A DNA stretch of 64,000 bases from Cercospora beticola (taxonomy: Eukaryota > Ascomycota > Dothideomycetes > Mycosphaerellales > Mycosphaerellaceae): contig NC_088938.1 in assembly GCF_033473495.1 (NCBI RefSeq), positions 3,844,001 through 3,908,000 of the forward strand, given 5' to 3'. Below are positions 1 through 64,000 of the stretch, one piece after another. The notes beneath the pieces were generated by a model. The model did no database searches. It was given only the letters and a program-made list of their open reading frames with translations, and was not told the origin of the DNA. The number at the start of each line of letters is the position of its first letter. Positions within the stretch are counted from its first letter, which is position 1. A program made the translations under genes and the position numbers.

Positions 1-51
1 AGCAGCTAAATAACCTTGCAGACCAATATCTCCGACAGGTCTCATTCTTCT

Positions 52-630
52 TCATGGTCCTTGTGGAACACTAGGAAAGAAGCCCGGTGTCCTCAGTCTT
101 TCAGCCTGCCTCTTCGCTGCCGCAGCCTGCGCCTTCTTCTGCAACCTCATATTCCAGAAGTTCTTATTCAACTCAAATATCCTCGGTCCTTCAACCGTGA
201 CGGTAGCCTTCCCGGCCTCACTCTTCTTTGCTTCCAACTCCTTCAACTTTTTCTCCTCCTCCTCTTTCAGCGTCTTTTCGTCCGCCTCATCCAGTTTCTT
301 CTGTTCTTCCTTAACATTCTTCCCTTCCTTCTCCCACTCTTTGATTCGCTGTCGATCCATCTTCTTCTTCATCTTCTCTTGGAATTCCTTCTTCACAGCT
401 TCAATTTCCTTCTCGATTTCGGCGTCTTTGGCCTTCTTGGCGAGATCTTCGGCATCTTTTGAAATGGCGAATTTAGGATCTGTGAGATGGCCTGGGCAAA
501 TGTAGAACCAGTCGGAATTGTCTGGGGTCGAGAGCACGGTGGGTGTGGGTTTGTAGCAGATCCAGCAGGCTTTGGCGTCGGTATCTTTGACCAGGCGGCG
601 ATGCCAGAGGTTCGTGGGGCCGGCGGACAT
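52..630 (-). CDS. Vps4-associated protein 1 (Vfa1/DUF1742-like)
   Basis: About 192 aa from the ATG at 630; an in-frame ATG at 654 would add eight residues, but the shorter start fits the family N-terminus (MSAGPTNLWHRRLV). The N-terminal quarter has a small metal-binding signature: CWIC, then a spaced CPGH (the sequence reads FYICPGHL). A long Lys/Glu-rich helical region follows, likely coiled coil, and a basic tail with EGPRIFELNKNFWN. Yeast Vfa1 binds the AAA ATPase Vps4 and modulates ESCRT-III disassembly on endosomes; the role here is inferred from that family. The gene is intronless and divergent from argininosuccinate lyase over a 280 bp intergenic gap. Confidence 0.85.
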   Translation of the reverse strand: MSAGPTNLWHRRLVKDTDAKACWICYKPTPTVLSTPDNSDWFYICPGHLTDPKFAISKDAEDLAKKAKDAEIEKEIEAVKKEFQEKMKKKMDRQRIKEWEKEGKNVKEEQKKLDEADEKTLKEEEEKKLKELEAKKSEAGKATVTVEGPRIFELNKNFWNMRLQKKAQAAAAKRQAERLRTPGFFPSVPQGP

Positions 631-910
631 TTTGGCTCTTTTGAAGCCTATCAAGGCTTGAGATGAAGTTGCACTATCACATGAAAGGCGGATGCGAGGC
701 AGCTGTTAGTGGGATGAAGTGAAGGCATCCTGCGTCTGCCAAGATGAGCTTCGACCAAATCCGTACTAGCTGAAACCTTGCAGGAGCTCAGGTTATCGAT
801 AGCGAGCCCTTGCCAGCCATTGGAGTCAGTTCTGGGGAAAAAGTTGAGATGACTCCCCAGTCGCGAAATCCTCCCTCTTCATACTTCAGCCACTCAAGAC
901 CGTCTAACTC
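631..910. promoter_or_regulatory. Divergent promoter region Vfa1-like / ARG4
   Basis: A 280 bp spacer between divergent start codons. Two TGACTC cores lie close to the lyase start: one on the minus strand at 824-829 (GAGTCA on plus) and one on the plus strand at 850-855. TGACTC is the core bound by Gcn4/CPC1-type bZIP factors of general amino-acid control, which fits an arginine gene. The sites are seen; their use is inferred. Confidence 0.45.
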
Positions 911-2335
911 ATGTCCAAGACCTCGCTGCCCACCATGTCCAAAGACTCCACACCCGCCGCTGGCAAGCTCTGGGGCGGCCGCTTCACTGGCGGCACCGAC
1001 CCCATCATGACCCAATACAACGAATCCATCTACTTCGACCGCGCCTTCTACTCTCAAGACATCCGCGGCAGCGTCGCTTTCGCTCGCGCAAATACAAAGT
1101 CTGGACTTCTCACACCAGAAGAATTCTCCGCGATTGAGAAAGGCTTCAAACAAGTCCAGCAAGAGTGGGAAGATGGCACGTTCAAAATCGTGCCTGGCGT
1201 CGATGAAGATATCCACACTGCGAACGAGCGACGATTGGGCGAGATTATCGGCACGAATATCGCGGGGAAGCTCCACACGGGACGTAGTCGAAATGATCAG
1301 GTTGCGACTGATATGAGGCTGTGGCTGAGGGACCAGCTTTCGCAGCTGGAAGAGTACTTGGTCGCATTTCTGAAGGTTATCGCTGCGAGGGCAGAGAAAG
1401 AGATTGATCATGTCATGCCCGGATATACGCATCTGCAGCGCGCGCAGCCCATCAGGTGGAGTCATTGGATGTTGCTTTACGGACACTACTTTGCGAGTGA
1501 TTTGCAGAGATTGAGGGAGGTGAGGCAGAGGATCAACAAGTCTCCTCTCGGATGTGGTGCTCTGGCAGGAAACCCTTTTGCGATTGATCGTGATGCCATG
1601 GCCGAGGAGCTGGGCTTTGATGGATTGATCATGAACTCCATGGCTGGTGTGGGAGATCGTGATTTTGTGATTGAGACAATGCAGTGGGGAAGTATGTTGA
1701 TGACACATCTCTCTCGATGGGCGGAAGATTTGATCATTTACTCGACTGGAGAGTTCGCATTTGTCAAGTTGGCGGACACGTACTCCACCGGCTCAAGCTT
1801 GATGCCACAGAAGAAGAACCCCGACTCGCTGGAGCTGATCCGAGGCAAGAGCGGCAGGGCATTTGGCCAGATGACAGGTCTCATGATGAGTGTGAAGGGC
1901 ATTCCCTCGACATACAACAAGGACTTACAAGAATCTGTCGAACCACTTCTGGATCATGTCAAGACCGTTGGCGACAGCATCCAAATCGCCACTGGTGTCC
2001 TCTCGACCCTTTCCATCTTCCCCGAGAACATGCTTCGGTCACTATCTCCCGACATGCTCGCTACTGATCTGGCAGACTACCTCGTGCGAAAAGGTGTCCC
2101 CTTCCGCGAGACGCACCACATCTCAGGACGCGTGGTGCAGCTCGCAGAGAATGAGCGCGTGCCGATGGATAAGCTCACGTTTGAGCAGCTACAAGGCGTA
2201 GATGGCCGATTCGAGAAAGATGTTTTGGAAGTGTTCAACTATCAAGCTAGTGTTGAGGCTCGCTCGGCAAAGGGCGGCACCAGCAGGAGCGCTGTGCTGG
2301 AGCAGATTGAGGCCATCAAGGAAATTTTGGCGTAA
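911..2335 (+). CDS. ARG4: Argininosuccinate lyase
   Basis: 474 aa, the normal length for fungal argininosuccinate lyase, which cleaves argininosuccinate to arginine and fumarate in the last step of arginine synthesis. The fumarase/lyase superfamily signature GSSLMPQKKNPD is at residues 294-305. The N-terminal LWGGRF motif, the DEDIH motif and the TGRSRNDQV motif are all present. No introns. A second in-frame ATG (935) lies just before KDSTPAAGKLWGGRF and could be the real start. TGACTC elements upstream suggest general amino-acid control. The 3' end converges on CCP1. An antisense open frame across this gene is a codon-bias shadow. Confidence 0.97.
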   Translation: MSKTSLPTMSKDSTPAAGKLWGGRFTGGTDPIMTQYNESIYFDRAFYSQDIRGSVAFARANTKSGLLTPEEFSAIEKGFKQVQQEWEDGTFKIVPGVDEDIHTANERRLGEIIGTNIAGKLHTGRSRNDQVATDMRLWLRDQLSQLEEYLVAFLKVIAARAEKEIDHVMPGYTHLQRAQPIRWSHWMLLYGHYFASDLQRLREVRQRINKSPLGCGALAGNPFAIDRDAMAEELGFDGLIMNSMAGVGDRDFVIETMQWGSMLMTHLSRWAEDLIIYSTGEFAFVKLADTYSTGSSLMPQKKNPDSLELIRGKSGRAFGQMTGLMMSVKGIPSTYNKDLQESVEPLLDHVKTVGDSIQIATGVLSTLSIFPENMLRSLSPDMLATDLADYLVRKGVPFRETHHISGRVVQLAENERVPMDKLTFEQLQGVDGRFEKDVLEVFNYQASVEARSAKGGTSRSAVLEQIEAIKEILA

Positions 2336-2761
2336 ACTGTAGATGTGTAGATACCCAATTGGTAGATGATAGAGCTGTAGGTCGTAGTGTACTATATCGA
2401 GTTTGGTCTACATTCTTAGCTTTTTTCGATGATTCAAGTCGATGATGCCGGTACTGCAGCAATAGCTGCAAGCTCTGGGTATTCGGCTCAAAAAGACGCG
2501 ATATGGCGGCGACGCAGAGAATCGATCTGACAGGATGGAACGCGTCGTGAACTCGCGAACTGCGCAGCGAAAGTATCAACACTGCTTGATGCAAAGTTGC
2601 AATCTTCAGAAATTCTATTGCTCTAGCAGCGCTATTCTATGCTAGTATTGGTATCATAATCGATTCGAAGGTACACACTCCAGCACACACTGTCATTTGC
2701 TCCCCAGATGGTGATTTCATCCCAGCGGCAGACGCCAAAACACAAACCCTTCTTTCCCGCA
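2336..2761. other. Convergent 3' intergenic region
   Basis: 426 bp between the stop codons of ARG4 and CCP1. I see only AT-richer 3'-UTR-like sequence and no gene. Confidence 0.5.
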
Positions 2762-3853
2762 TTACTCTGTCCTCTTGAAAGTTATCCTGGCATCCTCTCC
2801 ACTGACAAACGGCACTCCAAGTTCAAATAACTTCACCACGACTTTTTGGAAGTCCCTAAAGAAAGCCTCCTGATCCTTAGCATAAACTTCTGCGTACTTC
2901 CGGAACTCCTTATCCTTGATTATCGCCAAATCTGTAGGCAACATCATCAAGCTCTTGGTCTTCTTGTCTTCATACTGCTTCGGCCCATTCCACTTCTTCC
3001 ACTGCCACTTCTCATCGAAGAGCAACTTGAAGTAGTCGTTCGTCAATGTGGTAGGTGAGAATGTCCAAGGACCGTCGAAGCCAGAGCGGTCAGTGTGGCA
3101 GCGTCCGAGAGCGTGAGCGCCAGACAGAGCGACGATTTCTTGGTCATTGAAGCCCATGCGGCCGAAGATGGCGCGGAGGTGGTTGTGTTCTTTGGAGGCG
3201 TCGGGAAGGCGACCATCGGGTGTGCAGAAGGATACATCGCGGTCGGCGCGGCCTGGACGCCATGGGATGTCAGGACCTCCCATTTCTTGAATAGCACAGG
3301 CTGCGGCAAGGGTCCAGAGATCGGAGTAGGTGATCCAGGGGAATTGCTGCTTGATGGGCTCGAGGAACTTCTGGGCCACAGTGAGACCAGCGTTGGCTCC
3401 GTGGTCTCGTTCGGGTGCGAAACGCATTGTGGCGCCGTTGGAGCCTCCTGTACCAGTCGCTGCGTCGTAGGTGCCACTTGCGTGCCAGCCTAGTCGGAGG
3501 AGGACAGGACCGTATGAGCCATCGTCATAGTCATCCTCCTCAATGATCTTTGCCGCTATCGCATCGTAGACTTTCTGGTAGTCATCTTTTGTAGGTGTGA
3601 AGACAGTCTCCGACTTGGCATCTGAGCTCTGCTTGGTACCACGGACGGCAAAGTATCCTCCAACTCCCAATGCTACTCCTCCTGCTCCCCAGATGTACCA
3701 ATTGCTCGCAGCCTTCGGGGCCTCGCTCGAGTAGCCACGTCGGGCTTGTTGCTGGAAAAGCTGGGCGCTGCGCTTCGAGGCAGAGGATCGAAACGCTTGG
3801 GTCGGGGGTGGTGAGCGAAGAGCTCTGGTTAATGTTCTGCTTGTGGAAGCCAT
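2762..3853 (-). CDS. CCP1: Mitochondrial cytochrome c peroxidase
   Basis: 363 aa from the ATG at 3853; longer in-frame openings upstream lack family support. It reduces hydrogen peroxide with ferrocytochrome c in the mitochondrial intermembrane space. The N-terminus ([15 protein letters not shown], rich in Arg/Ser) is a targeting presequence, followed by a hydrophobic sorting segment ([19 protein letters not shown]), the bipartite signal typical of Ccp1. Catalytic motifs: distal [12 protein letters not shown], proximal [14 protein letters not shown] with the haem-ligand His, and [16 protein letters not shown]. No introns. The gene is convergent with ARG4. Confidence 0.95.
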
Positions 3854-4767
3854 CTTGGCGTGTGGTGAGTGGTATATGATCTGCTGTGCGAGTGAGTGGG
3901 GACGGAATGGCTTTAATACTTCAGCAGATTTCTCGGGGCAGGTATCGCTCCCAAGAGTCAAGTGATCTATCGCCTGCCGAGCATTGACAGCGAGCGTCAA
4001 TGCAGTGCAGCGAGGGCCTACATGTGCCAGATAAGGCAATGGGCAAACAACGGCGACTTATCCATGACCGTGCCCTAACGCAGCGAAGATGCCAGAAAGC
4101 GTCTGAGAAGGCGGAAAGGTGAAAGTTCTTCAGACCCACTCGCGTCTGTCGTGATGCTGGCCAGGGCGTGTTTCTATTCACGGTCACCGACGAGTGCCGG
4201 ATGTTAGCTTTCCAGAGCAGCTGGATGTGCCACAGCGAGGTGGAAGGAGCGCGGCCATTGTTGCCTGACCAAGCACGCTGTTTTCATGCACCTTCTGTTC
4301 TTGATGAGAGAGCGTGTCTGGCGTGCAGGATAAACGAGCACAGATGATGTCGTCTGTGAAGGTTTGGGTTAATCAGGAACCCGTGAAATTTGATTGGACG
4401 GTCTCCGTTTGGCAAAAGCTCGTGACGGAGAACTCGCTGCTCTTCTACCAAATCAGGCATGCGGGCCCGACTTCTATCGTGCTTACTTCATCTCTCAATT
4501 TTCATGTCGCGCCTTACTCATGACGCCGGTATACGTGGTTTGCCGTGCAAGAAACCTCTGTCGAAGCTCTTCAAAATGAGCTTCGAAAGCGCCTTCAGCA
4601 TTGTCCCGGGGTCGTACAAATTGCGATCTTTCATGGAGCTGCGAGAGCGCTGTGAGCGCTGCTGGCGACAGAGAGACGTGCCTGCCGCAATCCGCAAAGA
4701 CGTGGTACGCAATGGCCTCAAGAATGGCTCCCGGGCCTTTGATCGCTTCAACGGTATCTTGAACCCA
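3854..4767. other. Intergenic region CCP1 - P450
   Basis: 914 bp holding the CCP1 promoter and the P450 3' flank. Short open frames on both strands have no recognisable domain, and I see no gene. Confidence 0.4.
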
Positions 4768-6434
4768 TCAAGCAGCCGCCTTCGCCTTCGCCTTCATCCT
4801 CACCCAAACAGGATCCTTGAACCAGACACCAAAATTCTTCTGTGTCGCGAACCAATCTCTCCCACCCATCTTGTCTTCATTCAGCTCGAGATCGAAATCG
4901 AACAGGATCTTGGACAGAATCAATCGCATCTCCGCATGTGCCAAGTTCTGTCCGATACAGTTCCTCGTCTGAGAAAAATATCAGCTTGTGTTCAGCGACT
5001 TGTTGGTAAACACTATTTCACTTACACCTGCAGCAAAAGGCTGGAAACTCGCTTTCTTGTCGTCGGAGAAGTCTGTTGCATCAGATGCCCAGCGTTCGGG
5101 AATGAACTCGTCAGGCCGCACAAAATTGCCCGGTAAACGGTTGATGGCGAAATGATTTGCGTGAATACTGATCTGTAAATCAAGCAAAAGTCAGCGATGT
5201 TGAGCTTATGCCATCAGAGATTACCCGGACGTATCATACTTACACCTTCTGGATACCATCTTCCGCAGACTGCTGCTCCACCACGAGGAGGCACGCGTGG
5301 AAGGCCATCTGCCACAGGAGGATACATTCTCATCGCTTCGAGAAGGACGTGGTGCATGTATGTCAGCTGACCAACGGTAGCCAGGTTGATCTCATCGCTG
5401 GACGCAAAAGTCGTTCGGACCTCCTGCGTCACCTTTTGCAAAACTCCGGGGTTCTTGCACAAAAGATATGTGGCACCACTCAGCGTCGTGGCAGTCGTCT
5501 CAGCCCCGGCAAGAATCAGGAACGAAGCATTGACCTTCATCTCATCCAGCGTCATGCCTTCGCCTTTATCGTTCTCTCCGCTCTTAATCAAGACTTTGTC
5601 CCAGAAGTCCCCGCGAGGTCCGTCATTCCCAGCGTCCGCACGCCGCTCTGTCAACTGAGCAGAATACAAGCTATTCAGCTTATGCGCCTCAGCCAACTTC
5701 GGGTCCGCGAGGATCGGGATCAAGAAAGGAAGGTAATGCTTCATCAGAGCGCCAGCCTTGAAGAAGAATTCCGTGGCATGCATCGAAACATCCACCCAAT
5801 TATGCACGACCTGATCTCTCAGCCCATTGAACGGTTCTCCCCAGGTGAGATCACCGAGCACATCAAAAACCGTCATGGTATACCAATCAACCATATCCAA
5901 CGTCTTTCCTTCCGAAGCATGCTCATGAAGCCGCTGAATCAAAAGATCAATATAATACATAAACCTAGGCTCCTGATCCTTAATCCCCTTGGCCGAGAAA
6001 GCATAAGCCAACAATCTTCGAAACCGAGAATGATCCTCCTTATCTGCCATAAAGACATTCTTCACAGGCTCGAAATTCGCCTCGGTGAACTGCGGATCTT
6101 TAGGAAATTCTGGTTTTGCTGACCAGACTTCTTTCCAAACTGCGCCATCTCCAAGACTGACTTCGTTGGGTGCGATTCGGACTTCGGTGCCATATTGTCG
6201 GTGGAGTTCGAGTATTCGGTGCAGAGCTGTGCCGTTGAAAGAATGGTAGTCGAATGGGATTCGCGAAGCTGCCCACCACCATGGACCGGGGACGTCTCGC
6301 ATGGGATGTAGGAAGAGGTTGTAGAAGATGCGACCTAAGGTGTACAGTGTAACACCTCCGGCCAGCAGGGCGATGATCGCGAGGCCTGGACTTTGTTGCA
6401 CATGTTGTGCGATTTCGAGGCCTGAGGAGGCCAT
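4768..6434 (-). CDS. Cytochrome P450 monooxygenase (three exons)
   Basis: Exons 6434-5244, 5172-5026 and 4968-4768 join in frame to 512 aa. Introns are 71 and 57 nt; both donors are GTAAGT and both acceptors CAG. The N-terminus has one membrane anchor (IIALLAGGVTLYTLG), then the proline-rich hinge RDVPGPWWW. The I-helix AGAETTATTLS lies near residue 307, the K-helix EAMR near 365, and the haem-binding loop FAAGTRNCIG is made across the second splice, with Cys450 as axial ligand. It resembles the CYP65/isotrichodermin-hydroxylase type of fungal P450, but the substrate cannot be told. No backbone synthase or other secondary-metabolism gene is nearby, so it looks like a lone P450. Confidence 0.93.
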
Positions 6435-6494
6435 TTCGTGGAGAGCTGTGTACGGATCCTTTGCAGCTTCATGCCTGCAAGACTACATGCACCA

Positions 6495-6500
6495 TATATA
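6495..6500 (-). promoter_or_regulatory. TATA-like element of the P450 gene
   Basis: TATATA lies about 60 bp upstream of the P450 start codon. The position suits a core promoter with a short leader; function is inferred from placement only. Confidence 0.3.
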
Positions 6501-7539
6501 CTACACTCCCTCACGGCGCTCATTATCCCATCGGATACCATTTGCCCGCACACTAGAGACACCTTTCCACCTCCCAACAACAGCATACCGAGCCCGAACG
6601 ACCGGAAACTCGAACACAGCAGCAGCCGGCTTGGAAACTGCTTTTAGGGCTCCGGCCACCTGAGCCGACAATACGAATCGTCGTCTTGGCTATACTATGG
6701 ACGACAGCCGCTTGACATCACTGCGGAGGCTCCGCCTCGCGCTATTGTGTGTGTGGCCAGAGATGCACGGAATCCGAAGATCTCCCATTCTCCGAAGTTT
6801 GGGGCTAGAACGTGGCTGGAGATACCTCCTGCAGGCTACAGAGGGGGTCCACAGTAGCCTCCCCCAAACCTCTTGTTGTACCTCCTAAAGTGGTAGGTAA
6901 TCACTATTGTGTAGAGAGATTCACATTCAGTCTGTTCCTCCCTCGTGCATAATATCTCCACCAGTGCATTGCACAATCGGAGATAGGACATTACCGACGA
7001 AGCGATGTGGCTTCCTGGAGTATCATAGTCATGTCCTATTGCTTTGTTGAGGCCAGTAATGACCATCGATTGATCACATCGAGCTACTGTTGCATCTATG
7101 TGTCGGCTTGCAACATGACAGGGACGCAGATCCAAGGAGACGCCTCTGACAACTCTCGTGCTGGAATGTCAAATATTCAACGATAGCGACACCAAGAAGT
7201 CGGGCATTCGATCACAATCACTCTTCCTTGAGGATCGAGCTCTTTGTACGAATATCGCCATAGAAGCGTCATCAAATGGCCCATCTATATATACACCAGC
7301 AGACTTAAACCTCCTGGTCCCAAAAGTAAGGTAAGGTAAGTAAAGCTTGCTACCTCTACAGTCTTGAAAAACGCCAAGCACCTTTCGCTAAACAATCATT
7401 CTGTGCTGTGCCCTTTTCTTGTCCCTGGCACCAATTCGTTCCTCGAAGCTCTCATCATCAAGCCACCCATATCGATCGATCAGCCAATGTCCTGATCACC
7501 ATCATATACAATTTCCCTCATCCAAAAGAGAAGCCAAGA
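6501..7539. other. Intergenic region P450 - kelch gene
   Basis: About 1 kb between the P450 promoter and the 3' end of the kelch-type gene. Scattered frames of 100 aa or less have no domain or signal peptide. I see no gene. Confidence 0.4.
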
Positions 7540-10500
7540 TCATCTCGCCTTCCTCATCCTCTCCCTCTCCCTCTCCTCAACTCTACTCCCCGAACTCAAC
7601 AAAGCCCTCATCCTCACCTGCATCTGCGACTCCGTCTCCCTCAACTCCAAAGTCCCACCACTCCGACTCCTCGTCGTACTCGTCGATCCTCCTCTCCCCA
7701 GAACCCCAGCCGTAGAGCTCGTGGCCATGCCCCCACCGATCAAACTCCCACCTCCTTGTTGTTGATTTTTCGAGTTCAAACTCAACGCACTCTCCTTCCT
7801 ACTAATCGCCCCATCCGACGCAGACCGCATACTAGCCCTCTCAACATCCGCATTCACAACCCTTAATCTCGATTTCGGAACCGTAAACATGACTTGTACA
7901 TCACGTTTAGCAGCCGCACCTTCAACATCCCATTCGTTCTCTGCTTCGCGGACTTCGAGTGAGGTTCGAGTTTCTTCTCCCCAGTCACCTTCAAGTTCCG
8001 GATCATCTTTGTAAGGATGGATAGTATCCCAGTCTTTCTGGCCGCGTTTTTGTTTTAGTAGCGCTCCACCATCGGAGATCGCTCGTCGAGGGGAGCTTTG
8101 GATTCCGAGGACTGCGCGGTCGGAGCGTGTGGGAGAGGAGGTGGAAGTTCGAGGTTCCATCATTTCTTCGTGGGAGTGTTTGTGTTGACTTGTTAGGCTG
8201 AAGCTTCGTTCGTTCATTGCTGTTGTTAAAGCTCGACGAATGCTGCCCATCCAACCTTGTCGGCGATGAGGTGATGAGGAAGCTTCTGCTTCGGATTTGT
8301 TTCCGACCAGGCCGTGGGCTGCCAGTGCGCGTCGATATGGATCGTCTCTGTCAGACACTGAGCTGCCTCCGAGAAGTGCTTTGCCTTCTTGTTTGAGCCC
8401 AATGAATGATGAATGTGCTGTCATGAACGACTCAGTGGATTTGTCGGCGTTATGTATGGGCTCCAACACAGGCTTCTTCGACTTTCGTTTTGATTGCCTC
8501 TGAGACTCTGTGTGAGCTCCATAGAAGTAGTATGGTGATTTTCGCCCTCCACTCGATTCAGTAGTGGACATCGTCGCCGTTCGTCCCTCCATCGGTGTTG
8601 TGCCTGGAGTTTGTTCCGCTTCTCGCCTTGCCAGTGCTGCGGCTAGGAGAGCTCCCGTGCGTGTCGACATTGTTCGCGTGATGGATGATGTGGAAGCATG
8701 TGATCGGGTCGAGCGATCACTCAAGGTGGATGATGTCCGGTCATCACTCTTGGTAGGTGAGGCGCGGCCATTCCAATAAGACGATCCGGATGCTGGTCCA
8801 GGCATTGGGGCTGGAGGCTCATCATCTTCGTCCTCCACTACCAACCAATTTTGGTCTTTGGCTGATGGCACGGGTTTTCGTTCCACAAGATGGGAGCGCG
8901 GAACGTAAGCTGGAACGATTCGTAATGTTTCTGCAGCGTTCGGAGATCGCGGTGAGTTTGGGTTACTGCCTAGCGGATTTGGGTGCGGGTCCTTGAATGG
9001 ATCGTTGATGGGAGCATATCCAGTACCAGAATTGAGCACGCGTTGTAACTCCTGAAGCTTTGCCTCAGCGTTGCTAAATCTGTCGTGTGACGGGCCAGGC
9101 TCGGGTCCATGAGCGGGATCCGAGAATGGGTTGCGCACATTACCCCCTCGCTCAAGATCGTCTTCGTCTTGACGCTCAAGGATGGGATGAATGTTGCCGC
9201 TCCCTTTGCTGACGCGCACCTCGTCATATCGGGGTGCTTGGTGGTATGAGTACGGGCGTGTGGCAAGTCCATTTCGAAGACCTCTTGTTGGACTTGGAAC
9301 ATTGACGAACAATCCTGTAGACGCTGCATGCTGCATCTCCGGTGGTCCATCATCAATGGCGGCGTATGGTCCTTGCCGACGATCATGTACATCTCCATGG
9401 TCGAGGTACGGTTGGTCTAGTGCGAGGAATGATCCACCTGCTGAATGAACGAGCGCTTGCTCTTGCTGTTCGCGCTTTTGCTTTAGTCGTCTCGCATACC
9501 AGAAGTAAGCAAGGATCAATATGACGAGGACGAGCACACCCAGTCCGAGCCCGAGCCCGAGGCCTGCTTGTTGCGATGTCTTGCTCAAAGCTCCGCCTTC
9601 GGACTTTGTCTCACTGGCACCGACCGGGTTCGTATATGAGCTGATCCATGCATTCGAGGTCGTGTTGTATAGCAAGACCTGGTCATTGGACTGCGCTTGC
9701 CGTTTGGCAAATCTCGAAGAAGCAGGAGCTGGAATTATGAAGCCGCCCACAATCATAACCACTCCACCGGGGAGCATAGTCGCGCCATGCCCGTAGATTC
9801 CGGTGTTCTTCGCGATACCACCTGTTGCCTGACTCGGTACAGTCCACGTCCAAGCCAGCTGATCATCGCCACCATATTCGGAACCCAAATTGAGAAAGGC
9901 GACTTGGGGGTCAGCTGGGTTGGTGATGTCGCCTACCCAGCCTCCAATGACAATGATCTGGCTTCCGTCCTCCGACAATACCGCCGTATGTCCGGAGCGA
10001 GGCTCGACGAGAGTTACGTCCGAAGCTCGCGCGGCAAGATCCGTACGTCCTGGTGCAGGTTGTTGCACTGGGAGATATGACCAGCTATTTTGCGGGAGCG
10101 AGAAGAGCGCTACTTGTGAAGTGTTCAGGAAGGCATTTTGTGTGTGCCCACCCAGCAGCAAGAAGTCCTGCTGTTGCGTCTGTGCTGCCCCAGTAGCGTT
10201 GACTCGGTAAGTGGGTGGCAGGCCAGTCATGGTGAAACCAGCTTCAGCGATGGGTGGTCCTCGAGCGGCCGACGCGCTGACGCTGTAAGTGTTCTCATTG
10301 CCGCCTGTCGCACCTCCTGCATTGTACACCAGCATCGACTGCGAGTACTGAGCATCATTTTGCCATGATGCCGCTGTGCTGTTACTTGCTGGACACATGC
10401 CGCCGAACACGAAGAACTCCAGCTGTGTTTCTGAGTTTCCCACGTCGGCTGAAAATGCCACACCATTGCCCAGGTAATTGACGCCTGTCAAGTTCGCGAA

Positions 10501-10896
10501 TGCGCCGAGTTGCGCTGTCGTGGTATGCTTCTTCCATTCCCCAGCCCACTTCCATATGGTTGTGCTATCTGCACCTTCTGCACAGTCTCCTGCAATGACT
10601 GTGATGTTCCCATACTCGTCGATGATGGGCAGATACGGCACTTGCGATTCATCGTTCAGAAATGGCAAACTCTGCGACAGAGTCGAGGGTGAGGCGTCAT
10701 TGCCTGAGACCGTTTCGGAGACGTCGATGCTCTGCAGTACCGCCTGATTGGGATTGCGTGATGAGCTTCGCAGGATGTATGCTGTCGTCGAATTCCGCGA
10801 CCGCAATACGCTTGTCGGATTGTAGGGTAATGATACATCGGCCAGAACTACACGCGACAGAGCCAGCAGGCCCCACGGTAGTGACTGCCTCTTCAT
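7540..10896 (-). CDS. Kelch-ectodomain single-pass membrane protein
   Basis: 1118 aa, no intron needed. An N-terminal signal peptide (MKRQSLPWGLLALSRVVLA) precedes an approximately 430-residue ectodomain with kelch/galactose-oxidase-like blades, seen as repeated GG-containing strands (DFLLLGGHTQNA, SGHTAVLSEDGSQIIVIGG, HGATMLPGGVVMIVGG). One transmembrane segment follows (GLGLGLGVLVLVILILAYFW, near residues 445-470), with a basic stop-transfer KQKREQQ. The remaining 640 residues form a Ser/Pro/Arg-rich cytoplasmic tail that looks disordered and phosphorylatable. The layout resembles fungal kelch membrane proteins thought to act at the cell surface or polarity sites. That role is inference; the architecture is seen. 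Confidence 0.88.
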   Translation of the reverse strand: MKRQSLPWGLLALSRVVLADVSLPYNPTSVLRSRNSTTAYILRSSSRNPNQAVLQSIDVSETVSGNDASPSTLSQSLPFLNDESQVPYLPIIDEYGNITVIAGDCAEGADSTTIWKWAGEWKKHTTTAQLGAFANLTGVNYLGNGVAFSADVGNSETQLEFFVFGGMCPASNSTAASWQNDAQYSQSMLVYNAGGATGGNENTYSVSASAARGPPIAEAGFTMTGLPPTYRVNATGAAQTQQQDFLLLGGHTQNAFLNTSQVALFSLPQNSWSYLPVQQPAPGRTDLAARASDVTLVEPRSGHTAVLSEDGSQIIVIGGWVGDITNPADPQVAFLNLGSEYGGDDQLAWTWTVPSQATGGIAKNTGIYGHGATMLPGGVVMIVGGFIIPAPASSRFAKRQAQSNDQVLLYNTTSNAWISSYTNPVGASETKSEGGALSKTSQQAGLGLGLGLGVLVLVILILAYFWYARRLKQKREQQEQALVHSAGGSFLALDQPYLDHGDVHDRRQGPYAAIDDGPPEMQHAASTGLFVNVPSPTRGLRNGLATRPYSYHQAPRYDEVRVSKGSGNIHPILERQDEDDLERGGNVRNPFSDPAHGPEPGPSHDRFSNAEAKLQELQRVLNSGTGYAPINDPFKDPHPNPLGSNPNSPRSPNAAETLRIVPAYVPRSHLVERKPVPSAKDQNWLVVEDEDDEPPAPMPGPASGSSYWNGRASPTKSDDRTSSTLSDRSTRSHASTSSITRTMSTRTGALLAAALARREAEQTPGTTPMEGRTATMSTTESSGGRKSPYYFYGAHTESQRQSKRKSKKPVLEPIHNADKSTESFMTAHSSFIGLKQEGKALLGGSSVSDRDDPYRRALAAHGLVGNKSEAEASSSPHRRQGWMGSIRRALTTAMNERSFSLTSQHKHSHEEMMEPRTSTSSPTRSDRAVLGIQSSPRRAISDGGALLKQKRGQKDWDTIHPYKDDPELEGDWGEETRTSLEVREAENEWDVEGAAAKRDVQVMFTVPKSRLRVVNADVERASMRSASDGAISRKESALSLNSKNQQQGGGSLIGGGMATSSTAGVLGRGGSTSTTRSRSGGTLELRETESQMQVRMRALLSSGSRVEERERERMRKAR

Positions 10897-13242
10897 AAGA
10901 ATATCGGTTCGTGGTCGTCGGGAAGGTCATAAATCGTTCGTTCGCAGCGGGCGTCGTGTCGAGTGCGGTTCGTGGCTAGACCATGATCTCCTCCACCATC
11001 CTCCCCATCCGTGATGTACAATAGTCAGTGACGAGCAACTGATCTTCCCCGGGTCGTGAAAGCGGTCGTGAGGCCCGGGCAGTGAGAGGTGAGACTAGAC
11101 AAACAACAGTGCGCAGCGAGGGTGTGTGCGAGCGATCAAGGTTGGCGTACGGGATTCAACGATGGTGGCATGCAATGCACGCAATGCAGTAGTGAGGGCT
11201 TCAAGGTCTGCAGTCGATGACCCTTGAAAATGGATCGAACACACATCAACAAACCCGACCGCTGCCGTCACCACACCGGCCTGGACCATTCAACCAGCCT
11301 TCCCTCGGACGACGCTTGCGCTGTTACTGGCTAGCCGCGCACACAGCGTTGGTATTGCGCAACAGGCGTGCACACCTGGTACGGCGAATGGGACGCTGCG
11401 CTGCCAGCCTCTCTTGCGCAATGCGAATGGCTGGCTGGGTGAAACGTCGTGTGTTGATTGTGGGGCCCACGCCGTTGTCATGACAATGCATATTCACGTG
11501 AAAGCCACTTTTCCCAAGCAGGATGCAAGAGTGGGTCTCGCGTGACCTGCGAACACTTTGGAGATCCCTGTTAGTGCCGTGATGAGCAAGGCAGAGACCT
11601 TGCTGTCGGAACAGAAGCTGCTCGACTTCACGCACACGAGGCCGGAGCTCGCTTGCGATTCTGGTTTCGGTATGCACCACTTCCGGCGTCTCGAACGACC
11701 TCCGCAGGAGATCGAGCACATCTGCGCAGATAGCATGCGCCGATAACCGCAAGGAGAAAAATGCTCGCAGGTTTACCCGAACAACGGCCTCCCTCCCATC
11801 CTGACGGCTGCCATTTCAATAAGCCCATCTCAAGCTTCCGCAACTGCATCTCCCAAGCAGCCGATATCTGGGGCGTAGGGAACGCACTCGTGTTGAGTAC
11901 AGAGCTTCGCGTCGTCTTCATCACATCACTACTACTTACGAGAATGGCCGAAAAAAGCCGAGCTTGCAGGCCTGGGGACACCCGGGACACAACAGTGCTA
12001 CTTCTTGAAGACATCTGGACCATGCGTTCGCCCAAGCCTCGTAACAAATCACCATAATGGCGAACACCACATTCTCCCGCGGCTGAAGATTTCGAGCATG
12101 AAGATTAGTATGCTCATGCAATGAACCTCAGATCTCAAAGATACGGGTCGAAGGTGCTCCTTCGAAGGAGACTCAACCACTACTGGAAGGTTTGAAGCTG
12201 CACCATTGGCCTACTTATGCATTGTCGAGTCAAAGAGAGGCTACTGCCGAGGAGTGGTAACTTGCAACTTTACAGGAGGTCGCTAACATGACATCCGACG
12301 TATGCGCTGCATAGAATTGTTCAGGTAACTCACACTGAGACAGGTGATTTATACTGCCACGACTGCCAGCGCTCAGACCGTAACAGCAGATCTTTTCAAC
12401 AAACTTGGGAAGGCAGCGATGGTCAAATGCCTGAAGGGTCGGCCAAGCAATATGACTTCCACCCTCGTCGCGTCTCGTACTGAGCTTACCAGAGTTTCTC
12501 CGTACCATACACAGCACACTGCTCACATTGCACAGCTGCGCCATGTCGCTGCGCGCCATACCCATCATAATCTCCGGCGCGCAATCTCACTGCACCGGCA
12601 AGCCTAATGCGACATCGCAACCTCGGTACATACACACCTACAACTGCAGGAGGCACTGAGAGCCTCAAATCGATCTTTACCGCTGCACTCGGCTCAACTC
12701 AGGCCGCTCTTACATGTTGTGGAAAGCTCTTGACTTGGCATGGCTGTTTCTCGCAGTCTCGACTGGACTGCGCAGTTTCCAAGGTATTGTGGCGATCTCA
12801 TGCAGCCTGCTATTCGCCCTCGGACAAGGCTGAACGCAACGCCACTTGACAAACCCAAGACAAGCGATATCCAATGGTTTCTGCAGCAGTGGTCTGATCT
12901 ATTCAGACCTAGATCGCATCCCGCAGTTGACAGTCTCGACAGGAGCCGTTGACGAGAACATTCTGTGCCGGACTTATGTACGGTTTGCTGTGTGCGCGTA
13001 TCTCATACAGATAATAAATTGCAGGGCACCTCACCTGGAGTGCCAAATGGGTCATTGGATAATGCGATTCGCAAGCTATTGATCTCAGCCTTGTAGGATC
13101 GTGCAGTAGTCCAGACCTGCAATATGGCCACTCACCCAGTCGCAATTCTCCTCCCAAGAGAAAGCAGGGCATGCTTTGCGTGATAAAGCTCTCGCTGGCC
13201 ATCCTTGCCGACAGAGCTCACTCATCCTGGGGAGATCTCGAG
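10897..13242. other. 2.3 kb intergenic region
   Basis: Holds the kelch gene promoter and the 5' flank of the membrane-protein gene. Frames up to about 140 aa occur on both strands, but none has a domain, a signal peptide or a plausible splice extension. I see no gene. Confidence 0.35.
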
Positions 13243-15619
13243 ATGTCTCAGTTACCCCTATGCCGAATGCCGACTTCAGCATCCAAGTCTCAATTCATTC
13301 AGGTCAGCACTGAGTACAAACCGGCACCGACAGAAGAAATTCACGAGCTGAAAACGTCTCTTCCGGTTCAACGCTCGGCGGCGAATCCCCGCCACGCTCG
13401 CCGCAATCGCTCCTCGAGGCGACCATGGTGGAAGATTCTGCCTATGCAGTTCTTCTGCCTCGCTTGGACTGGACCCATCATTTACCTGCTCTTTCTCAAT
13501 GCCAAGCATCACGTCGTCGGTGCCAGTGCCTGGTGTCCTAAGCACGACTGCTGGGTGGATGCCTTCAACAACCAATCCAGCATGGTGCAGAGCAGCATTG
13601 CAGCGCTCGCAGTACGGAGTCGCAATCTAAACAATATACTGCAGTACGTTGCGAAGATTCTTGAACTCTGGTTCAGTGTCATCGCTGCAGCGCTCATGTA
13701 CCTCATGGTAATGCGTGTAGCGCAATCTCGATATGGGTCACCTGTCCGCCATCTTACGTTACCGATCGAATTTTCAAATCTGCTGGCCGTCTTCGACGGT
13801 GGTCTATATCAAGACATGTTCTCGGAATTCTACTGGACAGTTGTAGTTGTGGCATCGATCTTCATGGGAATCTTGGTCAACCTCATGGGACCAGCTACAG
13901 CCACACTTATTCTACCTACATTGGAATGGGTAGAGACAGACCGGATTTCACAGGGGTACTTCTACAGCATCAACACGAATGTCAGGATTGGAGAAGGAGA
14001 AGGAGACCTTGGGCCTTCCTCATTCGTCCTCTCCGACTCAGGCTGCTCGATCGATGACCTTGCGCTTGGTCGATACTCTTACGCTACGCAGTAGAGTCAG
14101 ACTCTTGACTCTTGGACTCTAAGCACAATCGGCGCTTACATTTCAGATGACATAGTTCACACCAACGCATCAACCACCAAGTCCACTACCAAACAAAGTG
14201 GACTGACTCTTCATCTGAATCGCACATTTGATGAGATGGGACAGTCGACTGTCTGGGTCCCCAACCGTCAAACGCTCGATCACCTCAGCCGTGATCGGGA
14301 CATCGTAGAGCAGATATCCCTCGGGGCTGATGCGGCACAAATCGGCATCTCCGAGAGCATGTTCAGACAATACGCAGTGTTCAACAGTAGCCTGGGGTTA
14401 CGTTTACGACGAGATGGAGTAATCCTTGGTGCAAGGCCGTATCATTTGGGCAGGCAATCCCTGGACCGTCAAGGTTGACGAAGATCGGAGTGTGATGTGT
14501 TTTCCAAATTACACGGTCACATTCAAGCACCTCTTCTCGGAGTATCTCGACAACAACCTGTTTACCAAGTGTATACAAGTGGGTGACGGCTGGCCTGAAA
14601 ACTATGAGGGATCATTCAATCGTTCACGTCAGTTCACCATCGACGCGGGCGATGATGATGCATCCTCGGCACTGCTAGTAGATGTTATCAGCTCATCTAG
14701 GGCAGCCTTTTACCATCCGGATATAAGAGCAACAGTAGCAAAAATGCTGGAAGGCATTTCTACTCTGGCAGAAATCCCGTACGACTTCCCGGAAGACTTC
14801 CCAATATCATGTCTCAATGCGACCATTCCCGTCGGAGTCTCCTGCAACTGGACCAAATTCTTCGGGGTGTTCAACTGGATGTCAGAGACGAACCAGTCAA
14901 ATCATGTCGACACCACCGTCATTTCAAAGAAATTTGATAATGAAACAGTGTCAATTGCAATCGACTATATTGCTCAACTAGGCTTTACTACCTACGAGCT
15001 GGATCCTTGGCCTGAAACAAATCCGTTGTCCCTGGTACATGTACCAGATCTTACACGCGACATTTCCTACTTGAACTTCCCAACGCCTCCATCGTGGACA
15101 TTCGCCGCATGGGGAGTAGATTGGACGAATGGTCACGTACCACACAACAGATCGATCGCAATGCTATGGCATTCAATAATGGACAATGCCCGACCAGAAG
15201 CTGAAGACTATCTGCACGGCTACAACGAGAAGACATTTGGGAACACTGCCCGCGCAATGCTGCTCACGCCTGTGTACCAAACCCTGTCACTAGCAGAATG
15301 GACTACTAATTCTACCATGCGCTACAATGACTCCTCTGAGATCATGCTTGAAGCACGCATCTATGTCTGGGCGTATGGGTTTGACTCAAAGACAGCAAGA
15401 CTCGGTGGCGCTGTTGCGATAGCGGGCTGCATAGTTGCATGCGTTCAATTCGTGGCTGGTTTGTCTCAGCGCAGAAGGCGGCGGACTTTGGCCCAGGTTC
15501 TGCGCGCGGCGCTGGCGTATCAGTCACATGGGAACATGCAAGAGAGGTCGCCCTTTCGTGTCACAGATGCCGAAGGGGAAGTAGGTGGTCTTCAGTTTGC
15601 ACTTCGGCCTGCGAGGTGA
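13243..15619 (+). CDS. Multi-pass membrane protein, family unnamed; in-frame TAG
   Basis: A start at 13243 (or 13171, 24 residues longer) opens a protein with hydrophobic segments near FFCLAWTGPIIYLLFL, LWFSVIAAALMYLMVM and FYWTVVVVASIFMGILV. A large Asn-rich, probably glycosylated loop follows, then a last segment (LGGAVAIAGCIVACVQFVAG) and a basic tail. This architecture is common in uncharacterised Dothideomycete/Sordariomycete proteins. Two irregularities occur. A TAG at 14092-14094 sits inside sequence that stays coding-like in the same frame (TLDSWTLSTIGAY follows it). Further on the frame changes, which a 67 nt intron (14387-14453, weak GTAGCC donor) would fix, giving VFNSNPWTVKVDED. 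The TAG could be spliced out by a 78 nt in-frame intron (14069-14146, weak GTCGAT donor, good TTTCAG acceptor). Otherwise the gene is broken. Confidence 0.6.
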
Positions 15620-16305
15620 GATAGACTAGGTCAGTACGTAACATCGAAGCTCTCACACAAGTTATACATGCACTGACCATGGCACCCTGTAGACTGTTCC
15701 GAGAAGCAGATACTGTGGTGACAAAAAGGCAGCGGAGCAGTGAATAAAGGCGACCTAGTACTTTCTTTCAGAGAATAGCAGCTGATAGCCGGCATAGTTG
15801 TTTTCTGCACTAGCATTGCCCTTTTACTTGCTTACTCGCAGGAATCTCGAGAAGCGTCCTCTGAAAATCAAGCAGCTCGCAGCAAATTCTTATCAGCTTC
15901 AAGCATTGTATGCAGCTCAGTGGGGCGAGAAAAAGGTGGCTTGAAATATCCTTTTGTTGACATTCTCCTCATGGAATGGTGCGGCCGATATGCTGCAAAG
16001 CACCTTCCATTGACACGTCCAGCCACCACCAAACAGACCAAAACTTCCTATAGAGGCAGTTCGTGCTCAAAAGGTGCCAGATCTGGCGCGACACATGCTA
16101 GTGTCTCAGCCTTACCTCATCGGGCATGAGCTCTATTGAGTCTAGAACACCAAGACTACGCCATTCTATTATCTTGGGGCTTGCTGCTATTCATCTTGAA
16201 GTCCTCGCCCAGCTACGTTTGAGGACTCATCGCCTTTGAACGCTGCTCGCCATCCGTGCTCGACGTCTCAAACATTTACTCGGCTCGGCAACCTCCTGAG
16301 AAAGG
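15620..16305. other. Intergenic region
   Basis: 686 bp between two plus-strand genes: terminator of the first and promoter of the second. I see no gene. Confidence 0.4.
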
Positions 16306-17439
16306 ATGGCGAACACAGATCTCATCGTCCCCCTCGTGGTCGCTGCAATCGGTCTTGTCGGCACAATCGGTAGCCTCCTATGGGGCTGGTACATCCAAGG
16401 ACGCACACAAAAGCAAAATGCGAAACTAAGCCGCGAGACCGAGAAGCAAGCCGAAAGGATCGATGCCATGAACAAAAAGCACGAATACATGATGGCAGAA
16501 TACAAAGCCAAAACGGACCAACAACTCGAAGCCGTGAAAATTCAATTCGAGCAACGAAAAGTCGCAGAAAACTTGACAGAAAAATACTCTCAACCTCTCC
16601 TCGTCGCAGCCTACGATTTGCAACAGCGGCTTTTCGCATTGGTCGAGTATCCCATTAGTCGACAACACGTTTCAACAGAAGAAGGCGTCAACGACCTCAA
16701 AATCTTCACTTGTTATCTACTGGCACAGTATATGGTCTACTGCAACATCCTCCGCACAAAAACAGGCTACTTATCCTTCACTCGCGACACAAAACTCAAA
16801 GACCTCCGAAACATGATGTACGTAATCGACCAAGAACTCGACCAGAGACGAGATGACATAGGCGACGGCGCAAACGTAGGAGTCTGGCCCGGCTCGCGTC
16901 TCATCATTGCCGAAAGAATGATCGTCCCCAACTCCAAACGCGACGTGAACGAACTCCTCGATGGAGGTTTCGGTCTCGAAGTCAAAGGCTACGATCAATT
17001 CCTCTCCGAATGGAAAGAGAATTTCCAACAACCCATGGGATTCTTCTGCCAATGGATCGACGATATGCTCGAAGGAAGAGTTAAGAGAAAACCTTATTGG
17101 GATGCAGCATTCCGTTGTCTGCAGCATTTACTCGTAGATCTTATCATGAACTTGGACACGAAGGCCGCCTATCGACCAGATGATACGGAGCGAATGCCGC
17201 TGTGTGAGGCATCGGGGAGGGGATGTGATTGTCAAACATGTTTGCATAATACGAAGAGTCTGAATACGATTTTGAAGCAAAGGCAGGATGGGAGGTATCA
17301 CGAAGATGGGATTTGGAACGTCGATGGGCTGAGAGCTCGTCGGCCAAATGGGAAGATACAGGCATATGTTGATAAGGCAGGGAAGGAGTTCAGATTGGGA
17401 ATGGTGAAGGAGTATACGACTTATGAGAAGCTGGATTAG
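16306..17439 (+). CDS. Membrane-anchored protein of unknown function
   Basis: 377 aa, intronless. A single N-terminal transmembrane segment (LIVPLVVAAIGLVGTIGSLL) is followed by a charged coiled-coil stretch of about 60 residues (QKQNAKLSRETEKQAERIDA onward) and a globular region opening with a motif like YSQPLLVAAYDLQQRLF. That motif and the layout recall uncharacterised proteins seen in bacteria as well as fungi, in which a similar PLL..A.DLQ.R block follows a coiled coil; this is recollection, not a search. The region near residue 305 has four close cysteines (CEASGRGCDCQTC), possibly metal-binding. The first two-thirds is rich in C-ending codons and the last third is rich in G, a sharp internal change in base use. 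Confidence 0.75.
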   Translation: MANTDLIVPLVVAAIGLVGTIGSLLWGWYIQGRTQKQNAKLSRETEKQAERIDAMNKKHEYMMAEYKAKTDQQLEAVKIQFEQRKVAENLTEKYSQPLLVAAYDLQQRLFALVEYPISRQHVSTEEGVNDLKIFTCYLLAQYMVYCNILRTKTGYLSFTRDTKLKDLRNMMYVIDQELDQRRDDIGDGANVGVWPGSRLIIAERMIVPNSKRDVNELLDGGFGLEVKGYDQFLSEWKENFQQPMGFFCQWIDDMLEGRVKRKPYWDAAFRCLQHLLVDLIMNLDTKAAYRPDDTERMPLCEASGRGCDCQTCLHNTKSLNTILKQRQDGRYHEDGIWNVDGLRARRPNGKIQAYVDKAGKEFRLGMVKEYTTYEKLD

Positions 17440-17728
17440 CCTGGTTAGAAATGTGATGACTAGTGAATGAAGACTTGATTTGTGAGTGTTTGTTTGATCA
17501 GATCCCTTGACATTGTTATTCTATATCTCGCACAAAGATTGGAATACTAAGACAAAAGACAAAGAAGGAGAAAGAACCTTTACCTGTCGTCGTGAGATCG
17601 CCTTTCAGAAGACTCCCGTATTCCAGCCAGTGCTACAAAGTAGCTCCTACCTGTACTGACAGAGTGGTTCCCGAAAGGCCTGTGCTTGAGAGTGAAGCTT
17701 ATTGATCCTAGTTAGCACTGCAGACGAC
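17440..17728. other. Convergent intergenic region
   Basis: 289 bp between a plus-strand stop and the 3' end of the cysteine-repeat gene. I see nothing beyond 3' flanks. Confidence 0.4.
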
Positions 17729-18991
17729 TTAGCGACAGCTTACCAGATGACTGTTCTGAGCGGTGCTCAGGCGGTGAGGCTTCACTGGAGCGTCGCACCG
17801 ACACTTGTCCACAGCACGGCCGCAATCCAAGCAGGTGTCAGCCTTCACAGTGGTTGCGAACTGGTTCTTTACCGCGCTGTCAACCATGAAGGCGATGTGC
17901 TTTGCAGCGCAGTCGATTGCGAATTGGTTCTTTACGGCACAACAGCAGTCGCTGATGTTCTGTCGGCAGATCTAATTTTGAAAATGGTCAGTAAAATGTC
18001 CACAAACAGTTGTGATGGGGATTTGGGGGGAAGAAACTTACAGGGCAAGTGTCCGAGAGTGTGCTGATGGCGAATTGGTTTTTCACGGCACAACAGCAGT
18101 CGCTGATATTCTGTCGGCAGATCTAGTGAAAATGGTTAGTAAAATGTCCACAAATAGTTGTGATGGGGAAAGGGGGAAAGAAACTTACAGGGCAAGTGTC
18201 CGAGAGTGTGCTGATGGCGAATTGGTTCTTTACCGCACAACTGCAGTCGCTGATGTTCTGTCGCTGTAAAAAAGTCAGTGAGATGTCAAAGTGGTAATGG
18301 GGGATGGGGGAAGAAACTTACACAAGTTGGACAAGTGTCCCAGCCCATGCTCTGGCCGGGGAAGGCACCTAGGGTTAGCAAGCTGGTCTTCATCGCGCTG
18401 TCAACCATGTAGGTGATGTGCTTAGCAGCGCAGTCGATTGCGAACTTGTTCTTTACCGCACAACAGCAGTCGCTGATATTCTGTCGCTGTTCAAATAGTC
18501 AGTAAAATGCACGCACAAAGTCGTGATAGGGGATTGGGGGGAAAACTTACACAAATTGGACAAGTGTCCGAGTCGATTGCGAATTGGTTCTTCACGGCGC
18601 AGCTGCAGTCGCTGATGTTCTGTCGCTGTTGAAATGTCAGTAAAATGTACGCACAAAGGTGTGATTGGGGACGGGGAAAGGAACTTACACAAGTTGGACA
18701 AGTGTCCCAGCCCATGCTCTGGGCATCAGCCGAGTCGAAAATGTCTCGACGACGAGGCTGCACAGGAGCCTCGCATCGGCATGTCGCGATGCTGCGACGG
18801 CAGCTCGGGCAGCGTTCGACGTCCATTGCGGTCGGGATAGTCAGGTAGGCGGTTGCCACTGGGTAGTTGTTGTAGTTGGTAGTGTTGTTGCACATCTTGT
18901 AGATGTGCAAGAAAGGGTTTGGGTTTTCGGTCGCGGTTTTGTCTTGGTCGATTGCTTGGTCAGAGTTGTCTAGATTGTTTGCCAGAAACAA
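17729..18991 (-). CDS. Cysteine-repeat protein made of tandemly duplicated exon-intron units
   Basis: Six exons reconstruct by hand: 18991-18689, 18625-18551, 18486-18322, 18263-18189, 18122-18042 and 17971-17729, giving about 313 aa from the first ATG (or 258 aa from ATG 18826). All introns (63, 64, 58, 66 and 70 nt) are phase 0, start GTAAGTT and share one ancestral sequence: a C-rich stretch, an ACATTTTACTRAC-like branch region, then the acceptor. Exons 2-6 each carry RQNISDC[SC]CAVKN[QK]FAI. Across the splices the protein has seven C-x2-C-x6-C-x-C motifs. The first (CPSCRRSIATCRC) and last (CLDCGRAVDKCRC) are diverged, and both are followed by [ED]APV. No signal peptide or transmembrane segment. 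Zinc or another metal is the obvious ligand guess. I recognise no known family. An alternative for the 3' end is a very short last intron after SHL. Confidence 0.72.
17972..18688 (-). repeat. Tandem exon-intron repeat array (five units)
   Basis: Units start at successive RQNISDC codons and recur at about 139, 223, 141 and 148-152 bp spacing. Both exon and intron portions are similar between units, so the duplications covered genomic DNA and are fairly recent. Two longer units (exons 3 and 6) carry an extra CAAKHI...MVDSA[MV]K segment, which points to a two-tier expansion. Confidence 0.8.
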
Positions 18992-19063
18992 GTAGAGCTG
19001 TCTGAACGAGGTATCGAGGGACTGATGAGGAGAGAATTCGAATTGGGGTTGGAGGGCGAGAGT

Positions 19064-19069
19064 CTTATA
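19064..19069 (-). promoter_or_regulatory. TATA-like element of the cysteine-repeat gene
   Basis: TATAAG on the minus strand lies about 75 bp upstream of the first ATG (18991), which supports using that ATG under simple scanning. Inference from position only. Confidence 0.3.
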
Positions 19070-20111
19070 CTGTGTGGAGGGTTACGGGGCTGTACAGTGG
19101 GCATTGTGGTCTGCGATCTGGTCAGTATAGTGCTTTGTGGTTGTGAATAATGGCATTTTGTGGCGTAAGAAAAATGCATGGTTGTGGCAGACATTAAACG
19201 CGCGGGAACGCCCTTTCATGAACGCTCAGACTTCTTTGTGTTGAACACAATGGCCTCTATTCCATTTCTTGTCGACATGAATATCGGGGTTGTCTAATGT
19301 CGAGTTGCTTTGTGCACGCTAAGGTAGTCAACAATGCAATGTAGTTTCGGCGTGAAAGGATAGAATCAGCACAGTGCGATGGCCAACGCATTCGAGTGTC
19401 GGTAGGCACAGTGGTCTTGTCGAAGTGCTTTCAATGCCGAATTCCAATGGCACGCCGCCTGGCAGGAGTTGAGTCGTGACTGTAGCAGTTAGCTCGAGGA
19501 TGTATGGCAACCGCGATGGAACTTCGAGGGAAGCCGCTGAGAGTGCTTCAGCTGCAACCAGAACTCAATAAGCGGATAGGGGATGGCGGTCAGGATGGAA
19601 CAGCACTGTCGATTCTGCTCTGCTTCCAATGTTTTTGGCTGCTTTCTCAGCCATGCTATGTCCAGCTCATCAACATCTGCACTTGCAGTCAGTTCTCCCT
19701 TCGCGAATGCATCGCTCTTTCCCCAATTCCCATCAACAAAAAAGCCTCACCCTGCATGCCCTTCATCAAATGCCAGGAGCATCGCACCCGCCGGGTGCTC
19801 AACCAGCAACTCAATGGTGAATCTCCAAACGAACGCCCGCGAGAACTCCTTCGCCATCCACGCTCAATAACGCCTTCAAATGTGTGTATGCCTCCGCATT
19901 GGTGTGCGGTGCTTGCTTGCTGCCTCCCTTGTCGCTTCCATGAGATGCTTGATTGACTGAATTCTGATGCTCCTGCCCGCTGCGCCGATGAGAGAATAAG
20001 TAAGGACTTTTAAGCTTCGTCTTCCGCCTTCTGTCTTCGCAGATGGCAATTACCATTATCGTTTGGTCTTCCGCTTGCACTTGATCAAGTGTCAAGTTCT
20101 GCATGGTGGGT
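19070..20111. other. Intergenic region
   Basis: About 1 kb between the promoter of the cysteine-repeat gene and the 3' end of the carrier gene. A 150-codon plus-strand frame at 19504-19956 has no domain and no coding-like composition. I see no gene. Confidence 0.35.
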
Positions 20112-21262
20112 TCAATCAACATCGTCATCCATGGAATTGATCCGCTTCTTCATGAGCTCGAAATTGCTGAAGAAGATCATGTTGATGATACACGATCGCA
20201 GCACGGAAACGCCCAGTCCTCGGTATGAACCTCCGGCGAAGAATCGAATCGCTGGTCGAGCGGCATGCCCACTGCCTGCGCTGAGTAAGGCCTTCTGGTA
20301 AACAGTTTTGGCAACGTCCACAGGGTATATCTGTTTGACCATGTCAGCAATTGACAACTCAGTCACCGAGATGAAGTACTCACACAAGCCCAACTGACGA
20401 TGCCGCAGAGTCCTCCAGCAGCAAGCACAGCATACGGCGAAGTGGCACTCTTCCCTCTCGCATTGCCCATCAACTGCTTTGCACTCTCATAGGTCATGAA
20501 GTAGATTGCCGTCCCGACCGTGTCTCTTAGCAAATGCAATCGGTATCCAGCATACAGACCCGTGAATCCACGATCTCTGACCAGGCGTCTCGCCGTAGCC
20601 ATACTCCCACCACTCTTCAGATCTACTACCGGTGCGGCACCACTCTGGCTCGTTGCTCCACTACTCTGGAACTTCACCATAGCCGCCTTCCTCGCCTCTT
20701 TCCCCGCCAGCTGCTCATTAAGCTTCGTCAGCTCGAAAGGACACGAGATAGTCGTTATCACTGCTCCGGCAGTCGCGCCTGCAGCACCGAAACACGCCAT
20801 GGTACCCAATGTCGGATAAGAGCCCGGAGCATTCGCGGTCACGAGGGGACTCTTGCCCGTCATTTCGTGTATCACCGCATCGTATGCGTACTTGGCTTTC
20901 TGGTAAAGACTGAAGCTGATGGTTCTCACCACAGTGACAGAAATGAGCGGTGGGGTCACGCCCCGCCAGAATGCGCGCAAGCCTTCAGCGCGGTAGGCAT
21001 CTTTGATGGTGTGGACGAAGCCCGTTTCGTAGGATTGCATGCGCGACTTGGCGAAGTCGAGAGGAAAAGCGGCGAAGGTCGATAGGACGGAGGAGGTGGA
21101 TGCGCTGATCTCGGTGCGGTAGCGTTTGGCGAATCGCTTCACGTCCTTGGAGGGCTGGAAGAAGAAGATGCTGTCGTTGCCGGAGCCTTTGCCCTTGCCT
21201 CCGCTTCCATTGCTGCTGCCTTTGTTGTTGCCGCTTTTGTTGCCGTCGTCTGACGAGCTCAT
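20112..21262 (-). CDS. Mitochondrial carrier family (SLC25) protein
   Basis: Two exons, 21262-20384 and 20330-20112, join to 365 aa across a 53 nt intron (GTGAGT...CAG) placed between SWAC and IYPVDVAK. The three carrier repeats show their signature starts PLDFAKSRMQ, PFELTKLNEQ and PVDVAKTVYQ, each with the expected Px[DE]xx[KR]-like core. The N-terminus is an unusual Ser/Gly/Asn/Lys low-complexity tail of about 30 residues before FFFQPSKDVKRF. The protein should sit in the inner mitochondrial membrane. The substrate is not evident: it lacks motifs that let me name it, although it looks closest to the amino-acid/carnitine-type branch. The minus-strand promoter overlaps the 3' flank of the GPI-protein gene. 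Confidence 0.92.
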
Positions 21263-21893
21263 GGTAGGTGGTGGTGGAGGGAGGGTCCCTTCATCGTGCT
21301 TCCGATGAATGGAACACTGCTGTCGCTTGGTGGAGGGAAATGCTGGTGGAGTGGTGATCTGTGGCTCACGGAGTCAGTCGCTGCCTTTGCACGAGTGAGA
21401 CACGATCACGCACAGCTGTGTGGCATACAGCTTGAAAGAATGGCGTCGGTGATGGTCACAGGTGAGCTTGGGAGATTCGAAGCCTCATGGACCAATGATG
21501 CGGTGGACCCCACCCCGGAAACTCTGTCAGGCAATCTGCTTGGCGGCGGCAGCGGCGCCTAGTCTGCGGGAGCATGTGATTGTGGAGCTGCCTGACTGCA
21601 ACACATGCGGCATGGCATCGCACAGCATAGCATAGCATAGCATGACTGCCATCACGCTGCTCGTCATATGCCTCAATGCGTCCATCCGTGCTCAAAATGC
21701 CGCGCCGTCAAGGACCTGATCAGAGGGGGCGATTAAGATGCAAAATACTGGAAGCTCAGATCGTGATTGCAAGGACACCAAGGTCACGAACCAAGAGCAG
21801 CTGCTTCCCTGCTGTTGTTGCAACAGATGCATAATTGTACCTGGATGGGTCCATTCACATCTACAGAGATGACTAATGTGCTGCATTGACCCA
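21263..21893. other. Intergenic region with short CATAG microsatellite
   Basis: 631 bp between two minus-strand genes. Near 21624-21643 there is a short run of four CATAG units. Nothing else stands out. Confidence 0.4.
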
Positions 21894-23333
21894 TTACAGC
21901 AGGATCATACCCACTCCCGTCACTAACCCAACCAGTCCAAAACTCCATGCAGTCCCTCTTACCAGGACATCAGGCGCAGCAGAGTCCGGGGCCATCTTCG
22001 TTGTGTTGCTGCCTCCCGGTGCGGTATTGATGCAATTGTCAGCGCATTGATATCCAGAAGGACAGCATCCTCCACCTGCATCTGGGGCGCACGTGGACCA
22101 GCCGTTGGCGCATGAGCCGGTAGTGGGAACGGCATTGCCACCAGCAGCAGCGATCGTGAGGCCAGAGTTGGTCACGACATCCGTCGAGGCTGTTGCGGGA
22201 CATGAGGTAGTATCGCAGTTGCGGTCAACCCGACAGCAGCCTCCAAGGTAGACTGCTGAGCACATATAGAAACCAGTAGGACAGCCAACAACACTGGTTG
22301 CTGTCGAGGAAATTTGTTCTGTATTTGCTGCGGAGACTGAGTTATCGCTGCTCGTAGGACGCACTGGTGGTCCTGCCGTTGCTGAAGTGGTAGTCGTCAG
22401 CTCTAAACAGCTTGTGCTGGCGCCGCAAATCTGATCGCTTCGACAGCAGCCACCTCCCAACGTCGCCGGACAAGACTGAAAGCCAGCAGTGCAGGTCCTA
22501 CTCGTGCCACCTCCAATAACAATTGTGGTCGGCTCAGTGACAGTGACCGTCTGGGTGTTGTCTTCTCCGCTTGCCGTCACTGTCACAGTCGTGGTCTGTC
22601 CAGACTCAGACACTATAATAGTCGTTGGTCGTTGACTGCTCGTTGTTGGCGCAGGTAGGTTTGTCGTGACTGTAGCAGTCCCATAGAAGGCACATCCACC
22701 TTCCACGCAAGCTGCTCCTGGGATACAGCAACCAGCACCATCTCCGGGGCAGCTCGAGTACCCTGCAGCCGTATCGCATTCGCCTACTTCATTGCCGCAA
22801 GTCGCTCCAGGAGGACAGCATCCAACTCCTTCGGATGTGTTCACACAAGTCTCCCCACTTTGGCAGCAGAGATCCGAGCCTATGCTGCGACATGAGGTCG
22901 TGCCCCCGGGACATTCGAAATCCCGTGCAAAGATATCGCGTCCGAATATTGACCACGAGCGGCTGTTGTCACTGGCATGCTGCTCAAGCGGGGGCAACAA
23001 TCGTGTTGCATTTCCGCATACTCCAAGCTCGCTGTGATGTCTTAGGCGCTGCAAAGTCCATCGTGTCGTCTCATCTGCTTCACCGAACTCCCAATAGTGC
23101 ATGAAGAACTTCTCACCGGGGTCGTCTCCAAGCTTCTTCATGCCCGTTGGTTCCTGCCATTGCAATCGTTGCTGCGCCTCGAGTCCGCGCTTCACATGTG
23201 GTTCGTCTTCGGGGTAGTATTTCGCGTTCCGTGGTAGATCGTGCGGCCAGGGAAGATCGTGAGCTAGAGCTGGGGTTGTCGCTGCGACCAGTGCTAGGAG
23301 AGTCGCAGGCAATGCGAGCAGTCGGTCGTGCAT
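21894..23333 (-). CDS. GPI-anchored cysteine-rich secreted protein
   Basis: 479 aa from ATG 23333, chosen because it gives a clean signal peptide (RLLALPATLLALVAATTPALA); upstream in-frame sequence is not signal-like. After a 130-residue N-terminal domain come several short cysteine modules with a CC core (SDLCCQSGETC, EGVGCCPPGATC, GAGCCIPGAAC, GGGCCRSDQIC, GGCCRVDRNC, GGGCCPSGYQC). These are granulin/EGF-like in spacing and are separated by Thr/Ser-rich linkers suited to O-glycosylation. The C-terminus (GTAWSFGLVGLVTGVGMILL) is a hydrophobic tail preceded by small residues, a typical GPI signal. It is likely a cell-wall or surface protein; no enzymatic motif is visible. Confidence 0.87.
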   Translation of the reverse strand: MHDRLLALPATLLALVAATTPALAHDLPWPHDLPRNAKYYPEDEPHVKRGLEAQQRLQWQEPTGMKKLGDDPGEKFFMHYWEFGEADETTRWTLQRLRHHSELGVCGNATRLLPPLEQHASDNSRSWSIFGRDIFARDFECPGGTTSCRSIGSDLCCQSGETCVNTSEGVGCCPPGATCGNEVGECDTAAGYSSCPGDGAGCCIPGAACVEGGCAFYGTATVTTNLPAPTTSSQRPTTIIVSESGQTTTVTVTASGEDNTQTVTVTEPTTIVIGGGTSRTCTAGFQSCPATLGGGCCRSDQICGASTSCLELTTTTSATAGPPVRPTSSDNSVSAANTEQISSTATSVVGCPTGFYMCSAVYLGGCCRVDRNCDTTSCPATASTDVVTNSGLTIAAAGGNAVPTTGSCANGWSTCAPDAGGGCCPSGYQCADNCINTAPGGSNTTKMAPDSAAPDVLVRGTAWSFGLVGLVTGVGMILL

Positions 23334-26286
23334 GGCCCACGTTGGTCTCGCGCGTGCCTGTGGGTCAATATGCAGAGTGCGGCAGAGTTGCCTGCACGTA
23401 TCCAGGATAGATATGCAGCAAAAGTGAGGAAACAGTGAGATATGGTACTTGCCTCGTAAGACGTCTCTATGCGTGTGGCTGGCGCACTCGCTCGTCGCTA
23501 CTGCTGCAGCTGGAGGCGTCGAGTCGCTTGTTGGCAGCAGAAGCTGGGAAATGCTGGAAGAAGGTGGCTGGAGCTCCCGAGCCGGCCCGATTTGGGCAGT
23601 CACCGCCGTCACTGAGATGCCCACACTCTCTGACTTCACTGCTGTAACAATATTCGACTGCGAAACTATTACGGCACGCATGAACATGAAGTGCTGGCAT
23701 CAGCACTCACCGCCGTGATGAAATTGTCACGATGCTTGTCGGGCACTCATGCAACATGAGCTGCCATCGCCGCCATCACGATCTTGCATAGCCTGAGAGA
23801 TCCCAGCAAATGGCACCCAGGAATAAGCCAGCAGACTCCAAAGTGCACTGGACATCCTCAAGATGGACAGCAGTCTGCCAATTGCGTCTTCCATCCACAT
23901 GTCCCGAGAGCGGCGCGCTTCACGCCCTACAAGTGGCTTCCACTACTGTTGCGTTGCAGCGCGGCTAGCTGGGACCATCTCAATGATGCCTGATGAGAAT
24001 GACAGCCGACGCCATCATCAAGAGGTCCTTCATACAGGTTTCATGAGTGGAGAGGGACATCGCGACCGCCGTCAGGCACGAATGGCGCGTGAACATAGAG
24101 TCTTGGCAAATCGTGGACCTCATCCCGCAACGATGCCAAAATCTGCCACGCAAGCAGCATAGCACACATCCCCGTCAACATGAGCGGGACGCCTGAAAAG
24201 GACTGCTAATCAAGTACAACGACGAATGGCGTCGCTATGGCGGTACACACGGGATGGTTTCTTCGCAAAGGCCGCGGGTGACACGCCTTGCATACTTGTG
24301 AAGCTCTTGATTCAAGCCAGGTCATATCGCAAAACCCTCGTCGCCTTCTGATAGAGCCACGAATATGTCAGGATCTTGACACCCGTCACACGGAACACAA
24401 AAGGTGTCGGAATCGGGTTGACAATTGGCAAAGCGCTGCGTGAATCACTCCGCTCATGGTCGTACGGCTACAATGAATGGCAAACGGCAATGGACGGCAA
24501 TGGCCACAGATCTGGCAAAGGCCGCCGGACAACTTGAACCCGGCGTGGATCTTGAAGGTGAAGTTGTGCATGCCAATATTGTATTGAGGCTCGGCGCGAC
24601 AAAGACAGTTTGCATGTTCCTCCCACGACTTCGCGAAACATCTGTCACTTCAATGAATCAGCGCGGCTACAGGATCTTCCGAAAATGCGACATGCAGCGG
24701 AGTGTGCTCATTTACTAAGCACTGCGACAATACAAAGTACCGCAGGTCCGAGCCGAGACATCTATCCGGTATGTTACGATGAGCACCACAATGCACGCTG
24801 GCCGCAGAGGACCTTTGCTTTCTGTGCTCATACGTTGGACGATATGATCCTACTCCTTCGAGCTTGGCGGGTTTGCAGGGCGATTGGAAGATGTTCAAGC
24901 GCATCGAGGCAAAGGATTTCTGCGAACCGAAAGCTCGGAAGTGCAAACCGCACTCATCAACTCGGATATCTGTTCCCATGCCGTCCGGCCAAATCTCATC
25001 GCGAACACCAAGCGGTTTTATTTTCGGCCGCGAATAGCCCCGTGAGATTCAGCCTCATCCGCCATCCGCATCTGTGCCTTGCCCAAATGCAGCAAACACA
25101 AAATTCTAGACTGTCTCGCCCAAAACATTTGACAACGACCATACCATTGCGGGTCCCGGGGCGTAGTTCTCGCTCCCAATCGCCTAGAAGCGGGACACTG
25201 CGCCCGCAAAGATACACTTAGAGTACGTGCACTGAAGAGAACGGCCACCCAACTCCACAGGAACTTCTTTTTAGCAGCAAAGAGAGGACCCACAGATCCA
25301 CAATACACGATTCGCTCCTCAGATAAGGAAGTCCTCGCGAATGGTCGATGAAGACGTGATTCAAATGTGGTGTATACGCCCGACTCACAGGATTGAAGAT
25401 GGATACGCAGTGGACAATTTCGCCGAGCAGCGGAACGCTCGAACTACTGTGGGTGGCCTGACATGGTGGCTTTATCTCTTGGCAGATAAGCTCGCATCAG
25501 ACATCGGAAGCGATCTGACCACTTTGCAAAGTCAACAAAAACCTTCGCTACAAATGTTGACTGATATTCGAGAACGACACACAGCCAACACAGCAAAAAA
25601 TCTAACAAGGTCCGTCCGGCTTCTTGGCAGCCATCCTCCATCTTCCGAAATTTCAACGTCAGCACGAAAGTTTTCCGGCAACCTCCTTGCTAGGGCAGCA
25701 GTGAGGCTTAGCACCAGTCGAACAAACACCGACCTTGCCTTCGTCGTTTCTCCAAGCGCCCATTTGGTATCAAACCCATCACTGCCAAGGAGAACAAGCA
25801 GCACGTGGGTGAAACGGCGCAATACAATGCGCAATGCGCAATGTGCGCTTCCTGTTTAGTTCCGATCGAGGCAGGCAGCAAGCCTTTTTTGATCATGATG
25901 AAGGCTTGGCCGCTCAATTCGCCGTGCTGTATACGGTTCTGCCGTCTCACCAGTGTGTGCAGAAGATTTTCCATTCCGCGATGGAAGCGCTCAAGAGCCG
26001 CAATTGATGTGGCTATCGTTAGGAACAAGACTCTTGGCTTCTAGGAGAGGCTGTTGTCGACGCGTATGTTGCTGCATCATGAGATGGTCTCTTCCCCCCT
26101 CATCGTCCTCTTTCTCCTTCGATGTATCGGTAGGCAGTCGCATTCTCATCATCTCGTTCCGTTATTCTTCCACTTCTACTTTCATTTCTTACAAAAATAA
26201 CAACAACACATTTATCCATTCTCACTCAAATCCTTCCATTCCATCACACTCCTTACTAGCCCGCCGAGGCCACAAGTTCATCCAAA
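23334..26286. other. 2.95 kb gene-free region upstream of the FNT gene
   Basis: Divergent 5' flanks of the GPI-protein and FNT genes. Frames up to 200 codons on either strand have no domain, no signal peptide and no orthologue I recognise. The last 150 bp before 26287 is a C/T-rich leader. Confidence 0.35.
25321..25488. promoter_or_regulatory. Cluster of AreA/NIT2-type GATA sites
   Basis: AGATAA occurs at 25321-25326 and 25483-25488, with TTATCT at 25471-25476. The last two form an inverted pair six bases apart. HGATAR sites, especially paired ones, bind AreA/NIT2 GATA factors in nitrogen control. They lie 0.8-1.0 kb before a candidate nitrite/formate transporter. Sequence seen; regulation inferred. 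Confidence 0.35.
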
Positions 26287-27781
26287 ATGGCGCTACAACC
26301 CCATTACATCCACGCCATCGTCAGCAACTACACACCCCAGGAGACGACAGAACTATGCGGCCGGTGCGGCTACAAAAAAGCCAATATGCGAGTCGATAAA
26401 ATCTTCATGAGCGCTGTCATGGGTGGAATGTTGTTATCTTTTGCTTGTGCGGCTTATTTGAATGTGAATTCTTCTCCGTGGTTTCAGGAGAATGCTCCGG
26501 GGTTGATTAAGACGATTGGAGCTCTTGTAAGTTGTTCTTGCCAACATTGTCGGGTCGGGGGTGGAGTGCAGAAGGATGGAGCTTGTTGGAGAAGGAGAGG
26601 TGTTGAGGAGATTGTGACTGATGATGATCCAGATCTTTCCATTTGGTCTCTTGATGGTCGTCGTAACAGGGACAGACCTTTGCACAGGTTCCTTCATGTA
26701 TACCACGATCGCTGCGCTGCAGGGGAGGATTTCAGTTTTGAAGATGTTGCAGCATTGGTTTCTTAGTAAGTTATACTCTTTCATTAGCACGGAACTGTTA
26801 TTTTCGATCACAACCTTTTCCTCAAAGCAGCAATTGCAACGAGAACTTACCACTCCACTTGCCTCTTCACAACGACACACAACTCCAGTCCAATTCCCAA
26901 AAAGGAACTTGCACATACGAACCTTCCACAAAACTGTTCTTCCTCACCGCAACAACTAACCTCCCATCACAGCTTTCTGGGGCAACCTCGCCGGCTGTCT
27001 CTTCGTCGTCGCCCTCATAACCGGATATGGCGAGACATTCAAATCCTCTGCCTACGCAGCAGAAGTGATCCGGTTCGGCACATCGAAAGCCATCACACCA
27101 TCCTGGCATGCAATCTTCCTGCGAGCCATTGGAGCCAATTGGCTTGTCTGCGTGGCTTGTTTCTTGAGCATGATGCCAAGGGAGTACTTTAGTAAAGTCA
27201 TGGCGATTTGGTGGCCGACGTTTGCGTTTGTGAGCTTGGGGTTCGATCATGTTGTAAGTCGGCCCATGGTTTCTTTCTTACTCTTTTGGGCGGTTCGTGT
27301 TGCTGGACTGGGGCTGCGAAGTCATTACCATGATGGAATGATGAAACTGACTTACGGGAAACCATCCAGGTTGCAAACATGTACTTCATCCCCACAGCAA
27401 TCTTCAACCACCACCCGGACATCACAGTCACATACTACGTCTGGAAATCGTTGATTCCGGCACTCCTCGGAAACATCATCGGTGGTTCGCTCTTTGTCGG
27501 TGTGTTCTTTTGGTACTTGGTAAGTTCACCTCAACAAGCTCCACTAATTCTTCACCATGTTTCAATGCAATGTCCTGACGAGATGGGTCCCGATGCAGCA
27601 CCTTACTGGTGAGGAATTGGTCTCGATTGACGGACAATACTTCCCCGGCGACAAGCCGCGAATGGGAATGGCAATATGCAAGAGCGAAGACCCACCTCGT
27701 CACCGACGAGAAGATTCTTTGGAGCGGAAGAAGAGCTCTGAAGATGAATTTTCTGCCAGGACGGCGGAGAACATGGTATGA
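26287..27781 (+). CDS. Formate/nitrite transporter (FNT) family protein
   Basis: Five exons (26287-26526, 26633-26765, 26973-27253, 27370-27519, 27599-27781) give 328 aa; all four donors are GTAAGT. The FNT fold is clear from KANMRVDKIFMSAVMGGMLL, the central VTGTDLCTGSFMYT loop, FWGNLAGCLF, SWHAIFLRAIGANWLVCVAC, and the second half GFDHVVANMYFIPTAIF, whose conserved His lines the pore in bacterial FocA/NirC. Six membrane segments are expected. The C-terminal tail of about 60 residues is charged and cytosolic. Fungal members include nitrite transporters such as Aspergillus NitA. No nitrate or nitrite reductase is adjacent, so the substrate (nitrite, formate or another small anion) is open. 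A possible HGATAR cluster lies upstream. Confidence 0.92.
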
Positions 27782-30627
27782 GCTGGTTCGCCAGGAGTTT
27801 TGTCAGTTGGTACCAAGCGTTTGTGGGTCGTACGTAAGCAAAGTCCAGATCGCATCGATGATTTCTCCTGCAGTCCGCATACAGGCAGCGCAGAGGCAAG
27901 ACGGAATGAAAAGAAGAAGAAAAGTCAGTGCCTGGTTCGTGAAACCTGAATCATCAACAGCATGAGCGAGCCGTTTCACCAGAACACAGACTTCTGTCTC
28001 TGTTTCCTCTTCCGCGTGTGCGTGTGCTTGCATTGGGAATCAGCAGAACCGTTTGCCCGTGAAGAAATGCTTCCCAACGATCTTGGAAGTCATGCAAACC
28101 AGACTTTTTGTCTTTTCGACTTTGATGATCGTGGCGCGCGTGCGTGCGTGCGTGCACTGTGCATTTTGTGCTGTCTCTCGTCGACCATCCGCGACCCGAC
28201 ACGTTGCACAGCCTCTTCCGGCATTTTCCTGCGACGATCCCCTGCATCGCATGGCACTCCGAACTCACTTGCGAGCACGGCGGACCAATCTTTTCCCATA
28301 TCTCGTATTGGACCTTGGGCCCAAGGAAGAGGGACAGAGCAATTTTTGTGTTTGTGCTGTGATGATGCGCGATTCAGATCAGAGCTTGTCACCAAAAAGG
28401 TTGATGGATTGTAATCGAGCCAACGGGAATTCAAGGGACGGCTCGCAGCCAACGCGAGAGATGAGATTGCGCGGGTTCTTTTTTGTGGTTCTCACTGGAA
28501 CAGACGTCTGGTCTGGAGGTGTTGTATCATTTCGCGAGCCTGTCTGCTTTGCCTTGTAAGCACGGCCGGCGAGCAGGTTCTCTTGTTGTCTCGCGGTCCG
28601 GTAAGCTAGACGTGCGAGATGAGGGACAATGCGTCGTTTGTTTGCGTAGCCGTCAAGCCGTGCGTGGAGAAAAGAAGAGTACCACCGCGGCGGTAGCTTT
28701 CGTAATCCGAGCCCGTGTGTACCTTGCAAATGGCATGTTTCACAAGTTTCTAAAGATGTAATCCTCATCACCGGGGGTCGACGAAAGACAAAAAGTGGAA
28801 AGCACACACAAAACGCAGAGGAGAAAATCTGGTGCGTTCTTTCCGTAGAATCCAGACTTCCTTCCTTCCAAAGCCGATCAGTCAGTCAGTGCTCCAAGCT
28901 TTCCGCGGAAGGTGCAAACGTCTTTTCCTTTTCGTCTCGATGAGTCGTGTGCAAGAAGAAAAAGCCAACAACGTAATCATCAAGGTCCTTGCTTCTACAG
29001 ACATGTTCCCAGCACACTAACCCGCGTCCGCAGCAGTGGGTAAGAATGGACTGAGTCGTTAGACCACCGACCCACAAAATAAATAAGTTGCTCGACAAAT
29101 TCCCGTCCCAGGCCCCAAAAATGAAATGTTGTAGCACCCGAGGAAAGCATTGGGATTTCTCTGATTTTGCCCGCAAGAAGCAAGCAGGGCAGGCAAGCAA
29201 AGGAGAAGAGTCCGAAACATGGACATGTGACTTTTCTGGCTAGCAGCCAAGTAGATCACGAGGAGATGAGATGGGGAGAGGAAAAGATTATCGCGATGAG
29301 CGGACTTTTGCGGAAAAGGGTAAGAAAGTGTAAGTACGTGTAAATTAGGTAGGTGGCACTGGACTATAGGCCAAACGGACGATAGCGATCTGCGAGGAGC
29401 AGGCTGGCGTAAAAGGCAAAACATTTGAAGGCAAAGTAGCTGCTTTCGTGCGGGGAAAGATGAGCTGGACCAGTGCGCTTCCAGTGATCACGACAGCCGC
29501 TTGTTGTTGCCCTTGACATGGAGTAAACTGTAGCTCTGGGGATCATCGTGGCCCGCGGCTAACTACTGTTGTGATTACTCGTCTCCGCGGGTGCTCGAAC
29601 GATGTCATCACTCGCAATTGCTGCACTGCAATGCACTGAGTCTGCAGCTCGAAACTGCTATGCAGGTGTTACGCGCGGCTCTCGCTGGGATTGAAGGTAG
29701 CAATGGCCATGAGTAGGAACGACAGCAGAAACAAACAGAAGTCAAATGAGAGTCAGAGTCATCAGAGAGTACAGTAAGCGGTAAGCAAGCAGGCATTGCC
29801 GAAAGGGTCTTTTGTTGTCTTTGATTGCGACCAACTACCTAAATTTTGTGACCGCATTCCGCGGATACTGGTGCAGCAAACATTTTTGCCCTTGGAGAGA
29901 GCTCGCAAGCTCCTCTGTAGCACGTCAAACGGGTTTTGCTGAAACTCCCGCTGACGGCATCCCTCGATGCGACGCGCGCATTGATGCAACTGAAAAGAAA
30001 AAAGTCCCTAGAACCCTCTGCGTTGGTAAAGGGACACGCGGCTCTGAAACATCTCATGAGCAAGCATTGATCCCTTCCCTCGTCTTTCGTCCCAGCGTAC
30101 AGTACAAGGTTTTTTCTGTTCCCGCCGTACTGGGTACAGGTCAAACATCCAACAAAAAAACATGACCAGACACGCAAGAGAGGACCCCTCCTCTATGCTG
30201 CTGCTGAACCCAGTTCTGTTTGAAACACCGTTGCTTCGCAAAAAAAAAAAAAGTTCCAGATCATGCAATTGGCTCGCCGGCCATTTGGAGTTCCGTTTCC
30301 CATTTGAGCGCCCCCGCCCAGCAAACAAAACATTCGTCCGAGATGGTAAAGAGAAAAACTTTCGCCCAGGTACATTCGGTTTCGTTACTGACATTGTCCA
30401 TTCAAATGCTTTTAGTGGTACAGCAAAGAGGAAGATTTTTGGAGTTCGTAAAAAGAAGAAACGCCGGCCTTGCTTCCGTACTGTTCGTCGGGACAGCCGC
30501 TGTGGTGGTAGAGTGTGGAGAGCTCGATCATGTCGTTGGCCGAGAAGAGAAAGTGTTGAGGTAGTACAGAATGCACTTTGTCCGCAGCTCGGAGGAAAAT
30601 CCGAAGCAGCGAATTGTGGGTCCTGGT
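27782..30627. other. 2.85 kb gene-free region
   Basis: Between the FNT stop and the 3' end of the ECL1-like gene. Contains a short (GTGC)n run near 28137-28156 and an A13 tract at about 30241-30253. Antisense-like frames (largest about 318 codons at 30008-30964 minus) have no coding character. I see no gene. Confidence 0.35.
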
Positions 30628-31035
30628 TTACCTGGTGCTCGATCGTCGTTTTGCGGCTTTGGCTTGATCGAAAGATGAGAAGTAGTCGTTGAGTTGTGCC
30701 TTGGCTTCGGTGGAGTAGGTGCCGGAAGCTGTTGAGTAAGATGAGGTGGATGACAGAGATGTTCGTGATGATGAAGGTGTCAACTGTCGCTCCGTGGGTC
30801 GAGATGGTTGTTGTGAGTACATGAAGTATGATGATCGAGGTCGGCTGCTCGATGATGAGGGTGCAGCGTAATTGGAAGGCATTTGTGTCCAGTTGCGCTC
30901 TGCTTGTGATGTGGGTGAGGTCGGTGATGATGAGTTCGATCGCTCCAGGTCGGCAAGCTTGCACTTCTGAGAGCAGTAGGGTCCATCGGGTGAATCCCGG
31001 TCACAGTGGAGGCAGAAGTCTTGAAAGCAGTCCAT
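30628..31035 (-). CDS. ECL1-type zinc-binding life-span regulator
   Basis: 135 aa from ATG 31035. The start MDCFQDFCLHCDRDSP continues to GPYCSQKCKLADLE, giving a C-x2-C...C-x3-C zinc cluster typical of the Ecl1/2/3 family (PF12855), named for extending chronological life span in fission yeast and linked to stress and metal responses. The rest is a Ser/Thr-rich tail with a short conserved-looking helix near the end (EAKAQLNDYFSSFDQAKAAK). An in-frame ATG at 31224 would add 63 Ser/Thr/His-rich residues but would put the family start inside the protein, so I prefer 31035. The identity rests on the N-terminal 35 residues. Confidence 0.82.
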   Translation of the reverse strand: MDCFQDFCLHCDRDSPDGPYCSQKCKLADLERSNSSSPTSPTSQAERNWTQMPSNYAAPSSSSSRPRSSYFMYSQQPSRPTERQLTPSSSRTSLSSTSSYSTASGTYSTEAKAQLNDYFSSFDQAKAAKRRSSTR

Positions 31036-34000
31036 TGTGGAGGTGGGGTTGTGGTGTGGTGGTGGTGACGACGACGACGATGCGTAGAGCAGTGTATTGT
31101 GGTTGCAGAGAATGCAAGCGTCCAGAGAGATTGATGTGTGTGTCAGAATGGAAGACTGTCCAAGGAGCGCAGTCGGAGGAGTATTTGAAGACGTGGATGT
31201 GTGAGTCGAACTCCGCACGGACAATGGCGCAATGACCTCGTGGTATGATCTCTGGCGATGGCGGAAGAAGCGCTTGGCAGAGCGTGATCGATTGTGCGAC
31301 GGGGATGGACGAAGGTAATGTGTGTTGGTGGAGCACTGTGCTGAAGGAAAGTGCGATGGTGTATGAGCAGATAAATACGAGCCGAATGATCACCAGCTGA
31401 TGGAGGAGGGCGAGCGTCTGTTAAAGAAGCCTCGTGTGGGAGGCCAGCGACTCTGATGGCCGAGTGGTGCACGAGGCACTTGCTTGAGCCCCACTCACTG
31501 CACTGGCCGCTAACCCAAGTGAACGACCTGCAGCCTGCGGAGGCAGGAGCGCAAAAGTGATGGGTCCCATCATCTTTTGCCATCTGTCTCGCCTTCAACA
31601 TTGCCTGGGTCGAAGTATCGGGCTCCGTCAACTTCCACGCCCAGCAACAGGTTTCGCGCCCACCGCGCTGGGGTGCCCCGGTCAACATCTGAGACGAGCT
31701 GCCCACCAGCAGTTGCGCGACAACAGTGCTCCACACCCCATGACAGAGAAGCACAAAGCAGAGCAGCTCTCGCTGGGCCAACTGATGAGCCACGGGAGGC
31801 TGCTGCTGCTCATTGTAGGCCAAGCGAGTGATTTTCCCTAAGCGCTGAGGCCCGAGCGCCCATAGCGATCCTCTCCACCGTCTCACGCTTTTGGGGCTCA
31901 GTGTGCTGCGCAGGATGCGGTTGGAACCGACAAAATTGTGTTGACCCTATGCGGCGTGCATCTCGCGCTCGGCCATTCTGTTTTCTGTCTGGCGTGATCA
32001 CCCGCCGTCAGATGATGCACCGTGGTGGGCATTGATCAGCTCAGCAGCACGCAATTTCTTGAGCAATTATTTCCTGCTAGCAACTAGTCTCTGGAGGTGG
32101 ACGACCTGGTTGCCGCTGCCTCCGCGTTTCACGCCGCTCGAAGTGTCCGGTCTGTCTCTGTCTCTGTAGTCAGCAGCGAGACAGGATTCGGCACGACTGT
32201 GTTTCCGCTCGCTCGCTTGCTTGTCACGGATGGCAGCGTTTCTGCCTCCATTCCTGTGGCACTGCCTGTGCTGCTGCATGAAGGCACAATCTCACAGCGG
32301 CCCATGCGTTGCTGCTCGAGCTGTCTGGGCATCGGCCGGCCAGAGTGGGCTTTTGGCAAGCCTCCAAGGCTGTAGGCGAGGAACGTGGCTCTCGCCCACG
32401 GCACGACTTGCGAGACATGATCTGACGTCCTCTCAATCCTCCGACGCCCTCAACCAAGCTCTGCTCTGCCGTCGTCGTCGAGGCCCGGTGCTGTGCTGCG
32501 ACGTCGCTGCCAATGCCGATAATGCCTCTTGCCACCTCAACTGCTTAGACGAGCAGAGCCACTTCCCTCGCTCCACCTCGCTCGCTCGCTAGTCGCTTGT
32601 ACCAACAACCCTTTCTCCAGCACTGCAAGTCTGGGTGCGGAGGCCACCAGAGCGTTCATGCACCCATTCCGACTATCCTGGGGGCCCACCCGCTCGTTGC
32701 TGTTGCTGGAGTCAAGCGCGCGAGCAACCCCACGCCCATTGTACCCGCTTGACTACTGCACCCGCAAATTGATGCTGATGAACAAGGGTCGCGTCCAGAT
32801 TTGGCAGACTTTACCCCGGCCGACTGCAGCAATCTCGAGACTAGTCTTTCTATTGGAAACACTGCGCTGGGAGATGGCACTGCACTGGCACTGCACGCCA
32901 GTCGCCGTTGCACAATTCTCATGCAATATGCGTGCGAGCCTCGTCCCTCTGGTGATCAGTGCGCTCCACAATGTCTCACAAGTGTCGGTTGATCGGTGGG
33001 GTAAGCTCTTGCGTCTTCGTCACGCTGGCGCTTGCGGTTGATGGCGATCATCCAAGTTGCGAGCGTGCTGGCCATAGCAGGTCGATAGCGTGGCAATAGT
33101 CGACTGGTTTGGCAAAAGTGCGGCTCGATGCGCTCGCAGCGAACAACGACGTAGCAGCTTCGGGATCCTCGGTATGTTTTGCACCTCTCCCACGGACAAG
33201 CGCCTCGTGCCTTGCCGGATCATCTTCGATTCCTCTCCAGACTGCATCACCTCGTCACCAATGCAGTATAGCTCGCGCCTCTTACAGCGTTCCTGCACAA
33301 AGGATCCAATGACTTTCGCCCGTGATGCGTACTCCACACTGAGACGCATACGCCCGCCGCAAGCCATGCACGTGGAACCGCTCTGAACCATTGGAGACGA
33401 CGAGCTTGGCTGACTCTGTCAATGGGGCCGTGATGCGGCTTCCCGGATTGCCTTGCCTACGCATGTCAAGGCCCGAGCAGCCTCCAAGCAGGTACAAACC
33501 TCACTGCATGAAGCCGGCAACAACCGCTTGAGAACAGTAGGGCCATGTCGGAGGCGCGGTGCAGGTCTCGAAGGACCTTGTCTCAGTCCCTGCCTCGCTA
33601 TCAAAGGACATGCTTGATGCCTCTTCCCGTCCGAGAGGGTCTTTATTATCGAGATAAGCGAAACGCCCGCCAGCAAACAAGACCCTGAGAGTGGGACTGC
33701 CCATATCAGCGACCACTGGCATGAGCGCTCCAACATGCAATATGCAGCCTCCGCCAGATGCGTCCAATACAGCTGTCATGTGTATCAGTCTCACAAAGAA
33801 CCGAAGTAGCGGCGCTTTTATGCATACTGCGCTGTTATCTGGAATGTGATGAAACGATGGTGCTCGTGCAGCTTGGGCTTGATGCTGCGGCTAGCAGAGG
33901 ATAGGCCCGGGTTGTTGCGACTTGACCTACCACGCCCAAGCATACCACCAACGTGCATTTTCCCAGCCTCGGTGGCTAGTGCGAACGAAAACACAGCCGC

Positions 34001-34610
34001 ACACGAATGACAACGAGGCCGCAATTTACACCGACCAAGCTGACGACGCTGATTCACCTCTGCGATGCTTTCTGTGCCTGGCTGCACTTCGGCCTTCGGA
34101 CGTCGGCACTTGAATTGTCAAACCTTCCACCACACCACACGCGTCGTTATAGCTGCTGTCTATTGGGCATTTTTACAGTAGTGGTTGCACGTTTCGCATT
34201 CTACTGGACGACCTTCCCACTTTGCGGCCTGTGATTAGCACAGCTCAAAAACAACCAGGCTGACCGCTCGCAGACTCGTTGTCAGAATTGTTGTCTTCTC
34301 GTTTGGTTGCCCCCACGAGGTCATCTGAAGGGCTGTTATACTTCCAGGAATGTAGATATGACCATGATCGACAAATAGAGGTCATATGCGCGGACGTCAT
34401 GCTGACTGAGGGTTATAGAAGTTGACTTTAAACCTTCAGCCTCACCGCCTAGTTGTCAAAGTCTTCAGAGGCGCCACGATGATGAAGAGTGCATAGCGAT
34501 CGAAGAGCGATGACATATAGCATGGGAAACCCGAGGTAAATCGCTTTGACGAGGATGAAGATGCGATATGTCGGGATCGAATTAACAATCTAGGAAATTG
34601 CTACGGCAAA
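31036..34610. other. 3.6 kb gene-free region
   Basis: The first few hundred bases are the leader and promoter of the ECL1-like gene, with several upstream ATGs. Beyond that, frames of 60-250 codons on both strands overlap each other and show no domain, so I see no gene. A transcript without coding capacity cannot be excluded from sequence alone. Confidence 0.35.
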
Positions 34611-35618
34611 TCACAACTCGACTACAACCTTCTTCCCGCTGACGCCTTTCTGGTAGACTTCAAGGGCCTTCTCGATACTTTCCAGACCCTTACCCACCAC
34701 CAGTGGCTCCGGTCTGATTTTCAGGTCTCCCGATTCCAACGCCTGAGGAATGTAGTTCTCCCACAGCGCGAAACTAAACTCTCCCAACCCGAAAATGAAC
34801 TTCCCCTTCACATTCTCCGGCAGATCCTCAGGAAGCTGATGCGTAGAAACGAAAGCTCCTCCTTCCAATTTCTCCAAAATGGCCAGGTCGTGCTTATACG
34901 TCGCTTCGACTGCAATCGCATCGAATACTCCGATGAACTTTTCTTTCGTCGCCGTAACAGCTTTTACGACTTTCTCTACCATTTCATCACCCTGTTTCTG
35001 GTCGAATACCTCCTCTGCTCCTACTTCTTTCACCAACTCAAAATTCTTCTCGCTCGCGATTGCGATAACTCGCACTCCGCTCGCTGTCGCAAGCTGAGTT
35101 ACTGACAACCCTACAGCTGACGACCCTCCATACACGACCAAAACTCCTTCTCCAGTTCGCTTCTTCCCAACTTCTGGCAGAGGTAGTTGTAAGGTTTGAT
35201 ATAATCCTGCAGCAGCTGTGTTGAGCACCAAAGGCAACACTACACTTTCCGCGAAGCTGATCTTATTAGGAAGTTTCGCTGTATTCTTCGCTTTTACGCG
35301 AACGTATTTCTGCCATGCGGCGTCTTCGTTTTGGCCTGTGAGCATGGACCAGGCGTGGGCTGTTACACGGTCTCCGGTGCTGAATGGTGAGTTGCCTTGG
35401 GTGCCGATGGAGTGGACGATTCCAGAGACATCTTGGCCGAGGATACGGGGGAAGGACTTGAGGTATAGGCCTTTCGTGGATTGTGCGACGTCGATGGGGT
35501 TGATGGAGAGGGCTTTGGTTTCGATTATGAGTTCGTCGGGGCCGGGTTGGGGGATTGAGGATGAGGCGAGGCGGAGAAGTTGGCCTGGGGCGTCGAGGTA
35601 GAGGGATTGGTTGGACAT
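34611..35618 (-). CDS. MDR-superfamily zinc-less oxidoreductase (enoyl-reductase/quinone oxidoreductase type)
   Basis: 335 aa, intronless. The GroES-like N-terminal half has INPIDVAQ, RILGQDVSGIV and GDRVTAHAW. The Rossmann half has the nucleotide loop VLVVYGGSSAVGLSVTQLA, near residues 160-180. The structural-zinc cysteines of classical alcohol dehydrogenases are absent, which places it with the zinc-less quinone-oxidoreductase/ToxD-like branch that uses NADPH. Such enzymes are often trans-acting enoyl reductases in polyketide pathways, but no synthase is nearby, so a general detoxifying role is equally possible. It stands alone with a TATA box upstream. Confidence 0.9.
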   Translation of the reverse strand: MSNQSLYLDAPGQLLRLASSSIPQPGPDELIIETKALSINPIDVAQSTKGLYLKSFPRILGQDVSGIVHSIGTQGNSPFSTGDRVTAHAWSMLTGQNEDAAWQKYVRVKAKNTAKLPNKISFAESVVLPLVLNTAAAGLYQTLQLPLPEVGKKRTGEGVLVVYGGSSAVGLSVTQLATASGVRVIAIASEKNFELVKEVGAEEVFDQKQGDEMVEKVVKAVTATKEKFIGVFDAIAVEATYKHDLAILEKLEGGAFVSTHQLPEDLPENVKGKFIFGLGEFSFALWENYIPQALESGDLKIRPEPLVVGKGLESIEKALEVYQKGVSGKKVVVEL

Positions 35619-35795
35619 CTTCGAGATGGACCAGATGTTATGCTCTTGAGCTGGGGTTTGACTCTGTTCTTGTGAGGTCGTGTTGTTGCAATACTGGTTC
35701 TTGTCAGACGAGGATGAGACTGCCTTCTGGTTGTCCTCCTTCTGAATGCTGATGAACGATGCTGAGACAGATCAATTGATGTTACCTTCCTACGG

Positions 35796-35803
35796 CTTTT
35801 ATA
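35796..35803 (-). promoter_or_regulatory. TATA box of the MDR oxidoreductase gene
   Basis: TATAAAAG on the minus strand, about 180 bp upstream of the start codon. A perfect core-promoter match in a plausible place. Confidence 0.5.
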
Positions 35804-37169
35804 CATGCAATTCGTAGGTCCCACTTGCTCCTTCTCTTTCCTTCCTTAACCTGCTTTAGCAAGTCCTCTTGGTAATCTATTACGCTCCATGCCACTTCAT
35901 CCTTTGAAATGCAGTGCAACATACAAAGTAAAGCCACAGCCAGCACGGACCGGACATACGAAGTCGCACGAGCAAAGTGAGGAAGTTAAAATTCCACCTT
36001 ACTACCAACAGAGTAGCGTTCCATCGCGTAGCAAGAATCCTTCGGCACCAACTGCGTACTAGCTGGATTCCAGCGCAAGCAGAAGGCAGCTCAATCAGAA
36101 TGCAAGCATGCAGGTCACGCAATGCGAAGCATCTTACAGCTCTGGAGTACACTTCGTTCACATTCAGCCTGTTTGTCAACATTTACTCAGCCACCTGTAC
36201 TGTACCATTAGAGACATCGAAATGTGACACGAACAGCTTCGCGCATGCGGCCGTCGCAAATCACAGCCGGAGATCCCACATGGGTTCTGCACAATACATG
36301 CGGACCTCTGTATGACAATGATATGCTAAGCAAGGAGCGGAAAGCTTGCGAAGGTCTCGTCGAGCATGAGGAAGGAAGAAGGGAAATGCTTGGCCGGACA
36401 TAAGCCTTTTTGATTGATGTCAAGTCCAGGTCGCAGATCTTGGTCTGGCCAGATACGAACACGGCTGCCACTTTGGAGACGAGCACGTGTTGGAGGCTCG
36501 CCATGCAGTCAGTAGAATGAGGCATGGGATGCGCAACATCGCAGTTCCAGGTTCTGCCTCGTGCGAAGCAAGCAGCAGAGCGGCCTTCAACCTCCAGCTT
36601 CGGCTCCGAAATGTCCGAGAGGATCGATATATCCGAGCAGCACTTTGCCCACGCCCAGAGCTCATGTCGTAGCAGCCTTTGCTGCTCTGCGTATTCATTT
36701 GCTCAGACCGCCGTATGGTCCTCTGCGAAAACATCTGAAAGAAAAAAGATCATCAATCTGCAAGTACTCAAGATTCATTTCGTTTCACGATGCATAACCT
36801 AAGGAAAAAGAAAGACAGCGCCTCTCGGAGCGCCGACGCTATACGTACAGAGTGACTGATACAATTCGTTTCCATCCCATGACGTGGTAATGCAGTAAAG
36901 CAAGCAATGGGAAAAGGCCAAGCAAGACAACAGCGGTGACGACAAGTAATGCAAAAAGCCAGCCAGGCAGCAGCAGTGGCAACCAGCAACAAGAGGTCTT
37001 CCAATTCCAATGCACTCATCCTTGACAACGTTTCGTGGTCCTGGTAGAAGTGTCCGATGCATTCGTTCATGCAGTTCGTTAATCCAGACAAGAAAGCAAA
37101 CAAGCAGCAAATTCTTCGACTTCGTTTCCCGTGAATCCAAGGAGCGTTCCAGGTTCCCAACATGATCGC
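35804..37169. other. Intergenic region
   Basis: About 1.4 kb between the oxidoreductase promoter and the 3' end of the low-complexity protein gene. I see no gene or structured element. Confidence 0.35.
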
Positions 37170-39417
37170 TTAGGCCGTCTCGATGCTCTCAACGATACCA
37201 CTCATCGCATCTTCAGGCTTCAGTCCAGTAGTGGTTGCTGGATTAGCAGGAGCTGCTTTCGCCCCAGCACCTCCCATCTTCTTCGCCTTCTGCTTCTCGG
37301 CCCACTCTCGACTTAGTGCACGACTTCTCTCAGCAGCCTCGGCTCTCGCTTTTTTTGCAGCCTCTTCTTTCTCCCGTTTCGCCGCTTCAGCCGAGTTTTT
37401 GGCTTGTGCCGTACGTTGAAACACTTCCTTGCCTTTTCCGGCTTGAAAAGCAGGAGGGCGTGCGCCAGAGGTTGACGTAGAAGATGTTGCAGCAGCGGGA
37501 GGGTTTGGCTTCAGAGCCAGGGAAGTGCGCGGCCGGTTGTTACTCAAAGCCATAGCAGTACTTGGACGAGGTCTGTTTCTGATGACTGATGAGCCCATGG
37601 CGGTGGAAGGACGCCCAGTAGTTTTAGTTGCGCCGCTGGTGGAAGGCCTGGATCTGCTGGTCTTGAGGGAGGAAGCAGGTCGTGCACTGGATGTCGGTCT
37701 CGCAAAGCTCGTCGAAGGTCTTCCACTCGTCGTTGGCCGGCTGCTAGCAACACTGACCGGCCGAGCAGCAGAAGGACCAGTCGATGTCGCGAGAGTATTG
37801 CCACTGCCATTCATCAATGATTCTCGAGCTTTGCTGGTACTGGTTTGACGAACAGCGGGCGCCTTGGTCATCGACGGAGCGGGTCGAGCTTTGAAAGCCT
37901 TCTTCTTTGACTCTTCAGCTTCCTTTTGCATTCGTGCTTCCTTTGCTGCCTTTAGCTTGGCAGCAACGGCTTCACCAGGGAGTTGGAAAGTGCTCTGTGT
38001 AGGCGCTTTGGTTGATTTTGCTGGCGGTGGTGGTGGTTTAAACTGCATCGACATTGGCCTAGGCTTGCTGTGCGGGATGATAACTTCCTTCTTCTCTGGT
38101 ATTGACAGCGAATCATCTGCAGCAGTTCCGTTTGACTTCATACTGGACGTTGATGTTATGCGCTTCCCGGTAGATTGAGACAAGGACTGCCTGGGCCGCC
38201 CCATCGCCGGTGCCTTGGAAGGCGCATCCGGAAGACCATGTGCGAGCGAGATTCTAGCTTGACTTGCCTTGGTTGTCCGGACAAGTGGCGCAGCTTTGCG
38301 GGATTTGGGCTTTTGCGGCGAATCTTGGACATCTGGGACTTGCGCAGTGACTTGCTCAAGGGCGTCATTCTCGAAGTCCAATGCCTCTATTGCGTCCTCG
38401 GGCATTTTTGGAGAGGGGGGACTGCTGCTTGATCTGGATACATTGAGCGCTGCGATTTCGAGTTGGTCGTAAGTCGGCTTTGGAGCAGGGATCCTGGGTG
38501 ATTTTGACTTTGATCTCGGAGGTGTGGAAGCATCGACAACCGCTTTTTCGAGTTGATCGTACTTCCCGTTTGGGTCCACGTTTTCGACATTCGATATATC
38601 CATTGACGATTGGCGGCCAGTTTCAGCCTGTGGTGTGGACGGACGCTGGGCAGAATCCGCTTGCTTGATTTGTAAAAGGTTGGGCATGTCGTCGGAGACA
38701 AGAGCGTCGGCCGATGGGATTTGCGGATTCTCGTATTCTGTCGTCGTTTGCAGCGCCCGTTGCTGTTGTTTCCCGTCTTGGTTGGTTTCCTGGCCAGTGC
38801 TTTGTGTCACCTCCGTCGCCTCTGACCCCAGGTTCGGCGCATCAAGCTGCAGAGCCGAGGGCGAGCCACGGGACTGGCTTGAAGCGAGTTTGACAGCATC
38901 AGATGGAGGTGTCGTCGCTCTATTATCGTGTAATGGCAGATGCGAAGCCTCAACTGTACTCCTGCATTAGCGTCATGTGATCGCAAGGAGTCCCGAAATA
39001 GCAGGAGGCACCAAGTCAGCACTCACATTCTGGCACATTAGCAACGAGGTCGTCTGAAGCAGCTTTGCTCGCTGGTGACTGCGCTACTTCGTGTTCATCT
39101 GGCATGACTTCTGGTAGTTGAGCGCCTGTAGCGCTAGTGGAGCTAGCGTTGAGCGTGTCGTTGTCTGTGCCCTTCCACGCGCGCTTGTCGCCCGTCTCCT
39201 TTGGTTCTGTTATGAACTCTCTCTCGACTTCTGCTTCTTCATCAATGTTGCTGCTGACACTGTTTGGCGACAATTCGCGAAGCGCGCCTCGATTTCCAGT
39301 TTGCGACAACGCGGCTACCAAGTCGTCCTTCTGGGCGTTCAGTTCGAGCAACGCGTCCTCGTCGATGTGCAACTGCTCGGCGACGGCGGCGGCCTTCGCG
39401 CGCGTCATGCGACTCAT
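37170..39417 (-). CDS. Ser/Pro/Ala-rich basic protein, function unknown
   Basis: Two exons, 39417-39027 and 38953-37170, join across a 73 nt intron (GTGAGT...TACAG) to about 724 aa. The N-terminus (MTRAKAAAVAEQLHIDEDAL) forms a short ordered helix. The middle is disordered, with many Ser-Pro and Arg/Pro motifs, including a run of RP[ST]T repeats (TSGRPSTSFARPTSSARPAS) around residues 530-600. The last 120 residues hold a charged helix (KREKEEAAKKARAEAAERSR) that looks coiled-coil or nucleic-acid/microtubule binding. I recognise the general plan from uncharacterised fungal proteins but cannot name a function. It lies head to tail with ALG11 on the same strand. Confidence 0.8.
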
Positions 39418-39747
39418 TGGGATATGTCTGTTGGAGGTGCGAATGCTTGCATGCGGATGTGGTGGAAGTGGGCGATGTGGGAGACGCGTTACTTACCGAT
39501 ACGAGTCTAGACAACAACAATGCAGGGATGCCACGCGACAGCTTGTGAAACGTCCCCACTTCAAAACAACGGCTGCTCTTCACGCAAGACTCACGAGGAA
39601 CTGATTCAGGCCGACAAGGCAATGGTCTCTATCCTGGATGCTATTCGAGACATGGAGGAATCGTGACCTTATCGCATATCTGATGAGACTATGGCAGTCA
39701 GCTCCAGCTTGAGCATCTAGTTGTGAATCGCTTCATAAATCCATCAA
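39418..39747. other. Intergenic region
   Basis: 330 bp between ALG11 (3' end) and the basic-protein gene (5' end) on the same strand. No separate gene seen. Confidence 0.4.
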
Positions 39748-41487
39748 CTAGCTAACAACGCCCGAACAGTTTCGCGACGGAAGCTGAAGCGCTATGAGAC
39801 ACGCCAACTGTCCTAGCCAAGCCTCTGCAAATACCTGTTCCGAGAAACGTAGCGAGGACTGTCGTGCGCGGAGTCGCATGGCAAAGGCTTCTTTGGGCGA
39901 TAGCGAGAGAGCTTTGTGGAAGCCCGAGGCGAATTCTTCAGGCGTAGAGGCGTGGAAACCTCGTAAGAATGTCAGTGTCATAATACCAAATCTCTGTGAC
40001 ATTGACAACTCACCTGTCGGTTTTCCATCAATCTCAACGACAATGTCGTACTTTGGTCCACCGCTATCGTTCACGACCGCGATCAGACCCGCAGCCTGGT
40101 ACTCCACGACTCCAATACCAAAGTGCTCGTTCCACATGCCGTTCACGCCTACCGAGCTGCTCTTCAGGTACTCTACAACTTGTGAATACTTGGCGTTGAC
40201 CACAAACTCCACGCTGTCCTTGACTTCTTGAGCCTGTAAGCGGAGTTTGTAAACCTTCTTCTCATCATCCGTATCATTCCTCACACTGCCCACGAGGATC
40301 AGCTTCGGCCTCTCCTCCGCTGATGCCGTGCCGTAATGCTCTTTGAGGAACAAGTGGAAAGCTTTGATGATATCCTCATGCTTCTTCTCCGGGCGAAATT
40401 GTGCAATGTAGAGGATATTGTTCGTCCTGCTCTTTTCACTTGCCGCATCGACTGGTATCCTTTTCTGAAACTCCTCGACAGGGCATGGCGGGTACACAAC
40501 CTGAATTGGGTGCTTCATGTTCTGCTTCGTTCGCGCTCTGCCCCATAGCTCCGAGATGTGATTCTGCGTCCAGGTGGAATTCGTCATTACAACATCCACG
40601 CTGCCACCGACCCAACGATATAACGATGCGAAGCATTCCCAGTATGTCTGCTTCGCTCGACCTTTCCAGCCTGATCCTTGCCCCGCATTGAGGCCTTGGT
40701 TGCCAGTGGTGTTGTGTAGAGATTGCAGCATGTCCGTCGATATCGTAGGATAGTGCACATAAGCACCTGTCGGCACTTTGGGAAACAGGAAGCGGCACAA
40801 TGCCAAAACGAAGCCGTAGCCCATGGTGTCCACGAAGATTTCAGGTACGAGCAGGTTGAATGCATCCCAGCCCAGGATGAGACTGCCTATGGACTGACCG
40901 AGCAACGTGAAGTGTGGCCATCTGCTCGCCAGGACCCAGTCTCGTGTCTGCAGATATAAGAAGACGACCTTTGCAGGATTGAGGTCGATATCGAAACGGT
41001 CGCGAACGTTGGCCAGTATCTGTTCTCGTGTGGCATCGTTGTCGCCGGTGTAAACGGCACATAGAGCATTCGGATAGCGTCTCTGCGTGGCCAGGATCGC
41101 AGCGAACAGCACCCGCTCCCCACCACCTCCTGCATTACAGAAGGGGTGGAAGAAGCCAATCACACCATTGAAGTGGGAGTCGAAGCTGGCAGAGCTGCTC
41201 GGCACAGGTGTCCTCTCCCGATCGTCGCCATCCTCGTCTGAGACCTTATCCCACTCGCTTGACAGAGAACTGCTCGACGATGCTGCTGTTTTGCGGCCAA
41301 CTTTGTCTGTCTTCTCTTGCTCACGTTGTTCCTTCTCTGCACGTTCCAGCAAAATATCCTTTCGATGCTGAGTCTTACTCTTGATGACCAGGCCGATGAT
41401 CTTTCCGACCTGATAAATTCCCAACGGCAGAAGACTGCCCAAAACCACGACGCCGAGCAGTAAGCTGAGGATGGTGAAGACGGCCAT
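39748..41487 (-). CDS. ALG11: GDP-Man:Man3GlcNAc2-PP-dolichol alpha-1,2-mannosyltransferase
   Basis: Adds the fourth and fifth mannoses to the dolichol-linked oligosaccharide on the cytosolic face of the ER. Exons 41487-40014 and 39959-39748 give 561 aa. The start at 41487 yields an N-terminal anchor (MAVFTILSLLLGVVVLGSLL) as in other Alg11 proteins; the longer frame upstream is unlikely. Family motifs: HPFCNAGGGGERVL, VPTGAYVHYPTISTDML, NSTWTQNHI, LYIAQFRPEKKHEDII and the GT4 donor-site block NEHFGIGVVEYQAAG. Splicing restores the conserved KPTGFHASTPEEFA. The 54 nt intron is a multiple of three and open, so unspliced mRNA would read through with 18 extra residues. Divergent from COX18 over 367 bp. 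Confidence 0.95.
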   Translation of the reverse strand: MAVFTILSLLLGVVVLGSLLPLGIYQVGKIIGLVIKSKTQHRKDILLERAEKEQREQEKTDKVGRKTAASSSSSLSSEWDKVSDEDGDDRERTPVPSSSASFDSHFNGVIGFFHPFCNAGGGGERVLFAAILATQRRYPNALCAVYTGDNDATREQILANVRDRFDIDLNPAKVVFLYLQTRDWVLASRWPHFTLLGQSIGSLILGWDAFNLLVPEIFVDTMGYGFVLALCRFLFPKVPTGAYVHYPTISTDMLQSLHNTTGNQGLNAGQGSGWKGRAKQTYWECFASLYRWVGGSVDVVMTNSTWTQNHISELWGRARTKQNMKHPIQVVYPPCPVEEFQKRIPVDAASEKSRTNNILYIAQFRPEKKHEDIIKAFHLFLKEHYGTASAEERPKLILVGSVRNDTDDEKKVYKLRLQAQEVKDSVEFVVNAKYSQVVEYLKSSSVGVNGMWNEHFGIGVVEYQAAGLIAVVNDSGGPKYDIVVEIDGKPTGELSMSQRFGIMTLTFLRGFHASTPEEFASGFHKALSLSPKEAFAMRLRARQSSLRFSEQVFAEAWLGQLACLIALQLPSRNCSGVVS

Positions 41488-41854
41488 GAGGGCAGCCAGC
41501 GACGGATGCAGCGCTTGAGCTCTTTGGGTTTGGGTTGGCGCCAGAACCGCTTCTAGAGATCTCTGGATGCAACGAGGCGAGCGCGCTGCAGCAGCGTAGG
41601 CATATTGTGGTAGCACTGAGAGGCGGTTTGTGTCGCTCACGGCATTCGTGTCATCTTTTAGGGGAGAGCAAGCAGTGGAGTGCGGGAGACAACGTAGGCC
41701 ACAGGGCGGTGATGGCATCACATGCAACCACGGAGATCATCCGCGACATGCAGGGTCGAAGCTTCCTCATTGATGCATCGCGAACTTGCGAACTTGTTCC
41801 ATGCCAAGTGAATTCTGATCACCTCGTCGCTCTGCCATCTCCGGGCGCGCCGTC
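41488..41854. promoter_or_regulatory. Divergent promoter region ALG11 / COX18
   Basis: 367 bp between opposed start codons. No TATA box or other named site is obvious; a TATA-less bidirectional promoter is likely. Confidence 0.4.
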
Positions 41855-43264
41855 ATGGCATCGCTGCTGGGCTCACGCGTGACCAGAGCACAGTTCCTGC
41901 AGCTGCCGCCCGCCATACGAGCATCCATCTTCGCCCACGCTTCCCCGCGGCGAACCTTCGCCTCGACTGCTCCACGACAGAGCACCGCCGTAGACATCGT
42001 CACCGCCGTTCCCTCAGCCATCCTCGACAGCATCCACGGACTGGGCTTGTCATGGTGCTATGCCATTCCGGTTGCAGCCGTGCTGGTGCGATGCAGCGTC
42101 GGCTACTTTTTGGGGGCTAGGCCTGCCCGCAAAGCAGCCATTATCCGGTCATACCTAAGGCCTCTCATTGTCAATTCTGCGCTTCAGAGGACCAACAAGG
42201 ATACCTACAAGGCCGTACTTGAGGCCGAAAGTAGGGGGGAGGTGGTGACTAAGGATCATATCCGCAGTAGATATCGTCTACAGGGTTGGCTGAACGGAAT
42301 ACTTGAGACTCAGAGGATAGGCAAAAAGTTCAATGCGCCTCTGTTACGGCCCTCGAGCTTCATTAACTTCGGTCTGCTGATTGCCTTCAGCGAGACCATA
42401 CGTATCAAGTGCGGGCACAAGGAAGGGCTGCTAAGCATGATGCTGCGTCCTTTGGAATGGTTAGCTGCTGATCCCAAAAAGGGCCCACCAGAGCCGATGT
42501 TGAGCTACGAAGAGGCCATGGCACAGAGAATGGAACAAGCACAAGTAGCGGCGGAAGCTCAGGCACGAATGTTCGCGGAGAACCATCTGCCATTGGATCC
42601 TAAGCTCACGGACCCAGCGTACCACTTTGAGATGCTGGGCAAGGTCTCCAAAATCTACGCCGACAACCTCGACCCAACCATGATCGTCGAGGGCTTTTCA
42701 TGGGCACAGAACTTGGCCATGCCAGACTCAACATTCATACTACCCACTCTGTTGGGCTTCACGATCCTCAGTAATGTCTTCTTGCGCAATGGCCAATCGC
42801 ACACAGTCGCGAAGCCCGCATCCCGCAAAGTCGATACCAAGGAAGAGGAAACCCCGACATCAGTATCCTCTTCACCGGCTCTCGACACCACCAGGAGTCC
42901 TACTCTCCAATCTACTGCAAGCGCTGGTGATCCGGAACAGGAACTGCAGCGCGACCTGCAAACTCGCCAAATTAACGCTGCATTCGCAGCTGCCGAGAAG
43001 CTTCGCGCAGAAACCAAACAGCGAAAGGAACTAGGCACCATCTTCGTAAACTGGACCATGAAAGAGCGATTTGGGCTCTTCATGGCAGGCGTGTTCTTCT
43101 TCATGGGTACCACAATTCCGACTGGAATTTTGTTATACCTGGTTCCTAGTGTCATCATGGGACAAGTGCACTCGAGATGGCTGGATATGAAGTATCCCGT
43201 GCCGACTGCTGTTGAGCCATGTCGGAGGCCGATGAGGATCAAGGTCAGGCGCCCGGGGTTGTGA
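41855..43264 (+). CDS. COX18: Mitochondrial membrane insertase COX18/OXA2
   Basis: 469 aa, intronless. The N-terminus (RVTRAQFLQLPPAIRASIFA, then SPRRTFAST) is a mitochondrial presequence. Membrane segments appear near residues 65-88 (WCYAIPVAAVLVRCSVGYFL), 168-185 (FINFGLLIAFSETI), 292-308 (FILPTLLGFTILSNVFL) and 405-430 (FGLFMAGVFFFMGTTIPTGI). The arrangement and the soluble loop fit the Cox18/Oxa2 branch of the YidC/Oxa1 insertases, which export the C-terminal tail of Cox2 across the inner membrane. A Ser/Thr/Glu-rich insert lies between the third and last segments. The hydrophilic tail after the last segment is short and basic, again as in Cox18 rather than Oxa1. The head-on neighbour is ALG11. 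Confidence 0.85.
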   Translation: MASLLGSRVTRAQFLQLPPAIRASIFAHASPRRTFASTAPRQSTAVDIVTAVPSAILDSIHGLGLSWCYAIPVAAVLVRCSVGYFLGARPARKAAIIRSYLRPLIVNSALQRTNKDTYKAVLEAESRGEVVTKDHIRSRYRLQGWLNGILETQRIGKKFNAPLLRPSSFINFGLLIAFSETIRIKCGHKEGLLSMMLRPLEWLAADPKKGPPEPMLSYEEAMAQRMEQAQVAAEAQARMFAENHLPLDPKLTDPAYHFEMLGKVSKIYADNLDPTMIVEGFSWAQNLAMPDSTFILPTLLGFTILSNVFLRNGQSHTVAKPASRKVDTKEEETPTSVSSSPALDTTRSPTLQSTASAGDPEQELQRDLQTRQINAAFAAAEKLRAETKQRKELGTIFVNWTMKERFGLFMAGVFFFMGTTIPTGILLYLVPSVIMGQVHSRWLDMKYPVPTAVEPCRRPMRIKVRRPGL

Positions 43265-43419
43265 AGTTTGAAGTAAGTGGACAGGTTACAAGAAGAACCG
43301 GAAAGAGACAGCTCCCTACTAGGTTGAAAGCTCCTGCGTGACTGGCCGCAGAAACATGGTGCCCGGTATAAGAGGAGCTACTCCTTGGCGCCAACGATGC
43401 AATCGCGACATAAGACTCT

Positions 43420-44763
43420 GTGCAACAGGCATTTGCTACAACAAGGAGTAAGGTTACTCCCTTGCACACCCACTCGCTAGCTGCACTTAGGAACTTCCTT
43501 CCTAGACTTCCGTCTACCGCTCGCACCTTTCAGCAGTGCGGCCCTGTTGATAACAGCGACCTAGAAGAGATGGGAATCCTACGCGAGGACGACTAGTTCT
43601 TAGAGGAAAACTTGTTATCTAATGCTGCAACCGTCGAAGAAGAAAGTCCGCTCGCAAAGCATAACAGTACTCTGCATATACCGTCTCTATTTGTGATCGC
43701 AGAAGGCACTCCAGTGGACGCTGGTTTACATTCAGGCGCGTCATGGGTCTCACGCGAGGCACGCGAATTTGCAGTCACCAAGGATTTCCTCTGCCTTAGT
43801 AAAGTCGAGAAAATCAAGTGATTCTTCTCAGAACTGCCACCGGCTATAGGAGATTTCGTCAAGAGCATTCTCTCTTCACCTCGATCGGCTTCTTGTCTTT
43901 ATCCACACTCGCTCGGAGGCCTCTACGCAGACGACCTAGCGAGAGCAGTCTTCGATAGCTGGGGCTTCCGCGAGGGCCTAGATTGCCTCTACAAGTGGAG
44001 GCACTTCCTCGATCTAGCAACGGAGATCGTGTGAACCTCACCCGGCGCACCTGTGTTACTGTCCGACTTCACACTTCCAGAGGACTATCCGAATATAACG
44101 AAAATTCATGTGCTCGGCAATTATCCGTCCAAGGCAGAAGCTAGCACTTCTCTTGCATAGGTGAAAGTGTGCTACTCGGGCACTTGAAACAGCTCAATCC
44201 TCTTCTCTAATCGCGAGCCGATCAAGCAGACAACCAGAGACCACAACAATGCAGCCACCTCGATACGCACGAAGATCGGCAACTACAACTTGACGAAGAT
44301 TGATCAGTTCAACAAGTGGTTGGTAGCGAAGCTACCACCACTTACGATTCCACTAGGCAGCGACCAATTTCCTCAGGACATAGAGGGCCATGGCATCGTC
44401 CTACACGAGCTCAATACGAATTCAAACAAGGGATCTTTGCTATAGGAACTTGTGCTCGACAAGAATACCATCTTCCTGCCACTATTCCATCCACAGAAAT
44501 CCGGATCCTCGTCTTGGTGCTGTGCGGAGGTACTGCGGGGCATGCAGGCTGCCATTTACATCGGACACGATCTGATCAATCATCCGGTACCGCCTCTGTC
44601 ACTGATGAACGGAGTGGCGCTATGTTCTTCGACTCGAATGACGTGGCCACCTTCAACGGGTACACCGCAACATGATGTGACGTGGTGGCTCTCGCAGAGA
44701 AACGATCACGTCCATAGCGGGATGCATAGACGACCAGAGCAATTCACACAGGGGCTCATATAA
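43420..44763 (+). pseudogene. Decayed gene, one frame broken by TAG/TGA stops
   Basis: One reading frame stays coding-like for about 1.3 kb but carries six internal stops: TAG at 43594, 44158 and 44443, and TGA at 43819, 44032 and 44185. Between them lie protein-like stretches such as SLGGLYADDLARAVFDSWGF, LYKWRHFLDLATEI, SDFTLPEDYPNITKIHVLGN and KIGNYNLTKIDQFNKWL. No frameshift is needed to connect them. I do not recognise the family. Every stop can come from CAG or CGA by one C-to-T change. The region ends in an open C-terminal part reaching 44763. Confidence 0.6.
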
Positions 44764-44941
44764 GTTCAGTTATCATTATCATACCAGTGCTATCGTTCAC
44801 TCAAATCTACAAGAACGTATGCACTGTTCCGTTCATTGCCTTCCTTTCTTCCCATTCATGCTTGTTGCAAAGCGCATGCATGCAAGCTCTCTATCTGCCT
44901 TGATAGCGAGCAGACCCATGACTTCCAAGGACTCACATCTT
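44764..44941. other. Convergent spacer
   Basis: 178 bp between the decayed gene and the UFD2 3' end; nothing of note. Confidence 0.4.
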
Positions 44942-47900
44942 TCAGCCATCAGTAGTATCCATCGCCTCTCCTCTAGTCCTCTCCGCCTTCCTCTCCTTCC
45001 TCCACGCATCAATCTTGTCCTTCAGCTCCACATTATCCAACACCTCCTCGATCTTCAGCGGCACACGATTGAACGGGTCCGTGGGGTCGGAAAGCAGATG
45101 CGTCCGAATCGTGCTGCGATCCACCACACTCTTGCTGCTTGGCAGTATCACCGGATCCGTCATCAAGATGCCCAGCAGAGGATCCTCGAATTCTTCAGGA
45201 ATCTCGCCCAGATCGGCTTCTTCTTGCTCGTCCAATGCCTTCGCTTCAGCGACTTTCTCGCCGAGCGTCTCCCATGCGCGGAGCTCTTCGGGAGATTTGA
45301 GAACAGATTTCCTCATGATATCTGTGGCTTCCACGAAATTGGCGGGTTTGTAGGAGCGGCCATCGCGGGCGATGGCGTGAATGAAGTCTTGCTTTTCGGA
45401 GAGATTGATGTAGACGGTAAGGATGTCGGAGAGTAGACTCTTGGGGTGCCATACGGCTTTGAGGTCATCATCCTTGATGACGATGTTCTTCCGTCGTGGT
45501 CCGACAAGTGTGTCGAGGTTGTAGTCTAACATGTCTGCGAGACGGGTGACGATTTCCTGCATCGTGAATGCTTCGGCCAGCGTTTCTGTGAAGAGGATGA
45601 GAGCTTCCATGGTAGAAGAGGTCAGACCGAGGTAGCTCTTGGCTCTTCCTTTGTGGTCTTCGAGCAGATCCTGCTTCTCCTTTCGTTGCTCGTCATTTAA
45701 GTCTTGCATGATGCTCCCGTCGGCCAATTCCTTTGTGAGCTCGTTCACCTTGGCCAAGCTGGAGAGAGACTCATCAAGAACGAAGGTGACGTCGTTGACC
45801 ATCATGTTGACGAACTGGACGAAGAATGCCGTATTTGTTCTCGATTCAATTGCCAGGTTCTCGCGATATTTCGTGTTGACCCATATGCGCTTGACAACCT
45901 GAAAGATCTCGTAGCGAATGCTGAACTTGTCGAAGAACTGTGTGTGCGTGCCAGTGTTTTCTGCCTCAATGTAGAACCTCATCAAAGCGTGAAGCAGGTG
46001 CGTATTGGCAAAGTCTGAGCCAAGCAGCTGGTCATGCAGCACACCTGGCCTGTTGTTAGCATACGGCATGATGCCGAAGAACAGGATAGTCACAAGACCA
46101 GACTTCACGCCTGGGTTCTTGACATATTCGCTGCTGCGCAAGAACGCGATGGCAAATTGCACAAGCTCCGCTGTCTGTGTGGGCACAATAGCCTGTGGCA
46201 TATTCGAGGTGACGAATTTGAAGTTGTCCACAACGCCTTCCAGAAAATATTCAGGGAGGCATTTGAAGACATCCGGCTGTTGTGTTGGCAGTGGAAGTCG
46301 TAGTTGCTCCTTGGGCAGATTCTGGCCGCTCGCCAAACGCAGCAGCCAGACAATGACATATCGCATGAAGTCCATGGAGGCCTTTTGCGTTGCATCGTCG
46401 AGTAGGACACCCGTTGTAGCGTGAATCGTGCTCCACATGTCATCGATCTGTTGCTTGACCTTGGCAACATGTTGCTCGAACCGCTGTAGGTATCGTGGAT
46501 CGCTCACGTACTTGTGGCGTTCCTTCTCAAATTCTGCCAGGTCCTGTTCGTATCGTTTTACGCTCTTTCGCATCGTCGTCATGCGTGTCTGTGCCGCCTC
46601 AGTGCCGTAATGGTGTGCAGCCACTGTCAAGAAGAACAATTCGGAGATGAAATTGTTAGTTCCTTGCGCAGGCCTCTTATAGAATTCGTCACTCGTTGCC
46701 TGGTCTGCGTTGATTTTCGTCTCGTCGGTAATGTCTACTCGTGGGTTGCGACGCAGGTAGTCGACATCTATGCGATCGATCTTGCCAAAACTGGCGTCGA
46801 TGAAGGGACTGCAGAGACGATCAAGAACAGCTGTGACGTTGACCATGAACCCATCCGAGGACACTCGCTTATAGTCGACACGCATCGCTCGCTTGTGGTG
46901 GTTCTTGTTGACGCACATCGCGAACCAGTCCAGGATGCGGCCTCGCGTGGCAGGACCCGCCTTGACGATGCCATCCGCTATCAGGAAGAGCTGCTCTTGA
47001 TGCGTTTTCAACGTCATGCGTGTTGCGCTCTATTTTCAGTCAGCTTTCCTTGCACGTGCGACGTCCGGAGCAGGGGCTGGCTTACCTGCGCGTTGGCAAT
47101 GAATGCCTTGTCGCGCGTCTTAGGCGCCGAGAAATAGCTGCTCGCCGCAGCTTGCTGCATTGGCGACAAGCGGAAGAAAGGTCCCAGTATCGTCTTTGAC
47201 TCGATGTCCTGTGCTTCGACATCAGGCGCCCACATCTCCGACTCAGTCACAGCATTCATGATCTTCGGAAAGCGTAGCAGGTTCCGAATGGCGGTGATGT
47301 AATTCGTGTAATCAGCCAGCATATCTTTCTGAGCAAGTTGTTGACTCAAGACTTCTGCCGCGCCGACAATCGTCTCCTTGATGGTATCGTCTTCCTCGAA
47401 TCTCGACACTGCTTCGGTCAGGAAATCTGTGCAAATGCCATGATCGGACTCTGGATCTGCCAGCAAATGATCTACGAGCGCATTCGAGGTTGGCTCAAAA
47501 TCGGGAAACATATCCGGCATGGTGATCGCGAAAATACAATAACCCATGCTCACCCGTCGTGCTTCCTTCAACACGAAAGCTTTCTCCTCGCTGCCAGTGT
47601 GCCGTGGGTCTTTGCTCGCTCGAACAGCACGCTTGAAGCATTGCAGGAAGTATTCGAAAATCTTGCCTCGTGGAGCATGGCTCGCTGCTTCCGTCAAGAT
47701 GCTGTCTGAGTTATCCACTTGGAGCAAGTCTGCGCCATCCTCTTTGACTCCCCCGAGGTAGGCCAGTTTGTGGCCATGGATGTCCTTGGTCTCGTTCTGG
47801 TTCAATGTGACGCGATACACCTGCTTGAGAACCTTGTCCTGCCATACCTCGATGGTCTCACCGGGGCGATTCGTGGAGCGTGATTGTGGCCGCTCTGAGC

Positions 47901-48297
47901 CGTCTCGATCGCGTTTGACGCCCGGCGACGTCTGGCGCGGCTTTACTGTGATCTTAACGGGCTCTTTCGGGGGAGGAGCTGACACTGCTGCAGGCTTGTG
48001 AGCTTCCAGATTGTTCAGCAGCTTACTACGATCGATCGGTGGCGTCGCTGGCTTGTCGTCGGCGCCGTCGTTCGCAGGCGCTGTGTTCGCCGAGCTCGCA
48101 TCGGTCGTTGTAGTGGGAGGAATCGCTGAACCGTTCGAGTTCGAATCGTTGGCGGCGGTAGCATCTGGGCGACCAGCACCACCGAGCTTCGCCAACCGCT
48201 TCGCACGGATCTATCACATGCAACGGTCAGTGCATCATCGGCAATGCGTAGTGATGGCTCGCACTACCTTCTCCGCGTCTGACATCGTATCGTCCAT
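44942..48297 (-). CDS. UFD2: Ubiquitin conjugation factor E4
   Basis: Exons 48297-48268 (30 nt), 48210-47086 and 47029-44942 join to 1080 aa. The 10-codon first exon ([10 protein letters not shown]) splices into [11 protein letters not shown], the family N-terminus. Introns are both 57 nt; the first has an unusual GTAGTG donor. The long helical Ufd2 core contains GPFFRLS and [16 protein letters not shown]. It ends in a U-box ([20 protein letters not shown], then [19 protein letters not shown]) at about residues 990-1065. Ufd2 elongates ubiquitin chains on pre-ubiquitinated substrates with Cdc48 in the ubiquitin-fusion degradation and ERAD pathways. Residues 11-95 are a low-complexity Ala/Asn/Thr/Pro region. 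Confidence 0.95.
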
Positions 48298-49340
48298 CCT
48301 GGCTGACTGTCTCTTAGCGATGAAAAGACAGTCAGATTGGCGATGGATGTAAGGAAGAGGGAAAATGTGGTAGTTCCGCAAAGTTATGCGGGACTGAAGC
48401 GCTGACAACGACGAAGGTTATGGCGTAGCTGGTGCCTTCACGTCGGATCGGAAAAACTTCGGCCGAACTTCACTTCACACTTCCCTCGCCTTCTGGTGCC
48501 CGCTTGCTTTGTCATCCCACTTCTTCGCACGACCGCGGTGCTACCATATCCATACCACGTATTCTGACGATACTAGCGCTCTTAGTCCTTCGTTGGCATC
48601 CACAGTCTACGTCACGTTCTGCACTGGAGCGCCTGCAGAAGGAGATCCGTTCATTGGGCTGTCTCACCACAAAGCAAGAGCCGTTGAAAGGAAGAGATAT
48701 TCAAGATCACGTCCGAGCCATATGGTATCCTCTTTGCGCACAGGATGGAGCTGTCAGTATGGACAGGCAACAAGGACGAAACTGTGCTCTTAAGGCATGG
48801 TGGCGGACCATTCCAGGTGCATTTGAATTTATTGCCCCTCATAGGCTACTCAGCATCGCCCACCATGCTCTCAACGCGTACTCAATACTCACGAGCGCAG
48901 GAGTAACGTGAGTAGTGCCAACAGAGCGATCAATTTCAACTGCAAGATGTGCCCAATACAACATGTTGGAAACATATTTCAGCAGCTCTACCTCCAGATG
49001 TGACTTCTGGTACCAGAGACAGCCATGATACCTGCAGCTCTCCAACGAGTAAAGAGTTTCGACCGTCGTTTGTATGGAAATCTTGTGCCTCACAGCGGCA
49101 TGGCAAGGTATGGAGGGTCAGCGCAGTGCGTTAGCAGCTGCTTTTGAGCAATCTATCGAGTAAGTCGCCTCATTTAGCCAGCAAAAATATCTTATTCCTT
49201 TTTCGACTTGCGTCATCGCGCTTGTATGTGAGGACATGCGATTTATAGCTAATCGTACGTACTGTAAGCTAAGACTATAGCTGCCTTGCTCGACTACTTC
49301 TCACCAAGCATGTCGTTGTGTGTCCTGCCATATTATGGCA
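48298..49340. other. 1 kb intergenic region
   Basis: UFD2 promoter and 3' flank of the next minus-strand gene. Frames of 60-160 codons have no domain. I see no gene. Confidence 0.35.
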
Positions 49341-50527
49341 TCACTCGGTCTGCGCAAAAGAATAGGCTCCATCGATACGGTCGTCACTAACGCGCTTCGC
49401 CGTGCACACCTCGCCATTCTGGTCACCGCCCTCACAGCCCGTGATGGTTCCACTCGTGCAGGTATAGAAGGGAGTGAACGCAACATGTCCACATTGTCCT
49501 GGCAAAGGCGTGAATTCGTAAGTGGTGGATTGACTCGCTGATTCCTCGACTTCGAATCCGACTGATGCTGAGACAACGCCAAAGGGATCGCCGACGGAGG
49601 CGCTGAAGGTCGTTGTCTGGCTGACGCTGACTTCGTTCGTGATGCCGACCGTGACGGCATCACCGCAGATGTACCCTCCGATCTGTGTGGAGACGTCTCC
49701 GGTCTTGGTGTAAGGAGCACCGTCTGCGATGAAAGTGTCACAGTCGCGTTTGGTGATGGCATGATGGTTGTCCTCATACTCCTCGTGGCCCACTTTGAAT
49801 ATTGGAGCGCCAGTGGTCGATCGTGCGAGTAATACGGTGGAAGAGTTGAGTCCGAGGTCTTCCATGAAGATGTCCATTTTCTCGCCGGCGCTGTCACCAA
49901 CGGATTGGGGAACGAGGATGTTGTCGTTGATGTCTCGCAGGACTACGCTTGAGGCAACAGCGGAATTGTCATCCCGCTTACTGGCACCTGCTGCAGTACA
50001 ATCGCCAGTGCCGCAGCAGAATTGGATCATGAATGTCGATTTGGTTCCTGGTCCATTGAAGCAGACGCCTCCTGAGCCCGCGTAGATTGGGTAGCCGCAG
50101 TTTGGATCTGACACCCCAAATGCGAATCAGCTCTCCGGTTCTGGGATTTCTCATTCTGATTTAGCGCCACTTACCTGTGGTGCTGGCAGGACTCCGACAA
50201 TGGTCTTGCATTCTGGATTTGTTTGCGGAGCTAATGTACATCAGTTTCACGCTGCTGATCCGCTTCGAAGTCGGTCTGTAACGCACCAATATCGTAGAAG
50301 ATATTCTTTAGGTCTCCGTCCATGTTGGCATAGTCGCCCGCGCTGCTGCCAAGAACCGTGTCTCGGTCATACACCACGCAGGCAGGGTAGCCGGTACCAG
50401 AGGTAGTGATTGAATTCGGGCATTCTTCGCAACTCAGGCCGGTACAGAGCGACATTGGTCCACTCTGGGCCATGGCTTGACTCAGGAGACAGCTTGCAAA
50501 AGTCGAGGCTACGAGGATGGCGGCCAT
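49341..50527 (-). CDS. Secreted protein, function unknown (357 aa)
   Basis: Proposed exons are 50527-50251, 50204-50175 and 50107-49341. The second intron (GTAAGT...TCAG) is convincing; the first (46 nt, GTGAAA donor) is weak but removes an in-frame TAG and gives HHCRSPASTTDPNCGYPIY. A signal peptide (AAILVASTFASCLLSQAMAQ) is followed by a Cys-containing N-terminal domain (LCTGLSCEECPNS), a central FMIQFCCGTGDCTAAG motif, and a beta-rich C-terminal third of alternating Ser/Thr/Val (SQTTTFSASVGDPFGVVSAS) ending in paired cysteines. A TATA-like CTCTTATA lies at 50618-50625, about 95 bp upstream. I do not recognise the family and do not assign a function. It heads a run of three secreted-protein genes. 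Confidence 0.68.
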
Positions 50528-50617
50528 GTCTGCGGCTGTTGATTGCTTCTGAGTTTTCAAGGCAATTTGTGTATGGAGTAAAGATTGAAAGATGAGACTG
50601 GCGCTGGAATCAGACAC

Positions 50618-50625
50618 CTCTTATA
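50618..50625 (-). promoter_or_regulatory. TATA-like element
   Basis: TATAAGAG on the minus strand, about 95 bp before the start of the 357-aa secreted protein. Position suits a core promoter. Confidence 0.4.
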
Positions 50626-51246
50626 CGTTGTAACTCATCCTGCTGAGAAGCTCTGAACACTACGAGCTCGCGGAACCTGTGGAGACACGACTCCTATCTT
50701 GCGGGATGAAATCGATGGACCATTGCCATTGTTGTTCATACAGCTAGCAGCCAATGGCTATAGGACTGTGTGGTTAAACTTGTCCTTCTCGCTAATCCTC
50801 TGTTGCTACGGTGAATTTGCTCCTTGTCGTTGGTCTTAGCCTCTTGGCCGACCTCATTTTTCGAATGGCAAGTAAAGGGGCATGCTCCATGGTCCCGCAT
50901 GGTACTCCATCGTCCCGTCCAGCCGCAGCTCTGCTGTTGACATCACACGGTGTTATTTAGTCACCGCCGAGGGGCAGGCTGAGATATCTGGCAGGCTGCC
51001 CTGTGGGTATCATGCCACATGGTAATGACGCACGTTGGTGACACGAGAGGCAATGTGAGGCGATTTTGCAGGATTTCGAGCTGTCGAAAGTGCTGATGGT
51101 AGAGAGAGGATGCTTATGCTGAGATTGATCCACCAAATGCGTCCAGTAACGTCTACACTCGACCAGACCTTGTACAGGTCACTCGAGATGTTTCTCTATG
51201 CTAACTAGTACCTGCAGCAGCTCATCTGCATATACCCTTGGTCAAT
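50626..51246. other. Intergenic region
   Basis: About 620 bp between two secreted-protein genes. I see no gene. Confidence 0.4.
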
Positions 51247-51682
51247 TCACTTCAAGCTAGCTCTAGCCGACAATACAATCTGACCCTCCGGCTGCGTGTA
51301 GCATCCATCTTCTGTTACCGTCTAGTTCGAAGATCAGCTTGCCAACTCTGAAGTGGATGCAATGGACCCAAGTACTCACCAAAATTGGGTTGTTACAACC
51401 TTCGCCAGAGAACAGCTCGACAGTGTAACTCTGCTCTGAGTCCTGAACAATTTCGACACTTTGCCGATTATAATAGCCAGTAGGGACGCAGTCGCCCGGG
51501 AAAGCCGATCCTTCGTTGCTGAAAGGATAGGTGACTTGATTTGACACTCCATCAACACCGCATCCGTTCTCGCAGAACGTAAGGAGCAGAGGGTCGGTTC
51601 TGTCGTTCCGCTTGAGAATGGTAGGAGCAGCGTTGACCAGTGCCAGTGATCCGATTAGGGAGAAGAGTTTGAGTTGATACAT
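51247..51682 (-). CDS. Small secreted cysteine-containing protein
   Basis: About 123 aa. Exon 1 runs 51682-51376 and exon 2 51311-51247, by a GTACTT donor and AACAG acceptor; this reads GCNNPILVKDGCYTQPEGQI and ends SARASLK. A better-looking GTGAGT donor four bases earlier would shift the frame and give a basic tail instead, so the junction is uncertain. The start at 51682 gives a signal peptide (MYQLKLFSLIGSLALVNA) followed by LKR, a possible Kex2 site. Six cysteines remain in the mature part. Size, signal and cysteine content are those of small secreted effector-like proteins of plant-associated fungi, but no known effector is recognised. Confidence 0.62.
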
Positions 51683-52629
51683 ATTTGCGTGAAATCGATG
51701 GTGTTTGGGATTCTTCGAATGCTGGATACGAGCCAGTTGGTAGGTGTATTTATCTACCATAGCTGCCAAGGTGCTCAGTCTTGTGAGCTCCAGCGCTCGA
51801 CCGCTTGATCGTTCCTGTGTGAAGCTCTCACATGTCGGCTTCTATCCTCAAGCCGAGAGAATGGCGTCCATGATCATATGCTCCACGGCCACAGGGGTCC
51901 TGCTATCGAAAGAAGAATATGCGCTGCGGCGAACACAGTTTCATGATCTGTCGATTGGATAGAAACTACTGACGGTATGCCCGCATTGTTACTGGATGAG
52001 GCGGCGGGAGTAGCGAGAGGGAGTGATTAGTGTAGGCGGACTCATCCGATGACGCTAGTGGGTATGGAATGAAGTGGGAGCATTGTGGATCCCACAACCC
52101 GGTGACTGTGGGGCAGGCATCCGGTTCCTGTTGGAGGATGAGGGCGAGGGATTAGCGTGAGGGATCAAGCATGCCTCCGCTTGACCCACTGAGTCAGTCT
52201 CTTGCGGTCTTGCCCACATGCCATGCTTCCTGAAATCTGGCGGCGGCGCAACAGTCTCCTGCCTTCCGTTCTGCACCTGAGGATCCAAGTCTGACACAGT
52301 GTTGTACTTGTTGTCCGGAAAGACGAGGTGTGGTAATAATTGTATGGAGCCCGTGACTCTGGTGAGACTACTCTAGCGGTAATAGTAAATCACTCCGCAG
52401 TGGCGTACATGTAGTGCGAGTTGTCAGGACCACGGGTAATCACAGCGACCACATCCCTCAAACCGATCGCCTGTCCTTCCGTGTCCAACCCCCAATGATG
52501 AAGGCCACATCTTCTGCGAGTAAGTGCCTATTGGCATAACAAATTCGTTCGTGGAAGCCACCGATCATGCTTAATAGCGCTGTATGGATATCAGTCTCGG
52601 TACTCGTTACTTGTTACAGCCAGCTCAGT
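51683..52629. other. Intergenic region
   Basis: About 950 bp between two secreted-protein genes; short frames only. I see no gene. Confidence 0.35.
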
Positions 52630-53595
52630 TCATACCACGACATTCAAGATCCCCTGTGTGGTTTGGGTTGATGCTTCCCCAGCATTTGCAGAAGTTTCGT
52701 AGTCCGGAACGAACAGCGGCCCACACGCGGTAACAGGCGTAGGATCGTCGCTCTCACCGACACCAGCACAGTCTGAAACAGTGCCATTGACGCACCACTG
52801 ATTGATAGAGCATATTAGCCTTTCACTATGCGGCGCGACAGAATGGAAAGCACCACGTACCGCATGTGGTGTGAAATCTACCCAAAAGCTTCCAGGTCCA
52901 ACCAGAAAATCGTAGCTCAGCTTGACACTGCTCAGAGCTGGGAACTGGCGATTCGTCCTGGTCTGGAGCATCCCGAAAAACTCATCGTACTGAGGCTCAG
53001 CAGCTGAAGTACCGTTGATGGTCCGGTTGTTCTGGAGGATGTCTGTCTCAACAGCAAAGTTCTGCGTACAATATGTGTCATCGCTGCACTCCATATCCGC
53101 ACTGATTTTGCGCGAGTTCCGGATTGTGGTGTAGTTGGCGCCCAGCTCTATTGAGCACGCTGATGTGGGATCGGCTTGCCGACGAGTCAGGCCGCTCGAT
53201 AGCGAAGGGACAAGTTCGCCATTTGCGATTGCGGTGAAGCCCAAGAGAAGCAACAACCAAATGGATTTGGTTCCCACTGGTCGGCTGTTCGCACCAGATC
53301 TCTGATCGTCCGACAGATGGTCTGTGTTATTGCTCGTAATGCCTTCTTGACAGAAAGGTCTCATCGCCATTAGCGCGCTGGCATTGTAGTCCCGGGCCAA
53401 GCATTCAACAAACTCCTTGATATTCAAGTTTGTACTACAGTACTGCTTGCATTGGTAGTCCAGTATGGCATCACTGCCCTGGCAACAAGACTCAATTGCG
53501 GTGTTGTTGGAAGTTGTGAGTCCACAGACTGGGCCAGCTGTGTTGTTCGGGAGGATCGGTGTGAGAGATGGGCTTGTATCGCAGGTAGCATTCAT
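52630..53595 (-). CDS. Two-part cysteine-rich protein with an internal signal-like segment
   Basis: From ATG 53595 to the stop at 52630, 300 aa if a 63 nt intron (52803-52865 region, GTACGT...GCTAAT...TCAG) is removed, which joins DFTPHA to WCVNG; the intron is in frame, so 321 aa if retained. Residues 1-95 are an N-terminal domain without a signal peptide (CCQGSDAILDYQCKQYC, EFVECLARDYNASAL). Then comes a hydrophobic stretch (SIWLLLLLGFTAIANG) and, 12 residues later, LTRRQ, a Kex2-type site. The second half has eight cysteines and several N-glycosylation sequons. The second half alone looks like a complete secreted precursor. It is either a natural fusion, a type II membrane protein, or two genes merged. 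Confidence 0.6.
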   Translation of the reverse strand: MNATCDTSPSLTPILPNNTAGPVCGLTTSNNTAIESCCQGSDAILDYQCKQYCSTNLNIKEFVECLARDYNASALMAMRPFCQEGITSNNTDHLSDDQRSGANSRPVGTKSIWLLLLLGFTAIANGELVPSLSSGLTRRQADPTSACSIELGANYTTIRNSRKISADMECSDDTYCTQNFAVETDILQNNRTINGTSAAEPQYDEFFGMLQTRTNRQFPALSSVKLSYDFLVGPGSFWVDFTPHAVRGAFHSVAPHSERLICSINQWCVNGTVSDCAGVGESDDPTPVTACGPLFVPDYETSANAGEASTQTTQGILNVVV

Positions 53596-54714
53596 GATGG
53601 GTGAGTTTTCACAAGTGTTGAGCGATGTGCGGAGGACGAAATGTCCAAGCAGCTGGGAGGTACTGCTTCAACTATGCGACTAGCTCATGTAGTGCACTGA
53701 CGCTGAAAGCTCAATGCGGCAATACTTCTCGCATGATTGACAACAAGTAAATAGGTAACGCCATGACGTTGAACCGCATGGCGGAGCCTCGGGGTGTTGG
53801 AGCCACAGTGTTGGGTATCGCAGCTGCCAGTAGACGATTTCAGGCAACAGGCACCGATAGACACCGGACTTGCCGAACCAGGCCAAAGCCTCTGTGTAGC
53901 TTTGATCGAAAGCGTGTGAGATCCAGTGATGTGCTTTGCAGTCTCATTTTGAAAGCTGTGCCGCATCATTGCAAGTTTATGAGGATCATCAAACGCACGT
54001 CAGCCATCAGGCTCGTCTGCACATATATCTGCAATGTAGTCATAAGTTTGTAGTCATGTGCCTTGTGGTCACGGTCGCCATGAGATATTCCAGGCTATAA
54101 TGCATCGAGCTTGTTCGCCACTTGACCGGGTACTGGAGGCTGTGCGGTCAGGAACGGATGCACGTCCGAGCGATGCTTTGGCCAATGCTTTCCGACAAGC
54201 CCAGTTTTAAAGATGATTGAGCCAGCATCATTCCCCAGGTCTACTCACACTGTGAGTTGCAATCGAGGATGCCAAGGTGCCAAGCGCGCTTGCTTTCCCC
54301 GTGATGCCCGTCTCAAGAGGCACAGGTGGGGTGCTGGATACTCCTGCATGTAAGTCGCATGAGAAGCCCCACAGATCCATATTTGAAGTTCAAACAGCAT
54401 CAGTGTCCGTATACGTGCCTCAGTCTTGCAGTCGGTGCCGCCGGAATTTTCTGACAGTGTGATATCTCAGTTGCTGTGCCTCACGATGAGATTGCATAAA
54501 TGTAATGACAACGAGATCCGCTCGACTGTGCTATGGCGTTTGTCCCTACGAGGCAGGTAACTCGCCACTTCTCCATCCATCTAGCTTACCTGTGAGCTGC
54601 AGCAAGTCGCTATCTGGTCTTATCACGGAGTCCGGAGTGCAACACTGGTGATCAAGGACTGGCCCATCTGAGTTCTGCACAATCAATTCCGGGAGCTAGG
54701 CCGCAAGAGTCGCC
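53596..54714. other. 1.1 kb intergenic region
   Basis: Divergent 5' flanks of the two-part secreted protein and the C2H2 protein. I see no gene. Confidence 0.35.
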
Positions 54715-55287
54715 ATGTACGCCGAGGGAACGCCTGCAAAACGAGGCGAAGGTGGACGGCGTGCACTGGCGCATAGTATGCCTGTCATACCTTCGGCCGA
54801 TGGGTGGGGCCTGCCTGATGAGGCAATCACTTGTCTTCAGGATGTCCCAAACCCGCAAATTGCTGGCCAGCAGAGTCCGCAAAGAGAAGGTCCGCTGGTC
54901 TCCCGTGAGCTAGAAGCAGTACTGGCTGAGGAGAGCCATAAGCAGCAAATCCTCTCGAGCCAGAGTGCTCACGGACCCCATGGAACCATTGATCTTCTCG
55001 TTCCCATGGACATGTCCCCAAGCTACTACTTCTGCTGGCAGCACGGTTGCAACGGACGAGCTTTTACCAACCTGAGCAATTACAGGCGACACTGTAAAGA
55101 GAAGAGCGAGAGTTATCGCAAGCCAGTATGCCCGCGTTGTGGTCGGCAATTTGTCAGGGAAGCAGCCCGAGATTCGCATTACGGCCAAAAGCGATGTAAG
55201 GTTGTGGCCATTGATGCCAATGGCGCGGCAATGTGGTCTTCTGTGCAGTCAATTGAAGCCACCGAGGAACATGCCAAAGCAAGTTGA
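54715..55287 (+). CDS. C2H2-type zinc-finger protein
   Basis: 190 aa, intronless. A disordered N-terminus of about 105 residues leads to a pair of finger-like modules: FCWQHGCNGRAFTNLSNYRR, with its C-x4-C and a following H, then PVCPRCGRQFVREAARDSH with GQKRC. The second is a good C2H2/C2HC match. The first lacks a clear second histidine and may be degenerate. Similar small fungal proteins are annotated only as C2H2-domain containing. Likely nuclear and DNA-binding; the target is unknown. It may be longer if an unseen upstream exon exists. Confidence 0.65.
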   Translation: MYAEGTPAKRGEGGRRALAHSMPVIPSADGWGLPDEAITCLQDVPNPQIAGQQSPQREGPLVSRELEAVLAEESHKQQILSSQSAHGPHGTIDLLVPMDMSPSYYFCWQHGCNGRAFTNLSNYRRHCKEKSESYRKPVCPRCGRQFVREAARDSHYGQKRCKVVAIDANGAAMWSSVQSIEATEEHAKAS

Positions 55288-56192
55288 CATAGCAAATGGC
55301 GGAGTCTACGATTGAGACAGGACTTGTGGATTCTCCCAGTGTCGTTTCAATGGTCACCGGGCACTGCACTGCGCTGAGTTGTACAGAAGGACTCATCAGC
55401 GACCACACTCCTCCAGACTCACAGGTTGCCGCGATGATCATTCCACCTGCCCGAGTCCTTGTCGGCGAAAGCCTCTGCGAAGATGTTGCTCTGTTGCTTT
55501 TCGGAGGCCGGAACGAGTATGCAAGTACGTGTGGGAGAAGGAATGTCAATCTGAAGAAGCTGAAGGAAAGCTCCCATCTTGGCAACGCGGGCCACCAATG
55601 CCGCTTACTCATCCTGAAGCTCCATACCAGCTAGGTTTACTCTAAAAAGTCACACGAGCATTTGTGAATGAAAATGTGCAAATAGTAGCATGCCAGAAGA
55701 AAACTGCTCGGCACGTATGTAGTTCGTCTGGAACGTGATTCGGTACATGCGGTATCTCAATATCTGCTTCAAAAGGAAATTCGGTTACTGTTGTAGTAGG
55801 CGTTGTAGTCAAAGGGAAAAAAGGAGCCATAACCAGCAGGTCAGTCAAGTCAAGCGGCCCTGCACCGCCAAGGACAAAAGACAAAAAGTCCTTCAATCAT
55901 TCGTTCTCTTCTCGTTCCTTCGCCAGGTTGCCCATGCTTCTTCAATGAAAAACATTACGCTTTCGAAATCAAGGATGCGTAATGTAGCGAGCGAGCAGAG
56001 TTTCTCTCAGCTCGCGCCAGATCCGTTCGTGCATCACAGCGGGTTCCATGCGCCCAATTTTGTTTTGTGCAAAGCCGGCATCTCGCTTCAACTTTTCTTT
56101 TGTTCTGCTGTCATTCTTCATGCCACGGTTGCGTTGCCATGTTTGCAAAATCCCGCACCTCGTGTTGTGTAGATCGCCACCTAGAAGGGCAA
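55288..56192. other. Convergent intergenic region
   Basis: 905 bp between the C2H2 gene and the VAP gene 3' end. I see no gene. Confidence 0.4.
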
Positions 56193-57158
56193 CTAGAAGA
56201 ACAAGTAGGCAATCAGAAAGCTCAGTAGAGCGATTGCTGCCACAATTTGGACTGGTACGCCGCCAGGCGCAGGTTGGGTGACAGCGGATGGAGCTCCTTT
56301 TGTTGTGGTAGCAGTGCTGCCTCCTGCGTTGCGCTGCCTAAGCCCAGTCGCTTCAGCGGCCTTGGCTCGCAGATCTCGGATCGTGTCATTGGCTGCCGCC
56401 AGTTGTCGTTCGAGCTCGGCTTGGCTCACACCAGTCGCATTGGATACAGCGGCGGTAGCTGAGTGCAGTGTAGACTGTGACTGGGTGAGGTCATCTGCTG
56501 GCGGAGGGCTCTTTTCGAAATTGGAACTCGATGACCCAAAATTGCGTGCGGGCGTGACGGCGGCGGGTGAGGGCGATGAGTATGCCGGAGGCTCGTCGTG
56601 GTGGGAGACTCCATTCGGTGCAGGCGAGGGAGAGGCAGCGGCGCCCACAGCAGCACTGCCGTCTGCTGGGAGGAACGACACGCGAATCTTCTTCTCTTGG
56701 ATGCTCGACTTGGCAGTCTGCTCGATGTTGGCCCAGACTTGGGTGACGTTTGCGACCTGCACATCAGCGCCAATGGCCACGGACTGCACTAGGAACTTGT
56801 CGCGGCATCGTGCGTCGAGCGGAGGGTCCTCCTTCATGGCCTGAAGGAGCACTTGAACTTCGACATCTCCACCAGGGTCAATGCGGCCGGAGTTGGGTCG
56901 CACGCAGTACCTGTATAGCAATCAGTATCCCTCTCCTCCTCATACTAGGTGTCATCCAAACATACTGCTTAGGAGCGGTAGTCTTGACTTTGAAGGCGAC
57001 AGGATCGCTGTTGGGGTTGTGCAGGCGGAGGACCTGGCTGACTTCGTGGGTGAAGGGGCCTGGGGCGCATTGTCAGTTTTGCGGAAAGCCTTGAGCGAGA
57101 ATGAGATGTATGACGAACGCTTGAAGCCCAGCTCTTGCGGCGTCAAATCCACCGACAT
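56193..57158 (-). CDS. VAP/Scs2 family ER membrane protein
   Basis: Exons 57158-57119, 57059-56966 and 56910-56193 give 283 aa. Splicing reconstructs the MSP domain: MSVDLTPQELGFKRPFTHEV, then LRLHNPNSDPVAFKVKTTAP and KQYCVRPNSGRIDPG. The introns are 59 nt (GTTCGT donor) and 55 nt (GTATGT). After the MSP domain comes a Pro/Ser linker, a coiled coil (SQAELERQLAANDTIRDLRA) and a C-terminal anchor (VQIVAAIALLSFLIAYLFF). VAP proteins sit in the ER and tether it to other membranes by binding FFAT motifs, with roles in lipid transfer and phosphoinositide control. Reading the genomic frame without splicing would miss the start of the MSP domain. Confidence 0.93.
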
Positions 57159-57447
57159 GTTTGCGTGGTTTGTGGTGTTGTTTCGTTGTTTCGTCGGTAG
57201 CCGGCAGATTGCTAAGCTGATCCAGTGGGTGGTTGGGGAGGGCCGAGGCCGTGGTATAGGCGCTGCACGCGGTCGGCGGTGATCGGCTGGCGGGTGGTGG
57301 GTTTTGTACGTGTGTAACAGGAGAACGGCGCGGCGACGTCAGGCAGCGTTGGAGTTGGTAGGGCAATAAGGTATATGTGGGTGGTGGGTGTTGTACGTGT
57401 GTAACAGGGGAACGGCGCGGCGACGTCAGAGTTGGTAGGGAGATGCC
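57159..57447. other. Short intergenic region with a direct repeat
   Basis: Contains two similar copies of a stretch with GTACGTGTGTAACAGG and GAACGGCGCGGCGACGTCAG, near 57307-57342 and 57390-57430, about 83 bp apart. No gene. Confidence 0.5.
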
Positions 57448-57726
57448 TCAGGAAGCTAGGCTGTCACGTGAATTGTACTCGTAAGGTTGCACATGAACGC
57501 TTCGCGAGCAACCCAGCAGGCGGCAACACCGAAGAGGATAGAATGTCTCGTCCTGCAGCGCGAGTCTGAATATCTGCTGTACGTCTTCTGTGCAGTAGTA
57601 GTGACCGCATGGTGCATGAGACAGCTCGTTGTCTGGTGGCCTGTCGTTACACGCTATGCATGCCTCGCGAGCTTCGCTGCATCTCCACATCACTGGAACT
57701 CGGAGCAACTCTGCCAACGGAAGCAA
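57448..57726 (-). pseudogene. RING/IBR (RBR-type) ubiquitin-ligase fragment
   Basis: 92 codons with EACIACNDRPPDNELSHAPC, GHYYC and FRLALQDETFYPLRCC. The C-x2-C...C-x-H-x3-C order and the closing FYPLRCC resemble the RING1 part of fungal RBR E3 ligases. The second cysteine usual after the histidine pair is missing, and there is no IBR or RING2 either side. A TAG precedes it in frame. It looks like a relic rather than a gene. Confidence 0.5.
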
Positions 57727-58432
57727 CTATGGCTGCTGTTCGTGCAGTCGCCCAGGCAGTGTGCGCCTGAACTCAAGGCAAAACCCTTCGGTCCACTCTT
57801 ACTTCTGCCGGTTTCCAGCCTTCGAGCGAGCCCGGCAATGATTTCAGCTCTAGATCGACAAACACACCCTCTCTCTTTGCTAGCGACAGAAAACGGCACT
57901 TCCGTCTGGCAACTCACGCTGGCACGCACACCGTCAGGCCCAGTCAGTCCTTCGCTTGCATCTAGTTTGGCGTCAAGCAAGAAACCTCCGAGCCACGACG
58001 AGCGATACGTAGCCCGGCCACCACAGAAGGACTCACCACCTAAGACAACATCTTTCGAGACGACGCTGTCCGCCACATGTTTCCTGCTTGCGTGCGCACG
58101 ACGAAATGATTCCCATTGGCAGCAACCATCCATCGAAACCACCAGTTGTGCGACCGCAAAATCACCCACCCGTCTCAACCCTTGCATGTGAGCGAGCGCA
58201 AACAACGGCCTCTCACAACTCAGTCAGCATACTTCTGCCATATACGGATGCTTTGCTCGACCACTAGCACTACTGCAAACACTTTGTCAGAGTGTTCAAC
58301 GTCGCGCGCAACGCACGCAACACATGTTTAGCAACCCTTTCGACCAGCCACCAGAAGCGAGAGCCACAGATGATCGCGCGCATCGCAAGTCCCCAAATAT
58401 TGCAGTTACGCACTGTCCCGCCGCTCGCCATC
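57727..58432. other. Intergenic region
   Basis: About 700 bp between the RBR relic and the BTB relic. Frames on both strands overlap each other and lack domains. No gene seen. Confidence 0.35.
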
Positions 58433-59091
58433 ATGTCTCTGTCCGGCAATCTTTTCGACCCGCCAGCAGCAGTGAGAATTGAGCAACCAGCAGCGAAAGT
58501 CGAGCAACCAGCAGCGAAAGTCGAGCAACCAGCAGCAAAAGTTGAGCAACCAGAAGTGAAGGCTACGGAAGATCGTATCTTCTGGGGTAAACTCTTCAAG
58601 CAAGCAGGAAGAGTACTCCGATGTCACGATCAAGTTGTCTGACCGCCGCGAAATCACCTGCCACAAGGCCATTATTTGCAACCGATCCGAATACTTCCAG
58701 AAGTCATGACTCGCGGTTCGCTGAGAGCGACTGGAAGGTCAACGAGCTGCAAGAAGGCAACACGGAATTCATTGAGGCCATGCTTGTCCACCTTTACTTC
58801 GGGCCCTACGTGCCTGCTGCCAATGACACTGTACAGGGCAGCGACTGGCGCTTTCATGTCGAGGTATCTCGCGCCGCCGACAAGCTTCGTCGTACATGTG
58901 CAGTACCTTGTCTACGGCCCCATGTCGAAGGCGATCGTCAGACGATGTCTGAAACTTCTGGCTACCATCGTCAACACAAGCCAGACATGCGACGTCATTC
59001 TCGAGATCAAGAGCAAGTTCAACGACGTCGAAGATCTCATAAACAATGCGGCCGGCAATGGTTATGCAGCAACAGACTTGGTCACTCTGTG
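58433..59091 (+). pseudogene. Frameshifted BTB/POZ-domain gene
   Basis: Protein-like sequence moves through three successive frames. Frame 2 has MSLSGNLFDPP, a VEQPAAK repeat and FWGKLFK. At about 58600 it passes to frame 3 (EEYSDVTIKLSDRREI, then CHKAIICNRSEYFQK). At about 58690 it passes to frame 1 (SRFAESDWKVNELQEGNTEF and LVHLYFGPYV). At about 58890 it returns to frame 2 (VQYLVYGPMSKAIVRRCLKL). The middle parts are a BTB/POZ fold, normally a dimer or Cul3-adaptor domain. Three frame changes, all in the same direction and without good splice sites, argue for a pseudogene, though sequencing error cannot be ruled out. Confidence 0.6.
58497..58559 (+). repeat. 21-bp tandem repeat coding VEQPAAK
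   Basis: Three near-identical 21 bp units reading GTCGAGCAACCAGCAGC(G/A)AAA, preceded by a partial copy (IEQPAAK) and followed by VEQPEVK. It is in frame with the BTB relic, so it was probably once translated. Confidence 0.75.
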
Positions 59092-59499
59092 ACCCCATGA
59101 CTGCGCGGTAAATTTCTGCTTCTCGCCAAATTCGCGCCAGCTGTCAACAACTTCAGAGCGAAAGACACATGCGCGCGAAGTTGGACCACAACCGCCCACC
59201 GCTCAGTCACTCAACACGTCGCGCCCACACGAACACGCCTGAAGGCAACAGCGGCGGAGTCAAGGAACACGCACGCCGATGTACGCGCGTGCATTCTCGA
59301 ACGCCGCACTGCTTGCCGCAAGACTGCCGAGCCCCGCGAGTGTGAGTTGTCTCGCCTGGACCTCTTCAGAGGACGACGACGAGTCTCAGTGCAGTTTCTG
59401 CAACGTGCTGCAGAGCACAAACGAAGCGCCACTTCTTCAACAGCTTCATGTTGATGCACTTCAATCCCTCCTCCGGGAGGAAGGGCACGCTTGACATAT
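59092..59499. other. Intergenic region
   Basis: About 400 bp between the BTB relic and the purine tract. Nothing supported. Confidence 0.35.
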
Positions 59500-59800
59500 C
59501 ATGACATGGACATGAGAGGAGGAAGGGGGGAGGGGGAGAAATGAAGAAGAGAAACGAACAGCAAAAGAAGAGAATAAGTGAAAGAGAAATGAACAAAACA
59601 AAAAGAAAGAAGAGAATGAGTGAAAGGGAAACGGTCTTGCAGAGATAACGTGGGAGGGTGAAAGATGCAAGATTGAGCATGGTCGAGAGAACAAACATGG
59701 AGGAAAACGTCAGGATCTCGCGAAGAGAAAGTTGCGGCAGAGAGGAGAACGTACCAGTACGGAGGAGGAGGAAATAAGGGCGTGGAGATGAATAGGCGTG
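59500..59800. repeat. Purine-rich strand-asymmetric tract
   Basis: About 300 bp in which the plus strand is mostly A and G (for example GGAGGAAGGGGGGAGGGGG at 59517-59535). It holds two diverged copies of AAGAAGAGAATRAGTGAAAG about 44 bp apart. On the minus strand this makes long low-complexity Leu/Phe/Ser frames that should not be taken for genes. Confidence 0.6.
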
Positions 59801-59899
59801 GAGCATGGAGATGAACAGGCGTGGAGCATGGTTGAGGACAGGGCATGGAGCGGAGAGCATCGAGCAAGCGACAAGACAAGTGGCCTCAACAGCGGCGAA

Positions 59900-60335
59900 G
59901 CACTTTCAGCATCACCACCGGCGCGGCAACAGCAACAAGAAAAAGGCACAAGGCCACCGATGCACTTTCAGCACGGCCGCCAGCGCAGCAGCAGCAACAA
60001 AAAGACCCAAAGGGCACCAATGCACTTTCAGCACGGCCGCCAGCGCGGCAACGGCAACAGCAACAAACGCCACAAGGCTATGCCGACGCACTTTCAGCGT
60101 CATGGCAATGACTTTGGCAGAACTCGCCAGGCCGCATGCACTTTCAGCACGGCCGCCAGCGCAGCTCAGCAACAACAACGAAACCCACAAGGCCATGCCA
60201 ACGCTCTTTCAGCGTCGTGGCAATGACTTCGACGGAACCCACAAGCTCATGCCAACGCACTTTCAGCGTCATGGCAATGACTTCGACAAAACCCACAATG
60301 CCATCGTCGCACTTTCAGCATCGCCGCCAGCGCAG
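59900..60335 (+). repeat. Imperfect minisatellite with CACTTTCAGC core
   Basis: The core (G)CACTTTCAGC recurs at about 59900, 59962, 60022, 60088, 60138, 60257 and 60309, with CTCTTTCAGC at about 60203. Two follow-on types alternate: ACGGCCGCCAGCGC and GTCATGGCAATGACTT. Spacing is 50-66 bp. All frames are open across much of it because the units are stop-poor; I do not call a gene. Confidence 0.65.
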
Positions 60336-60799
60336 CTTAGCAACAACATCAATTGCAAGACTTCACAGCAGCTTTGCGAGGAAGCAAATTGCTACGGCAA
60401 CCACTGCTCCGCTACTAATAGCAGTCGCGCACCCACCGAAACAACTCACGACGGGCAATAACATGCACAAAAGAAATCGAAGAGGCACGGTCCTTCGAGC
60501 AAGGTCAACCTGGCTCTACGACTAACGAACGAACAAACGTTCTGAGGAACACAGTCCGCTCAAGATATTGTCAATCCGCAGCCTCGTATAGTCTAGTTAG
60601 ATGTTCTGAGAGATACTTTGGAATGTGAGAAATCGCACGATATTAATAAGTTCCGTCAGCGAACGAAGATGGACGCTTCTCATATAACGAGCTCGAATGT
60701 AATTGACAATTTACGCGTCTATATCGCGCCTACTTACTCAGTGAACGGACCCCCGTGTCTTTTATGCTGCGTACCATTACGACTCCCGCCGGTCTAATA

Positions 60800-60808
60800 C
60801 TATATAAA
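60800..60808 (+). promoter_or_regulatory. TATA box of the UBA-UBX gene
   Basis: TATATAAAG about 320 bp upstream of the start codon, preceded by nothing gene-like. The leader between them is C/T-rich, as expected of a fungal 5' UTR. Confidence 0.45.
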
Positions 60809-61123
60809 GTTCGGGTTTACTTATTAGTGAGATATTTGCTAAGCTACCTTCCCGACGTCGCCGGTGTGCCGCTGCTTCACTCGCGGTGCTTGGTAGCTCT
60901 CACATGCAAAGCACTGTCTTCTCGGCCCACTCCGCTCCGCGCCTCTCCATACATTCACCACTGTCATCCATTTTTCATCGAGTGCGGCAGTGCGTTATTT
61001 CTCAGCTTCCCTTCACGACCACGTCTACTACCTCAACATCCATCATCGCACGCCCGCGACCCCACTTGCCTCCCACAGGACATCTCATTCCATCAACCTC
61101 TGCCTAACTCGAACACCGCCACC

Positions 61124-62059
61124 ATGAGCGATCTCGACAGCCTCGTCGACATGGGTTTCGACAAAGAGAAGTCCCAGATGGCGCTAAAGAAAGGTGGCAA
61201 TCTGCAAGGCGCCATAGACTGGCTCGACAAGAACGCCGACCGCAGCATCGAGCAGCTCAAGGCGGATGAGGCCGAAGACGCCGAGGCACCGCAGTTGGAG
61301 GCAGGCGAAACCGCACGATCTATGATTTGCAACGAGTGCCAGAAGAAGTTCCGATCGATGGCGCAGGCACAATTCCACGCCGAGAAGTCTGGGCATACAG
61401 ACTTCGCTGAGTCAACGGAGGAGATCGCACCCTTGACTGAAGAGGAAAAGAAAGCTAAGCTCGCAGAGCTGCGCGAGAAGGCCGCGGAGAGAAAGGCTAA
61501 GCAAGCCGTCGAGGAGAAGAAGGAACAGAAGCGGAACGAAGAGATTCGCCGGAAGCACACCAAAGAGTCGGACGATGCCAAGGAGGAGCTCGCGCGGAAG
61601 GAGCAGATCAAGGAAGCGGCAAAGAAGCGACAGGAGAAGGCTGATGATATCGCTGCGAAGAAGCGGATCAAAGACAAGATCGAGGCTGACAAGGCTGCTC
61701 GCAAGGCCAAGATCGAAGAAGAGAAGCGGATGCGCGAGAATCCTGCCGCGTACAACCCTGGTGCTGCGACTGCTCCTTCCGGCGCTGCTGCTGCGGCTGC
61801 TCCTGCGGCTGCTCCTGCCAAGGTGGTAAACCACAGTGAAGCACGTCTGCGGCTTCAGACCCCATCAGGCAACGTCATGAAGACGATGCCGGCCGAGACA
61901 ACACTATTCGAAGTTGCAGAAGCTATCAAGCACGAGAAAGGCACCGACGTTACCAGCTTCACACAAGCCTTCCCGAGGAAGACATGGAGCTACGAGGACT
62001 TCGGTCTGACGCTGAAGGAAGCAGGTCTGGTGCCATCGGCTGCGCTTGTCGTGAAATAG
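61124..62059 (+). CDS. UBA and UBX domain protein (UBXN1/SAKS1-like)
   Basis: 311 aa from ATG 61124 (ACCATGAGC context); a longer in-frame opening to 60755 lies in the leader. Residues 1-40 are a UBA domain (LVDMGFDKEKSQMAL). A C2H2 finger follows (C69, C72, H85, H91, in ICNECQKKFRSMAQAQFH). Then comes a long Lys/Glu/Ala coiled coil of about 120 residues (KRNEEIRRKHTKESDDAKEE) and an Ala/Pro hinge. The C-terminal UBX domain spans about 233-311 (ARLRLQTPSGNVMKTMPAET). UBA-UBX proteins bind ubiquitin and recruit Cdc48/p97 for proteasomal degradation. The finger with this order matches the UBXN1 type. It acts in the same pathway as UFD2 in this window. Confidence 0.92.
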   Translation: MSDLDSLVDMGFDKEKSQMALKKGGNLQGAIDWLDKNADRSIEQLKADEAEDAEAPQLEAGETARSMICNECQKKFRSMAQAQFHAEKSGHTDFAESTEEIAPLTEEEKKAKLAELREKAAERKAKQAVEEKKEQKRNEEIRRKHTKESDDAKEELARKEQIKEAAKKRQEKADDIAAKKRIKDKIEADKAARKAKIEEEKRMRENPAAYNPGAATAPSGAAAAAAPAAAPAKVVNHSEARLRLQTPSGNVMKTMPAETTLFEVAEAIKHEKGTDVTSFTQAFPRKTWSYEDFGLTLKEAGLVPSAALVVK

Positions 62060-62989
62060 AAGGAGCATGACCGAGCTAGGCCGGTGGACCGGACGCAGAG
62101 AAGTGACGGTTCGGTCGCCCTGTACGACAAGAAGAGGTCTGTATTCGACGATCTTGATCGGGTAAAACCAATTCCTGGAAGCCATGGTCACGAAAATGCC
62201 GAAAAACGACTCCAACATTCCCCACGCAACGCTTCCTCTCCACGACCAACGCGGGCGTGTGCTCACTCACCAAGGCCGTGGTCACTCCTACACCCACGAT
62301 ATCACTTCGTCATGCGACTGCGCGGTCCATGAAGCGAACCCGCTCTTCTACTGCACTAAAATTCTTTGGCGTTCTTTTCACGATTCTCAGCATAGCGAGG
62401 TGCTGGAAGGACGGCGGTCACGGTGATGACAAAGGCGCTCTTTCATTGTTGGTGTGCATGCATTGAATGTGCATCATTCGGCCAGAGAGCCCAAAGCCCA
62501 TGTGTAGATACGATCGTCACGTGTAAATGAGACACAAAACTTCGCATTGGCTCTCGTTCATGCTCCGCCGTCCCCTTCTAAGCTCACGTTCGCGTGCTTT
62601 CTCCCGCTCGTTGCTTGCTTGCGGTACACATCACCCGGCCCCTCATAGCCACGCTTCGACTGGCGTCTGCGTCCTTCTTGTCAGCTATGAACGCAGCCGA
62701 CGGCTAGCATCGGCTGCTGTATCTGCACGAAGCGCCAGACTGTAGCGGGATGACAGCTCGCAACCGCGAATTGGTGACGCTTATGAACCACGGCCCTGAA
62801 AGGTGAGCTGCTACACATCATCTGTCCGCATTGATCAGCTATAATTCCTGTGGTTTCCGACGAGCTACTTACAGCAACGACTTGTGATTCCCATCGCTTG
62901 ATGACGTTCAGGGAGATGTGGTGCTTAAAACGTGCCCCTGGCACTGCTGCGACCCTTACAGTTACACTGAGAACGAGCGCGAAAGGTCT
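62060..62989. other. Convergent intergenic region
   Basis: 930 bp between the UBX gene and the SMN gene 3' ends. Short frames only; no gene seen. Confidence 0.4.
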
Positions 62990-63584
62990 TCATTCACCCT
63001 CCTGCTGCTGCTGTTGCGCTTGCATACTTTCCTGCATCTCCGTCCAAGCTTTCTGTTGACCTTCGTAGAGGCCGGTGTAGTAGCCCGCATAGTACCACGA
63101 CATCATGATATTCTTGAGGTCTTCGTTTTGTGCTGGTGGCGAGTCAGTTCTGTGTCGACGGGGGAAAGTATGCCTCGACTCACCGCCACCTATGAGGGCT
63201 TGTGGGACACTGGCGAGACCTGGAGGAGCAGCAGGAGGAGGTCGAGGAACTGTTGCTGTGGCCGATGGATGTTGGTTTGGTGATTCTTTCGATAACGGGG
63301 CGAAGTTGATGGGAGCGGCTGGAGAAGGTTTCGATGTGCCATTTGCGTTCAGGTATGCGGCTGCTTTGGAGAGCACTGGCTCTTTGGACTCAGGTTTTTG
63401 CGTGATTTCGACTTTCTCTCCTTTCTGTGCTAAGCTGTGATATTTCTGTGATAAATGTCAATGAATCTGTCCGGCTCGAATGTCGCGGACGGCATACCTT
63501 GTATTCCTCGAAAGCATCATTCCAGGAGTTGACGAGAGCCGAATCATCCCACAGCTCATCATGCGTCAGCTCTCGATTCGCCAT
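62990..63584 (-). CDS. Survival motor neuron (SMN) homologue, Tudor-less
   Basis: Exons 63584-63498, 63445-63184 and 63132-62990 give 163 aa. Introns are 52 and 51 nt (GTATGC and GTGAGT donors). The N-terminal Gemin2-binding-like motif WDDSALVNSWNDAFEEYKKY is made across the first splice. The C-terminal YG box SWYYAGYYTGLYEG (residues 128-141) matches the SMN oligomerisation motif. Between them is a Pro/Ala-rich linker with no Tudor domain, as in fission-yeast Smn1. SMN with Gemin2 assembles Sm rings on snRNAs in the cytoplasm. The poly-Gln end (QAQQQQQEGE) is low complexity. The gene is divergent from the next one over 199 bp. Confidence 0.88.
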
Positions 63585-63783
63585 GGTCGAAAATGCGATT
63601 TGAAGAGCAGACCTGACGAAGGTGAAGTCAATAGTCTTTCATGTGATCGAGGCAAGTCGCGTCTCTTAGCGTCCCACCACTTTCGCCAGTCGGCAAAGTT
63701 TCGTTCGATTTTTGGAAAATAATCTCGAGCTTCAGCAACCAACCTCATTCTATCCCATTGACACCACTTATTGTACAGCAACA
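63585..63783. promoter_or_regulatory. Bidirectional promoter SMN / lysine-rich gene
   Basis: 199 bp between opposed start codons; no TATA box on either side. Likely one shared TATA-less promoter. Confidence 0.45.
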
Positions 63784-64000
63784 ATGTCAGCAGATACCAA
63801 AGGAAAGAAGCGCAAGTCGGGCGAAAATGTTGAGCCTGTCGCAAAGAAGGTCAAAACCACTGCCGTTGTGAACAAATCCGCAGACCGACCTTCGCCCGCG
63901 AAATCTGCTCTCAAGGGCAGCAAAACCGCCAAAGTCGAGACTACTGTAACCGAGAAGCCGGCGAAAGAGAAGAAGAGTGGAAAGCCAGCTAAGAAGGTCG
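63784..64000 (+). CDS. Start of a lysine-rich, probably nucleolar protein (partial)
   Basis: Only the first 72 codons are inside the window and the frame is still open at its end. The sequence (MSADTKGKKRKSGENVEP, then KKVKTTAVV and KPAKEKKSGKPAKK) is a highly basic, disordered tail with several nuclear-localisation-like KKRK/KKVK clusters. This is typical of nucleolar ribosome-biogenesis factors, some of which carry an RRM further on. No domain is visible yet, so the function is open. Confidence 0.7.
   Translation, partial: MSADTKGKKRKSGENVEPVAKKVKTTAVVNKSADRPSPAKSALKGSKTAKVETTVTEKPAKEKKSGKPAKKV

Follow-up and report, generated by a model that had tools for sequence, protein, structure and literature searches.

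A minus-strand gene of the leaf-spot fungus Cercospora beticola, located at 18895-17647 of the window (the whole stretch of 64,000 nucleotides that was analysed), very probably grew by tandem duplication at the DNA level and unequal exchange, in the course of which its introns were carried along. As read from the window sequence, the gene consists of seven exons and six introns and encodes 287 residues, with the start codon at 18895 and the stop codon ending at 17647. The gene end at 17729 proposed in an earlier, sequence-only reading of this DNA results from a read-through of intron 6 (17743-17680), an intron that was absent from that account, which also left the strand unstated. The parts of the gene are as follows, position A and position B being the two sites at which introns 1 to 5 split the code.

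Exon 1, 18689..18895, minus strand: carries the start codon (18895) and the N-terminal part, in which a single diverged C-x2-C-x6-C-x-C motif occurs; last residues ...QSMGWDTCPTC.
Intron 1, 18626..18688, minus strand: 63 nt, phase 0, position A (between CPTC and RQ).
Exon 2, 18551..18625, minus strand: RQNISDCSCAVKNQFAIDSDTCPIC.
Intron 2, 18487..18550, minus strand: 64 nt, phase 0, position A (between CPIC and RQ).
Exon 3, 18322..18486, minus strand: long unit RQNISDCCCAVKNKFAIDCAAKHI...FPGQSMGWDTCPTC; its tail is common to exon 1 and its body to exon 6.
Intron 3, 18264..18321, minus strand: 58 nt, phase 0, position A (between CPTC and RQ).
Exon 4, 18189..18263, minus strand: RQNISDCSCAVKNQFAISTLSDTCP.
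Intron 4, 18123..18188, minus strand: 66 nt, phase 0, position B (between CP and ICRQ), 6 nt upstream of position A.
Exon 5, 18042..18122, minus strand: ICRQNISDCCCAVKNQFAISTLSDTCP.
Intron 5, 17972..18041, minus strand: 70 nt, phase 0, position B (between CP and ICRQ).
Exon 6, 17744..17971, minus strand: final repeat core and C-terminal diverged motif CLDCGRAVDKCRC.
Intron 6, 17680..17743, minus strand: 64 nt, CTAAC branch site; no homology to introns 1-5.
Exon 7, 17647..17679, minus strand: AFREPLCQYR and stop; agrees with the C-terminus of the C. beticola protein P0001.

The spliced product and P0001 have equal length and differ at one of 287 residues (T68A, residue 68); apart from this exchange, the product of exon 1 corresponds to residues 1-69 of P0001. 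From the canonical splice sites and the matching public protein we infer that introns 1 to 6 are spliced as drawn. Intron 1 (18626-18688, 63 nt) contains no in-frame stop codon, and its retention would add 21 residues and leave the frame intact. That the array is an artefact of assembly or annotation, or that its introns stay unspliced, is extremely improbable. An assembly artefact is unlikely because P0001, a separate C. beticola record, shows these five units with identical splice joins and only the one residue exchanged. Moreover, the repeat cores differ at 4 to 8 of 54 bases and the introns by 9 to 30%, which argues against assembly copies, and introns 1 to 5 all possess GTAAGT at the donor, CTGAC or CTAAC at the branch site, and CAG or TAG at the acceptor.

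The five introns of 63, 64, 58, 66, and 70 nt, all in phase 0 and starting with GTAAGTT, were found as the sequence-only reading had described them, and their mutual homology was confirmed by alignment scores far above those of composition shuffles and window controls. In the ten pairwise alignments of introns 1 to 5, 46 to 60 bases matched over 55 to 66 aligned bases, and the z values were between 6.1 and 11.6 relative to composition shuffles in which donor and acceptor were kept. The scores within the array ranged from 27.5 to 49, whereas 655 comparisons with 131 intron-like segments taken elsewhere in the window gave control scores of at most 10.5. This looser set was used in place of a strict control set, which comprised only two segments. 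Intron 6, serving as an internal control, scored between -1 and 1.5 against introns 1 to 5. The similarity among introns 1 to 5 thus exceeds the splice consensus. The sequence ACATTTTACTRAC, supposed to be shared by all five introns, was present in exact form in three of them, with one mismatch in intron 2 and two mismatches in intron 3; when up to two mismatches were allowed, it occurred at six places in the window, five of which are introns 1 to 5 (shuffle mean, 1.41). In the case of the repeated protein module, CAVKNQFAI was exact in four of the five module exons, whereas exon 3 encodes CAVKNKFAI. Introns 1 to 5 have the same phase, and their flanking exons encode the same module, so that the phase is symmetric. 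RNA folding of the five introns was in no case clearly better than that of their own shuffles (z, -0.05 to 1.18), and a hairpin common to the introns was dropped as a candidate for this reason. A search of Rfam up to an E value of 1 yielded nothing within 17500-19100. Elsewhere in the window, Tandem Repeats Finder reported other tandem repeats with periods of 12 to 115 (58467-58560, 59783-60319, and 61762-61818), and two long open frames, of 304 and 406 aa, lie on opposite strands and overlap each other at 5208-6434.

The intron homology together with the duplicated flanking exons lends good support to the claim of the sequence-only reading that copying occurred at the DNA level with the introns carried along. 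DNA segments holding a short phase-0 intron at a module junction would have been multiplied by tandem duplication, and unequal exchange is the presumed mechanism by which the inner five modules increased in number. As the introns are in phase 0 and lie between modules, the gain or loss of a unit would keep the frame and add or remove one module. The expectation of strain-to-strain variation in unit number is unproven; P0001, the only other C. beticola protein found, contains the same five units. The proposal that whole exon-intron units were duplicated was correct in that the introns were copied along, but at least one break lies inside exons, as exon 3 is chimaeric. Its body resembles exon 6 (91% over 100 nt), and a 41-nt block spanning the exon 1/intron 1 boundary is identical to that at exon 3/intron 3, starting inside both exons. 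At the corresponding place the C. berteroae protein has FPGQSTLSDNCPIC, in contrast to FPGQSMGWDTCPTC here. Because exon 3 ends like exon 1 and C. berteroae has FPGQSTLSDNCPIC there, the place of exon 3 seems to have received a copied segment that begins within exon 1, the residues Q-S being common at the break.

The array is mostly not recent. Contrary to the assumption of recent copying, only introns 4 and 5 are close to each other (JC, 0.097), whereas the other nine intron pairs have values of 0.22 to 0.38. For the ten core pairs, a summed pS of 0.414 and a summed pN of 0.050 were obtained, which shows that the modules are under purifying selection. The dS values of the cores were 0.24 to 1.32 (with about 10 synonymous sites per pair, single values are rough), compared to intron JC values of 0.10 to 0.38. 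A lower divergence of the introns than of the core synonymous sites is not predicted by plain joint duplication and may be due to intron constraint, later exchange, or small numbers. It had been proposed to determine the order of the duplications by aligning the five introns; no single order could be read, as 39 of 55 pairs of informative sites were in mutual conflict. Random 2:3 splits would give a conflict of about 60% by our own calculation, and since the observed conflict is near this value, it points to an absent tree signal no less than to exchange. The conflicting informative sites also led us to abandon a tree relating the units.

The protein P0001 contains 35 cysteines in 287 residues and seven C-x2-C-x6-C-x-C motifs, one diverged motif in exon 1, five near-equal ones across exon junctions, and one diverged motif in exon 6; in shuffled sequences the mean motif count was 0.04 or less. 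Judged by the cysteine spacing, each module probably holds one zinc ion. No signal peptide was obvious by eye. Three protein searches, each over a limited length range, led to ten proteins (P0001 to P0010), the named sources of which are C. beticola, C. berteroae, C. zeae-maydis, Ramularia collo-cygni, and Teratosphaeria nubilosa. C. beticola and T. nubilosa belong to the Mycosphaerellales according to a taxonomy look-up, and the remaining named species are likewise placed there. The exact motif counts of P0001 to P0008 were 7, 4, 4, 5, 2, 5, 1, and 2 (P0009 and P0010 were left out). The motif number differs among the protein models of Cercospora species, ranging from 2 to 7, with 7 motifs in C. 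beticola, 4 in C. berteroae, 2 in C. zeae-maydis, and 4 in one close relative; the counts of the relatives come from protein models that are possibly incomplete or wrong, P0002 being apparently cut at the C-terminus.

In a Pfam scan of the protein, no family scored above its curated cut-off. PF24921 had the best E-value with 32.2 of 50 bits, PF13920 reached 18.2 of 27 bits, and PF22795 (26.5 of 27) and PF23208 (26 of 27) were near the threshold. P0004 scanned here also stayed below the cut-off with 26.9 of 27 bits, whereas the precomputed labels of the protein database are PF24921 for P0001 and PF13920 for P0004. The protein resembles these two RING and zinc-finger families in its CPxC cysteine pairs and differs from them by C-x2-C-x6-C-x-C motifs in series and by scores under the curated cut-offs. 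An AlphaFold prediction for P0003 (five sequences) had a mean pLDDT of 37.9 and was useless as a structure model. Sequence matches in the PDB to ferredoxins and an anti-CRISPR protein (E values of 0.0019 to 0.13) were read as chance similarity between cysteine-rich sequences.

In P0004, P0005, P0009, and P0010, the modules adjoin with nothing intron-like between them. The source contigs of P0004 and P0005 (up to 13.6 and 65.8 kb) are probably DNA, and therefore intronless module junctions probably exist. In the case of P0003 (contig of 1610 nt), the part corresponding to exon 1 agrees with P0001 except at 4 of 69 residues. Exon 1 adjoins the next module directly in P0003, yet the protein ends with VSCR, which is what an unspliced intron 6 would encode. 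If P0003 derives from unspliced DNA, it represents a near relative without introns at these junctions; if it derives from RNA, those introns were spliced and intron 6 was kept. Scans of viral contigs and of bacterial and archaeal genomes yielded no DNA of the relatives.

Intronless junctions would fit a rival reading in which introner-like elements, that is, an intron family able to insert in many genes, repeatedly invaded a module array that had no introns. Such elements are near-copies of one intron, as introns 1 to 5 are of each other, and are described in PMC4457414 for the same class of fungi, the Dothideomycetes. To look for further copies, the genome of 36,074,111 bases in 10 contigs was searched. 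With intron 5 as the query only introns 5 and 4 were found, and with intron 1 only intron 1 itself; as this query missed introns 2 to 5, the reach of the search was limited, and decayed copies could escape it. When up to two mismatches were allowed in a 17-nt branch-site pattern, it occurred at 22 places in the genome, 4 in the array and 18 outside, the latter being no clear excess over the 15 places of the reversed control. A narrow pattern representing the 5′ intron half detected only one of the five array introns (intron 3). At the sensitivity used, no intron copies beyond this gene were found in the 36-Mb genome, and near-identical copies in many unrelated genes, which characterize introner-like elements, were absent. 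When the protein was compared with the genome, all six matches were exons of this locus. The restriction to one gene at this sensitivity and the duplication of the exons beside the introns differ from the elements in PMC4457414, and we consider repeated insertion of such elements improbable.

Tandem duplication at the DNA level does not by itself explain that introns 1 to 5 lie at two positions, a feature absent from the earlier reading. Introns 1 to 3 split the code after CPxC, being preceded by GACACTTGTCCAAYTTGT (DTCP[TI]C) and followed by CGACAG (RQ), whereas introns 4 and 5 split it after CP, being preceded by GACACTTGCCCT (DTCP) and followed by ATCTGCCGACAG (ICRQ). Relative to the code, position B of introns 4 and 5 is thus 6 nt upstream of position A of introns 1 to 3. 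At both positions the joined exons encode CP[TI]CRQNISDC, and P0004 has CPICRQNISDC at several module joints. Inspection by eye revealed no alternative nearby donor or acceptor that would align both positions with the residues kept. In introns 1 to 3, the acceptor is followed 6 nt downstream by a second AG, which lies on the side opposite to position B. Use of this AG in introns 1 to 3 (18626-18688, 18487-18550, and 18264-18321) could yield isoforms without the residues RQ.

We rate the chances as even that descendants of a single intron occupy the two positions, both boundaries having moved with CPxC and the phase retained, and each form having been copied, which would be sliding or local re-insertion. 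According to Lehmann and colleagues (PMC2891723), intron similarity across both positions is sufficient for sliding. Such similarity was observed here, with scores of 27.5 to 33.5 between introns 1 to 3 and introns 4 and 5 compared to at most 10.5 for the controls, and the distance of 6 nt is a multiple of 3, as the same source expects. These authors also look for cryptic or tandem splice sites at the slide distance; the second AG of introns 1 to 3 has this distance from the acceptor but lies on the far side. No intron-less intermediate is expected for sliding, and the junctions of some relatives, which probably lack introns, count against it. The shift could have come about through paired changes of 6 nt, through conversion by a copy lacking introns, or through intron re-insertion.

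In one form of re-insertion, the modules would have multiplied without introns, after which one intron would have been copied into one junction after another within this gene, ending up at two positions 6 nt apart, for example by reverse splicing and recombination of a cDNA. The homologous introns at both positions, the probably intronless junctions of relatives, the probable absence of an intron where the last core adjoins the C-terminal motif within exon 6, and the lower divergence of introns than of synonymous sites (small numbers) are all consistent with this scenario. Nevertheless, adjacent units share the position (introns 1 to 3, and introns 4 and 5), as predicted by simple duplication, and no intermediate is known. 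This spread of one intron through an intronless array is also improbable, if marginally less so than the entry of introner-like elements, and duplication of intron-containing units is preferred.

Intragenic tandem duplication of exon-intron units is a general mode of repeat-protein growth. The gene described here conforms to it in having homologous introns between homologous module exons of the same phase, and differs from the usual case by its short fungal introns, its C-x2-C-x6-C-x-C protein, the break inside exons, and the two intron positions. In the titles and abstract beginnings searched, which covered few of the subscription journals, no description of the gene or of a similar fungal array appeared, and no paper was found for the peptide RQNISDC or for any of the locus tags from three relatives. 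Opinion on intron sliding is divided. Of 31 near intron pairs examined in Drosophila, 9 were credited to sliding, 3 of these with similar introns (PMC2891723), whereas Roy's survey of 28,256 Cryptococcus introns revealed no clear slide (PMC2740785), and Poverennaya and colleagues reported one possible case in mammals (PMC7730772); the latter two genome surveys call sliding rare or doubtful. The array shares with the near intron pairs in these sources the similar introns, the multiple-of-three spacing, and the retained coding residues, whereas both positions occur here within repeated units of one gene and not in orthologues.

The gene stands for a small fungal cysteine-repeat family scoring under every Pfam cut-off in our scan. 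Its growth by copying of exon-intron units is a known kind of event; what is useful is the retention of introns as markers in the copies, together with the occurrence of two intron positions in one array. Should both forms descend from a single intron, the gene would allow true intron sliding, or local re-insertion, to be read directly from an expanding repeat array. Specialist attention is best directed to the shifted intron position, and the locus across Cercospora could show whether and how introns slide.
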